A stretch of DNA of 64,000 bases from Novosphingobium sp. (GTDB taxonomy: Bacteria; Pseudomonadota; Alphaproteobacteria; Sphingomonadales; Sphingomonadaceae). This document shows positions 1 through 64,000 of this stretch, in pieces (positions within the stretch are counted from its first letter, which is position 1; the number at the start of each line of letters is the position of its first letter). The notes beneath the pieces are model-generated. The model worked only from the letters and a program-made list of their open reading frames with translations. It made no database searches and was not told the DNA's origin. A program made the position numbers and the translations under genes. The stretch is taken from NCBI GenBank assembly GCA_024236215.1, contig JACKKX010000001.1:310001-374000 (forward strand). The letters run 5' to 3'.

Positions 1-599
1 TTGCCGAACACGGCCATTCGCGCCTTCCGGTCTATAATGAGACGCTCGACGAAGTGGTGGGCATGGTCCTGATCAAGGACGTTTTCACCTATCTTGCCGA
101 GGGCAAGGCCCCCAAGGACTGGAACCAGCTGCTGCGCCAGCCGCTGTTCGTGCCCCAGGCGCGCGGTGCGCTCGATGTGCTGGCCGACATGCGTTCGAGC
201 CGGGTGCACCTCGCTGTGGTGGTCGATGAATATTCGGGAACCGACGGGATCATCACCATCGAGGATCTGGTCGAGGAAATCGTCGGCGAGATCGAGGACG
301 AGCACGACGACGCCCCCGAAGCGCTGCTGATCGAGCTAGAGGACGGAATGTGGGAAGCCGATGCCCGCGCCGAGCTGGAAGAAGTCGGCGAGACGATCGA
401 TCCCAGGCTGGGCGAGGTCGAGGAGGATGTCGATACTCTCGGCGGCCTTGCCTTTCTGCTGGCGGGACAGGTGCCGCAAGTCGGGGCAATTCTTGACCAT
501 GACAGCGGCTGGAAGCTGGAAGTGATTGCGGGCGACGAAAAACGCGTTACCCGTCTGCGTTTGCATCCGCCCACTCCCCAGGACGATTCCGAAGAGTAG
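1..599 (+). CDS. CorC/HlyC-family CBS-domain protein, C-terminal part (5' end outside window)
   Basis: The reading frame is open from base 3, so the gene begins before the window; 198 residues are visible. The visible part starts inside a CBS domain (HSRLPVYNETLDEVVGM) and continues through a second CBS motif (VVVDEYSGTDGIITIEDLVEEIVGEI) to a C-terminal CorC/HlyC (TlyC) transporter-associated domain of about 80 residues. Full-length relatives either carry an N-terminal DUF21 membrane domain and act in Mg/Co export, or are soluble CorC-like proteins; which applies here cannot be told from the fragment. The end is acidic and marked by TAG at 597-599. A LysR gene follows after 5 bases. Confidence 0.9.
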   Translation, partial: AEHGHSRLPVYNETLDEVVGMVLIKDVFTYLAEGKAPKDWNQLLRQPLFVPQARGALDVLADMRSSRVHLAVVVDEYSGTDGIITIEDLVEEIVGEIEDEHDDAPEALLIELEDGMWEADARAELEEVGETIDPRLGEVEEDVDTLGGLAFLLAGQVPQVGAILDHDSGWKLEVIAGDEKRVTRLRLHPPTPQDDSEE

Positions 600-604
600 A
601 AGCC

Positions 605-1489
605 TTGGCCATTCGCCGCCTGCCCCCGCTTCGTGCGATCGAAGCCTTTGTTCGCATCGTCCGTCTCGGCTCGGCCCGGGCCGCCGCCGACGAGCTGGGG
701 CTGTCGCCCAGCGCCCTGTCGCGCCGGATCGCCGCACTTGAGGATTTCATCGGCAAACGGCTGTTCACCCGCCAGCACCAGGCGATGAAACTGACCGACG
801 AAGGCATCGCCTTTTACGCCGCAGTTGGACCCAAATTCGATGAACTTGCCGCAGCGGTGGAGGGACAGACCGAGGATTCAAAGGTGCTGCGCCTGCACCT
901 GGGCGTGTTGCCGCTGTTTGGTAGCCAGCGGCTGTTTCCGCGCCTGCCCGAACTGCGCAAGCAGCACCCCCGGCTGCACATCGACATCGATACCAGCCCG
1001 CACCTCGATCACCGGGTCGGCGATACGCTCGACGCGGCGATCGTGCTGGCCAAGCAGCCCGACCCTGCGTTCCACGCGGTCCGGCTCGATCACAACCGGG
1101 TTTATGCCTTTACCTCGGCGGCGCTGGCCGAAGAAATCGGCACCAGCCCCGATCAGGAAACGCTGTCGGGACAGACTTTCCTGGTTCACACCGAGCTGCC
1201 TGACAGTTTCGCCGCCTGGAAGAAGGCGATCGGCATGCCGGGGCTCGAACCGGCGGCGGTCGATCATTTCGATTCGGGCCAGCTGATCCTCGAGGCCGCG
1301 GCCCAGGGGCTGGGCGTGGCGATCATGCACGACGACCATTTCAACCGCAGCCACGACAAGCGGCTGGCGCGGCTGTTCGATGTCGAGGTGGAAAGCCCCT
1401 ATTCCTACTGGTTCATCTGCCGTCCCCACGCGCTCGAAATGCGCTCGGTGCGGATCTTTCACGAATGGCTGGTCAAGGCCGGGCTGTAA
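605..1489 (+). CDS. LysR-family transcriptional regulator (GcvA-like)
   Basis: A 294-residue protein of standard LysR length. Residues about 6-65 form the winged helix-turn-helix (PPLRAIEAFVRIVRLGSARA, then ELGLSPSALSRRIAALED, then KRLFTR). The rest matches a LysR substrate-binding domain of the GcvA type, ending FHEWLVKAGL. The start is TTG at 605, chosen because it gives the expected MAIRRLPPLRAIEAF beginning only 5 bases after the CorC stop. Its target is unknown: neither neighbour is an evident catabolic or resistance gene, and no divergent partner exists. Confidence 0.88.
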   Translation: MAIRRLPPLRAIEAFVRIVRLGSARAAADELGLSPSALSRRIAALEDFIGKRLFTRQHQAMKLTDEGIAFYAAVGPKFDELAAAVEGQTEDSKVLRLHLGVLPLFGSQRLFPRLPELRKQHPRLHIDIDTSPHLDHRVGDTLDAAIVLAKQPDPAFHAVRLDHNRVYAFTSAALAEEIGTSPDQETLSGQTFLVHTELPDSFAAWKKAIGMPGLEPAAVDHFDSGQLILEAAAQGLGVAIMHDDHFNRSHDKRLARLFDVEVESPYSYWFICRPHALEMRSVRIFHEWLVKAGL

Positions 1490-1506
1490 TTGGCAGATTG
1501 GCTTCG

Positions 1507-2193
1507 ATGAACCGTCGATTCGCCCTGATCGCCCTGCCGCTGGCATTGTTCACGCTCGCTGGTGCCACCGCGCCGAAGAAGCCTGCGGCCAAGCCACGGG
1601 CAACTGCCGCCAGGCCGCTTCCGCCTCCGCCGCCGCTGGGCGATACGGTGCGGGTGGCGATGGTCACCGAGCTGGGAACGATCGTGCTCGAGCTCGATCA
1701 CAAGCATGCGCCCGTCACGGTCGAGAATTTCGTTCGCTACGTCGATACCAAGCGGTTTGACGGGATCGCGTTCTACCGCGCGATGCGGCTGCCCTGGGGC
1801 GAACAGCCCAACGGGCTGATCCAGGCCGGGCTGCGCGGAAACTATCTCAAGGTGTTCAAGCCGATCGCCCATGAGCCCACCAGCCAGACCGGGATCCTCC
1901 ACAAGGCCGGGGCAATCTCGATGGCGCGCAACGCGCCGGGCACCGCCGATGCCGATTTCTCGATCCTGCTGGCCGATCTGCCCAGCCTCGATGCCGATCC
2001 GGCCTCGGGCGATCCCAACACCAAGGCCGGCTATGCCGCCTTCGGCCACGTGGTCGAGGGAATGGATGTCGCCCGCAGGATCTGGGACGCGCCACTTTCG
2101 CCCACGCTGGGCGAGGGGCCGCTCAAGGGGCAGATGCTCGATCCGCCGGTCAAGGTGCTGACGGTGCGGCGCATCGCCGCACCGCCTCTATGA
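1507..2193 (+). CDS. Exported cyclophilin-type peptidyl-prolyl isomerase
   Basis: A 228-residue protein. The ATG at 1507 gives a clear signal peptide (MNRRFALIALPLALFTLAGA), followed by a Pro/Ala/Lys-rich linker and a cyclophilin domain from about residue 50 (MVTELGTIVLELDHKHAPVT, ENFVRYVD). Relative to the neighbouring canonical cyclophilin the active-site loops are divergent: the FHR motif is replaced by FYRAM and the GGCPHGTG region by GLIQAGLRG, so catalytic strength is uncertain. It probably acts in the periplasm. It ends 6 bases before the end of the convergent cytoplasmic cyclophilin, so two isomerases sit tail to tail. Confidence 0.85.
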   Translation: MNRRFALIALPLALFTLAGATAPKKPAAKPRATAARPLPPPPPLGDTVRVAMVTELGTIVLELDHKHAPVTVENFVRYVDTKRFDGIAFYRAMRLPWGEQPNGLIQAGLRGNYLKVFKPIAHEPTSQTGILHKAGAISMARNAPGTADADFSILLADLPSLDADPASGDPNTKAGYAAFGHVVEGMDVARRIWDAPLSPTLGEGPLKGQMLDPPVKVLTVRRIAAPPL

Positions 2194-2199
2194 TCCGGC

Positions 2200-2649
2200 T
2201 TACGAAACGGTCGCCTTGACGATCACGCCCGGCTCGCGCGGGGGCTCGCCCTTGGGCAGGGCATCGACATGCTCCATCCCTTCTTCGACCTGCCCCCAGA
2301 CGGTGTACTGCCGGTCAAGGAAGGTGGCATCGTCAAAGCAGATGAAGAACTGGCTGTTGGCCGAGTGGGGATAGTTGGTCCGGGCCATCGAGCAGACCCC
2401 GCGCACGTGGGGCTCGGCGTTGAATTCGGCCTGGAGGTCGGGCTTGTCCGATCCGCCCATGCCGGTTCCGTGGGGGCAGCCGCCCTGGGCCATGAAGCCG
2501 GGGATCACGCGGTGGAACTTGACCCCATCGTAGAACCCTTCGTTCGCCAGCTCGACGATCCGCGCGACGTGGCCGGGGGCCAGATCGGGACGCAACTTGA
2601 TCTTCACATCGCCGCCGCTGCTGAGCGAAAGGGTAAGGTACTCGGCCAT
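2200..2649 (-). CDS. Cyclophilin-type peptidyl-prolyl cis-trans isomerase (cytoplasmic)
   Basis: A 149-residue single-domain cyclophilin with no signal peptide. The start MAEYLTLSLSSGGDVKIKL is chosen over upstream in-frame codons because family proteins begin here. It has the classical active-site series: ENEGFYDG-type loop, VKFHRVIPGFMAQGG, CPHGTGMGG, VCSMART, NSQFFICF and FLDRQYTVWGQV. It is expected to speed proline isomerisation during folding in the cytosol. Its promoter region (2650-2752) is shared with the divergent mgtE. Confidence 0.93.
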   Translation of the reverse strand: MAEYLTLSLSSGGDVKIKLRPDLAPGHVARIVELANEGFYDGVKFHRVIPGFMAQGGCPHGTGMGGSDKPDLQAEFNAEPHVRGVCSMARTNYPHSANSQFFICFDDATFLDRQYTVWGQVEEGMEHVDALPKGEPPREPGVIVKATVS

Positions 2650-2752
2650 TTTCGGGTAACTCCTGCTGTTTGCCAGCCGATATAGGGCCGCCAGCCACAA
2701 AGTCACGCCTTGCCCGGTTGCTTTTGCCGCCGACCAGCCTAGACCACCGCCC

Positions 2753-4183
2753 ATGAGCGCCGAGGATCACGCTGAAAACCTGCTCGAAGCCGTTCCCGCG
2801 GCCGATGAGCTGCGCGAGGTGGAGACTCACGACGAGGAAAACACGCTGACCCGCGAATTCGTCCGCCGGGTGCGCGAGGCGCTTGAGGCCGGCGAGGACG
2901 AGGCGGTCTACGACCTGGTCGAACCGCTCCACCCGGCTGATATCGCCGACCTGTTCGAACTGCTCGACGCGGATGAGCGCCCGGCTTTGGCCAGCGCGAT
3001 CACCGATCTGATGGGCAGCGAAGTCTTTGCCGAGCTCAACGATCACGTCCGCGAACTGCTGGTCGAATCGCTCCCCGCCGGGGAAGTGGCCGACATCGCC
3101 GAGCAGCTCGATACCGACGATGCGGTCGCCATGCTGGAAGACCTCGACGAGGAAGACCAGCAGGCCGTCCTCGCCGAGATGGAGCCCGAGGACCGCGCCG
3201 CGATCGAGACCGCGCTGTCCTATCCCGAGGAGAGCGCCGGGCGCTTGATGAGCCGCGATTTTGTCGCGGTTCCCGAGGCGATGACGGTTGGCGACCTGAT
3301 CGATTTCCTGCGCGAAGGCCGCGATCTGGCCAACGAATTCTGGGAAGTGTTCATCGTCGATGCGCGCCATCACCCGGTGGGCACCTGCCAGCTCTCGTGG
3401 ATCCTGCGCACCCCGCGCCATATTCCGCTGTCGGACGTGATGAAGCGCGACCAGAGCCTGATCCCGGTCAGCATGGATCAGGAAGAAGTGGCGCTGCGGT
3501 TCCAGAAATACGCGCTGATTTCCGCCGCCGTGGTCGACGAGGACGGGCGGTTGGTCGGCCAGATTACGGTCGACGACGTGGTCCACATCATCCAGGAAGA
3601 GGCCGGCGAGGACGTGCTGCTGCTTTCGGGTGCGGGCGATGGCGACATCAACGAGCCGATTGCCGAGAGCTACCGCGCGCGGGTGCGCTGGCTGATCGCC
3701 AACCTGCTGACCGCCTGCGTCGCCTCGAGCATCATCGCCACCTTTGAAGGCACGATCACCCGGATGGTGGCACTGGCCACGCTGATGCCGATCGTCGCCG
3801 GGATCGGCGGCAATGCCGGTACGCAAACCCTGGCGGTAACGGTGCGCGCGCTGGCCACCAATCAGCTTACCGCCAGCAACCTGTGGCGCGCGGTGCGGCG
3901 CGAGCTGGGCATCGCCCTGCTCAACGGCGCGACCGTGGCGGTGGTGATCGGGATCGCGGTGAGCCTGTTGTTCGCCAATCCGCAGCTTGGTGCGGTGATC
4001 GCGCTTGCGATGCTCGCTAACATCGTCATCGCCGGGCTGGCGGGCGTGTTCGTGCCGCTGACGCTCGAGAGGATGAATGCCGATCCGGCAATCGCCAGCT
4101 CGATATTCGTTACCATGACCACCGATTCGATGGGCTTCCTGGTCTTCCTGGGCCTGGCGACGTTCAGCGGGCTGGCGTCCTGA
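2753..4183 (+). CDS. mgtE: Magnesium transporter MgtE
   Basis: A 476-residue protein of typical MgtE length. Residues about 1-160 are the acidic MgtE N-terminal superhelical domain (HPADIADLFELLDADERPAL). Residues about 160-290 are two CBS domains (YPEESAGRLMSRDFVAVPEA; ISAAVVDEDGRLVGQITVDD). Five membrane segments follow from about residue 310, with the characteristic LMPIVAGIGGNAGTQTLAV pore motif. The family is a Mg2+-gated inner-membrane Mg2+ channel, with CBS and N domains sensing cytosolic Mg2+. The stop overlaps the next start (TGATG). No riboswitch-sized leader is present, because only about 100 bases separate it from the divergent cyclophilin. Confidence 0.96.
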   Translation: MSAEDHAENLLEAVPAADELREVETHDEENTLTREFVRRVREALEAGEDEAVYDLVEPLHPADIADLFELLDADERPALASAITDLMGSEVFAELNDHVRELLVESLPAGEVADIAEQLDTDDAVAMLEDLDEEDQQAVLAEMEPEDRAAIETALSYPEESAGRLMSRDFVAVPEAMTVGDLIDFLREGRDLANEFWEVFIVDARHHPVGTCQLSWILRTPRHIPLSDVMKRDQSLIPVSMDQEEVALRFQKYALISAAVVDEDGRLVGQITVDDVVHIIQEEAGEDVLLLSGAGDGDINEPIAESYRARVRWLIANLLTACVASSIIATFEGTITRMVALATLMPIVAGIGGNAGTQTLAVTVRALATNQLTASNLWRAVRRELGIALLNGATVAVVIGIAVSLLFANPQLGAVIALAMLANIVIAGLAGVFVPLTLERMNADPAIASSIFVTMTTDSMGFLVFLGLATFSGLAS

Positions 4184-4578
4184 TGCCGCTGCACCTCACC
4201 AAGGTCGCGTTCAGGGCGCAGAGTCTTGAGGAAATGCACGGCTGGTTCGCTGAGCGCGGTGACGAAGCGAAACTGACCACCCGCTATTTGCCCAAGCGCC
4301 ACGCCGAACTGATCGGTGGTTCGCTCTTCTGGATCTTCAAGCGCCAGCTGGTTGCTCGCAGCGAAATCCTGCGTTTCGAGGAAGCCGAAGGTGGGCGCAC
4401 CCACATCGTGATTTCCACCCGGCTGATCGACGTCATGCCCAAGCCGCACCGCGCCCACCAGGGCTGGCGCTATCTCGACGACGAGGACGCGCCGCGCGAC
4501 CTGGCGGAAGGGGAAACCAGCGGGGACGCGATCCCAGGCAAGCTTGCAGGCGAACTCGCCCGGCTGGGGCTGGTCTAA
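4183..4578 (+). CDS. DUF1489-family protein
   Basis: A 131-residue protein matching the alphaproteobacterial DUF1489 family (MPLHLTKVAFRAQSLEEMHG, TTRYLPKRHAELIGGSLFWI, GWRYLDDEDAPRDL near the end). No catalytic function is established for the family to my knowledge. It has no signal peptide or membrane segment. It is translationally coupled to mgtE through TGATG at 4181-4185. It ends one base before the convergent nrsF gene. Confidence 0.88.
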   Translation: MPLHLTKVAFRAQSLEEMHGWFAERGDEAKLTTRYLPKRHAELIGGSLFWIFKRQLVARSEILRFEEAEGGRTHIVISTRLIDVMPKPHRAHQGWRYLDDEDAPRDLAEGETSGDAIPGKLAGELARLGLV

Positions 4579-4579
4579 C

Positions 4580-5224
4580 CTACCACCGCACCAGCGAAGG
4601 AATAATCAGACGTCCGGCGATCCCGGCCAGAACCACGCTCAGCCCATGCCAGAAGCCGATGTGCAGCAGGTCGTTGTGCGGGCAATAGAGCGTGACCGCG
4701 AAGATCCCCGCACTGCCCGCCGCCACCCCGGCCAGCATCCCGGCACTTTGGGGGCGAGAGGGGGCGCCGCGGCGCAGCCACAGCACCAGCGCGAGTGCCG
4801 TTACCAAGCCCCAGCCCAGCCCATAGGCCATGCAGTGCCAGCCATCGCCATCGGGTATGGCGGGCGATCCTCCCATCCAGTCTGCGGCCCATTCGACCAG
4901 CGCAGCGAGCGGCAGCACCGCCGCCATCAGTGCCGTCCAGCCCCAACCTTCGCGGTGGCCGCCAACGAAAGGCCGGGCCATATCGAGCGCGGCCCAGGCC
5001 GAGGCCAGCGCCAGCACCAGGAACAGCCCGCTGGAGAGCAGGAACATCGCATCGGGGCGCAGCGCGGCCAGATCGGCGCGCATCCCGAAGCCCAGCACCA
5101 TACCGGCAATGCCAACCAGCATGGCCAGCAGCGTCAAGCCGACACCCTCGCGCTGGCGCATCGGACGGACCGGTTCGAGCCCTTCGACCAGGCCGGCGAT
5201 GAAATTATCTGGATCGTGTCCCAT
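4580..5224 (-). CDS. nrsF: NrsF-type anti-sigma factor (DUF1109 membrane protein)
   Basis: A 214-residue protein with a short cytoplasmic N-terminus (MGHDPDNFIAGLVEGLEPVR) and six hydrophobic segments, as in DUF1109/NrsF. NrsF of Caulobacter holds the ECF factor SigF inactive and releases it under chromium/cadmium/copper-type stress. Two cysteines reported as essential there (131 and 181, from memory) fall at Cys131 (GWHCMAYG) and Cys181 (LYCPHNDLLH) here. It follows sigF by 3 bases on the same transcript, the usual sigma/anti-sigma order. The role is inferred from family, cysteine placement and position. Confidence 0.88.
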   Translation of the reverse strand: MGHDPDNFIAGLVEGLEPVRPMRQREGVGLTLLAMLVGIAGMVLGFGMRADLAALRPDAMFLLSSGLFLVLALASAWAALDMARPFVGGHREGWGWTALMAAVLPLAALVEWAADWMGGSPAIPDGDGWHCMAYGLGWGLVTALALVLWLRRGAPSRPQSAGMLAGVAAGSAGIFAVTLYCPHNDLLHIGFWHGLSVVLAGIAGRLIIPSLVRW

Positions 5225-5227
5225 TGC

Positions 5228-5752
5228 TCAGGCTCTTTCGATCATGGCAGCGAGGCGCTTGAGGCCCCGGTGAATGTTGACCTTGACCAGGCTTTCGCTC
5301 TGGCCGGTCGATTGCGATGCTTCGGCGATCGAGCGGCCCTCGATCTTGACCAGTTCGATCGCCCGGCTCTGCGCCTCGGGCAGCGCGGCGAACAGCCGTT
5401 CCAGGCTGACGCGGGCGGCAATCGCCTCTTCCTCGCTGTCTACCGGCAGATCGTGGTCGAGCGACTGTTCTTCGGCCCGGTAAACCTGGCGCAGGTGGTC
5501 GACGAAGCGATAGCGCGCGATCGCCGCCAGCCAGGGGGTGAAGGGGCGCAGCGGATCGTAGCTGGCGAGCTTGCGGTGCACCGAAAGCAGCGTGTCCTGC
5601 ACCAGATCCTCGATCTGGGCGGGCAGCACCCGGCGGCGGTAGAACCGCAGCAGCCAGCTGCGTGCGGCGCCAAGCAGCGCCGCATAGGCCTGCTTGTCGC
5701 CGCGCTGGGCAAGGCCCGCCAGCCGGGCCAGGGTGGCTTCATCGGCGATCAT
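5228..5752 (-). CDS. sigF: ECF sigma factor, SigF-like
   Basis: A 174-residue sigma-70 of ECF size. Region 2 is near residues 25-85 (QIEDLVQDTLLSVHRKLAS, PWLAAIARYRFVDHLR). Region 4 is near residues 110-165 (LPEAQSRAIELVKIEGRSIA, SESLVKVNIHRGLKRL). The start [11 protein letters not shown] is used because it lies in an ATGA overlap with the stop of doxX upstream; longer in-frame starts would run into doxX. With nrsF directly downstream it matches the SigF-NrsF metal-stress module of Caulobacter. Both divergent promoters of the buf locus carry the SigF-type motif, so it probably activates its own transcript. Confidence 0.9.
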   Translation of the reverse strand: MIADEATLARLAGLAQRGDKQAYAALLGAARSWLLRFYRRRVLPAQIEDLVQDTLLSVHRKLASYDPLRPFTPWLAAIARYRFVDHLRQVYRAEEQSLDHDLPVDSEEEAIAARVSLERLFAALPEAQSRAIELVKIEGRSIAEASQSTGQSESLVKVNIHRGLKRLAAMIERA

Positions 5753-6216
5753 TTCGCTCTGAAGCTTAGCAGCAAGGCATCGAGCGAGAACAGCCCCGCC
5801 CCGCGCATGGCCAGAACCAGCGCCAACGCCGCCCAAAGCGAATGTTCGCTCCACCAGGCATCGGGATAGACGAAGAACTGGATCGTCAGCGTCATCGCCA
5901 GCAGCCCCAAAGCGGCGCCGCGGGTGAAAAGCCCCGCCACCAGCAGCACCGGCAACACATGCTCGGCGGCATTGGCCATCACCGCCGCCAGCTCGGGCGG
6001 AAGCGGAACCCCGGCATATTCGGTGCGGAACAGCCCATAGGTCGAATCGGTCAGCTGGAACCAGGTGCCCTCCTCAACCTTGGTCTGGCCCGAGCGCCAG
6101 AATACCCCGCCCAGCGCCAGGCGCACCAGCACCAGCACCGCGCTTTCGGGCAAACGGCCCGTTAGCTGGCGCACCGCGCTATCGTAGCGCGCCAGCAAGG
6201 GGGCGATCAGCCTCAC
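5749..6216 (-). CDS. DoxX-family membrane protein
   Basis: A 155-residue DoxX-type protein. It has an N-terminal amphipathic stretch, the motif [20 protein letters not shown] and about four membrane helices ([39 protein letters not shown]). The start is taken as GTG at 6216 because it overlaps the TGA of bufA1 (GTGA). DoxX proteins often accompany DUF2282/DUF692/DUF2063 genes; their role there is not settled, and a redox or quinone-linked membrane function is a guess. The gene is coupled to both neighbours (bufA1 upstream, sigF downstream by ATGA). Confidence 0.87.
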
Positions 6217-6488
6217 GCCTGGGGTTCCAGTGTGCCGTGGCCCTTGGGGGTCTTGATCGAAAGGCAGGTGCCCGCCTTGACCAGCTTCCAGGCGTTGCCC
6301 TGCCAGTCGCGGGTCGAGGTGCCGGCGCAGCTGGTGCCGGGGCCGGCCTTGCAATCGTTCTTTCCGGCCTTGGCCACGCCATAGCACTTTTCCATCGCCG
6401 GTTTGGCGGCGGGCTGGGCGGCGTGGGCCGCACCGGCGGCGGCAGTGGCGGCAATCATGGCGAGAGCGAGCGTGGTCTTGGCGGTCAT
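6213..6488 (-). CDS. bufA1: BufA1-type bufferin precursor (DUF2282, exported Cys-containing metallophore)
   Basis: A 91-residue exported protein. The ATG at 6488 is preferred over an in-frame TTG 6 bases upstream because AAAGGA lies at correct spacing. A signal peptide ([23 protein letters not shown]) precedes a mature part with four cysteines at 35, 46, 54 and 75, the DUF2282 layout ([19 protein letters not shown]). Family knowledge: DUF2282 bufferins are periplasmic copper-binding peptides in which cysteines are modified by a DUF692 enzyme (BufB) with BufC. Unusually, its bufB/bufC are not downstream but on the divergent transcript with a second precursor. A SigF-type promoter lies at 6527-6552. 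Confidence 0.9.
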
Positions 6489-6526
6489 GGTCAATCCTTT
6501 GGCAAATGGGTTGCAATGCCCGCCAA

Positions 6527-6552
6527 TTCGCCGCCCTCTACCTGGCGGTTAC
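6527..6552 (-). promoter_or_regulatory. SigF-type promoter of bufA1-doxX-sigF-nrsF
   Basis: Read on the minus strand: GTAACC (6552-6547), a 16-base spacer, then CGAA (6530-6527). This equals the SigF promoter motif I recall for Caulobacter (GTAACC-N16-CGAA). It lies 39 bases upstream of the bufA1 ATG, leaving room for a short leader with the AAAGGA ribosome site. It would make sigF autoregulated. Confidence 0.8.
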
Positions 6553-6586
6553 ACGGCGGGAGGTGAAATCTTTTTTTCGCCATGCC

Positions 6587-6612
6587 GTAACCGGACCGGC
6601 CCCTCCCCCGAA
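6587..6612 (+). promoter_or_regulatory. SigF-type promoter of bufA2-bufB-bufC
   Basis: On the plus strand GTAACC (6587-6592), a 16-base spacer and CGAA (6609-6612) match exactly the motif and spacing found on the opposite strand at 6552-6527. It lies 46 bases before the bufA2 ATG. The two -35 elements are back to back, 34 bases apart. Confidence 0.82.
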
Positions 6613-6658
6613 TCCGTCCATGCCGCTTCGGCACAACCTATCCCCTGGGAGATTGACG

Positions 6659-6943
6659 ATGACCCCCCTCAAGACCGGAACCACCCTTGCCGCCACCGTC
6701 GCCGCTCTGGCGCTGGGCGCGCTCGCCAACGCCGCCCCCGCCCCCGCGGGCAGCACCGGCGCGGCGCTGAACGCTGCAGACACCGTGCACTGCTATGGCG
6801 TCAACAGCTGCAAGGGCACCGCCGACTGCAAGACCACGATGAACGACTGCAAGGGCATGAACGAGTGCAAGGGCCACGGCTTCAAGGCACTCGGTGCCGG
6901 CATGTGCCTCAAGAAGGGCGGTACGATCGGCGATCTCGGCTGA
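6659..6943 (+). CDS. bufA2: BufA2-type bufferin precursor (exported, six-cysteine)
   Basis: A 94-residue protein starting [20 protein letters not shown], with GGGAG ahead of the ATG. A signal peptide of about 25 residues is followed by an Ala/Pro linker and a small Cys/Lys-rich domain. Cysteines fall at 45, 51, 57, 64, 70 and 83, with recurring C-K and D/E-C pairs (DCK, ECKG), giving a nearly regular 6-7 residue period. It fits the BufA2 family of periplasmic bufferin-type metallophores matured by MNIO enzymes. It is first gene of the SigF-type transcript leading to bufB and bufC, so it is the likely cognate substrate. Confidence 0.88.
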
Positions 6944-7031
6944 TCCTTACGCTCCACCCCACGGCCCGGCCGGTTTTCCCCTCACCCCCCGTCCGGCCGG
7001 GCCACCCCCTTTCTCCTATCGGATCGCCTTG

Positions 7032-7868
7032 ATGAGCCAGACCATCGCCCCCTTCACAGGCTTCGGCCTGGGCCTACGCAAACCGCATCACCGCGCCTAT
7101 CTCGAAGCCGAACAGCCGGTCGATTTCGTCGAGATCATCTCGGAAAACTTCATGGCCTGTGGCGGCCAGCCGCTCGCCACGCTCGAGGCGGTGCGCGAAC
7201 GCCATCCGGTGGCGATGCACGGGGTCTCGATGGGGCTGGGATCGGCGCACGGGCTTGATCGCGGCTATCTCGCCGAGCTCAAGGCGCTCGCCCGGCGGAT
7301 CGACCCGTTGTGGATTTCAGATCACCTGTGCTGGACCGGCGTGCCCGGCCACAACAGCCACGACCTTCTGCCCCTGCCCTATACCGAAGAAGCGCTCGAC
7401 GTGTTCGTGCGCAACGTCATCCATGCGCAAGATGTGCTCGAACGCCCGCTACTGGTCGAGAATCCCTCGAGCTATGCCGCCTTCGCCGCCTCGACGCTGA
7501 GCGAGTGGGAGTTCCTTTCGGCGATCGCCGAACGCACCGGGTGCTACCTGCTGCTCGACGTCAACAACATCTATGTCAGCAGCGTCAACCACGGGTTCGA
7601 TCCGCGTGAATTCCTGCGCGGCATTCCCGCCGACCGGGTGCGTCAGATGCACTTGGCCGGGCACAGCCAGGGTCCCGAAGGCATGCTGATCGACACCCAC
7701 GATGCCCCGGTCTGCGCCGAGGTCTGGGCGCTCTACGCCGAAGCCGCGCAACGCTTTGGCACCACCGCGACGATGATCGAGCGCGACGATGCAATCCCGC
7801 CGCTGGACACGCTGCTGGCCGAACTGGACCTGGCCCGCGCGGTCACCCGCGAAAGGCTGGCGGCATGA
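7032..7868 (+). CDS. bufB: MNIO-family (DUF692) bufferin maturase BufB
   Basis: A 278-residue DUF692 protein with the family's usual TIM-barrel length. Metal-ligand motifs are visible: MHGVSMG (His63), SDHLCW (His98), VENPSSY (Glu143), LLDVNN (Asp176), MHLAGHS (His207, His211), DTHDAP (Asp221, His223) and [12 protein letters not shown] enzymes hold two or three irons and oxidise cysteine side chains of peptides (MbnB, TglH, BufB); BufB is reported to form thiooxazole-type rings in bufferins. The start at 7032 is chosen because [11 protein letters not shown] is the conserved beginning. bufC overlaps its stop by ATGA. It is the only MNIO gene in the window. Confidence 0.93.
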
Positions 7869-8596
7869 GCCTGGCCGCGCTGCAACGCGCCTTCATCGCC
7901 GAGATCGCCGCCAGCGATGAAGACGCCCCTGCCTCGTCGCTGGGGATGCAGATCTACCGTCAGGCCTATCGCGGGCGGCTCGCCGCCGCGCTGGAGATTT
8001 CGTTCGAACGCACCCGCTGCTGGGTTGGCGAGGAGAGCTTCGCCCAGGCCGCCGCGCACTACATCCTGACCCATCCGCCCCATTGCTGGACGCTCGATGC
8101 CTATGGCGCGGACTTTCCCGCGCTGCTTGGTGAGCTGTTCGCGGAAAACCCCGAAGTGGGCGAACTGGCCTGGTTCGAATGGACCCTGCAACAGGCCTTT
8201 GCCGCGCCTGACCGCGCCGCGCTCGATCCGGCGGCGCTCGCCGCCGCCGGGCTTGACGAGGCGCAATGGGCCGGGCTGCGCTTCACCATGGCGGCCGGCT
8301 ATGCAGCCCGCCCGGTGCGGACCGCATGCCTTGCGTTGTGGCGTGCGCTGGCCGAGGGCGAGGCCGATGGCTTCGATCCGGCTTCCGGCGAGTGGCGCCG
8401 ACTGATCGTCTGGCGCCGCGATCACACCCCCCACTTCCGCCTGCTCGACGCCGACGAATTCGCCGTGCTCGATGCCCTGGCGCGGGAGCGCACACTGGGC
8501 GAAGCCACCGCCACCGGCGATCCCGCCCGGCTGGGAGAGTGGCTGGCACAGTGGCTGGGCGAAGGACTGTTCTCGGGCTTTTCGACGGCGCTATAG
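7865..8596 (+). CDS. bufC: BufC-type partner protein (DUF2063 N-terminal domain)
   Basis: A 243-residue protein. The first 90 or so residues match the DUF2063 domain ([49 protein letters not shown]). The C-terminal half is a less conserved helical domain as in HvfC/BufC partners. These bind the MNIO enzyme and recruit the precursor peptide. It is translationally coupled to bufB and is the last gene of this arm. Its stop overlaps by 6 bases the convergent end of the DsbA-family gene. Confidence 0.9.
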
Positions 8597-9271
8597 TCCC
8601 TTCGCCACCACCTTGCGCAGCACTTGCACATAGGTTTCGGGTTCCTGCGCGCCGGGGATCAGGAACTTGCCATTGACCACCATCGCGGGAACGCCCGAGA
8701 TGTTCATGTCCCAGGCCTGGGCCTCTTCGCGCCGCACGATCTGGCCCAGCGCCTCGTCTGCGATCGCCGCCAGCGCGCCATCCCGGTCAAGCCCCACCGA
8801 TGCCGCGACATCGGCCAGCACCTGCGGATCGCCGATCTGGCGGCGCTGCTGGAAATGGGCGTCGAACAGCGCCAGCTTGAGCCGGTTCTGCGCCTCGGCG
8901 CCGCTCTCGATCAGCGCCCATTTGAGCAGCTTGTGGGCGGCGAAGGTGTTCCACATCATCGCCGGCGGCGGATCGCCCGCTCCGGCATAGGCAAACGAAT
9001 AGCCCGCACGCTCACCAATCGCGACCAGCCTCGCGCGGTTGGCTTCGGCTTCTTGCGGACTGCGGCCATACTTGCGGGCGATATGGTCGGCCTGCCCCTC
9101 GCCCTCTTCGGGCATATCGGGGTTGAGCTCGAAGGGCAGCCAGCGGATCTCGGCCGCAATCTCGCCTTCGAGCTGCGCAAGCGCCTTTTGCAGCTGGCTG
9201 TAGCCGATGATGCACCACGGGCACATCACGTCGGACCAGATGTCGATCGTCAGACGGGCGGGTGCGTTCAT
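8591..9271 (-). CDS. DsbA-family oxidoreductase (FrnE-like)
   Basis: A 226-residue soluble protein with thioredoxin-like fold features. The active site is CPWC at residues 17-20 (WSDVMCPWCIIGYSQL), and the FrnE-type segments LPFELNPDMP and SGVPAMVVNGKFLIPGAQ follow. FrnE proteins are cytoplasmic dithiol oxidoreductases/isomerases. The start MNAPARLTIDIW is chosen because its ATG overlaps the TGA of nudC (ATGA). It is the last gene of a four-gene leftward chain mutY-hydrolase-nudC-frnE. Confidence 0.9.
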   Translation of the reverse strand: MNAPARLTIDIWSDVMCPWCIIGYSQLQKALAQLEGEIAAEIRWLPFELNPDMPEEGEGQADHIARKYGRSPQEAEANRARLVAIGERAGYSFAYAGAGDPPPAMMWNTFAAHKLLKWALIESGAEAQNRLKLALFDAHFQQRRQIGDPQVLADVAASVGLDRDGALAAIADEALGQIVRREEAQAWDMNISGVPAMVVNGKFLIPGAQEPETYVQVLRKVVAKGL

Positions 9272-10146
9272 CGTTCGAGCCACCATTTAAGCAGGTGATG
9301 CGCGATCGCCTGGGGTGGCGGAGCGATAAAGCGCGCATCCTCCTCGCCGCGCATTGCGGCCGCCACTTCATCGCGGGTGAACCAGCCGGCCTCGTCTAGC
9401 TCGGTGCGGTCGATCACGATCTCGTCGTTCAGCGCATGGGCATGGCAACCGATCATCAGGCTTGAGGGGAACGGCCAGGGCTGACTGGCGACGTAGCTCA
9501 CATCGCGCACCTCCACCCCGGCTTCCTCGCGCACCTCGCGCGCCACCGCCTCTTCGATGCTCTCTCCCGGTTCGACGAACCCGGCCAGCGCCGACAGCCG
9601 CCGGGGCGGAAAGCGCGGCTGACGGCCCAGCAGCAGGCGCCCCTCATGCTCGACCAGCATGATCGTTACCGGATCGACGCGGGGGAAATGCTCGGCCTTG
9701 CAGACATCGTTGGTGCAGGTGCGCTGCCATCCGCCCTTGGCCAGCACCGTTCCGTTACCGCAGCGCGCGCAGAAACGGTGGCGGGCGTGCCAATCGACCA
9801 GCGCCCGCGCCGTGCCATAGGTCGCCAGTTCATCGAGGCTGAGCGTGGACATCGCCGCCCACAGCCTGGGATTGGCCGGGGCGACCGATCCCAGCAGGTG
9901 CGGCGCAACCGCCGCGAAACAGGCCTTGCCGGCGGCAAAACCCAGGAACACCAGTCCGGCATCGGGATCGGCATCGCCGAGGTTGCCCCAATCGAGCCCG
10001 CCCTCAGGCGTAATCAGCGGATCGAGCCCGTCGAGCCGCAGCAGCCGAGCGCGCCAGTCCATCAGCGCGGCCAGGGCATCGGGATCGGCGCGGACATTGT
10101 CCGCCCGGTCCAGCCCCGATCCGGCGAAGGCGATCTCCAGCCTCAA
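9268..10146 (-). CDS. nudC: NADH/NAD+ pyrophosphatase NudC (NUDIX hydrolase, possible RNA deNADding enzyme)
   Basis: A 292-residue protein with NudC architecture. The N-terminal domain is followed by a four-Cys zinc ribbon (CARCGNG ... CTNDVCKAEHFPR), then a Nudix box with GFVEPGESIEEAVAREVREE and the SQPWPFPSSLMIG motif typical of NADH-specific members. It cleaves NAD(H) to NMN(H) and AMP and, in E. coli, removes NAD caps from RNA. It is coupled on both sides by ATGA overlaps. Confidence 0.95.
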   Translation of the reverse strand: MRLEIAFAGSGLDRADNVRADPDALAALMDWRARLLRLDGLDPLITPEGGLDWGNLGDADPDAGLVFLGFAAGKACFAAVAPHLLGSVAPANPRLWAAMSTLSLDELATYGTARALVDWHARHRFCARCGNGTVLAKGGWQRTCTNDVCKAEHFPRVDPVTIMLVEHEGRLLLGRQPRFPPRRLSALAGFVEPGESIEEAVAREVREEAGVEVRDVSYVASQPWPFPSSLMIGCHAHALNDEIVIDRTELDEAGWFTRDEVAAAMRGEEDARFIAPPPQAIAHHLLKWWLER

Positions 10147-11462
10147 GGCGCCTTGCCCCGCGCGGAAAGATCGGCACCCACCGCCTTGGGAAACTCGGCC
10201 AGCACCGGCAACTTTTCCTGCGGCATGTATTGCACGTAAAGGCTGGTGCGCAGCGTCATCTTCATCTGGGCAAAGCCAATCGTGCCCGCCGCGCCCGACC
10301 AGCCGAACAGCCCTTCGTCCTTGCCGGTGCCGACCACCCCGCCGGCGCCGAAATGCTGCCCCGCGATCCAGGTTCCGGTGAGATCGGCGCCATCGGGAAG
10401 CAGGTTGGACGTGCCCATCGCCACCGCCGCCTCGCTCATCACCCGCTTGCCCTGATGGACGCCGCGGTTGACCAGCATGGCCAGGAAGCGATCGAAATCG
10501 GCCGGAGAGGTAACCAGCCCCGATCCGCCGAACGCGAAGGGGATCGGATCCTGATAGATTGACTTGCCGGGCCGGTCGATCGCGAAGGGACGCTTGGCGA
10601 GCAGCGCATAATTGGTGGTCAGGTGCCGGCTGGCCGAATAGGGCACCTGGAAATAGCTGCTTTCCATCCCCAGCGGACCGAACAGGCGCTCGGCAACGAA
10701 ATTTTCCAAGGAGCTGCCGGTCGCCCGCCCGATCAGCAGCCCCAGCACGTCAAGACTCATCGAATAGGACCAGCGCTGGCCGGGCTCGGCCACCAGCGGG
10801 ACCAGCGCGGCCCGGCGCAGGAACTCGTCGGGACCCGGAGTAGGCGGACCATCGTTGACCCCCGGCCACTTGCGGCGCGAAACCAGCCCGGGATTGACCC
10901 CGAGCCGGGCCAGCTCGGCCGAGCATTTGTCCTTGCCCACCACCGCATAGCCGAGCCCGCTGGTGTGGGTCAGCAAGTGGCGCACGGTCATGACCTTTTC
11001 CGTCGGGCGCGCGGCGAGGCCCTTTAGCGGATCGATCGCCACCTGCATGTGGGTGAATTCGGGGATGAAATCGGCCACCGGCTGATCGAGGCCGATCCGC
11101 CCTTCGTCGATCAGGATCATCGCTGCCATGCCGGTGACCGGCTTGGTCATCGAATAGGCTCGGAACAGGCTATCCGGGCCATAGGGATCCTTGTCGTCAA
11201 ACCCCTCGCGCCCGCGGGCGATGAAGCCGGGCGCGCCATCGCCCCAGCCCAGCGCAGCGATCATGCCCGACACCTTGCCCGAACGGGCATAGCGCTCGAC
11301 CATCGCCGTGACTGCGGGCCATTGCCCCTCGATCCCCTCAGCCGCCCAGGCCATCCGTCCCAGCGGCAAGGCGCCAAGCAGCGCGCCCGCGCCAAGCCCG
11401 GCCCCGCCGCGCAGCAGTGCACGGCGCGAAACCGGCAAATCCATGTGATGCGGCAAAGTCAA
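10143..11462 (-). CDS. Exported serine hydrolase, class C beta-lactamase/esterase family
   Basis: A 439-residue protein. The start carries a twin-Arg-like signal (SRRALLRGGAGLGAGALLG) ending near residue 41. The catalytic SxxK is Ser104-Met-Thr-Lys107 (FRAYSMTKPVTG); a YSM-type motif (RWSYSMSLDVLG) and a C-terminal loop with GWSGAAGT complete the fold. Such proteins are mostly EstB-like esterases or D-amino peptidases; true beta-lactamase activity is not implied. Coupled to mutY and nudC by ATGA overlaps. Confidence 0.88.
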   Translation of the reverse strand: MTLPHHMDLPVSRRALLRGGAGLGAGALLGALPLGRMAWAAEGIEGQWPAVTAMVERYARSGKVSGMIAALGWGDGAPGFIARGREGFDDKDPYGPDSLFRAYSMTKPVTGMAAMILIDEGRIGLDQPVADFIPEFTHMQVAIDPLKGLAARPTEKVMTVRHLLTHTSGLGYAVVGKDKCSAELARLGVNPGLVSRRKWPGVNDGPPTPGPDEFLRRAALVPLVAEPGQRWSYSMSLDVLGLLIGRATGSSLENFVAERLFGPLGMESSYFQVPYSASRHLTTNYALLAKRPFAIDRPGKSIYQDPIPFAFGGSGLVTSPADFDRFLAMLVNRGVHQGKRVMSEAAVAMGTSNLLPDGADLTGTWIAGQHFGAGGVVGTGKDEGLFGWSGAAGTIGFAQMKMTLRTSLYVQYMPQEKLPVLAEFPKAVGADLSARGKAP

Positions 11463-12511
11463 TCTCCCGAACCGTTCTTGCGTGCCAGACGCGCCGCCTT
11501 GGCGAACAGCGTGGGCAGCCCTGCCGCGTCAAGTTCGTCCAAGGGCCACCACTCGCCCGGCAGGGCCGCGAACCTAGCCCAATCGCTGCCCGAATAAAGC
11601 ATCAATTGCAGATCGAGATCGAAATGGGTGAAGGTGTGGCGCACAGTGCCCTGCCCCGCCCATTCGCCTACAAATGGCGGCGCGGCATCGCCATCGCCGC
11701 GCGCCGACCAGCCGTCGTCGGGCAAGGCGCGCATCCCCGCCAGCATACCCCGCCCCGGCCGCCGGACCAGCCAGACCGCACGATCGCGCTCGATCCAGAA
11801 GGCGCGGCCCTTTCGCAGCGGGCGGACCTTCTTCGGGGCCTTGATCGGCAGACGCTCCGCCCCCGCACCGCGCGCCAGGCAATGCGCCGCCAGCGGGCAG
11901 ACATGGCATGACGGCGAACGGGCCGTGCAAACCGTCGCGCCAAGATCCATCATCGCCTGGGCAAAATCGCCCGCGCCGACATCCGGGGTCAGCCGATCGA
12001 CCGCCGCGCGGATTTTCCTCTTGCCCCCCGGCAGAGGCTCGGCAATCGCGAACAGTCGCGCCGCGACCCGCTCGACATTGGCATCGACCACCACCGCCCG
12101 CCGGCCAAAGGCAATCGCCGCCACCGCCGCCGCAGTATAGGCGCCCAGCCCCGGCAACTGGCGCAACTCTCCCTCGCCGTCCGGAAATCGCCCGTCTTTT
12201 GCCGTCACCGCGCGGGCGCAGGCGATCAGGTTGCGGGCGCGGGCGTAGTATCCCAGCCCGGCCCAGGCGGCCATCACCTCGGCCTCGTCCGCGCCCGCCA
12301 GCGCCGCGACGCTGGGCCAGCGACGGGTGAAGGCCTCGAAATAGGGCACCACCGCCGCCACGGTGGTCTGCTGCAGCATCACTTCGGACAGCCACACGCG
12401 GTAGGGATCGGACGGCGGCATGCCCGGAGGGCTGCGCCAGGGCAAGGCACGGGCGTTCTTCCCATACCAGGCGAGCAAGTCCCCGGCGATCCGCTGCGCG
12501 CTGGCGTCCAT
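11459..12511 (-). CDS. mutY: A/G-specific adenine glycosylase MutY
   Basis: A 350-residue protein. It has the catalytic region (LPWRSPPGMPPSDPYRVWLS, EVMLQQTTV), the helix-hairpin-helix LPGLGAYTAAAVAAIAFG with the catalytic Asp in VVVDANVERV, and the 4Fe-4S motif C-x6-C-x2-C-x5-C (CTARSPSCHVCPLAAHC). A C-terminal Nudix-like 8-oxoG recognition domain ends the protein. It removes adenine mispaired with 8-oxoguanine. The start MDASAQRIAGDLLAWYG fits the family; upstream starts would overlap the divergent dciA. Confidence 0.95.
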   Translation of the reverse strand: MDASAQRIAGDLLAWYGKNARALPWRSPPGMPPSDPYRVWLSEVMLQQTTVAAVVPYFEAFTRRWPSVAALAGADEAEVMAAWAGLGYYARARNLIACARAVTAKDGRFPDGEGELRQLPGLGAYTAAAVAAIAFGRRAVVVDANVERVAARLFAIAEPLPGGKRKIRAAVDRLTPDVGAGDFAQAMMDLGATVCTARSPSCHVCPLAAHCLARGAGAERLPIKAPKKVRPLRKGRAFWIERDRAVWLVRRPGRGMLAGMRALPDDGWSARGDGDAAPPFVGEWAGQGTVRHTFTHFDLDLQLMLYSGSDWARFAALPGEWWPLDELDAAGLPTLFAKAARLARKNGSGD

Positions 12512-12540
12512 GCGCGGGCTATGGCATTGCTGGCCGGGCC

Positions 12541-13080
12541 ATGGAAACCCCCCGCGATCCCAAGCACAAGCCCACGCGCCGCTTCGAGCGACCGCGCGGG
12601 CGCGGACCGCGCTCGGTGGGCGAGCTGATGCCGGAGATCGGGCGCACAGCATTCCGCCGCTTCGGCTTCATCCAGTCCAGCGTAGTGACCCGCTGGGCCG
12701 AGATCGTGGGCGAACGTCACGCCCGCCATTGCATGCCCGAGGCGATCCGTTTTCCGCCCGGCGAAAAGCGCGACGGGATCCTGCAACTGGTGGTGGTGCC
12801 CGCCCACGCCCCGATCATCGTCCACGTGGTGCCCGAGATCATCGAGCGGGTGAACCGCTTTTTCGGCTACAATGCGATCGCCAGGGTCAAGCTTCGGCAA
12901 GGCGAGGTTAAGCCGCCGCCTGCCACCAAGCCCGCCGCCGCACCGCCATCGCTGCGTCCGATTCCGGTGGAATTGGGCGAAAGTCTGCGCGATATCGGCG
13001 ACCCTGAACTGCGCACGGTGCTCGAATCGCTGGCGCGGGCAATGACTGTCCAAGGTGGAAACGAACCGGATGAGCAATAG
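12541..13080 (+). CDS. dciA: DciA-type replicative helicase loader (DUF721)
   Basis: A 179-residue protein with a basic N-terminus (METPRDPKHKPTRRFERPRG) and a DUF721 domain (VGELMPEIGRTAFRRFGFIQ, VTRWAEIVGERHARHCMPE, VPEIIERVNRFFGYNAI). DciA loads DnaB in bacteria lacking DnaC. The C-terminal third is an extension with an Ala/Pro linker. It is divergent from mutY by 29 bases and overlaps the next gene by 11 bases. The mutY-dciA-dsb-smc neighbourhood recurs in alphaproteobacteria. Confidence 0.88.
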   Translation: METPRDPKHKPTRRFERPRGRGPRSVGELMPEIGRTAFRRFGFIQSSVVTRWAEIVGERHARHCMPEAIRFPPGEKRDGILQLVVVPAHAPIIVHVVPEIIERVNRFFGYNAIARVKLRQGEVKPPPATKPAAAPPSLRPIPVELGESLRDIGDPELRTVLESLARAMTVQGGNEPDEQ

Positions 13081-13798
13081 CGTGAAGAAGCTGGCCCTGG
13101 CGCTGATGGCCTTCTTTGGCGCGGCGGCGCTTGCCGCGCATGCCGCAACCCCGGCCAAGCCAACCCCGCGCCCAGCTGTGGCGCGGGACTGGAGCAAGGC
13201 CGTAACCTTTACCCAGGCAGGCGGTATCATGCGCGGCAACCCCGCAGCGCGGGTCAGGCTGGTCGAATATATCAGCTATACCTGTCCGCACTGCGCCCAT
13301 TTCGATGGCGAGGCGACGCCGGCGATCGACGCGAGCTATGTCAAGAGCGGCAAGGTTCAGGTGGAAGTGCGCCCCTTCGTGCGCAACATGTTCGACGTCA
13401 CCGCATCGCTGCTGGCCCACTGCGGCGGACCGGAGCGCTTTTTCGGCAACCACGCCGCGCTACTGGCAAGTCAGACCACTTGGATCAAGCCAGCCAGCAC
13501 AGCCGATGAAAAGACCCTCCAGCGCTGGTCGAACCCCGATTTCGCCACCCGGATGAAGCTGATCGCCGGGGATCTGGGGCTGACCGCATTGATGCGGAAG
13601 CGAGGCTATACCGAGGCTCAGCTCAACACCTGCCTGGCCGACCGGGCGATGGCCCAGAAGTTTGTCGACCTCACCAATTCGGCGGTCACCGACCACAATG
13701 TCCAGGGCACCCCCAGCTTCCTCATCAACGACAAGTTGCAGGACAATGTCTGGGACTGGCAGGCACTGCGCCCGATGCTCGACAAGTCGCTGCCCTGA
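13070..13798 (+). CDS. Periplasmic DsbA-like thiol oxidoreductase
   Basis: A 242-residue exported protein. ATG at 13070 is preferred to GTG at 13055 because AAGGTGG at 13052-13058 can serve as its ribosome site. The signal peptide (SVKKLALALMAFFGAAALAA) is followed by a thioredoxin-fold domain with CPHC (YISYTCPHCAHFDGEA) and the cis-Pro loop VQGTPSFLINDKL. The role is probably periplasmic disulfide exchange. It resembles the next gene, which is a lipoprotein version of the same fold. Confidence 0.9.
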   Translation: MSNSVKKLALALMAFFGAAALAAHAATPAKPTPRPAVARDWSKAVTFTQAGGIMRGNPAARVRLVEYISYTCPHCAHFDGEATPAIDASYVKSGKVQVEVRPFVRNMFDVTASLLAHCGGPERFFGNHAALLASQTTWIKPASTADEKTLQRWSNPDFATRMKLIAGDLGLTALMRKRGYTEAQLNTCLADRAMAQKFVDLTNSAVTDHNVQGTPSFLINDKLQDNVWDWQALRPMLDKSLP

Positions 13799-13903
13799 TC
13801 TGTCGAGAGTCCTGTGGAGAAGCCGCCGGTGTGGCGCTTCGCCCGTTTCCACCCCTGCCCCGCCGGGCTAGCCTGAGCGGATGATTCCGGAGAATCCCAG
13901 ACC

Positions 13904-14653
13904 ATGACCCGCCGTCTTGCCCTTGCCGCCCTGCTCCCGCTCGCTCTCGGCCTTGCCGCTTGCAACAAGGGGGGCGAAGATGCCGCCTCGGCCGGGCTTT
14001 CGGGCGATCCGATCGCCCCGATCGCCGCGCCTGCGGGCAAGAACTGGGCGGAAACCGTCGCCATCACCGAGGAAGGCGGCTATCGCATGGGCAACCCCGA
14101 TGCGCCGATCAAGGTGATCGAATATGCTTCGCTGACCTGCCCGCACTGCGCCGATTTCACCGCCGAGGCCGGAAGCGAGCTGCGCGATCAATTCGTCGCT
14201 TCGGGCCGCGTCTCGTACGAAATGCGCAACCTGGTGCGCGACGGGGTTGATCTGACGCTGGTCCAGCTGACCCGGTGCAGCGCACCCGAAAGCTTTTTCG
14301 CGCTGACCGACCAGACCTTCGCCAATCAGCGCGCCTTCTTCGACAAGGCGCAGAACGCCCCGAAGCCAGCCCAGGAAGCGGCCTTTGCCGCCGCTCCCGC
14401 GCAGCGCGGCATGGCGATTGCCAAACTGGTTGGCGCCGACGAGTTTTTTGCCGCGCGCGGGATCGGCGCCGATCAGGCTCGCAAATGCCTGGCCGATACC
14501 GCCAACGCCGAAAAGATCGCCACCATGTCGAACGAGCAGAGCGTGAAGTACGACATCCAGGGCACGCCGACCTTCCTGATCAACGGCCGCAAGGTCGATT
14601 ACAACACCTGGCCCAAGCTCAAGGATGAGCTGATGAAGCTCGGCGCGCGCTAG
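13904..14653 (+). CDS. DsbA-like thioredoxin-domain lipoprotein
   Basis: A 249-residue protein with a lipoprotein signal (MTRRLALAALLPLALGLAAC, Cys20 lipobox LAAC). The domain carries CPHC (YASLTCPHCADFTAEAGSEL) and the cis-Pro loop IQGTPTFLINGRK. It is a paralogue of the preceding gene, with matching motifs (GN.A...KVIEY, QGTPSFLIN). Membrane-anchored thiol oxidoreductase activity is inferred. It lies 33 bases ahead of smc. Confidence 0.9.
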   Translation: MTRRLALAALLPLALGLAACNKGGEDAASAGLSGDPIAPIAAPAGKNWAETVAITEEGGYRMGNPDAPIKVIEYASLTCPHCADFTAEAGSELRDQFVASGRVSYEMRNLVRDGVDLTLVQLTRCSAPESFFALTDQTFANQRAFFDKAQNAPKPAQEAAFAAAPAQRGMAIAKLVGADEFFAARGIGADQARKCLADTANAEKIATMSNEQSVKYDIQGTPTFLINGRKVDYNTWPKLKDELMKLGAR

Positions 14654-14686
14654 GCCGGGGCTGAAGGGGGGCACCAGGCCACACCG

Positions 14687-17600
14687 ATGCGGATCAAGCG
14701 GCTCAAACTCTCCGGCTTCAAGAGCTTTGTCGAGCCGGCCGAGCTCAGGATCGAGCCGGGGCTGACCGGGGTGGTGGGCCCCAATGGCTGCGGCAAATCC
14801 AACCTGCTTGAAGCAATCCGCTGGGTGATGGGCGAATCGAGCCCCAAGTCGATGCGCGGCGGGGGCATGGAAGACGTGATCTTCGCCGGTACTGCCCAGC
14901 GCCCGGCGCGCGATTTCGCCGAAGTGGTGCTCCACGCCGATACCGGTGACAACGACAGCGAGATGGAAGTCGTGCGCCGGATCGAGCGCGGCGCGGGATC
15001 GGCCTACCGGATCAACGGGCGCGACGTGCGCGCCAAGGACGTGGCGCTGGTTTTCGCCGATGCGGCAACCGGCGCGCACAGCCCGGCGCTGGTCAGCCAG
15101 GGCCGGATCGCCGCGGTGATCGCCGCCAAACCGGCCGAACGGCGGATGATGCTGGAAGAGGCAGCCGGGATTGCGGGGCTGCACGTACGGCGCAAGGACG
15201 CCGAACAGAAGCTGCGCGCGACCGAGGCCAACCTGGCCCGGCTCGAAGACCTGATGGGCCAGCTTGACCAGCAGATCGGCACCCTGCGCCGCCAGGCCCG
15301 CGCCGCCGAGCGCTACAAGGCGCTGACCGACAGGATCCGGCTGGCCGAGGCGCGGCTGGTCTATGCCCGCTGGCGCGATGCTGCCGCAGCGGCCGAAGCC
15401 GCCCGCACCGAGGCCCAGGGGGCAGAGGCCCGCGTTGCCGAAGCCCAGGGCGCGATGAAGGCCGCGCAGGACGCCCAGCACCAGGCTGCCGAAGCATTGA
15501 GCCGGGCGCGCGACGAACTTGCCGACCGGCGCGACGATTGCACCGCCCACGGCCACCGCATGGCCCAGCTGACCGGCCAGCTCGAAGCCGCCGAACAGCG
15601 GCTGAAGGACCTTGAGCGCCAGCACAGCCGCCTTGAGGAAGACCGCGGCGAGGCTGACCGGCTGACCCGCGACGCCGCCGAAGCGCTGGCCCGGCTCGAA
15701 CGCGATCTGGCCGAGGGCGAGACCAACCTCGATGCGGACGAGCGCCGCCGTCCGGTGATCGCCGCCGCGCTTGACGATGCCGATCGCAATCTGCGCGGGG
15801 CCGAATTGGCCCTGGCCAAGGCCACCGCCGATCAGGCCGGGGTCGAGGCCGAATGGCGCGTCGCCGATGCCGAACTCGCCGCCGCCGGCCAGCGCCTTGC
15901 CCGGCTGGAAAACGAAGCCCGGCGCCAGTCCGAGCTGCGCGAAGCCCTTGCGCGCGAGGGAGATCCGCAAACCGCGCTCGCCGAGGCCGAGCACGCCCGC
16001 GACAATGCCGCCGCAGCGCTGGCTGCAGCCCGCTCAGCACTGGAGGCCCAGCAGACACGCAAGGGCGAATTGCAGACGGCGCGCGATGCCGCCGCCTCGG
16101 CCCTGGCCGCCGCCCGCGCCGATCTTGCCGGGATCGAGCGCGAATACGCCGCGCTGGTGCGCGATCGCGATGCCCGCGCCCGTCAGGCCAACGGCAAGCA
16201 CGGTCTGCCCATCGCGCTCGACAAGGTGCGCGCCGCACCCGGCTATGAGCGCGCGCTGGCCGCCGTTCTGGGACGCGATGCCAAGGCGCCGCTGGGTTCT
16301 GCCCCTGCCGACGAGGACGGCCGGTTCTGGACGGGCGCTGCCCCACCCGCGCCGGTCAGGGACAGCCTGGGCGCCCACGTCGATGCCTGCCCCGATGAGC
16401 TCCGGGCGCGCCTTGCACTGGTTCACTTTGCCGAGGCCGACGATGGCCGCGAGCTGGGCCCGGGCGAATGGCTGGTAAGCCGCGACGGGCGGATTCGCCG
16501 CTGGGACGGGTTCGTGGCCAAGGGCGAAGGCGCCGCGGAAGCTGCCCGGCTTGAGGCCGAAAACCGGCTCGCCGCGCTCGAGGCGGAATTGCCCGGCAAG
16601 CGCGCGCTGGCCGAGGAGGCCGAAGCGCTCTCCGCACGGGTCCATTCCGAGCTGAGCGAAGCGCAGACCGGCGCGATTGCCGCCGAGCGCGCCGTTGCCC
16701 AGGCCGCCGAGGCCGAGCGCGCCGCGCTTCGCGCGCTCGATCGGGCCGAAGCCGCCCGCGCCCGGCTCGAGGCGCGCCGCGCCGAGCTTGCCGAAGCTGC
16801 GGGCGATCTGGCCGAGCAGGTCCGCCAGGCCGAGGGCGAGCGCGCCCAGGCAGAGCAGCGCCGCGCCGCCCTGCCCGATCCCGAGGCGGGCCGTGCCCAG
16901 CTGGCCGCCGCGCAGGCGCGTCACGATGCCGCGCGTCAGGGCTTGCAAGCCGCCAGCGCCGCGCTGGCCGCGCACGATCAGGCGCTGGCCGTTGCGCGCG
17001 AGCGCTGCAACAGCCAACGCGCCGACATCCGCTCATGGCAGGGCCGCGCGGGCGATGCCGCCAGCCGCCTCGCCGCGATGGCCCGCCGCTTCGAGGAGAT
17101 CGAGGAAGAGCGCGCGGTGGTTGCCGCCAAGCCCGCCGGACTAATGCGCGAGATCGAACAGGGCGATGCGGTGCGCGCGCGCCTGTCCGCCGAACTGGCC
17201 GAGGCCGAAGCCAAGGTTGCCGGTGCCAGCGAAGCCGCCCGCCAGATCGAAACCGCCTTCCACGCCGCCAACGAAGCGCTTGCCTCGGCCCGCGAGAGCC
17301 GCGCCGGAGCCGCCGCGCGCGTCGAGAACGAAGAAGCCCGCCGCGCCGAAATGGCCGGCATTTCGGGCGAGCGCTTTCAATGCCCGCCCCCGCTGCTGCC
17401 CGAACGCTTCGCTTTCGCCTCAGACGAAGTGCTGGGCGCGGGCGAGGAAAGCGCCGCGCATGACCGGCTGGTGGCCGACCGTGAGCGGCTCGGCCCAGTC
17501 AATCTCGTTGCTGCTGACGAGCTTGCCGCCGCCGAGGAACGCCACGGCGCCAGCCTTGCCGAACAGGCCGAACTGACCGAGGCGGTGCACCGCCTGCGCG

Positions 17601-18115
17601 GTTCGATCGGCAATCTCAATCGCGAGGGCCGCGAGCGGCTGCGCGCCGCCTTCGAGGCGGTCGACCAGCATTTCCGCCGCCTCTTCACCCGCCTGTTCGA
17701 GGGCGGGCAGGCGCATCTGGCGCTGGTCGATTCCGACGATCCGCTTGAGGCGGGCCTCGAAATCTACGCCCAGCCTCCGGGCAAGCGGCTGCAATCGCTA
17801 ACGCTGCTGTCGGGCGGCGAACAAGCGCTGACGGCGGTGGCTCTGATCTTCGCGCTGTTCCTCACCAACCCCGCTCCGATCTGCGTGCTCGACGAAGTCG
17901 ATGCGCCGCTCGATGATGCCAATATCGAACGCTTCTGCGACCTGCTCGACGCGATGGTCGGTGAAACCCAGACCCGCTACCTGATCGTCACCCACAACGC
18001 CGTGACGATGAGCCGCATGCACCGCCTGTTCGGGGTGACGATGGTGGAGCGCGGGGTCAGCCGTCTGGTCAGCGTCGATCTGGAAGGCGCAGAGGAACTG
18101 TTGGCGGCGGAGTAG
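14687..18115 (+). CDS. smc: Chromosome partition/condensin protein SMC
   Basis: A 1142-residue SMC ATPase. Walker A is at residues 31-38 (GPNGCGKS) and the signature is near 1039 (LLSGGEQALTAVAL). Walker B is near 1065 (CVLDEVDAPLDDA). Two long Ala/Glu/Arg-rich coiled-coil arms flank a hinge at roughly 500-620 that is short and divergent, without well-spaced glycine pairs I can identify with certainty. It compacts and segregates DNA with ScpA/ScpB, which are not in this window. The extremely GC-rich arms create long spurious antisense frames. Confidence 0.97.
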   Translation: MRIKRLKLSGFKSFVEPAELRIEPGLTGVVGPNGCGKSNLLEAIRWVMGESSPKSMRGGGMEDVIFAGTAQRPARDFAEVVLHADTGDNDSEMEVVRRIERGAGSAYRINGRDVRAKDVALVFADAATGAHSPALVSQGRIAAVIAAKPAERRMMLEEAAGIAGLHVRRKDAEQKLRATEANLARLEDLMGQLDQQIGTLRRQARAAERYKALTDRIRLAEARLVYARWRDAAAAAEAARTEAQGAEARVAEAQGAMKAAQDAQHQAAEALSRARDELADRRDDCTAHGHRMAQLTGQLEAAEQRLKDLERQHSRLEEDRGEADRLTRDAAEALARLERDLAEGETNLDADERRRPVIAAALDDADRNLRGAELALAKATADQAGVEAEWRVADAELAAAGQRLARLENEARRQSELREALAREGDPQTALAEAEHARDNAAAALAAARSALEAQQTRKGELQTARDAAASALAAARADLAGIEREYAALVRDRDARARQANGKHGLPIALDKVRAAPGYERALAAVLGRDAKAPLGSAPADEDGRFWTGAAPPAPVRDSLGAHVDACPDELRARLALVHFAEADDGRELGPGEWLVSRDGRIRRWDGFVAKGEGAAEAARLEAENRLAALEAELPGKRALAEEAEALSARVHSELSEAQTGAIAAERAVAQAAEAERAALRALDRAEAARARLEARRAELAEAAGDLAEQVRQAEGERAQAEQRRAALPDPEAGRAQLAAAQARHDAARQGLQAASAALAAHDQALAVARERCNSQRADIRSWQGRAGDAASRLAAMARRFEEIEEERAVVAAKPAGLMREIEQGDAVRARLSAELAEAEAKVAGASEAARQIETAFHAANEALASARESRAGAAARVENEEARRAEMAGISGERFQCPPPLLPERFAFASDEVLGAGEESAAHDRLVADRERLGPVNLVAADELAAAEERHGASLAEQAELTEAVHRLRGSIGNLNREGRERLRAAFEAVDQHFRRLFTRLFEGGQAHLALVDSDDPLEAGLEIYAQPPGKRLQSLTLLSGGEQALTAVALIFALFLTNPAPICVLDEVDAPLDDANIERFCDLLDAMVGETQTRYLIVTHNAVTMSRMHRLFGVTMVERGVSRLVSVDLEGAEELLAAE

Positions 18116-18556
18116 TCAGTCCAGCACATAGCGCGGCCCCGGTCCGGCCGCTCCGGCGCGGTCGTCGCGGTTGTAGAGCTGGCAGCGTTGCAGGGACAGG
18201 CAGCCGCAGCCGATGCATTCCTCCAGCTTGGCGCGGGTGCGGGTGAGCAGCTGGATCCGGGCGTCCATTGCCTTGCGCATCGAGCGGCTGATCCGCTGCC
18301 AGTCGCCCAGGGTGGGGGTGCGGCCCTGCGGCAGTTTGGACAGCTCCACCTCGATCTCGGCCAGCCCCAGCCCCAGCTTCTGCGCGATCAGGATGAAGCT
18401 GAGCCGGCGGATATCGCTGCGCAGGAAACGGCGCTGGTTGCCGGTGGTGCGAAAGGCCTGGATCAGGCCCTTGTCCTCGTAAAAGCGGATCGCCGAAACA
18501 GCGAGGCCCGTGCGCCGGGCCAGTTCGCCGATCGGGAGCAGGTCGTTGCGGTCCAT
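18116..18556 (-). CDS. soxR: Redox-sensitive transcriptional activator SoxR
   Basis: A 146-residue MerR-family protein. It has a winged HTH (LLPIGELARRTGLAVSAIRF), a dimerisation helix and a 2Fe-2S cluster motif with Cys114, Cys117, Cys119 and Cys125 (C-x2-C-x-C-x5-C, CIGCGCLSLQRC), the SoxR hallmark. In non-enteric bacteria SoxR responds to redox-cycling compounds and directly activates a few local genes. A canonical SoxR box lies 31 bases upstream, facing a divergent VOC gene. Its stop abuts that of smc. Confidence 0.95.
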   Translation of the reverse strand: MDRNDLLPIGELARRTGLAVSAIRFYEDKGLIQAFRTTGNQRRFLRSDIRRLSFILIAQKLGLGLAEIEVELSKLPQGRTPTLGDWQRISRSMRKAMDARIQLLTRTRAKLEECIGCGCLSLQRCQLYNRDDRAGAAGPGPRYVLD

Positions 18557-18587
18557 GTTTCACGCATCCTCAACCAAAAATGCTTGA

Positions 18588-18605
18588 CCTCAAGTTAGCT
18601 TGAGG
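18588..18605. promoter_or_regulatory. SoxR box in soxR-VOC intergenic region
   Basis: CCTCAAGTTAGCTTGAGG is an 18-base near-perfect palindrome. It differs by one base from the enteric SoxR operator (centre TTAACT there, TTAGCT here). A TTGACC -35-like element at 18584-18589 overlaps its left edge on the plus strand, as in soxS. The -10 at the expected long spacing (around 18609-18618, CACAAAGATA) is weak. This suggests activation of the VOC gene and perhaps autoregulation of soxR. Confidence 0.85.
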
Positions 18606-18669
18606 TTGCACAAAGATAAAGCGCTTTGATTCGTTTGCGCGGTAACGCATTGCAGAAAGGATACATTTC

Positions 18670-19041
18670 ATGCCCAAGGGCTATCTCGAACACGCCAACA
18701 TCACGGTCAGCGATCCGGATCGCTCATCGGCCTTGCTGCAAGAATTGTGCGGCTGGCACGAGCGCTGGCGGGGGCCTTCGCAGCTTGGCGGGTGGACCAT
18801 TCACGTCGGCAACGAGCGCGACTACCTGGCGATCTATACCGATGAGAAGCCGCATGACCGCTTCGCCAAGGGCGTCCCGCTCAACCATGTCGGGCTGGTG
18901 GTGGATGACCTCGACGCGGCCGAGCAGATCGTCGTGGAGGCCGGGCTCGTACCTTTCAATCACATGGACTACGAGCCCGGGCGGCGGTTCTATTTTTTCG
19001 ATTGGGACGGGATCGAGTTCGAGTTGGTGACCTATGACTAG
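18670..19041 (+). CDS. VOC-superfamily (glyoxalase/dioxygenase-fold) protein
   Basis: A 123-residue single-domain VOC protein. Paired beta-alpha-beta modules start HANITVSDPDRSSALLQELC and LNHVGLVVDDLDAAEQIVVE and end RRFYFFDWDGIEFELVTYD, with likely metal ligands His8, His75 (NHVG) and Glu near the end. AAAGGA precedes the ATG. Substrate unknown. The SoxR box between it and soxR makes it a probable direct SoxR target, perhaps detoxifying a redox-active or electrophilic compound (inference). Confidence 0.88.
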   Translation: MPKGYLEHANITVSDPDRSSALLQELCGWHERWRGPSQLGGWTIHVGNERDYLAIYTDEKPHDRFAKGVPLNHVGLVVDDLDAAEQIVVEAGLVPFNHMDYEPGRRFYFFDWDGIEFELVTYD

Positions 19042-19667
19042 AGCAGGTTGCGCTGGCTGGGTTGGCTGCCGCCACCGGCCCAGCGCTCTGCCGTTCGCTC
19101 GACCGTGATCGCATCCTCCCAGGTCCGGCACAGCGCCAGAGCATCGTCGGGTGTACCCTCCAGCCAGTAAGACTGGGCGGCGTGGCTGAGGATCAGCGGC
19201 ATCCGGTCATGCACCTCGGCCATCTGCGGGTGGCCGCCCACCATCACCAGGGTATAGACATCGCCCCATTCGGCGCTGGTCCGCCACAGCCCGGCCACCG
19301 CGAACACCTCGGTATCGGGCAGACCATACCAGGTGCGGGTCATCCGCCCCTTCTCGCCCTCCGCCTCGGCCCATTGGCTGACGGGGACAAGGCAGCGGCG
19401 ATGAACGAAGCTGTCGCGCCAGAAGGGGGTCAGCAGCTTGTCCTCGCGGGCGTTGGTGACCGGCTTGGGCTTGAGCTGCTGCCCCTGCTTGCCGGTCAGC
19501 ACCAGCGGAAAGCCCCAATGCATCGCCCGCGCGCGCCCGTCGGCGATGACCAGCCCGGGCAGGCCGGGATAGACCTCGTGCGCGTAGTTGGTGGCCGGAC
19601 CGGGCTCGACCGCGAACAGCTTCGCGACTTCAGCCGTGCCCTTGGTCATGCGGTAGAGGTTGCACAT
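19038..19667 (-). CDS. SRAP-family (YedK/HMCES-like) abasic-site shielding protein
   Basis: A 209-residue protein starting MCNLYRMT. Cys2, exposed after Met removal, is the family nucleophile that crosslinks to abasic sites in single-stranded DNA. Other motifs: the NAR-type segment KPVTNAREDKLLTPFWRDSF, RRCLVPVSQWAEAEG and the histidine segment EVHDRMPLIL. The start at 19667 shares a base with the ubiA stop (TGATG), and this fixes Cys at position 2. Its 3' end overlaps that of the VOC gene. Confidence 0.93.
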   Translation of the reverse strand: MCNLYRMTKGTAEVAKLFAVEPGPATNYAHEVYPGLPGLVIADGRARAMHWGFPLVLTGKQGQQLKPKPVTNAREDKLLTPFWRDSFVHRRCLVPVSQWAEAEGEKGRMTRTWYGLPDTEVFAVAGLWRTSAEWGDVYTLVMVGGHPQMAEVHDRMPLILSHAAQSYWLEGTPDDALALCRTWEDAITVERTAERWAGGGSQPSQRNLL

Positions 19668-20575
19668 CAGGCGTTCCCGACCACCCAGGAGGCCAGTGCA
19701 AGAAGCAAGCCGAGCATGCGGTTGGAGCGGAAACGGGCCAACGCATTTTCGGCATCCGCATCCTCGAGTGTCAGCACCTGCCAGGCCAGATGCAGCCCTG
19801 CCGGAACCAGCGCAAGCAGCGCCAGCCAATCGGGCCGCAGCAGCCAGAAGGCGAGCGCCCACAGCGCCAGCGCCCCGGCATAGAACCCCGCCACTCCAGT
19901 GCGCAAATGCCGACCCAGCGTCAGCGCGCTCGATCCGATCCCGACCATCGCATCGTCCTCACGGTCCTGGCAGGCATAGATCGTGTCATAGCCCACGCAC
20001 CACAGCACCGATCCGGCATAGAGCGCGGCCATCACCTCAAGCCGGTCACCGCGCAGCGCCACCCAGCCAACCGGCGCGCCCCAGGTGAAGACCAGCCCCA
20101 GCCAGGCCTGGGGGAACCGCGTGATCCGCTTCATGAAGGGATAGGCCGCCACCAGCATCAGGCTGCCCAGCGCCACCAGTTGCGCCTCGCGCCGCAGCTG
20201 CAGCAGCACCGCCAGTCCGATCAGACACAGCAGCACCAGCCATCCCCACGCAGCGCGCTTGCTCACCCGCCCACTCGCCACCGGGCGCAAGGCGGTGCGC
20301 GCAACCTGCCGGTCCAGATCGGCATCGACGATGTCGTCATAGACGCACCCCGCCCCGCGCATCGCGATCGCCCCCAGCAGCAGCCATCCCAGCAGCACCC
20401 ACTGCCCTTCGCCTCCGGCCAGCAGCACGCCCCAGGCGCAGGGCCAGAACAGCAGCCACCAGCCGATCGGCCGGTCGAACCGGGCCAGCTGGGCAAGATC
20501 GCGCAAGGGCTGCGGAAGCGCGCCGACCAGGCCCTTGTGCTGGCTATCCGGGACGATTCCTTGGCTCGGCTCCAT
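19667..20575 (-). CDS. ubiA: 4-hydroxybenzoate polyprenyltransferase UbiA
   Basis: A 302-residue integral membrane prenyltransferase with about nine helices. The two Asp-rich substrate motifs are visible: DDIVDADLDRQVARTALRP (first NDxxD-type) and YDTIYACQDREDD (second). RFDRPIGWWLLFWPCAWG is the characteristic opening. It attaches the polyprenyl tail to 4-hydroxybenzoate in ubiquinone synthesis at the inner membrane. Its upstream region contains the long inverted repeat at 20604-20745. Confidence 0.96.
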   Translation of the reverse strand: MEPSQGIVPDSQHKGLVGALPQPLRDLAQLARFDRPIGWWLLFWPCAWGVLLAGGEGQWVLLGWLLLGAIAMRGAGCVYDDIVDADLDRQVARTALRPVASGRVSKRAAWGWLVLLCLIGLAVLLQLRREAQLVALGSLMLVAAYPFMKRITRFPQAWLGLVFTWGAPVGWVALRGDRLEVMAALYAGSVLWCVGYDTIYACQDREDDAMVGIGSSALTLGRHLRTGVAGFYAGALALWALAFWLLRPDWLALLALVPAGLHLAWQVLTLEDADAENALARFRSNRMLGLLLALASWVVGNA

Positions 20576-20603
20576 GGTTCCGATCTAGCCAAACCTCCTT
20601 ACC

Positions 20604-20745
20604 CCGTCACCCTGAACTTGTTTCAGGGTCCATCGTGCGGTTTGCCCCGCCATCCTAATGCAACCGCAAACGGCGCAACCCGGTTGCCATGCAAGGCGGC
20701 GAGCTCGGTGGAAGGATGGATCCTGAAACAAGTTCAGGATGACGG
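20604..20745. repeat. Large imperfect inverted repeat (REP/MITE-like)
   Basis: Two arms of about 31 bases, at 20604-20634 and 20714-20745, are near-perfect reverse complements separated by about 80 bases. Each arm contains an inner inverted repeat around CCTGAACTTGTTTCAGG. The element fills most of the 199-base gap between ubiA and rsmE. Similar CTGAA.TTGTTTCAGG units are, as I recall, common intergenic repeats in sphingomonad genomes. It could fold into a long hairpin in transcripts reading either way. Confidence 0.82.
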
Positions 20746-20774
20746 AGCGGGAAGGTTGGGATAGGCACTAGCAA

Positions 20775-21530
20775 ATGCCCGCTACCCCCACCTGGCCTCC
20801 CAAGAGCACGCCGCGCCTGTTTGTCGATGCCTTGCTCGACGTGGGCGGCACGGTCACGCTCGATGGGCCGCAGGCGCATTATCTGGCGCGGGTGATGCGG
20901 CTGGGCCCCGGCGACGCGGTGATCCTGTGCGACGATCGCACCGGCGAATGGGCCAGCCAGGTCGCCAACCTGGGCAAGCGCGAGGTGGCGCTGGCAATTG
21001 CGGGACAGCTGCGGCCGCGCGAACAGGTTCCCGATTTCACGCTCTGCGCCGCGCTGCTCAAGAAAGACCGTTTCGACCTGGTGCTCGAAAAGGCCTGCGA
21101 ACTGGGGGTGCGGCGGATCCAACCCGTGCTGACCCGGCGCTGCGTAGCCGACAAACTCAACCTTGAGCGCGCCCGCGCAATTCTGGTGGAAGCGGCCGAG
21201 CAGTGCGCGCGCACTGCCCTGCCCGAACTGGCGCCGCCGATGAAGCTCGAAGCGCTGCTCAAGGGCTGGGATCCGGCGCGTGTGCTGTTCTTCGCCGACG
21301 AGAACGGCGGGGAAAATGCTGCGCAGCAATTTGCGTCATTTCCGGGTCCCGCCGCGCTGCTCACCGGCCCCGAAGGCGGGTTCGACGAGGCCGAGCGCAC
21401 CGCCGTGCGCGCGCTGGCGCAAACCCGCGCCATTTCGCTTGGGCCGCGAATCCTGCGCGGCGAGACCGCAGCAATAGCCGCCACCGCGCTGTGGATGGGG
21501 ACAAGCGGAGATTGGCAAACTGCAACATAA
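20775..21530 (+). CDS. rsmE: 16S rRNA m3U1498 methyltransferase RsmE
   Basis: A 251-residue SPOUT-type methyltransferase. The N-terminal PUA-like domain (RLFVDALLDVGGTVTLDGPQ, HYLARVMRLGPGD) is followed by the trefoil-knot SAM site (LLTGPEGGFDEAE, ISLGPRILRGETAAIAA). It methylates uridine 1498 of 16S rRNA in the decoding region. Alternative starts a few codons in are possible. Confidence 0.95.
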   Translation: MPATPTWPPKSTPRLFVDALLDVGGTVTLDGPQAHYLARVMRLGPGDAVILCDDRTGEWASQVANLGKREVALAIAGQLRPREQVPDFTLCAALLKKDRFDLVLEKACELGVRRIQPVLTRRCVADKLNLERARAILVEAAEQCARTALPELAPPMKLEALLKGWDPARVLFFADENGGENAAQQFASFPGPAALLTGPEGGFDEAERTAVRALAQTRAISLGPRILRGETAAIAATALWMGTSGDWQTAT

Positions 21531-21572
21531 AGTGGCTAGCGCGGGTGCGAACAAAGCACTAACTCCCACGCA

Positions 21573-22943
21573 ATGAGCACCAGACAGGTTTCAGATAGCA
21601 ACGATCCCGTGATCGAGCGCCGCGATCAGCTGATCGCGCCGATGATCGCGGGCGAAAAGCCGCAGGCGCGCTGGCGGATCGGCACCGAGCACGAAAAGCT
21701 GGTGTTCTGCCGCAAGGACCATCACGCTCCCTCCTATGACGAACCCGGCGGGATCCGCGATCTGCTGTTGGCGCTGAAGGACTTCGGCTGGAAGGAAGTG
21801 ATCGAAGGCGGAAATGTGATCGCCATGGCGGGCAGCGACGGCACCGTCAGCCTCGAGCCGGCGGGCCAGCTTGAACTGTCGGGAGCCCCGCTCGACAACC
21901 TGCACCAGACCTGTGACGAAACCGGGCGCCACCTCGATCAGGTCAAGGCCATCGGCGAGCGTACCGGCAAGGGCTTTCTGGGCCTCGGCATGTGGCCCGA
22001 CAAGGCCCGCGCCGATCTGCCGATCATGCCCAAGGGGCGCTATGCGATCATGCTGCGGCACATGCCGCGGGTGGGCTCGATGGGGCTGGACATGATGCTG
22101 CGCACCTGCACCATCCAGGTCAATCTCGACTACGGGTCCGAGGCGGACATGGTGCAGAAATTCCGCACCAGCCTGGCGCTGCAACCGCTAGCCACGGCGC
22201 TGTTCGCCAATTCGCCCTTCACCGATAGCAAGCCCAACGGCTTCCTTTCCTATCGCAGCCACATCTGGTCGGACACCGATCCCGCGCGCACCGGCATGTT
22301 GCCCTTCGTGTTCGAGCAGGGCTTCGGCTACGATCGCTATGTCGAATACATGCTCGACGTGCCGATGTACTTCGTGTTCCGCGAGGGCAGATATATCGAC
22401 GCGGCCGGGCAATCGTTCCGCGATTTCCTGACAGGACAGCTCCCCGCGCTGCCCGGCGAATTCCCGCGCGAGAGCGACTGGATCGACCATCTTTCCACCG
22501 CCTTTCCTGAGGTGCGGCTCAAATCCTTCCTTGAAATGCGCGGCGCCGATGGCGGGCCGTGGAACCGGATCTGCGCCCTTCCCGCCTTCTGGGTCGGGCT
22601 GCTCTACGATCAGGGCGCGCTCGATGCGGCCTGGGATCTGGTCAAGGACTGGGACATGGAAGGGCGCGAGGCGCTGCGTGCGGCGGTGCCCAAACTGGCG
22701 CTCGACGCGCCGCTGCCCGGCGGCGGCACCCTGCGCGACATCGCGGGCGAGGTGCTCGAAATCGCCCGTTCGGGTCTGCGCGCGCGCGAACGTTTCAACG
22801 CCGTGGGCGAGAATGAGACCGGCTTCCTTGCTCCGCTGGAGGAGATCGTGCGCAGCGGCAAGGTTCCGGCCCAGCGCCTGCTCGACAAGTACCACGGCGA
22901 ATGGGGCGGCGATATTTCGCGCGTCTATGAGGAGCAGATGTGA
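21573..22943 (+). CDS. gshA: Glutamate-cysteine ligase (plant/alphaproteobacterial type)
   Basis: A 456-residue protein of the GCS2 class found in alphaproteobacteria and plants. Motifs include KPQARWRIGTEHEKLVF, SLEPAGQLELSGAPL, MLRHMPRVGSMGLDMM, RTCTIQVNLDYGSE and the C-terminal YHGEWGGDISRVYEEQM. It makes gamma-glutamylcysteine, the rate-limiting step of glutathione synthesis; gshB is not in the window. The next gene overlaps its stop. Confidence 0.95.
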   Translation: MSTRQVSDSNDPVIERRDQLIAPMIAGEKPQARWRIGTEHEKLVFCRKDHHAPSYDEPGGIRDLLLALKDFGWKEVIEGGNVIAMAGSDGTVSLEPAGQLELSGAPLDNLHQTCDETGRHLDQVKAIGERTGKGFLGLGMWPDKARADLPIMPKGRYAIMLRHMPRVGSMGLDMMLRTCTIQVNLDYGSEADMVQKFRTSLALQPLATALFANSPFTDSKPNGFLSYRSHIWSDTDPARTGMLPFVFEQGFGYDRYVEYMLDVPMYFVFREGRYIDAAGQSFRDFLTGQLPALPGEFPRESDWIDHLSTAFPEVRLKSFLEMRGADGGPWNRICALPAFWVGLLYDQGALDAAWDLVKDWDMEGREALRAAVPKLALDAPLPGGGTLRDIAGEVLEIARSGLRARERFNAVGENETGFLAPLEEIVRSGKVPAQRLLDKYHGEWGGDISRVYEEQM

Positions 22944-23245
22944 TGGCGGCGGTGGTTGTCGGCCAGTTTCGCCTGCCCCCCGAGCGGATGGATGAGGCGC
23001 GCGGCGCGATGCGCAAGGTGATGGAAGCCACCCGCGCCGAGGCCGGCTGCATCGAATACAACTATGCCGAGGACGTTCTCGATCCAGGGCTGATCCGGGT
23101 GAGCGAGGTGTGGGAAAGCTCCGCGCACCTTGCCGCGCACCTCAAGACCGCGCACATGGCGGTTTGGGGAGAGGAACGCGCCGCGCTGGGGCTGACCGGG
23201 CGCAGCATCAAGGTGTTCGAGGCGGACGAGGGGACCGCGTTTTAG
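22943..23245 (+). CDS. Putative quinol monooxygenase, ABM-domain protein
   Basis: A 100-residue single-domain ferredoxin-like protein of the antibiotic biosynthesis monooxygenase family (VVVGQFRLPPERMDEARGAM, EAGCIEYNYAED, VSEVWESSAHLAAHLKTAHM). YgiN-like members act as dimeric quinol oxidases without cofactor. The ATG at 22943 forms TGATG with the gshA stop; a GTG 3 bases earlier is an alternative. Coupling to gshA suggests a redox-stress role, which is only inference. Confidence 0.85.
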   Translation: MAAVVVGQFRLPPERMDEARGAMRKVMEATRAEAGCIEYNYAEDVLDPGLIRVSEVWESSAHLAAHLKTAHMAVWGEERAALGLTGRSIKVFEADEGTAF

Positions 23246-23251
23246 GGCGTT

Positions 23252-24601
23252 CTAGACCGTCTTGCGGCTTGCCCTGATGCGCTGCCCCAACCGGTAAAGC
23301 GGCGCGGTAACGAAGCCATTGCGGTTCATCCAGTCCCAGTAGGCGCGGTATTTGGGATCCTCGCCCAGCAGGTGCCTTTCCTCGGTCTTGGCGCGCCAGA
23401 AATAGATCGCGCTGACGCAGCCAAGGAAGAAGGTGTTGCGGATTGAATCGACCAGCGATCCGCTCGAGACGACCCACGGCATCGCGGCGAACCACCAGAA
23501 GGTGTTCTTGGCGAGATAGGCCGGGTGGCGGGTAAAGGCGTAAGGCCCGTTCGTCAGCACCCCGCGGTAGGTAAGGTTGGAAAAACGGATTCCGAAGGCC
23601 ACCGTCGCCCAGGCATAGACCCCGGTGAGGAACACCAGCCACAGCGCCCAGACCCAGGCCAGCGCCCCGCCGCTTTCACCGATCACCCGCACCCAGGTAT
23701 CGTCGCCCCAGTTGTTGGCCATGTAGAACAGCGGACGATCGGCGGGATGCATCAGCTGGAACGGCGGATAGCAGGCCAGTGCCGCAACCCAGCCTGCCAA
23801 ATAGGGATTGGCCGAGCGGATCTGCGCATCGAGCGGCTTCATCGTCAGGACATAGCCGACCGTGCCGATCTGTTCGTCGAGCACGAACATCAAGGTCACC
23901 AGAATCGCGCTGACCCCCACGGGACTGGCGAAGAACGGCGCCCAGTCCGGCGTGACCAGGTTGGCAAAGCCGCCCGGCACGATCGAGATCATGAAGGCGG
24001 TGAAAAAGCCCTTCACCGCCCAGGCCCGGGCATGGTGCGCCACCTCTGCGGGGTCGAACGGCTCGCGCCCGACCAGCATGGCCCCGAAATGCCAGCACGG
24101 ATCGCGCACCTGCACCATGTAGCGATCGAGCCACAGCACATAGGGCACCGAGGCCAGGAACAACGGCACCGCCAGCGCGCCCAGCACCTGCATCGAAATC
24201 TGGTAGGGCCCCTGCCAATACCAGCGGCCAAGGCAATAGAGCGCGGCGATCACCGCCCAGGTCGCCCACAGCCCCGCCAGCTTGACGATCGACTGATCGA
24301 TCACCTCGCCCAGCGGGCGCGGCCTCGACCAATCAAGCCCGGTGGTGGGGTTGCGGTGGACCTTATCGACCAGAACCGACCAGGCCAGCATCGGCAAAGC
24401 GGTGACCAGCAGCCCGGTCAGCGCGGCATTGGGGCCGGTCAGCCGCTCGCGCGGTCCGGGCAAGGCAAAGCGGTCAACCAGTTCGGGCCAGAAATGACAG
24501 ACCGCGATCCATACCGATAGCGCCAGCACTCCCACCAGCCCGACGGCCGGAGAGACGTCGCTGGCGGGCCGCTTGGCGGCAGGGGCGGACGCGCTGCTCA
24601 T
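23252..24601 (-). CDS. Multi-pass membrane protein with ICMT/PEMT-like methyltransferase C-terminus
   Basis: A 449-residue membrane protein with about ten hydrophobic segments. The last 130 residues match the isoprenylcysteine carboxyl methyltransferase fold (NGPYAFTRHPAYLAKNTFWW and EERHLLGEDPKYRAYWDWM), the SAM-binding RHP and E-E motifs of this superfamily. The N-terminal 300 residues are of a type I cannot assign. The substrate is unknown, possibly a lipid. Separated from bamB upstream by 64 bases. Confidence 0.75.
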   Translation of the reverse strand: MSSASAPAAKRPASDVSPAVGLVGVLALSVWIAVCHFWPELVDRFALPGPRERLTGPNAALTGLLVTALPMLAWSVLVDKVHRNPTTGLDWSRPRPLGEVIDQSIVKLAGLWATWAVIAALYCLGRWYWQGPYQISMQVLGALAVPLFLASVPYVLWLDRYMVQVRDPCWHFGAMLVGREPFDPAEVAHHARAWAVKGFFTAFMISIVPGGFANLVTPDWAPFFASPVGVSAILVTLMFVLDEQIGTVGYVLTMKPLDAQIRSANPYLAGWVAALACYPPFQLMHPADRPLFYMANNWGDDTWVRVIGESGGALAWVWALWLVFLTGVYAWATVAFGIRFSNLTYRGVLTNGPYAFTRHPAYLAKNTFWWFAAMPWVVSSGSLVDSIRNTFFLGCVSAIYFWRAKTEERHLLGEDPKYRAYWDWMNRNGFVTAPLYRLGQRIRASRKTV

Positions 24602-24665
24602 CGCCCGCCGCCATAGCCCGCAAAGGGTTAAAGGCGGGGTAACGAGCCCCTTTTACCGCGGATTC

Positions 24666-26009
24666 TCAGCGATAGACGGTGATGTCGCCGCCATCGTCGA
24701 GCACATAGAGCCGCCCGCCGGCAACCACCGGGGCCAGAGTGATCGGCGAACCCAGCGAATCGACCAGTTGCGGGCGGCCATCGGTGACGCTGGCCGAATA
24801 GACCTCGCCGCGCGAATTGGTGAACCACAGCCGCTCACCCGCGAGCACAGGGCCAGACCAGAAAATCTGGTCCTTCTTCTTCTGCTCGTTGCGGAACCGT
24901 GGCAGCTGGGTAAGCCAGCGCACCTTGCCGTTGGCGCGCGCCATGCACAGCAGCTTGGCGTCGTCGGTCAGGGTGAAGATCCAGTCCCCGGCCACCGCAG
25001 GGGTGGAGATTCCCGCCAGGTTGAGTTCCCAGATGCGCTGTCCGGTCACCAGTTCATAGGCGGCCATGCGCCCGCCCTGTCCCAGCGCGAACACCCGGCC
25101 ACGGTCGATGATCGGATCGGCGTCGATATCGGTGAGCACGCCCACCGTGGTCGAAAGCGAAGTCCGCGCGAGCGCGTCGGTCCACAGCTGGCGACCGTTC
25201 TCATAGCGATAGGCGACCAGTTCGCCGGTGGAAAAGCCAGCAATCACGGTTCCCTGCCCGGCAGCAGGCGCGCCAACCCCGAATACCCCGCTTTGCCCGG
25301 TGGCGGCGTTTTCGCTCCACAGCACGCTGCCGTCACCGGCATCGAGACCAAGGATCTGATTGTCCTGGGTCATCACGAAGATGGTATTGAAGGCGATCGT
25401 GGGCGAACCGCGCAGCGGCCCTGCGGGCTTGACCTTCCATTTCACCGCGCCGGTCTGGGCATCGAGCGAAGCAACCTCGCCGACCCCGGTGGTGACGTAG
25501 ACGCGCCCATCGGCATAGCTGGCACCGCCGCCGAACACCGAGGTTGCGCCATCGCCCTTGATCATGAAGCTGCGGGTCCAGTTGGGAGTACCCTTGGCAG
25601 CATCGAAGGCATGAACCATGCCATCGGTGTCCATCACGAACATCTGCCCGCCGCCGATCACCGGTGAAGCCGCCAGCCGCTGGCGCTTGTTCGATCCAAC
25701 GATCCGCACGCTCCAGTCGCGGCGCGGAGAGGCACCGATCGCCAGGTTGCCATAGGCCTTGTTGGCGGTGCCCCCGGCCTGGGGCCAATCGGCGTTGGCT
25801 GTCGCAGGCGGCACGATCACCGCCACATCGGCCAGCGCCGGATCGACCTTGGCTCCGCTTTCGACCCGCGAGAGGATCGGCACGCGATTGCCAACAGTCG
25901 GGGTCTTGGGCTTGTCCTTGCCACCGAACACGCCGCAGCCGGAAAGCGCCACGGCCAGCACCAGCGCAAGCGAGGCGGTGGAGCGGCGGGATAGGGTCTT
26001 GGCGAGCAT
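24666..26009 (-). CDS. bamB: Outer membrane assembly lipoprotein BamB
   Basis: A 447-residue lipoprotein. The signal MLAKTLSRRSTASLALVLAV ends in lipobox LSGC, then a Lys-rich linker and an eight-bladed PQQ-like beta-propeller (repeats such as VFVMDTDGMVHAFDAAKGTP, VYVTTGVGEVASLDAQTGAV, ILGLDAGDGSVLWSENAATG). It belongs to the BAM complex inserting outer-membrane beta-barrels. The YfgM-like gene upstream is in the same order as enteric yfgM-bamB; der, which often follows, is absent here. Confidence 0.93.
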   Translation of the reverse strand: MLAKTLSRRSTASLALVLAVALSGCGVFGGKDKPKTPTVGNRVPILSRVESGAKVDPALADVAVIVPPATANADWPQAGGTANKAYGNLAIGASPRRDWSVRIVGSNKRQRLAASPVIGGGQMFVMDTDGMVHAFDAAKGTPNWTRSFMIKGDGATSVFGGGASYADGRVYVTTGVGEVASLDAQTGAVKWKVKPAGPLRGSPTIAFNTIFVMTQDNQILGLDAGDGSVLWSENAATGQSGVFGVGAPAAGQGTVIAGFSTGELVAYRYENGRQLWTDALARTSLSTTVGVLTDIDADPIIDRGRVFALGQGGRMAAYELVTGQRIWELNLAGISTPAVAGDWIFTLTDDAKLLCMARANGKVRWLTQLPRFRNEQKKKDQIFWSGPVLAGERLWFTNSRGEVYSASVTDGRPQLVDSLGSPITLAPVVAGGRLYVLDDGGDITVYR

Positions 26010-26047
26010 TGTCTGGTCCTTGTCTGGCCCGGTCAGGTCTGACCCGG

Positions 26048-26839
26048 TCACTGTTGGGGCTGGCCGGCAGCTTGGGCGGCCTCTTCAATCTGTTTCATCT
26101 CGATCCCGGCATCGAACCCGATCTGCGCCGCAAGCTGGCGGGCGCGGGCACGGATCGGATCGGGAACCTTCTCATCCTTGCCGATCGCAACCAGGATGGC
26201 CCCGGCTTCGGCCTGCTTGTTCTGCTTGAGCAGGGCCATGGCGGTAAGTTCGCCGGCCGAGCCGAACCACGGATTGCCGGGAACGGCAAGCGGCTTGAGG
26301 CGGCTCACCACATCCTGCGGCGGCATCGATTCATAGCGGATCGAAACCTCCCGGATCAGGGCGAGATCGCGGTGTGGCTGAGGGGCCTTGGCATCGGCGG
26401 CCAGCGCGGCGAATTCCTTGGCCGCCTGCTCGCTCTTGCCCTGTTCCTGCAGGATCGCGGCATGAAGCATCGCCGCGTTGGCCTTGCTTCCGTCGGAACC
26501 GTCCTTGATCAGCGGTTCAAGATCGCGGGCCGCGGCATCGAGCGCGATCCCGCCCGACCCCATCCGGTCAAGCGCCAGGATCGTCTGTTCCGACTTGCCC
26601 GCGGCGTCCTTGAGCTGCGATTCGTGCCACCACAGATAGCCCGCCAAAGCGAGAAGCCCGGCGCCGATCACGATCCCCAACGGCCGACCATAGCGCTTGG
26701 CAAGGCGCAGCATGTCATCCCGGCGCAGCGCGTCATCGACCTCGCGCAGGAAAACGTCCTGCGCTGCCGCTTCGCGGTCGTTCTGCTTGCCGGGATTGGT
26801 TGGGCCGGGATTGGGTGAATTGTCGGGAGGCAGGGCCAA
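26048..26839 (-). CDS. YfgM-like tetratricopeptide protein
   Basis: A 263-residue protein with a cytoplasmic N-terminus (DVFLREVDDALRRDDMLRLA), one membrane helix at about 50-70 (GIVIGAGLLALAGYLWW), and a periplasmic TPR region (SKANAAMLHAAILQEQGKSE, GSAGELTAMALLKQNKQAEA). In E. coli YfgM associates with the SecYEG translocon and periplasmic chaperones. It lies directly upstream of bamB (38 bases), supporting a role in envelope protein biogenesis. Confidence 0.87.
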   Translation of the reverse strand: MALPPDNSPNPGPTNPGKQNDREAAAQDVFLREVDDALRRDDMLRLAKRYGRPLGIVIGAGLLALAGYLWWHESQLKDAAGKSEQTILALDRMGSGGIALDAAARDLEPLIKDGSDGSKANAAMLHAAILQEQGKSEQAAKEFAALAADAKAPQPHRDLALIREVSIRYESMPPQDVVSRLKPLAVPGNPWFGSAGELTAMALLKQNKQAEAGAILVAIGKDEKVPDPIRARARQLAAQIGFDAGIEMKQIEEAAQAAGQPQQ

Positions 26840-26955
26840 TTGAATGCCTTCTTCTGACTGCGGGAATTCTTGCCGGGCTGTTTAGCGGATGGGCGCGCCT
26901 TTTCAACGCCTGTTCTTACCGCTTTCCCCGGTGAAGCGGACCTGAACAGTGCCGA

Positions 26956-28083
26956 TCAGGGAAACGAGCCGCGCCCCAATGCCCCGGCATAGACCGCACA
27001 GTAGGCTGCAATCATCCCCGCTTCGTCATATTCGGCCAGCGCCTTCGCCCGGTTGGCAGCGCCGCTGGCCGCACGGACCGCCGGATCGGCCGCAAGGGCG
27101 GCAAGCGCCGCGCCCAGCCCGGCTTCGTCGCCCGGAGCGGCCAGCCAGCGAAGGTTTTCGTGCGCAACCATCGCCGCGACATCGCCCACCCTGGGGCTGA
27201 CCACGGCCAGCCCGGCGGCCATCGCCTCGACCACCGAAATCGGGAACTGCTCGCTGTCGGAGGAAAGCGCGAAAAGATCGAACAGGCCCAAGGCTTTGCC
27301 CGGCTCTGCCACAAACCCCGGCAAGTGCACGCGGTGCCCCAGCCCGAGTTCGATCGCCTGATGGCGGATCGCATCGCGCTCTGGCCCATCGCCCAGGATC
27401 ACCAGTTGCCAGTCATCGGGCATCGCAGCAAAGGCACGCACCAGCCGCGGCAGGTTCTTGATCGCGCGCAGACCCGCGAGCGTACCGAGCCACTTCTCGC
27501 CCGCCCGCTTGATGATCCGGGGCAGCGCATCGGGGGCGCAGGGCTGCCCGTAGGCGGCAACCGGAATGCCGTTGGCGATGCGGTGCACCTTGCGGCGCGG
27601 CTGCTTCCACACTTCTCGGGCTATCGTTTCGAGCTGGCGCGATGGCACGACCAGCGCCTGGGCGTGATAGAGCGCGATCCGCCGGTACCAGTTGCGCGAA
27701 GGTTTTAGGCGCTGGATCTCGTCCTGGTTGAACCCGTCCTCATGGTGGACCAGCGGCGGCAGCCCGAGCCGTTCGCCCAGTGCGGTATGCGCCAGCACCG
27801 CGTCCATAGCCCCCCAGTTGTAGCTCAGCACCAGGTCAAAGCCCTGCATCGCGCGCGCCAGCGCCCACAGCCGCGACGGCCCCGGTCTGCCCGAAAGTGA
27901 CGGGAAATCGTCCGGAAATTCGACAGTCAGCGCCGGATCGATCAGGCTCGCAGCACCCAGTTCCCCAGGAACCGCAGATACCACCGCGTGCTCCACGCCG
28001 GATCCGAAGGCGTTCATCAGCTTGACCGCGCGCAGTTCCTTGCCGCCCGGACCAAAGCTCGAGTGGAGATGGAGCAGGCGCAG
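26956..28083 (-). CDS. Family 4-type glycosyltransferase (start codon uncertain)
   Basis: A GT-B fold protein with C-terminal GT1 motifs (KWLGTLAGLRAIKNLPRLVR, LVILGDGPERDAI, FALSSDSEQFPISVVEAMAA). The first ATG is at 28017 (353 residues), but the frame continues upstream with typical N-terminal sequence (LRLLHLHSSFGPGGKELRAV). No ATG, GTG or TTG is available before an in-frame stop at 28138-28140; the candidate starts are CTG at 28083 or 28077. The coordinates given use CTG at 28083 (375 residues). The acceptor is unknown; surface glycan or glycolipid synthesis is likely. Confidence 0.78.
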   Translation of the reverse strand: MRLLHLHSSFGPGGKELRAVKLMNAFGSGVEHAVVSAVPGELGAASLIDPALTVEFPDDFPSLSGRPGPSRLWALARAMQGFDLVLSYNWGAMDAVLAHTALGERLGLPPLVHHEDGFNQDEIQRLKPSRNWYRRIALYHAQALVVPSRQLETIAREVWKQPRRKVHRIANGIPVAAYGQPCAPDALPRIIKRAGEKWLGTLAGLRAIKNLPRLVRAFAAMPDDWQLVILGDGPERDAIRHQAIELGLGHRVHLPGFVAEPGKALGLFDLFALSSDSEQFPISVVEAMAAGLAVVSPRVGDVAAMVAHENLRWLAAPGDEAGLGAALAALAADPAVRAASGAANRAKALAEYDEAGMIAAYCAVYAGALGRGSFP

Positions 28084-28088
28084 CGCGG

Positions 28089-28946
28089 TTACCCCACCCG
28101 CGCCAGCAGCCGATCGATCGCGGCCATCGCTGCGGGTTCATCGAGCATCGGCGCGTGCCCCACCCGCGGCACCGTTACCGCTTCGGCGAGCGGCAGAGCC
28201 TCGGCCATCCTGATCAGGGTGGCGGGGGCAAGAATGTCGGACAGCTCGCCGCGCAGAAGCGTCACCGGCTTGTCCTTTAACCCCGCCAGCGCGGGCCACA
28301 TATCAACCCCGGCTTCGCCGCCGGGCTGGGCAAAGGGTTCGGCGATCTTCATGTCGTAATCGAAATGGATCCGTCCGTTGCCGCCTACCATCATGCAGCG
28401 CTTGGCCATCGCCAGCCAGTCGGTGATCGTGTAGTCGGGAAAGGCCGATCCCTGGGTTTCCTCGATCGCCCGCGCGGCGTGCATCCAGGTCTCGAAGGAG
28501 CGCGCCTGGCCAACATAATCACGGATCCGTTCAAGCCCCTTGGGATCGATCTCGGGCCCGACATCGTTGAGTAGCGCCCCCGCCAGCCGCTGCGGCGCGG
28601 TCATCGCGGTAATCATCACCAGCAGCCCGCCCAGCGAGGTGCCGATCGCCACCACCCGCTCGATCCCGGTCTCCTCGAACAGCATGGCGATGTCGTCGGC
28701 ATATTGCAGCGGGTTGTAGCTGGCCGAATCCTTGGCATAGGCGCTTTCGCCCCGGCCGCGCAGATCGGGGCAGAGCACGCGCCATTCGCCCGCCAGCCGC
28801 TCAGCCACGTGCGAAAAATCGCGCGCGTTGCGGGTCAGCCCCGGCAGACACAGCACCGGCGGGCGGTCGTCGCGCCCGGGATAGTCACGGTAGTGCAGCT
28901 TCAGCCCGTCGCGGCTGGTCCAGGTGCGGTCTTGATAAAGGCTCAT
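28089..28946 (-). CDS. Alpha/beta-fold hydrolase
   Basis: A 285-residue hydrolase. Oxyanion/core motifs are PVLCLPGLTRNARDFSHVAE and the nucleophile elbow GTSLGG (Ser near 110). The acid is within LRGELSDILAPATL and the His within VPRVGHAPMLDEPAA. The start MSLYQDRTWTSRDGLKLHYR is chosen as the conserved beginning. Substrate unknown. Its stop lies 6 bases from the glycosyltransferase start region, and the TAA overlaps upstream sequence of that gene. Confidence 0.88.
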   Translation of the reverse strand: MSLYQDRTWTSRDGLKLHYRDYPGRDDRPPVLCLPGLTRNARDFSHVAERLAGEWRVLCPDLRGRGESAYAKDSASYNPLQYADDIAMLFEETGIERVVAIGTSLGGLLVMITAMTAPQRLAGALLNDVGPEIDPKGLERIRDYVGQARSFETWMHAARAIEETQGSAFPDYTITDWLAMAKRCMMVGGNGRIHFDYDMKIAEPFAQPGGEAGVDMWPALAGLKDKPVTLLRGELSDILAPATLIRMAEALPLAEAVTVPRVGHAPMLDEPAAMAAIDRLLARVG

Positions 28947-29017
28947 CGGGCTGCGGAATTTCCTGTTGGCCGCGCCCTGGCTTGTGCCCGCGCGAGTTCG
29001 CAGCCACCATTGCCGCG

Positions 29018-30412
29018 ATGCGCGCCGAATCGCAAGCCGCCCGCTACATTCCCGATACGCCGATTGCGAAGTTGGCTCAGTGGCTTGCCGTGCCGGTTGA
29101 GCCGGCGCGGTTTCCGCGCGCACAGCTGCGCTGGCGTAACGCACGCTGGGACCGCGCGGTAGGGCTGGGCGAGCTCGACGAACAGCAGTGGCTGAACCAC
29201 TTTGCCCGCTTCGAGCCGCTCGAAGGCAATCTTCCCCAGCCGCTGGCGCTGAAATATCACGGCCACCAGTTCCGGGTCTACAATCCCGATCTGGGCGACG
29301 GACGGGGATTCCTGTTTGCACAGCTGCGCGATGGCGCCGGGCGACTGCTCGATCTGGGCACCAAGGGTTCGGGCCAGACCCCCTACAGCCGCACTGCCGA
29401 CGGACGGTTGACGCTGAAGGGCGCGGTGCGCGAAATTCTCGCCACCGAAATGCTCGAGGCGCTGGGGGTCAACACCAGCAAGACTTTCTCGGTAGTCGAA
29501 ACCGGCGAGGAGCTGTTCCGCCAGGACGAACCTTCGCCTACCCGCTCGGCGGTGCTGGTGCGCCTCAGCCACGGGCATATCCGCATCGGCACCTTCCAGC
29601 GCCTCGCGTACCATCAGCTGACAGCCGAGATGGCCGCGCTGGTGGATTACTGCCTGACGCAGTTTCCGGGACCGATGCCTCCTGAGGATGCCCCCGGCCG
29701 CGAAGAGCCGGCGGTGATCCTGCTGCATCAGGTGGTCGAGCGGCTGGCCCGGCTGGCGGCGCAGTGGATGGCCGCCGGTTTCGTCCACGGGGTACTCAAC
29801 ACCGACAACATGAACATCAGCGGCGAAAGCTTCGATTACGGTCCGTGGCGCTGGTTGCCGCGCTGGGACGCGGGCTTTACCGCCGCCTATTTCGACCAGC
29901 AGGGCCTCTATGCTTTCGGTCGCCAGGCAGAGGCGCTGTACTGGAATTGCGGGCAGCTTGCCGTGGCACTGCGCGCCTTGGCCGAAGCGCCGCCGCTGCT
30001 CGCCGCGCTTGAGCGTTTCGGCCCGCTCTATCAGACCGCCTTCGCGCGCCAGTTCCTGTGGCGGCTGGGGCTGGAATCGCGCGGGTTCGAGGCCGACGCG
30101 GCGCTGATCGCGGCGAGCGAGCGGGCCATGGTGGATGAGGGGCTCTCGCCCGACGCCTTCTTTCATCGGCACCGCTTTGGCCGCAACGCGGGGCACAGCG
30201 CCCTCACCGCCGCGCTGCAGGGCTACCGTGCGACAGGCGAGGATCATGCGATCTGGCACGCGTCATCGCCTCCCACCTTGCACATCGACGAGGTCGAGCG
30301 CCTGTGGTCAGCGATCGATGAACACGACGACTGGACCACGTTAAACAACAAACTTCTTGATATTCAATATCTTGGATCGGCCCTGGGACCGCCGCCGGAA
30401 ACCTGTTGTTAA
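29018..30412 (+). CDS. selO: SelO-type protein adenylyltransferase (YdiU/UPF0061)
   Basis: A 464-residue pseudokinase-fold protein. Motifs: ALKYHGHQFRVYNPDLGDGR, LLDLGTKGSGQTPYSRTADG, ILATEMLEALGVNTSKTFSV, FVHGVLNTDNMNISGESFDY. SelO transfers AMP to Ser/Thr/Tyr of partner proteins under oxidative stress. An in-frame TTG at 28982 is possible, but ATG at 29018 gives the usual start. The C-terminus ends PPETCC; the final Cys occupies the place of selenocysteine in eukaryotic SelO. Divergent from the hydrolase. Confidence 0.93.
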   Translation: MRAESQAARYIPDTPIAKLAQWLAVPVEPARFPRAQLRWRNARWDRAVGLGELDEQQWLNHFARFEPLEGNLPQPLALKYHGHQFRVYNPDLGDGRGFLFAQLRDGAGRLLDLGTKGSGQTPYSRTADGRLTLKGAVREILATEMLEALGVNTSKTFSVVETGEELFRQDEPSPTRSAVLVRLSHGHIRIGTFQRLAYHQLTAEMAALVDYCLTQFPGPMPPEDAPGREEPAVILLHQVVERLARLAAQWMAAGFVHGVLNTDNMNISGESFDYGPWRWLPRWDAGFTAAYFDQQGLYAFGRQAEALYWNCGQLAVALRALAEAPPLLAALERFGPLYQTAFARQFLWRLGLESRGFEADAALIAASERAMVDEGLSPDAFFHRHRFGRNAGHSALTAALQGYRATGEDHAIWHASSPPTLHIDEVERLWSAIDEHDDWTTLNNKLLDIQYLGSALGPPPETCC

Positions 30413-30517
30413 GCCATGTCGTTTGCCTTCCCGGCAAGACTTTCCTTGTAGGGCGGCAACGGCTAAGGCGCATTGATCCCCGGGGTCGCACCCAACCAAG
30501 CAGACGGGACATCGTTG

Positions 30518-31933
30518 TTGAGCACTGCAGAGATCATTTCCTACGAACCCGCGACCGGCGCCGAACTGTGGCGCGGCAATCGCGGCGATGTTGACGAGAT
30601 CGTCGGCCGCGCCCGGCGCGCCTGGCCGGCCTGGGCCGCGCAGCCGCTCGCCAACCGGATGGAGCTGGTTCGCCGCTTCGCCAACGAGGTGCGCAAGGAA
30701 AGCGAGAAGCTCGCCACGCTGATCGCGCGCGAAACCGGCAAGCCGCTGTGGGAATCGCGCACCGAAGTGGAAAGCGTGATCAACAAGGTTGAGATTTCGA
30801 TCCGCGCCTATGCCGAGCGGACGTCGCAGCGCAAGCTGGACAACGCGCTTCAGGGCACCGCCGCGCTGCGCCACAAGCCCCACGGGGTGATGGCGGTGCT
30901 CGGCCCCTACAACTTCCCCGCACATCTGCCCAACGGCCATATCGTGCCCGCGCTGATCGCGGGCAATGCGATCGTCTTCAAGCCCAGCGAGAAGACCCCC
31001 GCCACCGGCGAATTGCTGGCGCAGTGCTTTCACCGTGCCGGCATTTCGGCGGCAGTGGTGCAGGTGCTGATCGGCGGGCCCGAGGAAGGCCAGGCGCTGG
31101 TTGCGCATGAGGGGATCGACGGGGTGCTGTTCACCGGCAGCGCCCATGCCGGGATTGCGATCAACCGCAAGCTGGCCGCGCGCCCCGACAAGATCGTCGC
31201 ACTGGAAATGGGCGGCAACAACCCGATCGTCGCCTGGGATACACCCAAGCTGACCGATGCCGCCGCCCTGGTAGTGCAATCGGCATTCACCACCGCCGGG
31301 CAGCGCTGCACCGCCGGGCGCCGCCTGATTGTCAAATCGTCGCTCTACGATGCGCTGCTTGCCGAAGTGAAACGCCTGGCCGACCGGATCATCGTCGGCG
31401 CGCCATTCGATGAGCCGGCCCCATTCATGGGGCCGGTGATCGACAATCAGGCCGCCGATGGCCTGACCGAGAGCTTCCTCTATCTGCTCAGCCACGGCGG
31501 CAAGGCGATCAAGCACCTGCTGCGCCCGCGCGACGATCTACCGTTCCTCTCGCCCGCGATCATCGACGTTTCCAGGGTCAAGGACCGGCCCGATGTCGAA
31601 CTGTTCGGGCCGATGCTCCAGGTGGTGCGGGTCGACGATTTCGACGAAGCGATCGCCGAGGCCAACAACACCCGCTTTGGCCTCTCTGCCTCGCTGATCG
31701 GCGGGACGCCGCAGGAATATAACCGGTTCTGGGCCAATATCCGCGCCGGGGTGATCAACTGGAACCGCCCGACCAACGGCGCCAGCTCGGCCGCGCCGTT
31801 CGGCGGGGTGGGCCTTTCGGGCAACCACCGCCCCAGCGCCTATTACGCGGCGGACTACTGCGCCTACCCGGTTGCCTCGAACGAAATGGAACAGCCCCGG
31901 GCGATGATCGGCGTCGGCCTGCGCGAAGCCTAG
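30518..31933 (+). CDS. astD: Succinylglutamate-semialdehyde dehydrogenase AstD-like
   Basis: An ALDH-superfamily protein of about 471 residues. Motifs: AVLGPYNFPAHLPNGHIVPA, KPSEKTPATGELLAQ, FTGSAHAGIAINRK, catalytic Glu in VALEMGGNNPIV and Cys in FTTAGQRCTAGRRL. This fits AstD of the arginine succinyltransferase pathway. TTG at 30518 (STAEIISYEPATGAELWRG) is preferred; TTG at 30473 is another option. No other ast genes are nearby, so the specificity is less certain than the family. Confidence 0.85.
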   Translation: MSTAEIISYEPATGAELWRGNRGDVDEIVGRARRAWPAWAAQPLANRMELVRRFANEVRKESEKLATLIARETGKPLWESRTEVESVINKVEISIRAYAERTSQRKLDNALQGTAALRHKPHGVMAVLGPYNFPAHLPNGHIVPALIAGNAIVFKPSEKTPATGELLAQCFHRAGISAAVVQVLIGGPEEGQALVAHEGIDGVLFTGSAHAGIAINRKLAARPDKIVALEMGGNNPIVAWDTPKLTDAAALVVQSAFTTAGQRCTAGRRLIVKSSLYDALLAEVKRLADRIIVGAPFDEPAPFMGPVIDNQAADGLTESFLYLLSHGGKAIKHLLRPRDDLPFLSPAIIDVSRVKDRPDVELFGPMLQVVRVDDFDEAIAEANNTRFGLSASLIGGTPQEYNRFWANIRAGVINWNRPTNGASSAAPFGGVGLSGNHRPSAYYAADYCAYPVASNEMEQPRAMIGVGLREA

Positions 31934-31940
31934 GCGACGT

Positions 31941-32645
31941 CTAGAGCCCCGCGCTGACCACGTCGACCTGCGTCAGCCCGCCCTGGGCCGGGCGCACGAA
32001 AACCGCATAGCCGCGGCCCGATATCACATCGTCATCGCCTTCCCTGGTGTGTCTGGGCTGGAGCTTGCCCTTGGCCGCCATCGCAAAGTGGAAATCGACC
32101 ACCGCCGCAGGTTCGACCGGGGTCAGATAATTGACCACCCTGATCCGGCAAGCGGGGTCGTCGCTGCCGGCGGCTTCCTGCACGTGGCCGCGCGGAAAGG
32201 GCGTCAGGGCGGGTGCCAGCCGCGCCGCCCAGACGAACGAGTAGCCCAGCTTGCCCGCGCAGCCCTTTGAAACCAGCTCGCTCGCCGCCGCCAGGGCATC
32301 GGCAGTGATCGCTCCATCGCGGCGCGATGTGTCGGACCGAGCGCTCGCGGCCGGGGCGGAGGAAATCGCTCCCCCCGCCAGGACCAGCGCGGCCTGCTTC
32401 GCGGCTTCGATCTCCTCCGGCCCTCTAGACAGCAGCGGGATCTGCCCGCTGGCCGGTCCACCGCCCGACAAGGCCGATCCGCCCCGGTTCTGCGTGGCAA
32501 GGTCGGGATCGGCCATCAGCGGATCAGACAGCGCATCGACCACGGCGGGATCGCGCTGCTCGTCCGGATCAGCTCGCTTCTGTTCCTGGCTGCACGATGC
32601 CAGCAGCGCGGCAAGCAGGATGACGGAGGGAACGCTTCGGACCAT
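31941..32645 (-). CDS. Hypothetical lipoprotein
   Basis: A 234-residue protein with a lipoprotein signal (MVRSVPSVILLAALLASC, Cys18). After a Ser/Gly/Asp-rich low-complexity region (to about residue 120) comes a compact domain with two cysteines (SKGCAGKLGYSFVWAARLAP; DDPACRIRVVNYLTPVEP) ending in beta-rich sequence. I do not recognise a named family. Its 3' end faces astD with only 7 bases between them. Confidence 0.75.
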   Translation of the reverse strand: MVRSVPSVILLAALLASCSQEQKRADPDEQRDPAVVDALSDPLMADPDLATQNRGGSALSGGGPASGQIPLLSRGPEEIEAAKQAALVLAGGAISSAPAASARSDTSRRDGAITADALAAASELVSKGCAGKLGYSFVWAARLAPALTPFPRGHVQEAAGSDDPACRIRVVNYLTPVEPAAVVDFHFAMAAKGKLQPRHTREGDDDVISGRGYAVFVRPAQGGLTQVDVVSAGL

Positions 32646-32725
32646 TGGCCGATCCTAGCCGGTCGCGCGTGCAGCGCCAAGCGGAGACGCTTGCGCCGCT
32701 ATCGGCTCCCGGCTAGCGCGCTCAG

Positions 32726-33619
32726 GTGCCCCAGCCTTCAGCCGAACCTCGCCCCAGCGGCCTGTCCTATGCGCTGGGGGCGCATCTGATTTGGGGACTG
32801 ATGCCGCTTTACTTGCGCCAGGTGCATTCAGTTCCGGTGCTCGAATTCGTCGGCTGGCGGGTGATTTTCACCCTGCCCTGCGCGTTGCTGTTCATCGCCC
32901 TGCGCGGCCAGGGGAGCGAGCTGCGCGTCGCGCTGGGCAATCGTCGCATCCTGCTCCGATTAGTGGTGAGCGCGGTATTCGTCGCCAGTAACTGGCTGAT
33001 TTACGTGCTGGCGATCCAGTCTGGACAGGTGCTTGCCGCGAGCTTCGGCTACTATGTGACGCCATTGTTGCAGGTCGGCGTGGGCGCGCTGTTCCTGCAC
33101 GAGAAGCTGACCATCCGGCAATGGGCCGCCGTGGCGCTGGCGGCGCTGGGCGTTGCGGCGCTTGGCTGGGACCAGGGCGGGATGCTGTGGCTGTCGCTGG
33201 GAATGGCGCTGAGCTGGCTGGGCTATGGCCTGGTGCGCAAGGTCACCCCGGTCGGCTCGCTTCCCGGTTTGACGATCGAAACGCTGGTCTTGCTGCCCTT
33301 CGCACTGGCCCTGCTTGGCTGGCACGCAGCCACCCCGGCGGGGCTCAGCCTTGGCCAGAGCGGCTGGCTCGATCTGATGATCGTTTGCGCCGGGCCGATG
33401 ACAGCGGTCCCGCTGACCTTCTTTGCCATTGCCGCGCGGCGGATGGATTTCTCGGCGCTGGGCATGTTCCAGTTCTCCTCGCCGACGATCGTGTTCTTCC
33501 TTGGACTGTGGGTGTTCGGCCAGCCGCTCGATCCGCTCCAGCTGGGCGCCTTCGCGCTGATCTGGACCGCGATCGCGGTGTTCGTCTGGGATCTGCTGAC
33601 CCGGCGGCAAACCGCCTAG
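32726..33619 (+). CDS. rarD: RarD-type EamA-family permease
   Basis: A 297-residue protein with ten predicted membrane helices in two EamA repeats. It matches RarD ([73 protein letters not shown]). The family is in the drug/metabolite transporter superfamily; the substrate is not established. The 3' end overlaps that of pyrC by 4 bases. Confidence 0.9.
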
Positions 33620-34662
33620 CCGACGAACCTCCAGCGCAGTGTCTCACCGGCATGGAAAGGCACGATAACGGTGCCATTGGCATCGATTTCGCCGGGAACC
33701 TCAATCGCGCTGCGCTCCAGTGTCACAGTTTCCGCGTTGAGCGGCAGGCCGTAAAAGGCAGGGCCATTTTCGCTGGAAAAAGCTTCGAACCGATCGAGCG
33801 CATCCTCTTCCTCGAACACCTGAAGATAGCTTTCGAGCGCGAAGGGCGCGTTGAAGATGCCGGCGCAGCCGCAGGCCGCTTCCTTGAGGTGGCGGGCGTG
33901 CGGTGCGGTATCGGTGCCGAGGAAGAATTTGGGATTGCCCGATGTTGCCGCCTTGCGCAGAGCCAGTCGGTGCTTTTCGCGCTTGGCCACCGGCAGGCAA
34001 TAGGCATGGGGCCGAATCCCGCCGACCAGCATGGCGTTGCGGTTGATGTGCAGATGCTGCGGGGTGATCGTCGCGGCGACATTCTCCCCCGCCGCCATCA
34101 CGAAATCTGCGGCCTCGGCGGTGGTGATATGCTCGAACACCATCCTCAGCCCCGGCATGGCGCGCAGCAGCGGGGCGAGCACGCGTTCGATAAACACTGC
34201 CTCGCGGTCAAACACATCGACATCGGCCTGGGTGACCTCGCCGTGGACCAGCAAGGGCATGCCGATCCGCTCCATCCGTTCCAGCGCGGAATGGATGTTG
34301 GCCACATCGGTCACCCCGTGCGCCGATCCAGTGGTGGCGTGCGCGGGATAAAGCTTGGCCGCCAGCCACACCCCTTCCTCAAACCCACGCTGCAATTCGT
34401 CGGGATCGCTGTGATCGGTCAGATAGCAGGTCATCAGCGGAGTAAACGGGCTTCCCTCGGGCAGGGCGGCCAGGATCCGCTGGCGATAGGCTTGGGCCGA
34501 GGCAACGCTGGTGATCGGCGCGGCCAGGTTGGGCATCACGATCGCCCGGGCAAACTGCCGCGCGGTGTGGGGCACGACCCCAGCCAGAATCGCCCCATCG
34601 CGCAGGTGTACGTGCCAATCGTCGGGACGGCGGATGGTCAGGCGATTCGCTGAGCTGTTCAT
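33616..34662 (-). CDS. pyrC: Dihydroorotase PyrC
   Basis: A 348-residue class II dihydroorotase. Zinc ligands His17 and His19 ([10 protein letters not shown]), the carbamylated Lys in [15 protein letters not shown], and further ligands in [13 protein letters not shown] and [10 protein letters not shown] are all present. It closes carbamoyl aspartate to dihydroorotate in pyrimidine synthesis. pyrE is elsewhere in the window (52.3 kb), so the pathway is not in one operon. Divergent from ygfZ by 38 bases. Confidence 0.95.
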
Positions 34663-34700
34663 CCCTTCCCCTTAGGCACTGCGCGCCCTATCTGTCACCC

Positions 34701-35399
34701 ATGAGTGCCACCCACCTTGCCAGTCGCGCCGTGATCCGCCTTGCGGGAGCAGATGTGCGCGGCTTCCTGCAAGGGCTGGTGACCAATGATGTGACCGGCC
34801 CGCTTCCGGTCTGGGCCGCGCTGCTCAGCCCGCAAGGCAAGGTGCTGTTCGATTTTCTGGTCTGGTCAGATGGCGAAGACTTGCTGCTCGATTGTGAGGC
34901 AGCGCAGGCCGAGGCGCTGGTCAAACGGCTGGCGCTCTACCGGCTGCGCCGCCAGATCGCGATCGCGATCGACCCTGCACTGGCGGTCCATTGGCGGGCC
35001 GAAAGCGGCCCGTCACCCGATCCGCGCCTGCCCGATCTGGGGCAACGCTGGCTGGGCATACCGGAGAGCGAAAGCACAGAAGATCAATGGCTTGCCTATC
35101 GCCTCTCGCACGGGGTCTGCGAAGGTTCGGCTGAGCTGGGCGATCTGCTGTGGCTCGAATGCAATGCCGCCGAGCTGAATGGGGTCTCTTTCACCAAGGG
35201 CTGTTACATCGGGCAGGAAAACACCGCGCGGATGAACTGGCGGCAGAAGGTCAACCGGCGGCTGGTGGTTGTGCCGCTGGGAAATAGCGACCCCGCGCGG
35301 CGGCGCGCGGCATACCCCGCTCTGGGGTTGGCGGTCGATCACCTGCGGATCGAGGACATTCCCGAAACGCTGCGCCCGGCCTGGCTTCAGCAGGGCTGA
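34701..35399 (+). CDS. ygfZ: YgfZ-type folate-binding Fe-S cluster maintenance protein
   Basis: A 232-residue GcvT-fold protein with the YgfZ signature KGCYIGQEN near residue 170 and the N-terminal motif FLQGLVTNDV. It uses a folate to help assemble or repair Fe-S enzymes such as MiaB. It is shorter than E. coli YgfZ (326), as usual in alphaproteobacteria. The 3' end overlaps the convergent tetR gene by 13 bases. Confidence 0.92.
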   Translation: MSATHLASRAVIRLAGADVRGFLQGLVTNDVTGPLPVWAALLSPQGKVLFDFLVWSDGEDLLLDCEAAQAEALVKRLALYRLRRQIAIAIDPALAVHWRAESGPSPDPRLPDLGQRWLGIPESESTEDQWLAYRLSHGVCEGSAELGDLLWLECNAAELNGVSFTKGCYIGQENTARMNWRQKVNRRLVVVPLGNSDPARRRAAYPALGLAVDHLRIEDIPETLRPAWLQQG

Positions 35400-35983
35400 A
35401 CCGGCGGGAACAGCCCGGCTTCCTGCGCCGCAGCCATCAGCATGGTGCGCGCGGTGGCCCGCGCGGCATCACGCGGCAGCCCGAGCGAGCGGGTCAGCGC
35501 CTCGCCGATCAGCGCATCGCCCAGCGCGAGCAGCACCAGCGAGTGCGACGCCGGCTTCATCTTGCCGGTCCCGGTTTCATCGAGTTCGTCGACCAGATCG
35601 TGGATCGTCTCGACCAGCGGATCGAGCGCATCCTCGTTGCCGTTGAGCAGCATCCAGGTTGCCAGCGCGGCACCGCCGCCCTGATCGAAGGCATCGAAGG
35701 CCAGATCGACCACCTGCCCCGGGGTGCCCTCACCCGCGCGGGTCGCCTTCACCGCATCGGCGATTACATCGCAGACCTGCTGCGCATGATAGGCCGCCAG
35801 TTCCTTTTGCAGACCCGCCGCCGAGCCGAAATGGTGCAGCAGATTGGCATGGGTGCGTCCGATTCGCGATGCCACCGCCTTGAGCGTCACCGCCTGCGGC
35901 CCCAGCTCGATCAGCAGCGCGCTCGCCGCTTCAAGCGCGGCAAGGCGGCTTTCTTCCTGGGTCAGGCGCTTTCTTATTGACAT
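35387..35983 (-). CDS. TetR-family transcriptional regulator
   Basis: A 198-residue protein with a TetR HTH (ELGPQAVTLKAVASRIGRTH, ANLLHHFGSAAGLQKELAAY) and an all-helical ligand domain. It is divergent from the PF10118 gene with only 28 bases between start codons, so it most likely regulates that gene and itself. The gap contains the palindrome GTAAGTTAC (35988-35996) and a TTAC...GTAA pair. Confidence 0.9.
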   Translation of the reverse strand: MSIRKRLTQEESRLAALEAASALLIELGPQAVTLKAVASRIGRTHANLLHHFGSAAGLQKELAAYHAQQVCDVIADAVKATRAGEGTPGQVVDLAFDAFDQGGGAALATWMLLNGNEDALDPLVETIHDLVDELDETGTGKMKPASHSLVLLALGDALIGEALTRSLGLPRDAARATARTMLMAAAQEAGLFPPVQPC

Positions 35984-36011
35984 CGGTGTAAGTTACTCTA
36001 GATTGGTAAGC
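35984..36011. promoter_or_regulatory. Candidate TetR operator between tetR and PF10118 genes
   Basis: The entire 28-base gap between the divergent start codons holds GTAAGTTAC at 35988-35996, a 9-base palindrome around a central G, and a second GTAA at 36006-36009 paired with the TTAC. The gap is too short for two full promoters, so one or both promoters must extend into coding sequence, and a repressor bound here would block both. Inference from position and symmetry. Confidence 0.45.
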
Positions 36012-36914
36012 ATGAACGCGCAAACCAAATTCCCCCCCGCCGTAGATGCCCAGCCCGTTTCGGGCAAGCTGGACGTTCCCACCCCCGCCGATCTCGCGAT
36101 CACCGTGCGCGACGAGCGCTTCCTGCGCGAACGTAAGCCGGGTCGCTGGTGGCTCAACAACGATCCGATCGCCTCGTGCTGGCACAACGCCCTTTCCGCG
36201 ACATTCCCGCGCGGCGAGGCGATGTTCATCGAAGCGGTCAAGGCCCACCGCGATGGCGTGCCCCCCAAGCTCGAGGCCGAGATCCGCGCTTTCGTCAAGC
36301 AGGAGGTCAACCACACCCGCGAACACATCGTGTTCAACAAGGCCGCCGCCGAGGCCGGCTACGACATGGATCGAATCGACCGCAGGCTGGAAGAAATGAT
36401 GCGGATGATCAAGGAACGTCCGCCGATCGTGAACCTCGCCGCGACCATCGCGCTTGAACACTACACCGCGATCATGGCGCACGAATTCCTGTCCAACCCC
36501 AAGCACTTCAAGGACGCCGACCCGGTTTGCGGGGCGATGTGGCGCTGGCACGCGATCGAAGAAATCGAGCACAAGGGCGTCGCCTTCGACACCTATCTGC
36601 ACGCCACCCGCGACTGGAGCCGGTGGAAGCGCTGGAAGCTCAAGAGCGTGATGATGTCGGTGATCACCGTCAACTTCGTGCGCAACCGCTGGAACGATAC
36701 GCTCGACCTGCTGGCGCAGGACGGATTGACCGGCTGGAAGGTCAAGGCGCGGCTGTTCTGGTACCTGTTTGGCTCGCCCGGTGTGCTGCGCAAGATCGTG
36801 CTGCCGCTGATCGCCTATTACTTGCCCGGCTTCCACCCCTGGAACCAGGACGACCGCGCGCTGATCGGCAAGGCGCAAAGCGAGTTTCCTGACGCCGCGC
36901 TGGCCCCGGCCTGA
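36012..36914 (+). CDS. Predicted metal-dependent hydrolase (PF10118)
   Basis: A 300-residue protein of the PF10118 family. His/Glu clusters suggest a metal site in a four-helix arrangement: KQEVNHTREHIVFNKAAAEA, ALEHYTAIMAHEF, MWRWHAIEEIEHKGVAFD. Biochemical function is not established. The start MNAQTKFPPAVDAQPV is chosen because it lies just after the regulatory gap. A strong hairpin terminator follows 23 bases downstream. Confidence 0.85.
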   Translation: MNAQTKFPPAVDAQPVSGKLDVPTPADLAITVRDERFLRERKPGRWWLNNDPIASCWHNALSATFPRGEAMFIEAVKAHRDGVPPKLEAEIRAFVKQEVNHTREHIVFNKAAAEAGYDMDRIDRRLEEMMRMIKERPPIVNLAATIALEHYTAIMAHEFLSNPKHFKDADPVCGAMWRWHAIEEIEHKGVAFDTYLHATRDWSRWKRWKLKSVMMSVITVNFVRNRWNDTLDLLAQDGLTGWKVKARLFWYLFGSPGVLRKIVLPLIAYYLPGFHPWNQDDRALIGKAQSEFPDAALAPA

Positions 36915-36937
36915 TCGGATTCAAGGCTCTCAAGAAG

Positions 36938-36971
36938 AAGGGGTTCCGGCCAGTGGCCGGGACCCCTTTTT
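36938..36971 (+). terminator. Rho-independent terminator after the PF10118 gene
   Basis: A 14-base-pair stem (36938-36951 with 36955-36968, one G-T wobble) with an AGT loop is followed by a T run ending at 36971. On the minus strand the same hairpin is followed by a weaker CTTCTTCTT tract, so it may also end the leftward GNAT transcript. Confidence 0.85.
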
Positions 36972-36974
36972 CGT

Positions 36975-37544
36975 TCAGGCCGCGCGCATCGGCAGGTCGG
37001 CGGGATCGTCGCCGCCATCGCAATCACACGGTGCGCCCAGCACGATGCGGTGTTCGACCGATTGGGTTTCATATCCCCGCGACAGGCTGAAGCGCCGAAC
37101 CAGCCGTCCGGTCGGGGCAAAGCCCGCCTTGCGCAGCACCGCACCGGAAGCAGGGTTGTCGATGAAATGCCCCGCCACGATCGTGCGGTGCCCCAGAACC
37201 CGGGCCAGCCGCAGCACCGCCCGGGTAGCTTCGGTGGCATAGCCCTTGCCCCAGTGCCTGCGCGCGAACCAGTATCCCAGCTCAACCTCGCCATCGGCTT
37301 CGGCCAGCCCCACGCAGCCGATCAGCTCTGCGGGATCGGAGCTGCTCGGCAGGGTCACGAAAAAGTGCGGGCAGCGCGGGTCCTGCGGCTGACCCGCAAA
37401 TCCACGCGCATCCTCGGCGGTATAGGGCCAGGGCACCTTGGCAAGGTTTCTGACCACGGCTTCATCGTCGATCCGCTCGAGCAGTTCCTGCCAGTCCTCG
37501 GGCCAGCCGGGCCTCAGGAACAGCCTCTCGCTGCGAATGAACAT
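36975..37544 (-). CDS. GNAT-family N-acetyltransferase (RimJ/RimL-like)
   Basis: A 189-residue acetyltransferase of the RimJ/RimL type (MFIRSERLFLRPGWPEDWQE, ELGYWFARRHWGKGYATEAT, DNPASGAVLRKAGFAPTGR). The acetyl-CoA P-loop is in RRHWGKGYATEA. A GNAT gene downstream of rplU-rpmA is common in sphingomonads. A hairpin-rich gap of 208 bases separates it from rpmA, so it may have its own promoter. The substrate is unknown. Confidence 0.87.
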   Translation of the reverse strand: MFIRSERLFLRPGWPEDWQELLERIDDEAVVRNLAKVPWPYTAEDARGFAGQPQDPRCPHFFVTLPSSSDPAELIGCVGLAEADGEVELGYWFARRHWGKGYATEATRAVLRLARVLGHRTIVAGHFIDNPASGAVLRKAGFAPTGRLVRRFSLSRGYETQSVEHRIVLGAPCDCDGGDDPADLPMRAA

Positions 37545-37611
37545 CGTGCATCTCCCAATTCGGAGCCCCCGCGCGGCCCCTAGAGGCCGAGCGTGACATC
37601 GCCGTTACGGT

Positions 37612-37736
37612 GCCCCCGGGGAATTCCGGGGGCCTGCGGGCAAGGGAGAGACGAAAAAAGGGAGATGGGGCGGCCCCTCTCCCTTGTCTGGCCGGTCACT
37701 CGCGGACCGGCGGGGCCATCCCATCGAGGATGGCCC
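37612..37736 (-). terminator. Two GC-rich hairpins downstream of rpmA
   Basis: Within the 208-base gap between rpmA and the GNAT gene are a 9-bp stem (37713-37721 with 37728-37736) 17 bases after the rpmA stop and a 7-bp stem (37612-37618 with 37627-37633). Neither is followed by a T run on the minus strand. They may attenuate read-through or protect the rplU-rpmA mRNA end. Nothing else is recognisable in this gap. Confidence 0.35.
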
Positions 37737-37752
37737 GTTATCGACCATCCGG

Positions 37753-38019
37753 TTATTCGGCGGCTTGTGCCATGTCGACCGAGACGTACTTGCGACCCAG
37801 CTTGCCGTCATGGAAGCGCACGCGCCCGTCGGTAAGCGCGAACAGGGTGTGATCCTTGCCCATGCCGACGTTGGCGCCCGGGTACACTTTGGTCCCGCGC
37901 TGACGGATAATGATATTGCCGCCGACCACTTCCTGGCCGCCGAACTTCTTGACGCCAAGGCGACGACCAGCCGAATCGCGACCGTTACGCGAAGAGCCGC
38001 CTGCTTTCTTGTGTGCCAT
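37753..38019 (-). CDS. rpmA: 50S ribosomal protein L27
   Basis: An 88-residue protein with the L27 start [20 protein letters not shown] and [30 protein letters not shown]27 contacts the peptidyl-transferase centre through its N-terminus. It follows rplU by 20 bases in the standard operon order. Confidence 0.98.
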
Positions 38020-38039
38020 CTCGAACTACTCCGGTGATC

Positions 38040-38480
38040 TTATTCGGCGGACTTGGCGGCCTTGGGGGCAGCCTTCTTCGCCGGGGCCTTCTTGGCCGGC
38101 TTTTCAGCAGCAGCCTCGGCGGCGGGGGCGGCGGCTTCGGCCTTGGGGGCGGCTTCCTTCTTGGGAGCAGCCTTCTTGGCTTCGGCGCCAACCGAAACGA
38201 TGCGCAGCAGGGTCATCTGCTGGCGATGGCCGTTGCGGCGGCGATAGTTGTGACGGCGACGCTTCTTGAAAACGATCACCTTTTCCGACTTCGCCTGGGC
38301 GATGATCTCGGCCGAAACCACCACGCCCTTGGCATCCTTGACCTCGCCGCCGTCACCGGCCAGCAGGACGTCGCCCAGGGTAATGGTCTCACCGGCTTCG
38401 CCAGCCAGCTTCTCAACCGCGATCTTGTCTCCGGCGGCAACCCGGTATTGCTTGCCGCCCGTGCGCACTACTGCGAACAT
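38040..38480 (-). CDS. rplU: 50S ribosomal protein L21 with Ala/Lys-rich tail
   Basis: A 146-residue protein. Residues 1-100 are L21 ([55 protein letters not shown]). The last 45 residues are an Ala/Lys/Pro/Glu low-complexity extension, absent from E. coli L21 (103 residues) but seen in related alphaproteobacteria. A structured leader precedes it. Confidence 0.97.
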
Positions 38481-38516
38481 GGTGCCCTTATCCGTTCATC
38501 AAACTTGCTTCGCCTT

Positions 38517-38583
38517 GCCCCCTGCAATCGCATCCGGGCAACACGCCGGACACCCCGCCACGCGGCAGGGGGCCCGAAGAAGG
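38517..38583 (-). promoter_or_regulatory. Structured leader upstream of rplU
   Basis: On the transcript strand a 9-bp stem GCCCCCTGC/GCAGGGGGC (38583-38575 with 38525-38517) encloses about 49 bases containing a second stem TCCGG/CCGGA. It ends 36 bases before the rplU ATG. This could be an autoregulatory or mRNA-stabilising element for the ribosomal-protein operon; no known L21 leader class is claimed. Confidence 0.35.
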
Positions 38584-38703
38584 GCTGCCCCTAGTCGAAG
38601 CGGGTTTGGCTGTCAACGCAAGATCGGGGGCAAGTTGCGGGCAAATCCACCCCTGCTCGACTCCCCGCTGGCATCGGCGCCGCCGCGTGCTATGGCACCG
38701 GGC

Positions 38704-39222
38704 ATGGATCGCAGGACACTCCGCTTGCTCCCGGCGCTGGCTGCGCTCGCCCTTGGCGCCTGCGCGTCGGATCGGGGCGCATACCCTACGCTGGAGCGCC
38801 GCGCGGCGGAGCGGGTCAACGGCACCGCGCCGGTGGTTTCGCCCGATACGGCACCCGCCGCACTGCCCGCGCCGCCCAGTGCGGACCTGATCGACCAGCT
38901 CGACCTCGCGCTTGCCCAGGCCCGTACCGCCGATGCGCGGTTCCGCCAGCAGACTCCGCGCACCCGCGATCTGGTTGCCAATGCCCGCGGCGCGGCGGTG
39001 GCGAGCGAGGCATGGTCGGTCGCGACCGTGGCGGTAGCGGATCTCGAATCGGCCCGCAGCGAGGCGATGACCGCGCTGGCCGATGTGGACGCGCTCTATG
39101 CCGCCGCCCGTATTGCGGGGGATGACGCCACGGCGATCGAATCGGTCCGCAGCCAGATCCTCGAAATGGTTGCCAGTCAGGATGCGGTGCTCGATTCGCT
39201 CAAGGATAGTCTAGCCATTTAG
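38704..39222 (+). CDS. Hypothetical alpha-helical lipoprotein
   Basis: A 172-residue protein starting MDRRTLRLLPALAALALGAC with a lipobox ending at Cys20; an ATG 12 bases upstream is an alternative. After a Pro/Ala linker the C-terminal 110 residues are helical and Ala-rich (DLIDQLDLALAQARTADARF, WSVATVAVADLESARSEAMT). I know no family for it. It ends by overlapping the stop of convergent moaE by 4 bases. Confidence 0.75.
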   Translation: MDRRTLRLLPALAALALGACASDRGAYPTLERRAAERVNGTAPVVSPDTAPAALPAPPSADLIDQLDLALAQARTADARFRQQTPRTRDLVANARGAAVASEAWSVATVAVADLESARSEAMTALADVDALYAAARIAGDDATAIESVRSQILEMVASQDAVLDSLKDSLAI

Positions 39223-39671
39223 CTCCAGCGCGCCTTGTCGGCGTAATCCTGCTCGCGCGGCTCGATCCAGTGCCATTGTCCGGCCCGCTTTTCGCGCTTC
39301 CAGAACCACGATTCGCTCTTGAGGTGGTCCATCGCGAAATCGGCAGCGGCAAAGGCGTCGCGACGGTGGCGCGCGGCGGCGGCAACCAGCACGATCGGCT
39401 CGCCCGGTGCCATCGTTCCCGCACGGTGCACGATCAGCAGGCCATCAAGCGCCCAGCTAGCCAGCACCGCCCTGCCCAGCGCCTCCATCCCCGGCAGGGT
39501 CAGCGGAGCGAAGTGTTGCAGCTCCAGCGCCTCGACCACGCCATCGGCGCGCACCTGGCCCAGGAAGGAAACCACCCCGCCAGCCTGCGGATGGGCCGCA
39601 GTGAAGGCCGCCAGTTCCGTTGCCGGGTCGAACGGCGCCAGGGCGAGGCGGATTTCCAGCCTAGCCTCCAC
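39219..39671 (-). CDS. moaE: Molybdopterin synthase catalytic subunit MoaE
   Basis: A 150-residue protein with MoaE motifs (GGVVSFLGQVRADGVVEALE, HRAGTMAPGEPIVLVAAAA, RHRRDAFAAADFAMDHLKSE, FWKREKR). With MoaD it converts cPMP to molybdopterin. GTG at 39671 is chosen; it overlaps the end of moaD by 11 bases. It is last in the folB-moaA-moaD-moaE operon. Confidence 0.95.
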   Translation of the reverse strand: MEARLEIRLALAPFDPATELAAFTAAHPQAGGVVSFLGQVRADGVVEALELQHFAPLTLPGMEALGRAVLASWALDGLLIVHRAGTMAPGEPIVLVAAAARHRRDAFAAADFAMDHLKSESWFWKREKRAGQWHWIEPREQDYADKARWS

Positions 39672-39897
39672 TGACCGGGGGCAGGAAAGCCAGTTCGTCG
39701 CCCGCGCCGAGTACGACCGCGCGATCTGCGGTGATCTCACCGTTGAGTGCCATCCGCACCCGTTCGCCCAGCAGCTCGACCGCCAGCGAAGGAGAAAGCG
39801 TGGCCAGCACCGCTTCGAGTGGGCCGGAAGCAACCTCGATCTCGCCCGCACCGGCCAGATCGGCAAGCTTGCCCAGAAACACCAGCCGCGCCTTCAT
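39661..39897 (-). CDS. moaD: Molybdopterin synthase sulfur carrier subunit MoaD
   Basis: A 78-residue beta-grasp protein starting MKARLVFLGKLADLAG and ending in the Gly-Gly tail (LAFLPPVSGG) that is thiocarboxylated. It supplies sulfur to MoaE. The start is one base after the moaA stop, and the end overlaps moaE, so all three are translationally coupled. Confidence 0.94.
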   Translation of the reverse strand: MKARLVFLGKLADLAGAGEIEVASGPLEAVLATLSPSLAVELLGERVRMALNGEITADRAVVLGAGDELAFLPPVSGG

Positions 39898-39898
39898 T

Positions 39899-40903
39899 TC
39901 AGCCCCCGGTAGCCGACATGTGCCGGTCCAGCGTCGGCGCCGAACCGGGGCGTTCGATCGCAAAGTGATGGCGCTCGGGCTTGATCCGCAATGCCAGGTC
40001 CAGCGCCGCGTCGAGCGCGCTTTCCGGATCGTCGCTGCGCAGCGCGGCGCGCAGGTCGACCTGCTCGATCCCGCCCAGGCAGGGGAAAAGCTGGCCGGTG
40101 GCGGTCACCCGGACCCGGTTGCAGCCCTCGCAGAAATTGCCGGTCAGCGGAGTGATGAAGCCCAGTCGTCCACCGGTTTCGGCCACATCGGCATAACGCG
40201 CCGGGCCGCCCGTGCGGTGCGCGCTTGGTGTGAGGGTGAGGCGCTGCTCAAGCCGGGCGCGCAGATCGGTGAGCGGCAGGTAATGATCGAAGCGGTCTGC
40301 ATCGATCTCGCCCAGCGGCATGACCTCGATCAGGGTCAGGTCCATCCTCTTTCCGTGGGCCCAGCCGATCAGATCGGGGATCTCCTCCTGATTGATCCCT
40401 TTGAGCGCGACGGTGTTGAGCTTGACCGAAAGCCCCGCGGCCAGCGCGGCCTCGATCCCTTCGAGCACCTGCGGCAGGCTGTCGCGCCGGGCCAGCCGGG
40501 TGAATGTCCCCCGATCGAGCGTATCGAGCGACACGTTGATCCGCCGCACGCCGGCGTCGCGCAGCGGTTCGGCGAATTCGGCCAGACGCGTGGCATTGGT
40601 GGTGAGGGTCAGCTCATCCAGCCCGCGCCCCAGTTCACGGCCCAGCGCGCGAACCAGCTCGATCATGTCGCGCCGAACCAGCGGTTCGCCCCCGGTCAGG
40701 CGCAGTTTGGTCACACCCCGGGCGATGAAACCCAGCGCCAGGCGGTGCAGTTCCTCAAGGCTGAGCACGTCCTTGCGCGGCAGGAATTGCTGGCGCTCGG
40801 GCATGCAGTAGGTGCAGCGCAGATCGCAGCGATCGGTTACCGACAGGCGAAGGTAGGACATGCGGCGCGCAAACCGATCGATCAGGGGATGGCCACTGCT
40901 CAT
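39899..40903 (-). CDS. moaA: GTP 3',8-cyclase MoaA (radical SAM)
   Basis: A 334-residue protein. The radical-SAM cysteines are Cys26, Cys30 and Cys33 ([11 protein letters not shown]); the SAM motif is [11 protein letters not shown] second Fe-S site is at the C-terminal [20 protein letters not shown]. It carries out the first step of molybdenum-cofactor synthesis from GTP; moaC is not in the window. The ATG overlaps the preceding small gene's stop (ATGA). Confidence 0.96.
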
Positions 40904-41223
40904 TGCTGCGGCAATAGCACGGCCGGTTGATCGAGAACCAGATATTGCCCGGTGATGCCTTGACAATCGGCAAGCAAAGCCAGCGCGGCCGCGATCCCCT
41001 CGTGGTCCATTGTAGCAACCGAGTTCACCCTGTTCGGCGCGGATTCGCGCGCCAGTTCTTGCGTCGCCGCCACCCGCCACATGCGGTGCATGTGCCCGGC
41101 CGGGGGAAAGGCGATCAGCAAATCGCCATCGCTCGCTCTTAGGGAAGGCAGCCAATGGGCGTGAAACGCAGCCGCAGCGCCGAGCGGATCGGCGGGAAGC
41201 GCCGCGATCCGCACCACCCGCAT
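40900..41223 (-). CDS. Small protein with similarity to the C-terminal part of short-chain dehydrogenases
   Basis: A 107-residue protein between folB and moaA, with ATGA overlaps at both ends, so clearly translated. The second half ([20 protein letters not shown], then [17 protein letters not shown]) resembles the C-terminal segment of SDR enzymes (HxxE..A.A...L.....GITGQ...D). The NAD-binding TGxxxGxG and YxxxK motifs are missing. It may be a degenerate partner of a pterin enzyme such as FolM or a structural Rossmann-like fragment. The function is unknown. Confidence 0.72.
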
Positions 41224-41594
41224 CAGCGCCGCTCGCGGGTGAGGGTGATGCCTATCTGCTCACCGTTCTCGCTGATCGCCAGCTTGACGATCTTGACCGT
41301 CACCGCCTCAACCCGCTCGTCCTGCACGAACAGCGTTTCGCAGACATGATCGGCCACCGCCTCGATCAGCTTGAAGTGGACCCCTTGGGGCAGCGCCTCG
41401 GAGGCTGCGAACTTGAGGTCCATGTAATTCTTGCTGGCCGAAAGTGGGGTATCGGCAAGGTAGCGCGGCGCGGCGCGCAGCCGCACCGATATGGTGAAGC
41501 GCAGCGGCTGGGGGCGCCCGGTTTCCTCCGAATAGATGCCGGTGAGGACATCGTGCTCGAAATCGGCGACTTCCAGGATCAGGCTATCGGCCAT
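41223..41594 (-). CDS. folB: Dihydroneopterin aldolase FolB
   Basis: A 123-residue tunnelling-fold protein ([71 protein letters not shown]). It cleaves dihydroneopterin to the folate precursor hydroxymethyl-dihydropterin. The start MADSLILEV fits the family. It heads the operon that continues into moaA, moaD and moaE. Confidence 0.9.
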
Positions 41595-41715
41595 GCCCGC
41601 GCCGATGGCACGGCCCCGCCGCTCTGGCAAGCAATGTCGTCCGCCGAATGCGGCTTTGGTGGCCGCATGAAGATGCGATAGACCATCGCGAAGAAACTGC
41701 CCCCGGGAGAATAAG

Positions 41716-42444
41716 ATGCGCAGAAAAGCCTTTGTTGCCGCAGCGACCCTGATGCTTGCCACCGTGCCGATAGTGGCAGTCCACGCCACCAATTTCGCAA
41801 TCCTGCTGGGGGGGCCGCAACGCTCCGATGCCGACAAGGCCCGCGATGCCGATCGCAAACCGGCCCAACTTGTGGCCTTCGCCGGGATCAGGCCGGGGAT
41901 GAAAGTGGCCGAACTGGCTTCCGGCGGGGGCTATTTCACCCGTGTGCTGAGCCTGTCGGTAGGTTCGACCGGATACGTCTATGCCTTCGGCACCCGGGCC
42001 AACCCCGCAGTGGTGGCGATTGCCCAGGCCAGCGGCAATGTCGCGATGGTCATTGGCAAGGCCGGTGACAAGCTTGCCCCCGAGCCGGTCGATGTGGTCT
42101 GGACCACGCAGAACTATCACGATTTCAAGAACTCGAAGGTCGACGATGTCGAGACCGCGCAGCTCATCAACCGCGCCGCCTTTGCCTCGCTCAAGCCGGG
42201 CGGGGTCTACCTGGTCAGCGATCATCAGGCAGCAGCAGGTGCCGGGGCCACGCAGACCGCCACCCTGCACCGGATCGAGGATGCAACCGTGATCCGCGAA
42301 GTCGAAGCCGCCGGGTTCAAGCTTGAGGCGCGCAGCGCGGTGCTGCGCCACCCCGCCGACGATCACACGCTCAAGGTTCAGGAAAGCGGGATTCGCGGCA
42401 AGACCGACCAGTTCGTGCTGCGCTTCCGCAAGCCGCGCAGGTAG
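41716..42444 (+). CDS. Exported class I SAM-dependent methyltransferase-like protein
   Basis: A 242-residue protein with a signal peptide (MRRKAFVAAATLMLATVPIV) and a Rossmann methyltransferase domain (GIRPGMKVAELASGGGYFTR for the SAM-binding loop, DVVWTTQNYHDFKNSKVDDV, LKPGGVYLVSDHQAA). It matches a group of predicted periplasmic methyltransferases (COG4798). SAM in the periplasm is unusual, so activity and substrate are unclear. A GGGAG ribosome site lies about 7 bases before the ATG. Confidence 0.85.
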   Translation: MRRKAFVAAATLMLATVPIVAVHATNFAILLGGPQRSDADKARDADRKPAQLVAFAGIRPGMKVAELASGGGYFTRVLSLSVGSTGYVYAFGTRANPAVVAIAQASGNVAMVIGKAGDKLAPEPVDVVWTTQNYHDFKNSKVDDVETAQLINRAAFASLKPGGVYLVSDHQAAAGAGATQTATLHRIEDATVIREVEAAGFKLEARSAVLRHPADDHTLKVQESGIRGKTDQFVLRFRKPRR

Positions 42445-42448
42445 CGCT

Positions 42449-43336
42449 TCAGCCGTTTCGCCAGCGCGCGAAGATGGCGGTGGGCAGCAGGCGGCTATCC
42501 GGGCCGTCCTCGCGCACCGCCAGATCGCCATGTTCGATGGTGCCCGGCAGGTCCTTGCAAACCTCGGCCAGCAGGCCGCCGATCGCCAGCGAACTCATCC
42601 GCACGGCATAGACGGTGAGGAACAGGAAGCGGCTCCGCTCATCGAGCAAGGCGCGGCAATCCGCGATCAGGCCCGGCAGGTGTTCCTCCAGCCGCCAAAC
42701 CTCGCCCTCGGGGCCGCGCCCGAACTTGGGCGGATCGAGGATGATCCCATCATAGCGCCGCCCGCGCCGCACTTCGCGCGCGGCGAACTTGGCAGCATCG
42801 TCGACCAGCCAGCGCACCGGGCGATCCTCCATCCCGGCAAGCGCGGCATTGGCGCGGGCCTGGGCGACCGACTTTTTGCTGGCATCGACGTGCGTCACGC
42901 GCCCGTGACGGCTGAGCGCCTGGGTGCCGACCCCGGTATAGCCGAACAGGTTGAGCGTCTCGGCATCCTCTTGCCCGGCAAACTGCTCGCGCATCCAATT
43001 CCATACCGGTGCCATGTCGGGAAAGAAGCCGAGGTGGCGAAAGGGGGTGCACTGTGCGGTGAAGCGGGCCTCGTTCCAGCTTAGCGGCCAGCCATCGCGC
43101 GGCACTGCCGAATCGAGATTCCAGCGCCCGCCGCCATCCTCGTCCGACCCGGGGACGAATTCGCCGTGCGCCTGCCAGTCCGTCAGGCGCGGCGTCCACA
43201 TTGCCTGGGGTTCGGGGCGGATGAAGCGCGAGGGGCCATAGCGCTCGAGCTTGCGGCCGTGCCCGCTATCGACCAGCCCATAGTCGGCCCAGCCCTCGCC
43301 GGCGAGGATCAGGGGCTGGAGCGCAAGGTCCGCCAT
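42449..43336 (-). CDS. RlmI-like class I rRNA methyltransferase
   Basis: A 295-residue protein. The SAM loop is LNLFGYTGVGTQALSRHGRV; HVDASKKSVAQARANAALAG and catalytic DPPKFGRGPEGEVWRLEEHL follow. It resembles the C-terminal catalytic half of RlmI/RlmK-type 23S rRNA methyltransferases but lacks the PUA N-terminus. The target base is unproven. Its ATG overlaps the stop of thrC. Confidence 0.87.
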   Translation of the reverse strand: MADLALQPLILAGEGWADYGLVDSGHGRKLERYGPSRFIRPEPQAMWTPRLTDWQAHGEFVPGSDEDGGGRWNLDSAVPRDGWPLSWNEARFTAQCTPFRHLGFFPDMAPVWNWMREQFAGQEDAETLNLFGYTGVGTQALSRHGRVTHVDASKKSVAQARANAALAGMEDRPVRWLVDDAAKFAAREVRRGRRYDGIILDPPKFGRGPEGEVWRLEEHLPGLIADCRALLDERSRFLFLTVYAVRMSSLAIGGLLAEVCKDLPGTIEHGDLAVREDGPDSRLLPTAIFARWRNG

Positions 43337-44736
43337 CAGCCTCGCGGCACCGCGTGGGCGGTGATATAGTCCGCGATCGCGCCATAGTCGCCGGGCAGTT
43401 CGATCATCCGTTCTTCGCGGTCGAACAGGTCTCCGATCCGCGCGGGCAGCGCCGGGCGATGGCCGGTCGCGCGCTCGACCGCGTCGCGGAACTTGGCCGG
43501 ATGGGCTGTAGCCAGCGTCACCACCGGCACCTCGCGCGGCAGACCGGCAGCGCGCGCTGCATGGAGGCCGATCGCGGTGTGGGGATCGAGCAGCTCACCG
43601 CTGGCCTCCCAGGCCCAGCGGATCGCCTGGGCCATGTCGTCCGGATCGGCGCGGGAGCTGGAAAACAGCGCCGCCGCGCCTTCGCGCTGCATATTGGTAA
43701 GCTGCATCGCCCGGGTCGCTTCGAAGCCCGCCATCTGCGCGGCGAGGGCCTTTCCGTCGCGCCCGCCCACGTCGAACAGCAAGCGCTCGAAGTTCGAGGA
43801 GACCTGGATGTCCATCGAGGGTGCCGCCGTGGGCGTTACCGTTCCGGCCGAATAGTCGCCGGTGGAAAGCGCGCGGTGGAGGATGTCGTTGACATTGGTC
43901 GCCACGATCAGCCGCCGGACCGGCAACCCCATCTTCGCCGCGACATAGCCGGCGAAGACATCGCCGAAGTTGCCGGTGGGGACCGCAAAGGCCACTTCGC
44001 GGTGCGGCGCGCCCAGCTGGAGCCCGGCCGCGAAGTAATAGACCACCTGCGCCATCAGCCGCGCCCAGTTGATCGAATTGACCGCGCCGATCGCAAACCT
44101 CCCGGTCATGGCGGGATCGTTGAACATCCGCTTCACCATTGCCTGGGCATCATCGAAGGTGCCCTGGATCGCGATGTTGTGAACGTTGGGGGCAAGCACC
44201 GTGGTCATCTGACGGCGCTGGACGTCGCTCACCCGCCCCTGGGGGTGGAGCATGAAGATATCGACCCGCGCCCGGCCCGCCACGGCATCGATCGCCGCCG
44301 ATCCGGTATCGCCCGAGGTTGCCCCGACGATGGTCAGCGGATCGCCGCCACGCCCCAGGAACTCCTCGAACAGCAGCCCCAGCAATTGCAGCGCCACGTC
44401 CTTGAACGCCAGAGTCGGGCCGTGGAACAGTTCGAGCAGCCATTGCTGCTCGTCGAGCTGTTTGAGCGGCGTAACCGCCTTGTGGGCGAAGCGGCCATAG
44501 GCCTGGGTGGTCAGCTCAAGCAGGCGTTCACCCGTCAGGCAGTGTCCGACGAAGGGCTGCATGATCCGCTGCGCCAGTTTGGCATAGGGCAGACCGGCCA
44601 TCGCCGCGATCTCATCCGCCGAAAAGCGCGGCCACTCGCGCGGCACATAGAGCCCGCCATCGCTAGCGAGGCCCGCCAGCGTCGCGCCTTCGAAATCGAG
44701 CGCCGGAGCGCTGCCACGGGTGCTGACATATTCCAT
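43336..44736 (-). CDS. thrC: Threonine synthase
   Basis: A 466-residue PLP enzyme of the ThrC type found in proteobacteria. Motifs include the start MEYVSTRGSAPALDFEGATL, FHGPTLAFKDVALQLLG with the PLP Lys, VGATSGDTGSAAID, and AVPTGNFGDVFAGYVA. It converts O-phosphohomoserine to threonine. It sits 11 bases after surf1, so it may be co-transcribed with the oxidase genes. Confidence 0.95.
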   Translation of the reverse strand: MEYVSTRGSAPALDFEGATLAGLASDGGLYVPREWPRFSADEIAAMAGLPYAKLAQRIMQPFVGHCLTGERLLELTTQAYGRFAHKAVTPLKQLDEQQWLLELFHGPTLAFKDVALQLLGLLFEEFLGRGGDPLTIVGATSGDTGSAAIDAVAGRARVDIFMLHPQGRVSDVQRRQMTTVLAPNVHNIAIQGTFDDAQAMVKRMFNDPAMTGRFAIGAVNSINWARLMAQVVYYFAAGLQLGAPHREVAFAVPTGNFGDVFAGYVAAKMGLPVRRLIVATNVNDILHRALSTGDYSAGTVTPTAAPSMDIQVSSNFERLLFDVGGRDGKALAAQMAGFEATRAMQLTNMQREGAAALFSSSRADPDDMAQAIRWAWEASGELLDPHTAIGLHAARAAGLPREVPVVTLATAHPAKFRDAVERATGHRPALPARIGDLFDREERMIELPGDYGAIADYITAHAVPRG

Positions 44737-44747
44737 CGAGGGCGCCG

Positions 44748-45329
44748 TTAGCCCTCCCCGCCCCCGGCGGCAAGGCGCTTGCGCAGCGCCAGGCCATAGA
44801 TCACCAGCGCGGTGGCAGCGAACAGGAACCATTGCATCGCGTAGGACAGGTGATTGTTGGGGATATCGTTCGGATCGGGCCGGGCGTTGGCGGCTAGCCC
44901 GGCCAGCGGCGGATCGGCGATCAGACGAGGCCCGGGAGCGATAGCGCCGTGAACCATCCCGCCGGTCCAGACCGGAGACTGCGGACTTTGCGACCAGCCG
45001 ATCACCACATCGCCCTCGCCGCCAACCTGCAGGACGCAGCGGGCGACATGGGCCCAGCCGGTGCGCCCGTGCGCATCGTGCCCGGCCCGCGCGGAAATCG
45101 CGCGCACGTTGACGCAGTTGGCCCCTGCGCGCCGGTAGAGCTGCGCTTCGATATCGGGCGTGGCGGGAAGGTAGGGGACTTCGGCGTTCATTGCCTGAGC
45201 CGCGCCATAGCGCGCCAGCAGCGCCTCCTTCTGGTGCAGCCGGTCAAGCTGCCAGAACCCCAGCCGGATCATCACCCCGACCCCTATCAGCACCAGCAGA
45301 GTCGGGATTACCGGGATGCGGCTAGTCAC
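44748..45329 (-). CDS. SURF1-family cytochrome oxidase assembly protein
   Basis: A 193-residue protein with SURF1 topology: an N-terminal helix (IPVIPTLLVLIGVGVMIRLG) with FWQLDRLHQKEALLARY, a periplasmic loop, and the C-terminal motif NNHLSYAMQWFLFAATALVI. It aids heme a insertion into CtaD. It is shorter than many SURF1 proteins (about 230), mostly in the loop. It overlaps the DUF983 gene by 8 bases. Confidence 0.9.
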   Translation of the reverse strand: MTSRIPVIPTLLVLIGVGVMIRLGFWQLDRLHQKEALLARYGAAQAMNAEVPYLPATPDIEAQLYRRAGANCVNVRAISARAGHDAHGRTGWAHVARCVLQVGGEGDVVIGWSQSPQSPVWTGGMVHGAIAPGPRLIADPPLAGLAANARPDPNDIPNNHLSYAMQWFLFAATALVIYGLALRKRLAAGGGEG

Positions 45330-45750
45330 CCGATTGTCCCGGTCCTGCCGAAGGGGGCTTGCGCAGGTCCTCGCCGGTCGCCTGGCGTGCCTTGCGCTGG
45401 TATTCGGCCGCCAGCAGCGCGGCCTTGCTGAGGCGCAGGCCAGCCAGCGTGGTGATCGCGACGAAGGGGATCCACAGCAGCGCGTGGACCCAGACCGGGG
45501 GATCGAAGGTGAACTCCACCCACAGCGCCAGGGCGACGGTGATCGCGCCGATAATCATGGTCAGGAAGGCCGCCGGACCATCGCCGACATTGTATTGCCC
45601 ATAGTCCAGCCCGCAGACCTTGCACGACGGAGCGAACCTGGCTGCGCCCGCAAACAGCCCCTTGGCCCCGCAGCGCGGGCAGAGACCGAAAAGGGCAGCC
45701 TCGGCCAGGCCGGGCTGCCCTTTTTCGACTGAACTTCCGTCAGCCATCAT
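45322..45750 (-). CDS. DUF983-family membrane protein
   Basis: A 142-residue protein with a zinc-ribbon-like N-terminus (LFGLCPRCGAKGLFAGAARF, PSCKVCGLDYGQ) and two membrane helices (DGPAAFLTMIIGAITVALAL; WIPFVAITTLAGLRLSKAAL). DUF983 genes regularly lie between ctaE and surf1 in alphaproteobacteria; an oxidase-assembly role is inferred from context. It overlaps ctaE by one base. Confidence 0.9.
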   Translation of the reverse strand: MMADGSSVEKGQPGLAEAALFGLCPRCGAKGLFAGAARFAPSCKVCGLDYGQYNVGDGPAAFLTMIIGAITVALALWVEFTFDPPVWVHALLWIPFVAITTLAGLRLSKAALLAAEYQRKARQATGEDLRKPPSAGPGQSGD

Positions 45751-46571
45751 CAGTGCGTGGGATAGCCCCAGCCGCCCCAGATGTAGACCGCAACGAACAG
45801 GAACAGCCAGACCACGTCGACGAAGTGCCAGTACCAGGCCGCCGCTTCAAAGCCGAAGTGCTGCTTGGGGGTGAAATCCCCGGCGTAGGCCCGGTAGAGG
45901 CAGACCGCGAGCATGATCGTGCCGACGATCACGTGGAAACCGTGAAAACCGGTCGCCATGTAGAAGGCCGAGCCGTAGGTGTTGCCGCCAAAGCCGAACG
46001 GGGCATGGGCGTATTCATAGGCCTGGATGCTGGTGAACAGCAGGCCGAGGATGATCGTCACCCACAGGCCCTTCTTAAGGCCGGCGCGATCGCCGTGGAT
46101 CAGCGCGTGGTGCGCCCAGGTAACCGTGGTGCCCGAGCACAGCAGGATCAGCGTGTTGAGCAGCGGCAGATCGAAGGGATCCATCACTGCCTCGATCGCC
46201 TTGGGCGGCCATTGCCCGCCCACCGCCTCGGCAATGGTGCTGGGAAACAGCGAGAAATCGAAGAAGGCCCAGAACCAGCCGGCGAAGAACATCACTTCCG
46301 AAGCGATGAACAGGATCATGCCATAGCGCTGGTGCAGCTGCACCACCGGGGTGTGATCGCCGGCGTGGCTTTCCTTGATGATGTTCGAGAACCAGGTGAA
46401 CATCGAGGCCAGCAGCAGCGCCATGCCCAGCCAGGGGACGAACTTTCCGCCCGCCATGTCGTGCATGTAAAGCACCATGCCGCTGGTAAAGGTCAGCGCG
46501 CCGATCGTCGTGACCAGCGGGACGATGTCCGGCGGAAGGATGTGAAAATCGTGATTCTTGGTGCCGGCCAT
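45750..46571 (-). CDS. ctaE: Cytochrome c oxidase subunit III
   Basis: A 273-residue protein with seven membrane helices and subunit III motifs (HDFHILPPDIVPLVTTIGAL, FASEVMFFAGWFWAFFDFSL, TGFHGFHVIVGTIMLAVCL, AAWYWHFVDVVWLFLFVAVY). It stabilises the aa3 oxidase core. A 63-base gap separates it from ctaG. Confidence 0.96.
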   Translation of the reverse strand: MAGTKNHDFHILPPDIVPLVTTIGALTFTSGMVLYMHDMAGGKFVPWLGMALLLASMFTWFSNIIKESHAGDHTPVVQLHQRYGMILFIASEVMFFAGWFWAFFDFSLFPSTIAEAVGGQWPPKAIEAVMDPFDLPLLNTLILLCSGTTVTWAHHALIHGDRAGLKKGLWVTIILGLLFTSIQAYEYAHAPFGFGGNTYGSAFYMATGFHGFHVIVGTIMLAVCLYRAYAGDFTPKQHFGFEAAAWYWHFVDVVWLFLFVAVYIWGGWGYPTH

Positions 46572-46634
46572 GATCTCGTGGTCCCCGTTTTCCTCTGTCC
46601 CGGCGCTCTATCGCCGGTGAAACACCGCTTGCCC

Positions 46635-47237
46635 TTATCGCGCCGGCCCCGCCCGGTCCAGTGCCTTTGAAGGGTCATCAGCAGCAATGTGGAAGGTATA
46701 ACTGAGCGTGATCTGCTCGATGTCCCGGGTCTCGGGGTCATCGAGGATCTTGGGGTCGACGTAGTAGATCACTGGCATGTCGATCGATTGCCCCGGCCGC
46801 AACGTCTGGCGGCTGAAGCAGAAGCATTGCACCTTGTTGAAATACTTGCCCGCAAGCTCGGGCTCGACGTTGAAGCTGGCGACCCCCGTGATCGACTTGT
46901 TCGAGAGGTTTTCGGCCTTGAAATAGGCCATCTTGCGCGCGCCGATCCGCATCGTCTGGGTGGTCTGTTCGGGCGCGAACTTCCAAGGCATGCCGCGATC
47001 GACATTGGCGTCGAAACGCACCGAGATCGATCCCGCCGCGACCTTCACCGCACCGGCGGTCTCGGCGCTGGCGCGCTGGGTGGTCCCGCCGTAGCCGGTG
47101 ACCTGGCAGAAGATGCGGTAGAGCGGCACCGCAGCAAAGCCGAGGCCGAGCATGGCCAGCGCCAGCACCAGCGCCAGCAGCCCGGTGCGCAAATTACTTC
47201 CCTTGGCGGGAATGATAGAGGCGAGCCTAGCGGCCAT
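46635..47237 (-). CDS. ctaG: Cytochrome c oxidase copper-delivery protein CtaG/Cox11
   Basis: A 200-residue protein with one N-terminal helix (LALVLALAMLGLGFAAVPLY) and a periplasmic Cox11 domain. It has the CxC copper motif (NKVQCFCFSRQTLRPGQ) and an upstream third Cys in RIFCQVTGYGGT. It delivers copper to the CuB site of CtaD. The start MAARLASIIPAKG is 4 bases after the CoxF-like stop; an earlier ATG overlapping that gene is less likely. Confidence 0.95.
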   Translation of the reverse strand: MAARLASIIPAKGSNLRTGLLALVLALAMLGLGFAAVPLYRIFCQVTGYGGTTQRASAETAGAVKVAAGSISVRFDANVDRGMPWKFAPEQTTQTMRIGARKMAYFKAENLSNKSITGVASFNVEPELAGKYFNKVQCFCFSRQTLRPGQSIDMPVIYYVDPKILDDPETRDIEQITLSYTFHIAADDPSKALDRAGPAR

Positions 47238-47241
47238 CGCC

Positions 47242-47370
47242 TCAGCGCATCTTGGCAATGGTGATCAGATAGAACAGCACCACCAGGCCAACGAGTATCA
47301 GACCCAGCGCGCGGTTGCGCCCCCGCTGGATACGCTTGCGTTCGGTTTCGGGATCGGGGGGCAGTTGCAT
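47242..47370 (-). CDS. CoxF-like small membrane protein
   Basis: A 42-residue protein between ctaB and ctaG. A charged N-terminus (MQLPPDPETERKRIQRGRNR) leads into one hydrophobic helix (ALGLILVGLVVLFYLITIAK) and ends KMR. The position, size and topology match the small CoxF-type proteins encoded at this place in alphaproteobacterial cta operons. It starts 8 bases after the ctaB stop and ends 4 bases before ctaG. Its role is probably oxidase assembly, unproven. Confidence 0.82.
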   Translation of the reverse strand: MQLPPDPETERKRIQRGRNRALGLILVGLVVLFYLITIAKMR

Positions 47371-47377
47371 GGAGCGA

Positions 47378-48292
47378 TCATCCAATCAGAAAGCGGTCGG
47401 CCACGAGGGCGGCGAACAGCACGAACAGGTACAGCACCGAATAGCCGAACAGGCGCTTTTCCGGGCGCATGTCCATGTCGGCCACGTTGCCGCGGAATAC
47501 CGCGACCCTCAGCGCCAGCAGCAGGAACAACCCCGAAAGCACAAGCGCGCTGACACCGTAGAGCCATCCGGCGAGCCCCAGCCAGAACGGCAGCAAGGTC
47601 AGCGGAAGCAGCAGCACGGCATAGATCAGGATCTGGCGCCGGGTTGAATGATGCCCGGCCACCACCGGCATCATCGGCACCCCGGCAGCCGCATAGTCGG
47701 TCTCGACGAACAGCGCGAGTGCCCAGAAGTGCGGCGGGGTCCAGAAAAAGATGATCGCGAACAGCAGCACCGGCATCAGCGTGATCTCGCCGGTGGCAGC
47801 GATCCAGCCGATCATCGGCGGAAAGGCCCCCGCCCCGCCCCCGATGACGATGTTCTGCGGGGTGCGCGGCTTGAGCCAGACGGTATAGATCACCGCGTAG
47901 TAGAAGATTGAAAAGGCCAGGATCGCGGCGCAGAGCCAGCCTACCGCCACCCCCATCACCAGAACCGAACCAGCCGAGAGCGCCACCCCGAAATCGCGCG
48001 CCGCGGTGCGGTCCATCCGCCCCGCCGGGATCGGGCGATTGGCGGTGCGCTTCATCTTCGCGTCGAGATCGGCTTCCCACCACTGGTTGAGCGCCGCCGA
48101 TCCCCCGGCCCCGATGGCGATGCACAGGATCGCGACGAACCCCAGAATCGGATCGACCCGCACCGGCGCGGCCAGCATCCCGCACAGAGCGGTGAAGATC
48201 ACCAGGCTCATCACCCGGGGCTTGGTCAGCGCGAAGAAATCGCGCCAGTCGGCCGGGAGCGGGTGTGTGGCGGGGGCTGCGGCGGTGGTCAT
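47378..48292 (-). CDS. ctaB: Protoheme IX farnesyltransferase CtaB
   Basis: A 304-residue UbiA-superfamily membrane protein with the heme O synthase motifs ([60 protein letters not shown]). It farnesylates heme b to heme o, precursor of heme a for the oxidase. First of the ctaB-coxF-ctaG-ctaE run. Confidence 0.96.
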
Positions 48293-48302
48293 TGCGAGGG
48301 GG

Positions 48303-49262
48303 CTATAACCGCTTCAACCAGTCGATCAACAACGCGTTGACCTGATCGGGGCGTTCCTGCTGGGTCCAGTGGCCGACGCCGTCGAGCACGTGGCCTTCCA
48401 CCTGCGGCGCGAACATCCGCATCAGCGCCACCGGATCGGCCACCGCCCCGAACAGGGTGGTGGCGGGATCGCGGCTGCCGCCGATGAACAGGCACGGCTG
48501 CTCGATCCGCTTGCCCGCCCAGTGGCGAAGGAATTCGTAATCCGTCTCGTGGTTGCGATAGCGGTTGAGCGGCCCGCGAAAGCCCGAGGCCCGGAACTCC
48601 CCCTCGTAGTAATCGAGATCGGCCTCGCTCAGCCAGGGCACCGGCTGAGGATCGGGAAGACCCTCAAGGAAGGTCGCGCCCAGCGGCTTGTCCCAGTAGT
48701 TGCCCGTCGGCACGTCGCCCGAGATCGAATACATCATCCGCGCCACGAAATCGCGAGGGTTTCGCTCTGCCTCGGCCTCGGCCACGCCGGGTTGCTGGAA
48801 GTATTCCTGGTAGAAGAACCGGCCTTTCGACGTAAACGCCTCGCGGAAGATCTCGGTAAAGGGACGCTGCGGCGCTCCTGCAAAGGGCACCGAGAGGCCA
48901 GCCACGGCGCGGAACCGGTCGGGCCGGGTAAAGGCCGAATTCCACACGATCGGCGCTCCCCAGTCATGCCCGATCAGCACCGCCGGTTCGCCGGGGCTGA
49001 GCGCGTCGGCCAGCCCCACCAGATCGGCGATGATCTTTTCCATCGCATAGGCCTCGACCGGCTGCGGCTTGTCCGAACCGCCATAGCCGCGCACGTCGAT
49101 CGCGCAGGCGGTGAACCCGGCCTGGGCCACCGGGCCGATCTGGTGGCGCCAGGAATACCAGCTTTCGGGAAAGCCGTGGACCATGATCGCCAGCGGGCCG
49201 CTGCCCTCGATGGCGCAGCGCAGCGTCACCTCGCCGCAATCGATCAGGCGGAATTCGGGCAT
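48303..49262 (-). CDS. Epoxide hydrolase-like alpha/beta hydrolase
   Basis: A 319-residue hydrolase. Motifs: oxyanion [10 protein letters not shown], nucleophile [10 protein letters not shown] (Asp as in epoxide hydrolases and dehalogenases), acid near [11 protein letters not shown] and His in [14 protein letters not shown] at 49262 has GGAGAGG at good spacing; GTG at 49271 is possible. It sits between ctaD and ctaB but after a terminator, so it is probably expressed separately and is not an oxidase gene. Confidence 0.9.
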
Positions 49263-49280
49263 CGCAAGCACCTCTCCAAC

Positions 49281-49308
49281 GAAAACGCCCCGGCATGGGG
49301 CCGGGGCG
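49281..49308 (-). terminator. Rho-independent terminator after ctaD
   Basis: On the minus strand a 9-bp GC stem (49308-49300 with 49294-49286) is followed by TTTT at 49285-49282. It lies 28 bases after the ctaD stop and would end the ctaC-ctaD transcript before the hydrolase gene. Confidence 0.75.
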
Positions 49309-49335
49309 CAATCGTTTCAGCCATCGCGGCGCAGG

Positions 49336-51024
49336 TCAATGATGACCATCGTCCTCGATCACTGGAACCGTCTCGAACTGGTGGAACGGAGGCGGGCTCG
49401 ACAGGGTCCATTCGAGCGTGGTCGCGCCTTCGCCCCAGTAATTGCCCTCGGCCTTTTTGCCCATGGTGAAGGCATAGATGATGTTGACGATCCAGATCAG
49501 CACCGAAATCGACATCACGAAATAGCCATCGGTCGAGAGCGTATTCCACTTCTCGAACGCCGGGGCATAATCCGGATAACGGCGCGGCATGCCATTCAGC
49601 CCGAGGAAGTGCTGCGGGAAGAAGATCATGTTCACGCCGACGAAGAACACCGCGAAGTGCAGGTACGAGAGCGCTTCGGAGTGCCAGCGTCCGCTCATCT
49701 TCGGGAACCAGTAATAGAACCCTGCGAACAGCGCGGTCACCGCGCCGAGGCTCAGCACGTAGTGGAAGTGCGCAACCACGAAGTAGCTGTCATGCACCAC
49801 ATCGTCGATCCCGCCGTTGGCGAGGTAGACGCCGGTCACGCCGCCGACCACGAACAGGAAAATGAAGCCGATCGCCCAGACCATCGGGCTCTTGAATTCG
49901 ATCGAACCGCCCCACATCGTCGCGATCCAGCTGAAGATCTTGATGCCGGTGGGCACCGCGATCACCATGGTCGCCAGCGTGAAGTACAGCTTGGTGTTCA
50001 CGCTCATCCCTGTGGTGTACATGTGGTGCGCCCAGACGATGAAGCCGACCACGCCGATCGCGACCATCGCATAGGCCATGCCGAGATAGCCGAACACCGG
50101 CTTCTTCGAGAAGGTCGAGACGATCTGGCTGATGATCCCGAACGCGGGCAGGATCATGATGTAGACCTCGGGATGGCCGAAGAACCAGAACAGGTGCTGG
50201 AACAGCACCGGATCGCCGCCGCCCGAGGGATCGAAGAAGGTGGTACCGAAGTTGCGGTCGGTGATCAGCATGGTGATCGCTGCAGCCAGAACCGGCAGCG
50301 CCAGCAGCAGCAGGAAGGCGGTGACCAGCACCGACCACACGAACAGCGGCATACGGTGCAGGGTCATCCCCGGCGCGCGCATGTTGAAGATCGTGGTGAT
50401 GAAGTTGATCGCGCCCATGATCGAGGCCGCGCCCGCAAGGTGCAGCGCGAAAATCGCGAAATCGGTCGCCGGGCCGTTCGAGCCATAGGTCGAAAGCGGG
50501 GCATAGGCAGTCCAGCCAATCCCCGCGCCGTTGCCGCCCGCGTCGCCAGGCACGAAGGCCGAGATCATCAGCGAGCAGAAGCCTGCTACGGTCAGCCAGA
50601 ACGAGATGTTATTCATCCGCGGAAAGGCCATGTCGGGCGCGCCGATCATGATCGGCACAAACCAGTTGCCAAAGCCCCCGATGATCGCGGGCATGACGAG
50701 GAAGAACACCATGATCAGGCCGTGCGCGGTGATCAGCACGTTCCACAGGTGGAGCGCGCCGTTCATGTCCACCGGCTTGCCGCCATCGAGGAACTGGGCA
50801 ACCGCGCCAAGATACTGGATCCCGGGGTGGGCCAGTTCGAGCCGCATGATACCCGAGATCGCACCACCGATAAGCCCCGCGAAAATCGCGAAGATCAGGT
50901 ACAGCGTCCCGATATCCTTGTGGTTGGTCGACATGAACCAGCGGGCAAAAAACGCCGGCTTGTGATCGTGATCGGCGTGGTGATCGTCGGCGTGAGCCTG
51001 GAAGTGTTCGGCGGTAGTGGCCAT
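49336..51024 (-). CDS. ctaD: Cytochrome c oxidase subunit I (aa3-type)
   Basis: A 562-residue protein with twelve membrane helices. Visible are [20 protein letters not shown], the heme/CuB region [20 protein letters not shown] with the His-Tyr pair, [20 protein letters not shown] (K channel), and the second His region [18 protein letters not shown]. It is the proton-pumping catalytic subunit of aa3 oxidase. It follows ctaC by 32 bases. Confidence 0.98.
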
Positions 51025-51056
51025 GACTTGCGAACCTTGTCTTCGTGGTTTTCGGC

Positions 51057-52109
51057 TCAGGCGCCGGTTGCCGGAGCGGCGGGAGCGGCGGGAGCGGCGG
51101 CAACGGCCGGAGCATCCGGAGCGCCATCGATCTTGCCGCCCTGGGCGATCACCCAGGCGTTGAACTTGTCACGCGGGAGCGCCTCGACCACGATCGGCAT
51201 ATAGCCGTGGCGCGCTCCGCACAGTTCCGAACACTGGCCGTAATAGACCCCAGGTTCGGTCACGGTCAGCACCTTCTCGTTGATCCGGCCGGGAACCGCG
51301 TCAAGCTTGAACCACAGCGACGGCACCGCAAACGAGTGGATCACGTCGGCGCCGATGGTCTGCATGCGGATCGGCTCGCCCACCGGGATCACCATGCGAT
51401 TGTCCACCGCCAGTTGCGGCGGCTCGCCGTTCTTCACCGCGTCCTCATCGGGCAGCATGTTCGAGATAACCTCAAATCCGCCGTTGTCGGGATAGGAATA
51501 GGTCCAGAACCACTGGTTGCCGGTGGCCTTGACGGTCAGCGCCTTTTCCGGCGCGGGCTTGTACTGCGCGCTGATCAGCTTCACCGACGGCACTGAGATG
51601 CCGATCAGGATCAGGATCGGAATGCCGGTCCAGATCACTTCGAGCAGGGTGTTGTGGCTGGTCTTCGACGGCACCGGATTGGCCCGCTTGTTGAAGCGGA
51701 TCATCACGTAGAGCAGCAGCACCAGCACCAGCGCGGCAATCGCGAACATGATGTAGACGAGGATCGTATGCAGCCCCAGCGCCTGGCGGCCATTAGGCGA
51801 ATACTGATCCTGAACGTCGATCCCGCCATCGATCGGCATGCCCTTGCCCGCCGTCGGCTTCATCGGGGTGTAGCCACCCGGAGCAACCTTGAAATGCGGA
51901 TCGTTGGGATCGATCGCCGGGGCGACAGGGGCAGCGGCAACCGCCGGCTCGGCAGCGGGAGCGGCCTGTTCGGTCGCCGCGGCGGCAGCCTCGGTCGCAG
52001 TGGCGGCTTCCTGGGCGCTCGCAGGCTGTGCTGCCGCGAACAGTGCCAGGGTCAGGCCGATTGCCTTGATCGCATGGCCCGCGGCGCGGGCGGTTTGGCC
52101 GAAGTTCAT
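51057..52109 (-). CDS. ctaC: Cytochrome c oxidase subunit II
   Basis: A 350-residue protein with a signal peptide ([20 protein letters not shown]...), an Ala/Glu-rich linker of about 50 residues, two membrane helices ([39 protein letters not shown]), and a CuA domain ([40 protein letters not shown]) with both Cys, His and Met ligands. A low-complexity Ala/Pro tail ends the protein. The start is set at the signal peptide Met. Confidence 0.96.
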
Positions 52110-52193
52110 CGTTCCTCGTGCTTTCGCTATCCGGTGCGGCGGAAGAACGCGCAGTCCCTCTCCCCCCACCCCATGGGAGACATTTCGAGAGGG

Positions 52194-52222
52194 CCTATAC
52201 GCGTGCTTGCGGGGCACCTCAA
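52194..52222 (-). promoter_or_regulatory. Candidate housekeeping promoter of ctaC-ctaD
   Basis: On the minus strand TTGAGG (52222-52217), a 17-base spacer and TATAGG (52199-52194) resemble a sigma-70 promoter. It lies 85 bases upstream of the ctaC ATG, in the 196-base gap shared with divergent pyrE. Otherwise this gap shows no recognised element. Confidence 0.4.
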
Positions 52223-52305
52223 GCGCCTCTAGGGGAATTTTTGACAGGTCTCAATGACAGCCCCCGCCGACAACACCCGAAAAATCGTGAAAGGCTAATA
52301 TTACG

Positions 52306-52890
52306 ATGCAGGATGATGAGGTTCTGGCCGAATTTCGGGCAAGCAAGGCACTGCTCGAAGGTCACTTCCTGCTCTCTTCCGGGCGGCACAGTGCGCATTA
52401 CCTGCAATGCGCGCGGGTCTTGATGGATCCGATGCGCGCCAGCCGCCTGGCCGCCGCGATCGCCGCGAAGCTGCCGCGCGAGCTGCGGAAGGAAATTGCC
52501 AAGGTGGTGTCTCCGGCAATGGGCGGGGTGATCATCGGCCACGAAATGGGCCGCGCGCTGGGAATCGAGGCGATGTTCGTCGAACGACCCGAGGGCACCT
52601 TCGAGCTGCGCCGGGGCTTCGCGCTCGAGCCGGGCGACAAGGTACTGATGGTCGAGGACGTGGTCACCACCGGCCTTTCGAGCCGCGAGGCGATTCGGGC
52701 GATCGAGGAGGCTGGCGGCGAAGTGATCGCGGCCGCAGCCCTGGTTGACCGCTCGGGCGGCGCGGTTGATCTGGGCGTGCCGTTCTTCCCGCTGATCGCG
52801 CTAAGCTTTCCCACCTATGCGCCTGATGAAGTTCCGGCCGAACTGGCGGCGATCCCCGCGATCAAGCCCGGGAGCCGCGCCAAGCCGTGA
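52306..52890 (+). CDS. pyrE: Orotate phosphoribosyltransferase
   Basis: A 194-residue enzyme with the PRPP loop ([20 protein letters not shown]), [19 protein letters not shown] and [20 protein letters not shown]. It makes OMP from orotate. GAAAGG precedes the ATG. It begins a seven-gene rightward chain with overlapping junctions. Confidence 0.96.
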
Positions 52891-53621
52891 GCCGCCCGCT
52901 GCGCCTTGGGGTCAACATCGATCACGTTGCGACGATCCGCAACGCGCGCGGCGGAGATCATCCCGATCCGGTGCGCGCTGCGGAGATCGTGGCGCAGTGC
53001 GGCGGCGACGGGATCACCGCGCACCTGCGCGAAGACCGGCGCCATATCCGCGACGAGGATCTGGCCCGCATCCAGGCCGCCACCAACTTGCCGCTCAACC
53101 TCGAAATGGCCGCGACCGAGGAAATGCTGGCAATCGCGCTGCGCCACATGCCCCATGCCGCCTGCATCGTGCCTGAAAGGCGCGAGGAACGCACCACCGA
53201 GGGCGGGCTGGATGCGGCGGGGCAGCACAACCGGCTTTATCCGCTGGTCCAGCGGCTGGGCGAGGCGGGCATCCGCGTCAGCCTGTTCATCGCCCCCGAG
53301 GAGCGCCAGATCGAAGCCGCGCTGCGGCTTGGCGCGCCGGTGGTGGAGCTGCACACCGGCGAATATGCCCATGCCGTCGGCGAGGCGGCCGCCGAAGCCG
53401 AGCGCGCCCGGATCGCCGCCATGGCTGCACTCGCCGCGCGCGAGGGGATCGAACCCCACGCCGGGCACGGCCTGACCTATGACAATGTGGGTCCGATCGC
53501 CGCGATTGCTGAACTGGCCGAGCTCAACATCGGCCACTACCTGATCGGCGAGGCGATCTTCTGCGGGCTTGAGGCCAGCGTGCTGCGGATGCGCCGCCTG
53601 ATGGACGCCGCGCGGGCATGA
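52887..53621 (+). CDS. pdxJ: Pyridoxine 5'-phosphate synthase PdxJ
   Basis: A 244-residue TIM-barrel enzyme ([86 protein letters not shown]). It forms PNP from deoxyxylulose phosphate and aminoacetone phosphate. GTG start overlapping the pyrE TGA. Confidence 0.97.
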
Positions 53622-54019
53622 TCATCGCGATCGGTTCCGACCTGTGCAACATCGAGCGCATCCGCAATTCGCTGGAGCGCTGGGGTGATCGGTTTGAGAA
53701 CCGCGTTTTCACGGATACTGAACGCGCCAAGGCCGCGAGCCGCCCCTTTACCAAGGCCGGGACCCTGGCCAAGCGCTTTGCCGCCAAGGAGGCCTTTTCC
53801 AAGGCGGTCGGCACCGGGTTCAAGCGCGGGGTGTTCATGAAGGACATCGGCGTGGTCAATGCCCGTTCCGGCGCGCCCACCCTGGCGCTTTCGGGCGGCG
53901 CGGCGGCGCGGCTGGCGGCAATAACTCCGGCGGGACACGAGGCGGTGGTTCACCTCACGTTGACCGACGACCATCCATGGGCCCAGGCCTTTATCGTTAT
54001 CGAGGCGCGCAAGTTGTGA
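53618..54019 (+). CDS. acpS: Holo-[acyl-carrier-protein] synthase
   Basis: A 133-residue phosphopantetheinyl transferase with the Asp motif ([20 protein letters not shown]) and the Glu/Lys motif ([19 protein letters not shown]). It transfers 4'-phosphopantetheine to ACP. The pdxJ-acpS-lepB order is common in proteobacteria. Starts in an ATGA overlap with pdxJ. Confidence 0.96.
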
Positions 54020-54909
54020 GCGAACCAAGCGAAGAATCTTCCACTCCCGCCGAGGCGCCCAAGCCCGGCCACGAACCGCTCGACTGGATCGCCGAGATCC
54101 GCGGGCTGGCCTGGATGCTGCTGGCGGTGCTGGGCTTCCACAGCCTGGTGGCCAAGCCGTTCTACATCCCCTCGATCTCTATGATGCCCAATCTGCTGGT
54201 GGGCGACCGGCTGGTGGTTTCGAAATTTCCCTACGGCTGGAACTGGGCCTCGGCCAGTTTCCACGTCCTGCCGCGCAAGACCTGGCGCGTGATGCCCGGC
54301 ACACCGCAATATGGCGATATCGTGATCGTCGTGCCGCGCGGGCGCACAGACGATCTGATCAAGCGCGTGGTCGCCCTGCCCGGAGACCGGATCGCGGTGC
54401 GCAATGGCCAGATCGTGCTCAACGGCAAGCCGATCCCGCGCCTGGTGGTGCCGCCGGTGCAGCTTCCCGCCGACGACGCGCTGCTCTGCCACGAACGCAC
54501 TCCGGGCTATTACTGCTATGAGGATTTCACTGCGTGGCGCACCCGCCTGCCTTCGGGCCGCGACGTGATCGAACCGCCGACCTATCAGGAAACCCTGCCC
54601 AACGGCGCGACTTACCTCACGCTCGATACCGGGCTGACCTTTGCCGACAACTTCGACGAAATAACCGTGCCAGCAGGCCACGTCTTCCTGATGGGTGACA
54701 ACCGCGATCATTCGGCTGACAGCCGGGTGCCCGCACCCGATGGCCTTGGCGGACCGGTGCCGCTGTCGGACGTGGGGGGGCGCGCCGAATTCGTCACCTT
54801 CTCGCTCAACGGCGAGGAAAGTCTCAACCCGCTAAGCTGGTGGGGAGCCTTGCGCTCGGGCCGATCCTGGACCAGCCTGCGCCCGGTTCATGAACCCAAG
54901 GCGAAGTGA
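54016..54909 (+). CDS. lepB: Signal peptidase I
   Basis: A 297-residue S26 peptidase. One N-terminal membrane helix ([20 protein letters not shown]) is followed by box B with the catalytic Ser ([20 protein letters not shown]) and box D with the Lys ([15 protein letters not shown]). Box E is [17 protein letters not shown]. It removes Sec signal peptides at the inner membrane. GTG at 54016 overlaps the acpS TGA. Confidence 0.95.
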
Positions 54910-56003
54910 TGGCCGAAACCAAACCCAAGCCAGTCCCGCGTAAACGAGCCGCGTCCCCGCCTTCCGAGCCGCGCCACGGCCCTGGCCCGACCGATTTTGC
55001 CGACCCGCTGCTGCGCGCCGAAGTGCGCAAGGCGATGGTCTGGATCGGGCTTGCCAGCCTGGTCGGACTGGTGATCCTGCTGGCCGAGCCGCTGCTGGTG
55101 ATCTTCGCCGGCATGGTGCTTGGTGCCATGATCGATGGAGGGGCGCGGTTGATCGGGCGGGTGGTGCCGCTGGCACGCGGCTGGCGGGTCACACTGGTGT
55201 TGCTGCTGGCAGTCGCCTTCATGGCCTGGACCTTCTATTTCGCCGGAACGCAGATCGCCGAACAGGCTGCCGCCCTGCCTGCGACGATCGAGACCCAGGC
55301 GCTCAAGATCTTTGCCTGGCTGCAAAAACAGGGCTTCGCGATCGATCCTTCCGCCGTGCAAGGACTGGCCGAAAAGGCGCTGGGGGGGATCGGACAGATC
55401 ACCAGCGCGGTGGGCGGTCTGCTGGGCGGACTGGGCACCGCGTTCCTGATTCTGGTGATGGGGATCTATCTTGCCGCCGAACCGCAGCTCTATCGCCGGG
55501 GCCTGGGCTGGATGCTTCCTGCCAGCGAACGCGACCATTTCGAGGGCACCGCGCTGGCGATGGGCAAGACGCTCAGGATGCTGATGTTCGGGCGGCTGGT
55601 GGGCATGGCGGTCGAGGGTGTCGGCACCTGGCTGCTGCTCGCGCTCTATGGTGTGCCGATGGCCGGGCTGCTGGGGCTGCTGACCGGTCTGCTCGCCTTC
55701 CTGCCCAACATCGGCGCGCCGATCTCGGGGCTGCTGATGGTGCTGGTCGGCTTTTCGGTCGATACCACCACCGGGCTCTACTGCATCGGGGTCTATGTCG
55801 CGGTGCAAACCATCGACGGCAACGTGATCGTGCCGATGATCGCCAAGAAGACCGCCGATCTGGCCCCGGCGCTGGTGCTGGGCGCGCAGCTCATCATGGG
55901 GGCGCTGTTCGGGCTGATCGGACTGATGCTGGCCGATCCGCTGGTCGCCATGATCAAGATCGCGCTCGAGCGCCAATCGCTGCGCAACGAGGCCGCTGTC
56001 TGA
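54909..56003 (+). CDS. AI-2E family (PerM-like) transporter
   Basis: A 364-residue membrane protein of the PF01594 family: paired N-terminal helices, a periplasmic loop, then GMAVEGVGTWLLLALYGVPM, GLLAFLPNIGAPISGLLMVL and VQTIDGNVIVPMIAKKTADL. The family includes exporters of autoinducer-2 and Na+/H+ antiporters; the substrate here is unknown. ATG forms TGATG with lepB. Confidence 0.92.
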   Translation: MAETKPKPVPRKRAASPPSEPRHGPGPTDFADPLLRAEVRKAMVWIGLASLVGLVILLAEPLLVIFAGMVLGAMIDGGARLIGRVVPLARGWRVTLVLLLAVAFMAWTFYFAGTQIAEQAAALPATIETQALKIFAWLQKQGFAIDPSAVQGLAEKALGGIGQITSAVGGLLGGLGTAFLILVMGIYLAAEPQLYRRGLGWMLPASERDHFEGTALAMGKTLRMLMFGRLVGMAVEGVGTWLLLALYGVPMAGLLGLLTGLLAFLPNIGAPISGLLMVLVGFSVDTTTGLYCIGVYVAVQTIDGNVIVPMIAKKTADLAPALVLGAQLIMGALFGLIGLMLADPLVAMIKIALERQSLRNEAAV

Positions 56004-56006
56004 GGG

Positions 56007-57116
56007 ATGGCGCGCAAGTTCCTCTATTTCTTTGCGTTCTGCGTCGTCCTGTTTTTTGCCGGGCGGGTCGTGCTGAGCTTCTATCCCGAAGCCTCCACCC
56101 GTCTGGCCTTCAAGCCGGGGATTGCCTTCGAGCCGCAGCAGCCCCCGCAAGACAGTGCCTATTCCAATCCCGCGATGTGGATCGCCCGCCCCGGCCAGAG
56201 CGGCGATCCCGCGCACTGGAACCCGCCCGGCGCCGCGCCGGCCCGGCCGCTCCATGTCGCGGTATTCTTCGTTCATCCCACGACCTATCTCGATCGCCGC
56301 CACTGGAACGCGCCGCTTGACGATTTCGAGTCGCGCCGACTCGCCGAGACCGTCGCGCGCGCCTATGCCAGCGCCTTCGCCGGAGCCGAAGAACTGTGGA
56401 TCCCGCGCTACCGGCAAGTCACGCTGGGCGCCTTCCTGAGCGACAGCAAGGATGCCGAGCAGGCCTTCGAGCTGGCCCACGGCGATGTTCTGGCCGCGTT
56501 CGACACCTTCATCGCCAAAGTACCCAGGGACATGCCGATCGTGCTGGCCGGGCACAGCCAGGGCGCCTGGCACCTGCGCCGCCTGCTGGCCGAACGCGTT
56601 GCCGGAACCCCGCTCGCGGCGCGGATCGCGGCGGTCTATGCGATCGGCTGGGCCATATCGCCGCAGCACGATCTGCCGAAGATGGGTCTGCCTGCCTGCG
56701 CCAGACCGGCGGACAGCGGCTGTGTGGTTTCCTGGCTGAGTTTTGGCGAGGGCGGCGATCCGGCGATGATGTTCAATGCCGCCGCCCGGCGCGGCGCGCT
56801 TGACGGGCAGAGCCTTGAGGGCGACGCCTATCTCTGCATCAATCCGCTGACCGGCAGCGCTGGTGGCTCGGCCCCGGCCAGCGCCAACCTCGGCGCGCTG
56901 ATGCTCAATCCGGCGTTCCTCGGCGGTGAGATCAAGCCGGGACTGACCGGCGCGCATTGCCGCGCGGACGGTGCGCTGATGCTCGATGGTCAGCCCGCGA
57001 TGGGGCCGCTGGTGTTTCCGGGCGAGAATTATCACGCCTATGACATCCCGCTGTTCTGGGTGAACCTGCGCGACGATTTCGGACGAAGGGTGGTGGCATG
57101 GCAGACCCGCCGCTGA
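56007..57116 (+). CDS. DUF3089 alpha/beta-hydrolase-like exported protein
   Basis: A 369-residue protein with an N-terminal membrane anchor ([20 protein letters not shown]) and a DUF3089 domain. It has [36 protein letters not shown] and the nucleophile elbow [20 protein letters not shown] (Ser in GHSQG). It is probably a periplasmic lipase/esterase-like enzyme. The end overlaps ruvX by 19 bases. Confidence 0.88.
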
Positions 57117-57583
57117 TTACCGCCAGCGCGGCAGAGCTGCGCGCGGCGCTGCCGCAGGGCGGCGCGCTGATCGGACTCGATCTGGGCACCCAGACCATCG
57201 GCACGGCCTTCTGCGATGCCGGGTGGCGCTTCGCATCGCCTGGCAAGACGCTGAAGCGCGGCAAATTCGGCGCGGACAAGCAGGCGCTCGCCGCGCTTGT
57301 GGCGGGACGCGGCGTCAAAGGCGTGGTGATCGGGCTGCCGCTCAACATGGATGGCAGCGAAGGACCGCGCAGCCAGTCGAGCCGCGCCTATGCCCGCAAT
57401 GTCGCAGCGGCGCTCAACCTGCCAGTGCTGCTGTGGGACGAGCGCTGGTCCACCACCAGCGCCGAAAGCGCGCTGATCGCACAGGACATGAGCCGCGCCA
57501 GGCGCGCGGAACGGATCGACGCGGCGGCGGCAGCGGTGATCCTGCAAGCGGCGATCGACGCGATGGCGGGTGGGCTAGGCTGA
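57098..57583 (+). CDS. ruvX: RuvX/YqgF RNase H-fold nuclease
   Basis: A 161-residue protein with [19 protein letters not shown] (first Asp), [20 protein letters not shown] and the [10 protein letters not shown] motif. It is implicated in Holliday-junction resolution and 16S rRNA 5' processing. The start overlaps the DUF3089 gene, and its 3' end overlaps by 9 bases the convergent unknown gene. Confidence 0.94.
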
Positions 57584-58480
57584 CACCAGCTCCGCACGCC
57601 GCGCCTTGGCTTCCAAGGTCACCAGACGGCTGCCGGACCCTTCCGCCTCACGCCACAGGGCATCGCGCGCCGCGGCATCGCATTCACGCGCGGCCAGCGC
57701 GTCCCAGGCAGCAAGCCGCAGCCGGTCGCTGGGATGGCGGCGGGCAAAGCGGTGCGCCAGATCGAGCCCTTCCGCGCTGCCCAGCGCAACCGCGAGCTTG
57801 AGGAAGGCGTCGCTTGGCCCCGGCGAAACAATCGCCCCGATCTCGCGCCGCTCGAGATCGAAACGGTACTGATCGAACCAGCCCTGAGCGCCATTGGTGT
57901 GCATCACGTTGAGCGAGACTGACAGCGAATCCGCCGCACCCTGGGCATGAACATCGACATGCGCACGGTAGAGCATCAGCTTGCCCTGCTCGAGCCGCGA
58001 ACGCTCGACGAAGCGCAGCGATTCGACACTTTCTCCGCGCGCACCCGCGACTTCGTCATAATCGAACTCGTAGTAGTCGCTCCAGTAACCGGGGCCGAAA
58101 TAGCCGAGGGTGAGAAACGAGAAATTGTGATCGTGCGGTAGCCCCAGCGCGAAAGATGGGCCGCCAGAGGCGCGCACCATGTGCTCGCCCAGCGAGGGCC
58201 AGATGTTGGCGCGGATGAAGAACTGGCCGCAGGGCGGCACCAGCATCATCACCTGCGGGCCATAGGAGTTTTCGAGCACATCCTCGCGGTGGCGCTGGGC
58301 GAGACTTTCGATCAGCATGTCGCCAAGGAATGACTCGTCATTGCCCAGGCGCCGCAGCCAAAGGGCCGCGTGCTCCAAACTTTCCTCGTCCCGGGGATCG
58401 AAGCCAGAGCCGCGCAGGGCGTCGGCGGTCTCGGCCAGGGAGGCTCTGGCGGTATCCTTGCAGTCTATCACGCGGGGCAT
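57575..58480 (-). CDS. Unrecognised protein with cupin-like His motif
   Basis: A 301-residue protein that I cannot assign. A helical N-terminus (to about 75) is followed by a beta-rich core with HxH at His116/His118 ([20 protein letters not shown]) and further His174, His178 and His194 ([20 protein letters not shown]). This is compatible with a cupin-like metal site, possibly an oxygenase (inference). The C-terminal 80 residues look like helical repeats ([20 protein letters not shown]). No signal peptide. It is coupled to the upstream unknown gene by a 13-base overlap, which suggests a shared function. Confidence 0.75.
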
Positions 58481-59448
58481 GGCTGCACCCCGGCAAGTTC
58501 CGGATAGGTTTCGAGTAATTGCGCGCGCAGCGCCCCGGCGGGCGCCGCAAGCGGATCATCCGGCTTGATGGCAATCCCGCACAGCGTGGCAAAGCCAAGT
58601 CCCGAATCGAGCCCGATGCACTCGCGCAGGGCCTGCCAGCGCAGCGATGCGCTGCCCTGCTCTTCGGCCATGGCGGCCAGCAGCGGCGCGGCGTCAGTGC
58701 GCCCCATCCGTCCCAGCAACGCGGTGGTCAATTCCAGTCGGCTGTCGCGCGGGCTCCCTGCCGCCTGGTGAAGCAAGGCGCCGTCCGCCAGCCGGTATTC
58801 GCAGGTCACCGCTCCCGCCGCGCCGGTGTGGCGTTGAAGCTTGAGCGTCACCAGGGTGCCCTCCACGCGGCGCACCGGCAGCGCCTCCACCGTGCCCAGT
58901 CGATGGCAGACCGCACCGGGTTCGAGCAGGAGCGGCTCGCGCGCCAGCTCGGCTCCGCCGGGGCGCGGTGCGACCAGCCGCACCCGTTCGATCTCGGCGC
59001 GCCCGTCAAGCACGATTTCCCAGGTTTCGGTGGGAGCGAACGCCGCCGAAATCGCTGACGGTCGCCGCGCCAGCCCTGGCCCATCGAGCGCCTGGAGCGC
59101 AAGCGACGCACTGCCCGAACGCAGCAGCAGCAGCGATGTCGCCAGATCGTCGGTGTAGTGGCGCAGCGGCACCTGGCCGAGCGGGTCATCGTCCAGCGCC
59201 CGCGCGAAGCGGCCTACCAGATCGCCGCAGAAACGTGCCGCCGCATCCTCGTGCGGCGCGAAAAGCGCGGCGAGCACCGGCAGGTCTTCCAGTGGGGCAC
59301 CATTGGCGAAGCTGCTCAATTCGGCCTGGGCGGCGGCAACCAGCGGATCGGCGCGCCATTGCGCAAGCAGCGCGTTGAACCGGGTCTGGGCACAGCGCTG
59401 CGGGGCATCGTCGCCCCGCAGCGCCTGCAATTCTGGACGGATGTGCAT
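58468..59448 (-). CDS. Unrecognised protein, partner of the cupin-like gene
   Basis: A 326-residue soluble protein starting MHIRPELQALRGDDAPQRC. The N-terminal 110 residues are helical, the middle is beta-rich (TWEIVLDGRAEIERVRLVAP, GTLVTLKLQRHTGAAG), and the C-terminus is helical repeat-like (RMGRTDAAPLLAAMAEEQGS, LRWQALRECIGLD). The C-terminus resembles in style that of the next gene, so they may be diverged partners. I know no family. The IS3 element begins 33 bases upstream and may have displaced its promoter. Confidence 0.72.
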   Translation of the reverse strand: MHIRPELQALRGDDAPQRCAQTRFNALLAQWRADPLVAAAQAELSSFANGAPLEDLPVLAALFAPHEDAAARFCGDLVGRFARALDDDPLGQVPLRHYTDDLATSLLLLRSGSASLALQALDGPGLARRPSAISAAFAPTETWEIVLDGRAEIERVRLVAPRPGGAELAREPLLLEPGAVCHRLGTVEALPVRRVEGTLVTLKLQRHTGAAGAVTCEYRLADGALLHQAAGSPRDSRLELTTALLGRMGRTDAAPLLAAMAEEQGSASLRWQALRECIGLDSGLGFATLCGIAIKPDDPLAAPAGALRAQLLETYPELAGVQPCPA

Positions 59449-59519
59449 GGCCGATGGTCTGAGCCCCTAGATTTCCTCCAGTGATAAGTAGAGTCCGGCC
59501 CTGACAAGGAGACGGACGA

Positions 59520-59786
59520 ATGAAGCGGAGCAGGTTCAGCGAGGAGCAGATCATCGCTGTTTTGAAGGAGCAGGAAGCGGGGATGGCGACGGCGGATGTT
59601 TGCCGCCGTCACGGGATCAGCTCGGCGACCTTCTACAAGTGGAAGTCGAAGTACGGCGGGCTGGAGGTGTCGGACGCCCGGCGGCTGCGCCAGCTGGAGC
59701 AGGAGAACGAGCGGCTGAAGAAGCTGCTGGCGGACTCGATGCTCGACAACGCCATGCTCAAGGAGATCAGCGCAAAAAAATTCTAG
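59520..59786 (+). CDS. IS3 transposase OrfA (HTH/leucine-zipper part)
   Basis: An 88-residue protein of the IS3/IS911 OrfA type: HTH (RFSEEQIIAVLKEQEAGMAT, VCRRHGISSATFYKWKSKYG) and a leucine-zipper coil (RRLRQLEQENERLKKLLADS). A run of seven A at 59774-59780, just before the stop, is a classical -1 slippery site for making OrfAB. Confidence 0.95.
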   Translation: MKRSRFSEEQIIAVLKEQEAGMATADVCRRHGISSATFYKWKSKYGGLEVSDARRLRQLEQENERLKKLLADSMLDNAMLKEISAKKF

Positions 59787-60691
59787 CGCCCGGTGCCAGG
59801 CGGCAGGCGGTGGCTCATCTCCAGGAGGTCTTCGAGGTGAGCCAACGCCGGGCCTGTGCGGTGCTGGGCGCTGACCGGACCATGGTGCGCTATGTCAGTC
59901 GTCGGCCCGACGATGGGAAGGCGCGCGAGCGCATCCGTGAACTGGCCAGCCAGCGCCGCCGGTTCGGCTATCGGCGGCTGCACTGGCTGCTGTGCCGGGA
60001 GGGATGGACAATGAACCACAAGAAGTTCCGACGGCTCTATCGCGAGGAACGGCTGCAGGTGCGCCGCCGCGGCGGTCGCAAGCGGGCCTTGGGCACAAGG
60101 GCGCCGATGGCGATACCGCAAGGCCCCAACCAACGCTGGAGCCTCGACTTCGTGTCCGATGCCTTTGCTTGCGGACGCAGGTTCCGGATCTTCGTCGTGG
60201 TCGATGACTACAGCCGGGAGTGTGTGCGCCTGATCGCCGATACGTCGATCTCCGGCGCGCGGGTCGGGCGCGAACTCGATGCAGCGGTCTTCGAGCGGAT
60301 GGCGCGGCCCCACACCATCGTCAGCGACAACGGCACCGAGCTGACAAGCATGGCGATCCTGCGCTGGAGCAAGGAGCACAATGTCGAGTGGCACTATATA
60401 GCGCCGGGCAAGCCCTATCAGAACGGGTTCATCGAGAGCTTCAATGCGCGGCTGCGGGACGAGTTCCTGAACGAGACGATCTTCACCAGCCTCGCACATG
60501 CCCGCCAGGAGCTGGAGGCATGGCGGCACGACTACAACCACTTCCGGCCCCACTCGAGCCTCGGGAACAGGACCCCGGCCGAGATAGGGGCAGGATCAAC
60601 CGGCAAACCGTATTGGGGGCATGCCCCCAATACGGTTGTTGCCATCACGCCCAGCGAAGGGCATCAAAACGGCCCAAGGCTCTACTCGTAG
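59774..60691 (+). CDS. IS3 transposase OrfB (DDE integrase part, via -1 frameshift)
   Basis: About 305 residues in the -1 frame relative to orfA, entered at the A7 run; an internal ATG at 59882 could start OrfB alone. The HTH_21 region (RFGYRRLHWLLCREGW) is followed by an rve integrase core with the DDE series: WSLDFVSDAF, IVSDNGTELTS, and the Glu in FIESFNARLRDEFLNE. HSSLGNRTPAEIG is the usual end; here 30 further residues follow, encoded partly by a perfect palindrome at 60606-60637. Confidence 0.93.
   Translation, partial: KKILAPGARRQAVAHLQEVFEVSQRRACAVLGADRTMVRYVSRRPDDGKARERIRELASQRRRFGYRRLHWLLCREGWTMNHKKFRRLYREERLQVRRRGGRKRALGTRAPMAIPQGPNQRWSLDFVSDAFACGRRFRIFVVVDDYSRECVRLIADTSISGARVGRELDAAVFERMARPHTIVSDNGTELTSMAILRWSKEHNVEWHYIAPGKPYQNGFIESFNARLRDEFLNETIFTSLAHARQELEAWRHDYNHFRPHSSLGNRTPAEIGAGSTGKPYWGHAPNTVVAITPSEGHQNGPRLYS
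60606..60637. repeat. 32-base perfect palindrome inside orfB
   Basis: Positions 60606-60637 read identically on both strands, with the centre at GGGGGCATGCCCCC. It lies within the last 30 codons of orfB, after the conserved IS3 C-terminus. It could act as a transcription block or a recombination site, or be an inserted unit; no T run follows directly. Confidence 0.8.
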
Positions 60692-60729
60692 TTGGTAGAA
60701 ACTGCGGGCTCAGACCACCGAGACCCTGC

Positions 60730-60891
60730 CTAGTTCTGGTTGTCGTCCAGGATGTCGTAGATGAACACCATCAGGATCACCACGAGATCATCGGAAAGCA
60801 GTGCTTGTCCGGGGTTGGCGAGGCTTCCGAACACCCCAGTCAGGGTATCGAGATCAGGCAAGGCCGAAATGTCGATCATCGGCAGAATCAT
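60730..60891 (-). CDS. Small hypothetical protein (53 residues)
   Basis: Starts MILPMIDISALPDLDTLTGV with a strong GGGGGA ribosome site 5 bases before the ATG. An acidic, Leu-rich N-terminal half leads to a C-terminal hydrophobic helix flanked by acids (DDLVVILMVFIYDILDDNQN). No Cys, no signal peptide. I do not recognise it. It is transcribed leftward toward the IS and the two unknown genes beyond; before the IS inserted it may have been their upstream neighbour. It could be a standalone small membrane-associated protein. Confidence 0.55.
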   Translation of the reverse strand: MILPMIDISALPDLDTLTGVFGSLANPGQALLSDDLVVILMVFIYDILDDNQN

Positions 60892-61012
60892 GGCATTCCC
60901 CCAAAGTTGCGCAGGGCACCCTTGCCCCGCACGAAGCAGCATCGACGCCGCCGCGCTCTGGCTGAAATTAAAAGATTGTAATCGGCACCACGGCGCAGCA
61001 AGGAAGCCCGCG

Positions 61013-61501
61013 ATGGAGCGGTCCGAACAGCCCGGCGAGGAAGCCCAGAGCGTCTATGCGCAAGGGGAGGGATTCGTGTTCGACCCCGCCCGCGCGGCCA
61101 AGGGTATGGGCCGCCACGGCCACGGAGGCTGGCTCGGGCTGAACTATCACGCGCACGGCGAAGGCTGGTTCGAACTCGAACTGCCCTGGCGCGAGGAACT
61201 GGCCGGCCTTGCCGATGGCGGAGTTCTTGCCTCGGGCCCGATCATCAGCCTGATGGACAACGCGACCTCGATGTCGGTGTGGACCCGTACCGGTCGTTTC
61301 GTGCCTCACGCCACGCTTGACCTCAGGGTCGACTACATGCGCGCCGCGGTGCCGGGCCGCACCGTGATCGGGCGCGGCGAGTGCTACAAGCTGACCCGCA
61401 CCATCGCCTTCATCCGCGGCATCGCTTACGATGGTGACCCGGAGGATCCCGTAGCACACGTCATCGGCACCTTCATGGCCACCCACGGAACCTATCTGTG
61501 A
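61013..61501 (+). CDS. PaaI-type hotdog thioesterase (first of pair)
   Basis: A 162-residue hotdog-fold protein: GWLGLNYHAHGEGWFELELP, GGVLASGPIISLMDNATSMS (catalytic helix) and HATLDLRVDYMRAAVPGRTV. It probably hydrolyses acyl- or aryl-CoA. The start MERSEQPGEEAQS follows GGAAG. A GTGA overlap joins it to the next thioesterase, and the pair may form a heteromer. Confidence 0.85.
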   Translation: MERSEQPGEEAQSVYAQGEGFVFDPARAAKGMGRHGHGGWLGLNYHAHGEGWFELELPWREELAGLADGGVLASGPIISLMDNATSMSVWTRTGRFVPHATLDLRVDYMRAAVPGRTVIGRGECYKLTRTIAFIRGIAYDGDPEDPVAHVIGTFMATHGTYL

Positions 61502-61896
61502 ACGCCTCCGCCCTTCCCCCCTACGCCCAGGCGCTGGGCATCGCGGTCGATCACGACGAGGATGGAAACCCGGTGCTGTTCGTCGATTTTTCGGAGCGGA
61601 TGATGGGTCGCCCCGGTTTCCTTCACGGCGGCGCGATGAGCGGACTAATGGAGATGGCGGCGGTGGCTGCCCTGCGCGCCGAACTGAACAGGCGCGGCGA
61701 AGCCATGCAGATCAAGCCGGTCAACATCCAGGTCGAATTCATGCGCGGTGGGACCGAGCAGCGCACCTTCGCGATGGGCAAAGTCACCCGCGCCGGACGC
61801 CGCGTCGCGCTGGTTAACGCCGAATGCTGGCAGGACGATCCTGCCAAGCCGATCGCTCTGGCGCAGCTGAAGTTCCTGCTCAGCGCCGCCGGATAA
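61498..61896 (+). CDS. PaaI-type hotdog thioesterase (second of pair)
   Basis: A 132-residue hotdog protein with MMGRPGFLHGGAMSGLMEMA (the HGG motif at the active helix) and IQVEFMRGGTEQRTFAMGKV. GTG start within the TGA of the first thioesterase. The 3' end overlaps the convergent siroheme-type gene by 17 bases. Confidence 0.87.
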   Translation: MNASALPPYAQALGIAVDHDEDGNPVLFVDFSERMMGRPGFLHGGAMSGLMEMAAVAALRAELNRRGEAMQIKPVNIQVEFMRGGTEQRTFAMGKVTRAGRRVALVNAECWQDDPAKPIALAQLKFLLSAAG

Positions 61897-62641
61897 CCAG
61901 CACATTGCCGGAGTGGGCGATCGCGCCCTGCCCCGCCTCGAGCACGCTGCGCGCCGCATCGGCCCGGGCGCGGGCGAGGATGGCCGGCGGAACCGCTGGA
62001 TCGTGCACAATCAGGTCGGCCTGGCCCAACCAGCGTGCCTCACGCAGGGAAAGATCGTCCGGATCGTCCGATCGCAGCATCATATCGTGGTGCCAGAAGG
62101 GCTCGGCCTCACCATGCACCAGCCATTGATCGAGCCGCGCGGCGCTGCCTTCGTCCAGCGGATCGAGCATACCGCCATCGGCCAGTGCCGCATCGAGCGC
62201 GCGTCGACGCTCGCCCCCATCGCTCCACTTTTCGCGCAGACGCTGGCGCGCGTCGGCCAGGCCCTGGGCCAGTAGGCCAAGCGATTGTGGCAGCAGGGCT
62301 TCGAGACGCAGCCGCAAGGCCTTGGCGAGCCCGGCCGAAGCCCCGCCGGTTGCCACCGCGACAAGCACCGGCCCGCGCTCAAGCACCGATGGCGTGGTGA
62401 AATCGCAGAGCTCTGGCCGATCGACCACGTTGACCAGCAGTCCCCGCGCTTTCAGCCGGGCAAGGCAATCCCCGGGATCGGCCATAGCGATGAATGCAAT
62501 CCGAGCGCGGGGATCGTCTTCCCCCACTACCACGGCCCCGGCGCGTTCGAGCAAGCGGCGCTTGGCCTCGGCTGCTTCGCCCTCGCCCACCACCATCACC
62601 GGCTGGTCGGTCAGGCGGTGGAACAGGGGCAGGCTGTGCAC
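61880..62641 (-). CDS. Siroheme synthase-type precorrin-2 dehydrogenase with SUMT-like remnant
   Basis: A 253-residue protein. The N-terminal half is a CysG/Met8-type NAD-binding and dimerisation module (LPLFHRLTDQPVMVVGEGEA, FIAMADPGDCLARLKARGLL, CDFTTPSVLERGPVLVAVAT). The C-terminal 50 residues (DLSLREARWLGQADLIVHDP, AVPPAILARARADA) resemble only the beginning of the SUMT methyltransferase domain, which then stops. Likely precorrin-2 oxidation and/or iron insertion for siroheme. GTG start 4 bases after the lysA stop. Confidence 0.85.
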   Translation of the reverse strand: MHSLPLFHRLTDQPVMVVGEGEAAEAKRRLLERAGAVVVGEDDPRARIAFIAMADPGDCLARLKARGLLVNVVDRPELCDFTTPSVLERGPVLVAVATGGASAGLAKALRLRLEALLPQSLGLLAQGLADARQRLREKWSDGGERRRALDAALADGGMLDPLDEGSAARLDQWLVHGEAEPFWHHDMMLRSDDPDDLSLREARWLGQADLIVHDPAVPPAILARARADAARSVLEAGQGAIAHSGNVLVIRRR

Positions 62642-62645
62642 CGGA

Positions 62646-63908
62646 TCAGTCCAGCCAGTTGGGCACGCGCTCGGCGGCACTGATCGCCGCGGGTTCGATG
62701 CGATCGGCCACCACCGCCCACTTGTCGCCATCAACCATCACCTCGGCGACGAAGCCGCGGCTGTTGTAGGATGAAGCCATGGTCGCGCCATAGGCCCCGG
62801 CCGAACGAAACACCGCCAGATCGCCGGTGGCAACCGCGTCGATCTCGCGGTTCATCGCAAAGGTATCGCCGGTTTCGCAGATCGGGCCGACGATATGCGC
62901 GGTCATCTTCTCACCGCGGGGCTCGACCGCGTCGAAATCGTGCCAGGCGCCATACATCGCCGGGCGGGCAAGGTCATTCATCGCCGCATCGACCACCACG
63001 AAGGGTGCCTGATTGGAGCTGCGCTTGACCCGGATCACCCGGGTGAGCAGCACCCCGGCATTGCCGCAGATCACCCGGCCCGGTTCGAACATCAGGGTCA
63101 CGTCCCAATCCTTGGTGACCCGTGCGACCATCATCGCGTATTCGGCGGGAGTGCGGAACACTTCGCCAGCCTTGTAGGGGATGCCCAGCCCGCCGCCCAG
63201 ATCGGCGTGGGTCACGCTCTGCCCCGCCGCGCGCAGGTCGGCAATCAGTGCACCTACCTTTTCAAAAGCGATTTCAAAGGGTTCAAGCTCGACCAGCTGG
63301 CTGCCAATGTGAACCGCGACCCCGCGCATGTCGAGGCCGGGCAGCGCCGCAAGCCGCGTATAGATTTCCACCGCCCGGTCGATCGGCACACCAAACTTGT
63401 TCTCGGCCTTGCCGGTCGAGATCTTGGCGTGGGTGCGGGCATCGACATCGGGATTGACCCGCAGGGCGCAATGCGCGGTCTGTCCCCGTGCCGCGGCAAT
63501 CGCGGCAAGCTCTATCCCTTCTTCCTCGCTTTCGAGATTGAACTGGCCGATCCCGGCCTCCAAACCCTGGATCATTTCGGCGTGGGTCTTGCCCACGCCC
63601 GAAAAGACGATGTCCTGCGCGGGCATTCCGGCCGCCAGAGCCCGCGCGAGTTCGCCGCCCGAAACCACGTCGGCGCCGAATCCTTCGCGCCGCATCAGCC
63701 GCAGCACCGCCAGATTGGGGTTGGCCTTGATGGCAAAGGCAATATGGACCCGCGGCAGGATCGAAAGCGCCTGGGCAAAGGTGCGGGCGTGGCGTTCAAG
63801 CGTGGCGCGCGAATAGATGTAGACCGGCGTGCCGACGGCATCGGCGATCGCGCTCAGCGGCAGGTCTTCGGCGTGCAGGACGCCGTCGCGGTATTGAAAA
63901 TGATCCAT
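62646..63908 (-). CDS. lysA: Diaminopimelate decarboxylase
   Basis: A 420-residue fold-III PLP enzyme. The PLP lysine is in VHIAFAIKANPNLAVLRLMR; HIGSQLVELEPFE, DLGGGLGIPYKAGE, EPGRVICGNAGVLLTRV and the ligand-binding ICETGDTFAMNREIDAV complete it. It catalyses the last step of lysine synthesis. A small lipoprotein gene precedes it as usual in alphaproteobacteria. Confidence 0.97.
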   Translation of the reverse strand: MDHFQYRDGVLHAEDLPLSAIADAVGTPVYIYSRATLERHARTFAQALSILPRVHIAFAIKANPNLAVLRLMRREGFGADVVSGGELARALAAGMPAQDIVFSGVGKTHAEMIQGLEAGIGQFNLESEEEGIELAAIAAARGQTAHCALRVNPDVDARTHAKISTGKAENKFGVPIDRAVEIYTRLAALPGLDMRGVAVHIGSQLVELEPFEIAFEKVGALIADLRAAGQSVTHADLGGGLGIPYKAGEVFRTPAEYAMMVARVTKDWDVTLMFEPGRVICGNAGVLLTRVIRVKRSSNQAPFVVVDAAMNDLARPAMYGAWHDFDAVEPRGEKMTAHIVGPICETGDTFAMNREIDAVATGDLAVFRSAGAYGATMASSYNSRGFVAEVMVDGDKWAVVADRIEPAAISAAERVPNWLD

Positions 63909-63920
63909 GGGATGAAACTC

Positions 63921-64000
63921 TTACTCGGAAGGAGGCAGGTCGAAGGGGTCTTGCGTACGTTCCTCGGAACGTTTTCGCAGTTCGACGCTGCGCTCGGGAG
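63921..64000 (-). CDS. Small lipoprotein upstream of lysA (LptM-like), C-terminal part only
   Basis: Only the last 25 residues are in the window, ending SEERTQDPFDLPPSE with TAA at 63921-63923. This tail is typical of the small lipoprotein encoded between argH and lysA in sphingomonads. The N-terminus with the lipobox lies outside the window. The gap to lysA is 12 bases. Confidence 0.7.
   Translation of the reverse strand, partial: PERSVELRKRSEERTQDPFDLPPSE

What the first reader, a model, noticed from the sequence alone, without database searches (positions are those of the whole stretch)
4580..8596. Divergent bufferin locus: two precursors, one maturase, built-in SigF/NrsF
Seen: leftward bufA1-doxX-sigF-nrsF and rightward bufA2-bufB-bufC, each internally coupled by overlaps or short gaps. 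Known: DUF692 MNIO enzymes with DUF2063 partners modify cysteines in DUF2282-type bufferins that buffer copper, and SigF/NrsF controls metal-stress genes in Caulobacter. Inference: this is a compact self-contained copper (or other metal) peptide system in a sphingomonad. The two precursor classes are split between opposite transcripts while sharing one BufB/BufC, a layout different from the separate bufABC operons I recall in Caulobacter.
Basis: partly seen in the sequence, partly recalled or inferred. Interest (0 to 1): 0.8.

Follow-up and report, generated by a model that had tools for sequence, protein, structure and literature searches.

The report
Divergent two-bufferin locus, single maturase
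A sphingomonad bacterium carries two different genes for likely copper-binding peptides back to back, apparently under one built-in stress switch and with only one enzyme to mature them, a layout shared by many of its relatives that offers a natural test of whether one such enzyme can serve two peptide families.

Summary
4580-8596 holds nrsF-sigF-doxX-bufA1 (minus) back to back with bufA2-bufB-bufC (plus). Both divergent promoters carry an exact Caulobacter SigF motif, GTAACC-N16-CGAA. The maturase is Buf2-type by tree and class residues, yet a four-Cys Buf1 precursor sits beside it without a Buf1-type enzyme. This is a lineage trait: 24 distinct loci with this gene order were found, the named ones all Sphingomonadales. 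In 40 surveyed genomes whose bufferin-class MNIOs are all Buf2-type, 39 carry Buf1; in 14 with only Buf1-type, none carries Buf2. One relative (G041) lacks BufA2 but keeps Buf2-type BufBC with Buf1. Two loci elsewhere keep both maturases in the same divergent layout. Best reading: the Buf1 maturase genes were lost and the Buf2-type BufBC took over both precursors, with SigF/NrsF fed from the bufA1 promoter. Dual modification, copper binding and induction remain untested. New variant of a known system.

The parts
4580..5224 (-). nrsF, membrane anti-sigma factor; its only cysteines are at residues 131 and 181
   Evidence: PF06532 1.5e-41; Cys 131 and 181, the numbers reported for Caulobacter NrsF (PMC3511200 abstract); the two columns hold Cys in 65 and 66 of 66 aligned relatives
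5228..5752 (-). sigF, ECF sigma factor (last-but-one gene of the bufA1 arm)
   Evidence: PF08281, PF04542; the best NCBIfam subfamily hits stay below their cut-offs; identity as SigF rests on the nrsF partner and the promoter motif
5749..6216 (-). doxX, small membrane protein (DoxX family), GTG start overlapping the bufA1 stop
   Evidence: PF07681 1.7e-15; NF050144 (HvfX) 41.8 bits, below cut-off 80
6213..6488 (-). bufA1, Buf1-family precursor, four Cys (35, 46, 54, 75), Sec-type signal by eye
   Evidence: PF10048 DUF2282 2.1e-23, over cut-off; Cys positions
6527..6552 (-). SigF-type promoter motif of the bufA1-doxX-sigF-nrsF arm (GTAACC-N16-CGAA, exact), 38 nt before the start codon
   Evidence: distance; motif from PMC3511200 (Figure 2 legend)
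6587..6612 (+). SigF-type promoter motif of the bufA2-bufB-bufC arm (GTAACC-N16-CGAA, exact), 46 nt before the start codon
   Evidence: distance
6659..6943 (+). bufA2, Buf2-family precursor, six Cys (45, 51, 57, 64, 70, 83) with Cys-Lys motifs, Sec-type signal by eye
   Evidence: NF050166 98.4 bits, cut-off 60; Cys positions
6963..7003 (+). strong hairpin (11-bp perfect stem) between bufA2 and bufB
   Evidence: stretch 6940-7031 folds at -31.5 kcal/mol, z -4.09, 0 of 200 shuffles as good; perfect arms of 9 bp or more in 53 of 95 bufA2-bufB spacers against a shuffle mean of 1.4
7032..7868 (+). bufB, MNIO maturase of the Buf2 type; Asp252 aligned with the proposed catalytic base and Asp253 with the selectivity site
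   Evidence: NF050167 371.7 bits, cut-off 310; tree; residues
7865..8596 (+). bufC, DUF2063 plus RRE-type partner protein of the maturase
   Evidence: PF09836 4.7e-19; AlphaFold2 model pLDDT 94.3 matches TglI 8hci_A/8hi7_A and NGO1945 3dee

Best explanation
A self-contained stress module for metal-binding peptides. The membrane protein NrsF holds the sigma factor SigF; when excess metal (by analogy copper) or another thiol stress acts on Cys131/Cys181, SigF is freed and fires two divergent promoters in the 170-base spacer. The minus-strand transcript makes the Buf1 precursor, DoxX and more SigF and NrsF, so the sigma factor amplifies itself through the precursor promoter while its brake is made in step. 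The plus-strand transcript makes the Buf2 precursor and, past a hairpin that probably lowers the downstream yield or stabilises the precursor mRNA, smaller amounts of BufB and BufC. The single Buf2-type BufBC complex converts cysteines of BOTH precursors to copper-binding heterocycles (thiooxazoles in the studied cases) before Sec export to the periplasm. The locus most likely arose when a divergent pair of complete operons lost the Buf1-type bufB-bufC. Shown here: gene content, promoter motifs and their conservation, maturase class, maturase count, retention of four Cys. Inferred: SigF control, dual modification, periplasmic copper buffering, the feedback loop, the role of the hairpin and the order of loss.
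For: (1) One MNIO and one DUF2063 found in the genome. (2) Exact SigF motif on both strands of the spacer; in 24 distinct loci with this gene order it lies (N16, at most one mismatch, within 220 bases) before bufA1 in 24 and before bufA2 in 22, against 101 of 4800 random windows in those loci, which include the true sites. (3) An own upstream motif is found for 1 of 24 sigF genes in such loci but for 18 of 20 sigF genes in the 19 loci of the sister layout, where sigF-nrsF sits beside bufA2. (4) MNIO tree of 126 proteins: the 19 enzymes directly behind a Buf1 gene, plus one with no precursor beside it, form one clade (SH-aLRT 100); the 94 behind a Buf2 gene, window included, lie outside it. (5) 39 of 40 genomes whose bufferin-class MNIOs are all Buf2-type carry Buf1, 0 of 14 with only Buf1-type carry Buf2. 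(6) G041: single MNIO, of Buf2 type, two Buf1 genes, no BufA2 even at E 10, bufB preceded by its own SigF-type motif with one mismatch. (7) All 39 Buf1 genes read in 37 of those genomes keep four Cys (38 by strict pattern, the 39th by eye), whereas the Buf1 of G051, for which no MNIO was found, lacks the two central ones and keeps the outer two. (8) Two loci keep both maturases in the same divergent layout (L044, L127). (9) Caulobacter: the SigF regulon, sigF included, is induced by copper and a sigF mutant is copper-sensitive (PMC8224329 passages).
Against: No biochemical test of cross-modification. The published view ties MNIO subgroups to particular precursors (PMC12452194 section 19), and an MNIO pair of another class (FonBC) did not process test peptides with a charged residue after Cys (PMC13097082 section 13). 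The window's BufB keeps Asp253, modelled elsewhere to read the Lys after Cys in BufA2 (PMC13097082 section 14), although changes at that site left FonB active. The G051 control is a single genome. Counts by genome ignore relatedness, and some genomes are incomplete. GTAACC-N15..18-CGAA is not enriched genome-wide (24 sites against 27 for the reversed control), so only the place and pairing of the sites carry weight. Against the feedback loop by analogy: Caulobacter sigF is not strongly autoregulated under chromium or cadmium (PMC3511200 Discussion). Against a copper role: sigF and the DUF692 genes were not needed for chromium or cadmium resistance there, the related gig cluster did not affect copper resistance in Cupriavidus (PMC8224329 passage), and a related Microbulbifer cluster was not expressed under copper (PMC12538549 passage). 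ECF16/NrsF pairs in other alphaproteobacteria answer hypochlorite or reactive oxygen (PMC8315932 passages), so the signal may not be a metal.
Confidence: 0.68

Rival explanations
1. Only BufA2 is matured by BufBC; BufA1 is an unmodified cysteine peptide with another job (plain thiol or disulfide metal binding, or a decoy or sensor beside NrsF).
For: In loci of this layout the maturase is of the Buf2 class, class residues differ sharply (I36, S66, H110, Q205, M248 against mostly H, G, P, E, L), and the published survey leaves open that some precursors are unmodified (PMC12452194 Discussion).
Against: The two central Cys, the modified ones in Buf1 according to the PMC12452194 Fig. 3 legend, are kept in all 39 Buf1 genes read in Buf2-type-only genomes and missing in the one Buf1 of a genome without MNIO. 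G041 keeps BufBC with only Buf1 precursors found.
Confidence: 0.22
2. The locus answers and protects against oxidants such as hypochlorite or other thiol stress, or metals other than copper, and copper is not its main business.
For: ECF16 pairs with NrsF answer HOCl in Brucella (PMC8315932 passages); Caulobacter SigF targets answer chromium and cadmium (PMC3511200 sections 6 and 12).
Against: In Caulobacter the same regulon rises in copper in all conditions tested and sigF loss impairs growth in copper, unlike chromate or cadmium (PMC8224329 passages); Buf1 of Caulobacter binds copper (PMC12452194 Discussion).
Confidence: 0.2
3. BufA1 is matured by an enzyme outside the MNIO family, or by an MNIO missed because the assembly has gaps.
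For: The assembly has 7 contigs.
Against: Completeness is given as 100 percent and one MNIO was found; the same state (Buf1 present, bufferin-class MNIOs all Buf2-type) recurs in 39 genomes of the two samples, too many for gaps; no other Buf1 maturase is known to me (recall).
Confidence: 0.04

Closest known systems
Caulobacter Buf1 and Buf2 operons with sigF-nrsF (CC3254-3257, CC2907-2905, CC3253-3252)
   Same: Same gene families, SigF motif GTAACC-N16-CGAA, NrsF with Cys131 and Cys181 (PMC3511200 abstract and sections 6, 7, 12)
   Different: Caulobacter has one maturase pair per precursor, and sigF-nrsF as an operon with its own promoter and a second, unknown regulator; here one pair stands beside two precursors and sigF-nrsF follow bufA1-doxX
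Buf1-type gene clusters bufA1-bufB-bufC-doxX-sigF-nrsF (nine such loci among my family regions)
   Same: bufA1, doxX, sigF and nrsF in the same order; motif before 10 of the 11 Buf1 genes of those loci
   Different: bufB-bufC are missing from that arm in the window and a Buf2-type pair lies on the opposite strand; the BufA1 tail after the last Cys is TPxGxG(S/T)L, while 0 of 15 Buf1 genes with their own maturase and no Buf2 beside them show the pattern TPxGxGSL
Buf2-type gene clusters bufA2-bufB-bufC
   Same: bufA2-bufB-bufC arm, Cys-Lys precursor, Asp at the selectivity site
   Different: PMC12452194 section 14 states that sigma factor and NrsF genes occur in Buf1 but not in Buf2 clusters; here they stand beside a Buf2 arm that carries a SigF-type motif
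Captophorins (PMC13097082): fontiphorin, bufferins, oxazolin
   Same: MNIO plus PME1 partner, Cys-derived heterocycle on a Cys-rich precursor
   Different: In the parts I read (sections 13, 14 and passages) no cluster with two precursor classes and one enzyme is described

Membership tests
Buf1 bufferin (DUF2282) | Pfam DUF2282 match over the gathering score | tested here: met
   82.5 bits, cut-off 22.4
Buf1 bufferin (DUF2282) | Four conserved Cys | tested here: met
   Cys 35, 46, 54, 75
Buf1 bufferin (DUF2282) | Sec signal peptide | tested here: inconclusive
   Positive start, hydrophobic stretch and an AHA site by eye in the sequence; no signal-peptide predictor was available
Buf1 bufferin (DUF2282) | Buf1-type maturase beside it (usual, but published Buf1 genes without a linked MNIO exist) | tested here: not met
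   Only a Buf2-type MNIO found in the genome
Buf2 bufferin | NCBIfam BufA2 over its cut-off and six Cys | tested here: met
   98.4 bits, cut-off 60; six Cys
Bufferin maturase BufB (MNIO) | NCBIfam MNIO_BufB over its cut-off, catalytic-base Asp | tested here: met
   371.7 bits, cut-off 310; Asp252, present in every row whose alignment covers it
PME-type 1 partner (BufC) | DUF2063 domain plus RRE-type fold | tested here: met
   PF09836 over cut-off; Foldseek hits TglI and NGO1945 at E 3.2e-5 or better, query TM 0.55-0.61, so not a close match; NCBIfam HvfC 19.5 bits against cut-off 142
SigF/NrsF (ECF16) pair | NrsF family match, two conserved Cys, GTAACC-N16-CGAA at target promoters | tested here: met
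   the stricter NCBIfam equivalog for NrsF scores 38.9 against cut-off 300, so orthology to Caulobacter NrsF is not claimed
HvfX-family maturation protein (doxX) | NCBIfam HvfX over its cut-off | tested here: not met
   41.8 bits, cut-off 80; kept as DoxX family only
Bufferin system (function) | Cys-derived thiooxazoles that bind copper and aid growth in copper | not testable with these tools
   needs mass spectrometry and growth tests

The most novel reading that the evidence does not exclude
One Buf2-type BufBC complex has become the only maturase for both bufferin families in a large group of sphingomonads after loss of the Buf1-type enzyme. A special Buf1 subclass (tail TPxGxGSL) was the substrate that could be taken over, and the whole two-peptide system is wired into a single self-amplifying SigF loop, so that two chemically different copper peptides are made in step from one promoter pair.
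Probability: 0.55. Interest if true: 0.65.

Novelty: new variant of a known kind. Interest (0 to 1): 0.55.

Why it matters
PMC12452194 says that genomes with several bufferin-like precursors but a single MNIO/partner pair exist, that such a pair may modify several precursors or leave some unmodified, and that further studies are needed (Discussion). This locus turns that question into a clean experiment: two precursor families, one enzyme, one genome, plus natural variants with both enzymes (L044, L127) and without BufA2 (L068). It also qualifies the statement that sigma factor/NrsF genes go with Buf1 but not with Buf2 clusters, and supplies candidate residues for maturase specificity. I found no description of this arrangement in the held library in the listings and in the papers opened (one search was useless because it matched 'buffering'; subscription papers, the original bufferin paper among them, are not held).

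Tried and rejected
Rejected: that the layout is peculiar to this genome (one search finds it in many relatives). Rejected: that a second MNIO elsewhere serves bufA1. Weak and not used as proof: a Lys after the second Cys of BufA1, which the window has, occurs in 20 of 51 Buf1 genes that share a locus with Buf2 and lack their own maturase, and in 2 of 15 Buf1 genes with their own maturase and no Buf2. Weak: the selectivity Asp (window 253) is Asp in 119 of 125 Buf2-type rows (a few loci counted twice) and in 0 of the 23 Buf1-type rows whose alignment covers it; the six exceptions (L054, L068, L141, L143, L202, L204) all lie in loci with a Buf1 gene, but six is too few. The TPxG tail is not an adaptation to sharing in itself: three loci with both maturases have it too (L044, L127, L135), and two genomes with only a Buf1-type MNIO have it (G073, L088; G082, L079, a genome 66% complete). 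First local Buf1/Buf2 profiles cross-matched and were rebuilt from four-Cys and six-Cys sets; these profiles were trained on the family regions, window included. The genome-wide motif count gave no enrichment. Sequence search of BufC against the PDB found nothing useful; only the fold did. Layouts are by gene order, distances ignored (L111, for one, has 2.7 kb between nrsF and bufA2). Class residues were taken from 113 enzymes and then applied to 160 rows, so they are partly circular; the tree is not. G018 (gene split over two contigs, counted once) and G081 (three residues) are classed on few residues; G081 and G201 have a Buf1-type MNIO but no precursor found. Five of the 40 genomes (G052, G162, G178, G193, G194) also hold an MNIO of a third class with no bufferin precursor recognised beside it, and G057 and G193 have two Buf2-type ones; 34 have a single MNIO.
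Full report
WHAT IS THERE. Seven genes lie between 4580 and 8596. Leftward: bufA1 (6213-6488), doxX (5749-6216), sigF (5228-5752), nrsF (4580-5224). Rightward: bufA2 (6659-6943), bufB (7032-7868), bufC (7865-8596). Pfam and NCBIfam support each: DUF2282 for bufA1, NCBIfam BufA2 for bufA2 (98.4 bits, cut-off 60), MNIO_BufB for bufB (371.7, cut-off 310), DUF2063 for bufC, DoxX, ECF sigma and NrsF. The junctions are overlapped or nearly so. NrsF has its only two cysteines at 131 and 181, the positions reported for Caulobacter NrsF (PMC3511200 abstract), and both columns are Cys in 65 and 66 of 66 aligned relatives. The neighbours, an MgtE transporter and a DUF1489 protein on one side and a DsbA-like protein on the other, do not look like parts of the system; I did not test whether they travel with it.

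PROMOTERS. The spacer 6489-6658 holds two exact copies of the Caulobacter SigF motif GTAACC-N16-CGAA, one per strand, facing outward, 38 and 46 nt before the two start codons. Genome-wide the motif with spacer 15-18 is no commoner than its reversed control (24 against 27), so the weight lies on the place. Across relatives it holds up: in 24 distinct loci with the same gene order (12 family regions with the window, one of them, L047, cut by a contig end, and 13 named loci, less one duplicate) the motif with N16 and at most one mismatch lies within 220 bases upstream of bufA1 in 24 and of bufA2 in 22; the two others have N17 (L070, L097). In 19 loci of the sister layout it is 19 and 19. Random 220-base windows in the 24 loci hit in 101 of 4800, true sites included. 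In 39 loci with Buf2 alone, mostly from other lineages, it is 8 of 42 Buf2 genes, so the wiring is not universal. In the window's layout an own upstream motif was found for 1 of 24 sigF genes; in the 19 loci of the sister layout, with sigF-nrsF beside bufA2, for 18 of 20 sigF genes. I infer that here sigF and nrsF are fed from the bufA1 promoter, a self-amplifying loop with its brake included.

A HAIRPIN. Between bufA2 and bufB an 11-bp perfect stem (6963-6973 with 6993-7003) forms in a stretch that folds with z -4.09. Perfect arms of 9 bp or more occur in 53 of 95 bufA2-bufB spacers, against a mean of 1.4 (maximum 4) in 20 dinucleotide shuffles; where bufB follows a Buf1 gene it is 2 of 19 (spacers run to the start of the profile match, so they hold a few codons of bufB). 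I read it as a device that keeps precursor above enzyme, which is inference.

ONE MATURASE, OF THE BUF2 CLASS. In the genome (3.08 Mb, 7 contigs, completeness 100) one MNIO and one DUF2063 gene were found, one Buf1 and one Buf2 gene. In a tree of 126 different MNIO proteins from family regions and named loci, the 19 enzymes directly behind a Buf1 gene, plus one with no precursor beside it, form one clade (SH-aLRT 100), and the 94 behind a Buf2 gene lie outside it; one change of precursor label suffices. The quick tree has many weak inner branches and some very long end branches, so finer relations are not leaned on. Five positions separate the classes; the window has I36, S66, H110, Q205, M248, where Buf1-type enzymes mostly have H, G, P, E, L. 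PMC13097082 section 14 describes a selectivity site next to the catalytic-base Asp that is Asp in BufA2-type (Cys-Lys) enzymes; the window has Asp253 there, as do 119 of 125 Buf2-type rows and none of the 23 Buf1-type rows whose alignment covers it. BufC folds with pLDDT 94.3 and matches TglI and NGO1945, known MNIO partners.

HOW WIDESPREAD. Two samples were searched whole: 119 genomes of the family and 59 of the genus, the window's genome in both. MNIO over cut-off: 39 of 119 and 24 of 59. Buf1: 37 of 119 and 23 of 59. Buf2 over cut-off: 24 of 119 and 22 of 59. NrsF over cut-off: 59 of 119. Of 80 named loci brought in by the window's BufB (the best 80 of 566), 13 have the window's layout, titled Novosphingobium, Sphingosinicella, Sphingobium, Sphingomonas or Croceicoccus; 13 have the sister layout doxX-bufA1 against sigF-nrsF-bufA2-bufB-bufC; 35 show Buf2 alone within the stretch held; 2 have part of the window's layout; 1 has both maturases divergently (L127, Asticcacaulis); 8 have both precursors otherwise arranged; 8 have no recognised precursor. 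In the genus regions, not part of the 24, 4 more have the window's layout, 5 part of it and 8 the sister layout (not checked for identity with named loci). MNIO counts in the named genomes of the window's layout: one in 10 of 12 tested, two in those of L106 and L136 (L100 was not tested there).

THE SHARED-MATURASE ARGUMENT. Putting precursors and enzyme classes together: 40 genomes have only Buf2-type bufferin MNIOs, and 39 of them carry Buf1 (38 with Buf2 as well, G041 with Buf1 only; G025 has Buf2 only). 14 have only Buf1-type; 12 of these carry Buf1 and none carries Buf2. Six have both types and both precursors. The Fisher value (4.6e-12) ignores relatedness and is given only as a size; a few of these genomes are incomplete (for example G082 66, G201 57, G165 75 percent). 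Three natural cases sharpen it. G041 (completeness 100) has no BufA2 (no match even at E 10; nothing like it in three frames of the spacer), keeps one MNIO, of Buf2 type, with a SigF-type motif (one mismatch) directly before bufB, and has two Buf1 genes; its enzyme lies in a supported set of 19 (SH-aLRT 97), 15 of whose other 18 members come from loci of the window's layout (the window's own enzyme lies in another small set). G051 has a Buf1 gene and no MNIO found, and that gene lacks the two central cysteines, which PMC12452194 (Fig. 3 legend) names as the modified ones, while keeping the outer two. In contrast all 39 Buf1 genes read in 37 Buf2-type-only genomes keep four Cys (one of them, L189, by eye because it has CAS for CAG; G154 and G180 were read from the named records with the same place). 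L044 and L127 keep bufB-bufC on both arms of the same divergent pair: the likely starting state, from which losing the Buf1-type pair gives the window. Direction is inferred; I did not reconcile it with a species tree. The Buf1 genes of shared loci also have their own tail: TPxG after the last Cys in 50 of 51 Buf1 genes that share a locus with Buf2 and lack their own maturase (46 by pattern TPKG, four by eye; exception L141, whose genome has a second MNIO).

WHAT SPEAKS AGAINST. No mass spectrum. The published association of MNIO subgroups with precursor families makes cross-modification unproven, and FonBC, an MNIO pair of another class, did not process peptides with a charged residue after Cys (PMC13097082 section 13). 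G051 is one genome. L113, L115 and L116 have Buf2-type bufB-bufC behind nrsF with no recognised bufA2 beside them, and their precursors were not sought. Caulobacter sigF is not strongly autoregulated under chromium or cadmium. The inducing signal could be an oxidant: ECF16 pairs answer hypochlorite in Brucella (PMC8315932 passages). For copper speaks Caulobacter, where the SigF regulon rises in copper in every condition tested and a sigF insertion mutant grows poorly in copper; against it, the related gig cluster had no effect on copper resistance in Cupriavidus (PMC8224329 passages).

COMPARED WITH WHAT IS KNOWN. It is a bufferin cluster by content. It differs from Caulobacter in that one pair replaces two, and from the published statement that sigma factor/NrsF genes are found in Buf1 but not in Buf2 clusters (PMC12452194 section 14). 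Tandem precursors and genomes with several precursors and one MNIO pair are mentioned there without this layout in the sections I read. Hence a new variant of a known kind.

Noticed in passing
L060:7372-8196 (-) and L072:6002-6730 (+): A Cys-rich protein of roughly 240 aa (CHVQNDC..NQGGCGLYG..) lies directly upstream of an MNIO of unclear class in G016 and G023; it may be a different, protein-sized MNIO substrate.
   Followed up: no
L043:6538-7311, L209, L210, L211, L212, L213: A third MNIO class (residues A,S,Y,Y,L at the class positions) with no bufferin precursor recognised beside it recurs in five genomes (G052, G162, G178, G193, G194).
   Followed up: partly
L113, L115, L116 around 5000: nrsF followed by Buf2-type bufB-bufC with no recognised bufA2 beside them: further possible BufA2 losses.
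   Followed up: partly
L105:3385-9092: sigF-nrsF-bufA2-bufB-bufC-bufA1-bufB-bufC-doxX in one direction: both complete systems in tandem.
   Followed up: partly
L124:2492-6553: An uncultured Caulobacter has bufA1-doxX-bufA2-bufB-bufC in one direction with sigF-nrsF divergent; its genome holds a second MNIO.
   Followed up: partly
window 8591-9286: A DsbA-family protein converges on bufC and overlaps its 3' end by 6 bases.
   Followed up: no
NrsF occurs in more genomes (59 of 119 over cut-off) than MNIO (39 of 119), so a good part of these sigma/anti-sigma pairs probably controls something other than bufferins.
   Followed up: no
window 49336-52217: ORFs that look like aa3-type cytochrome c oxidase subunits I and II (copper enzymes, named by eye) lie in the same window, about 41 kb away.
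   Followed up: no
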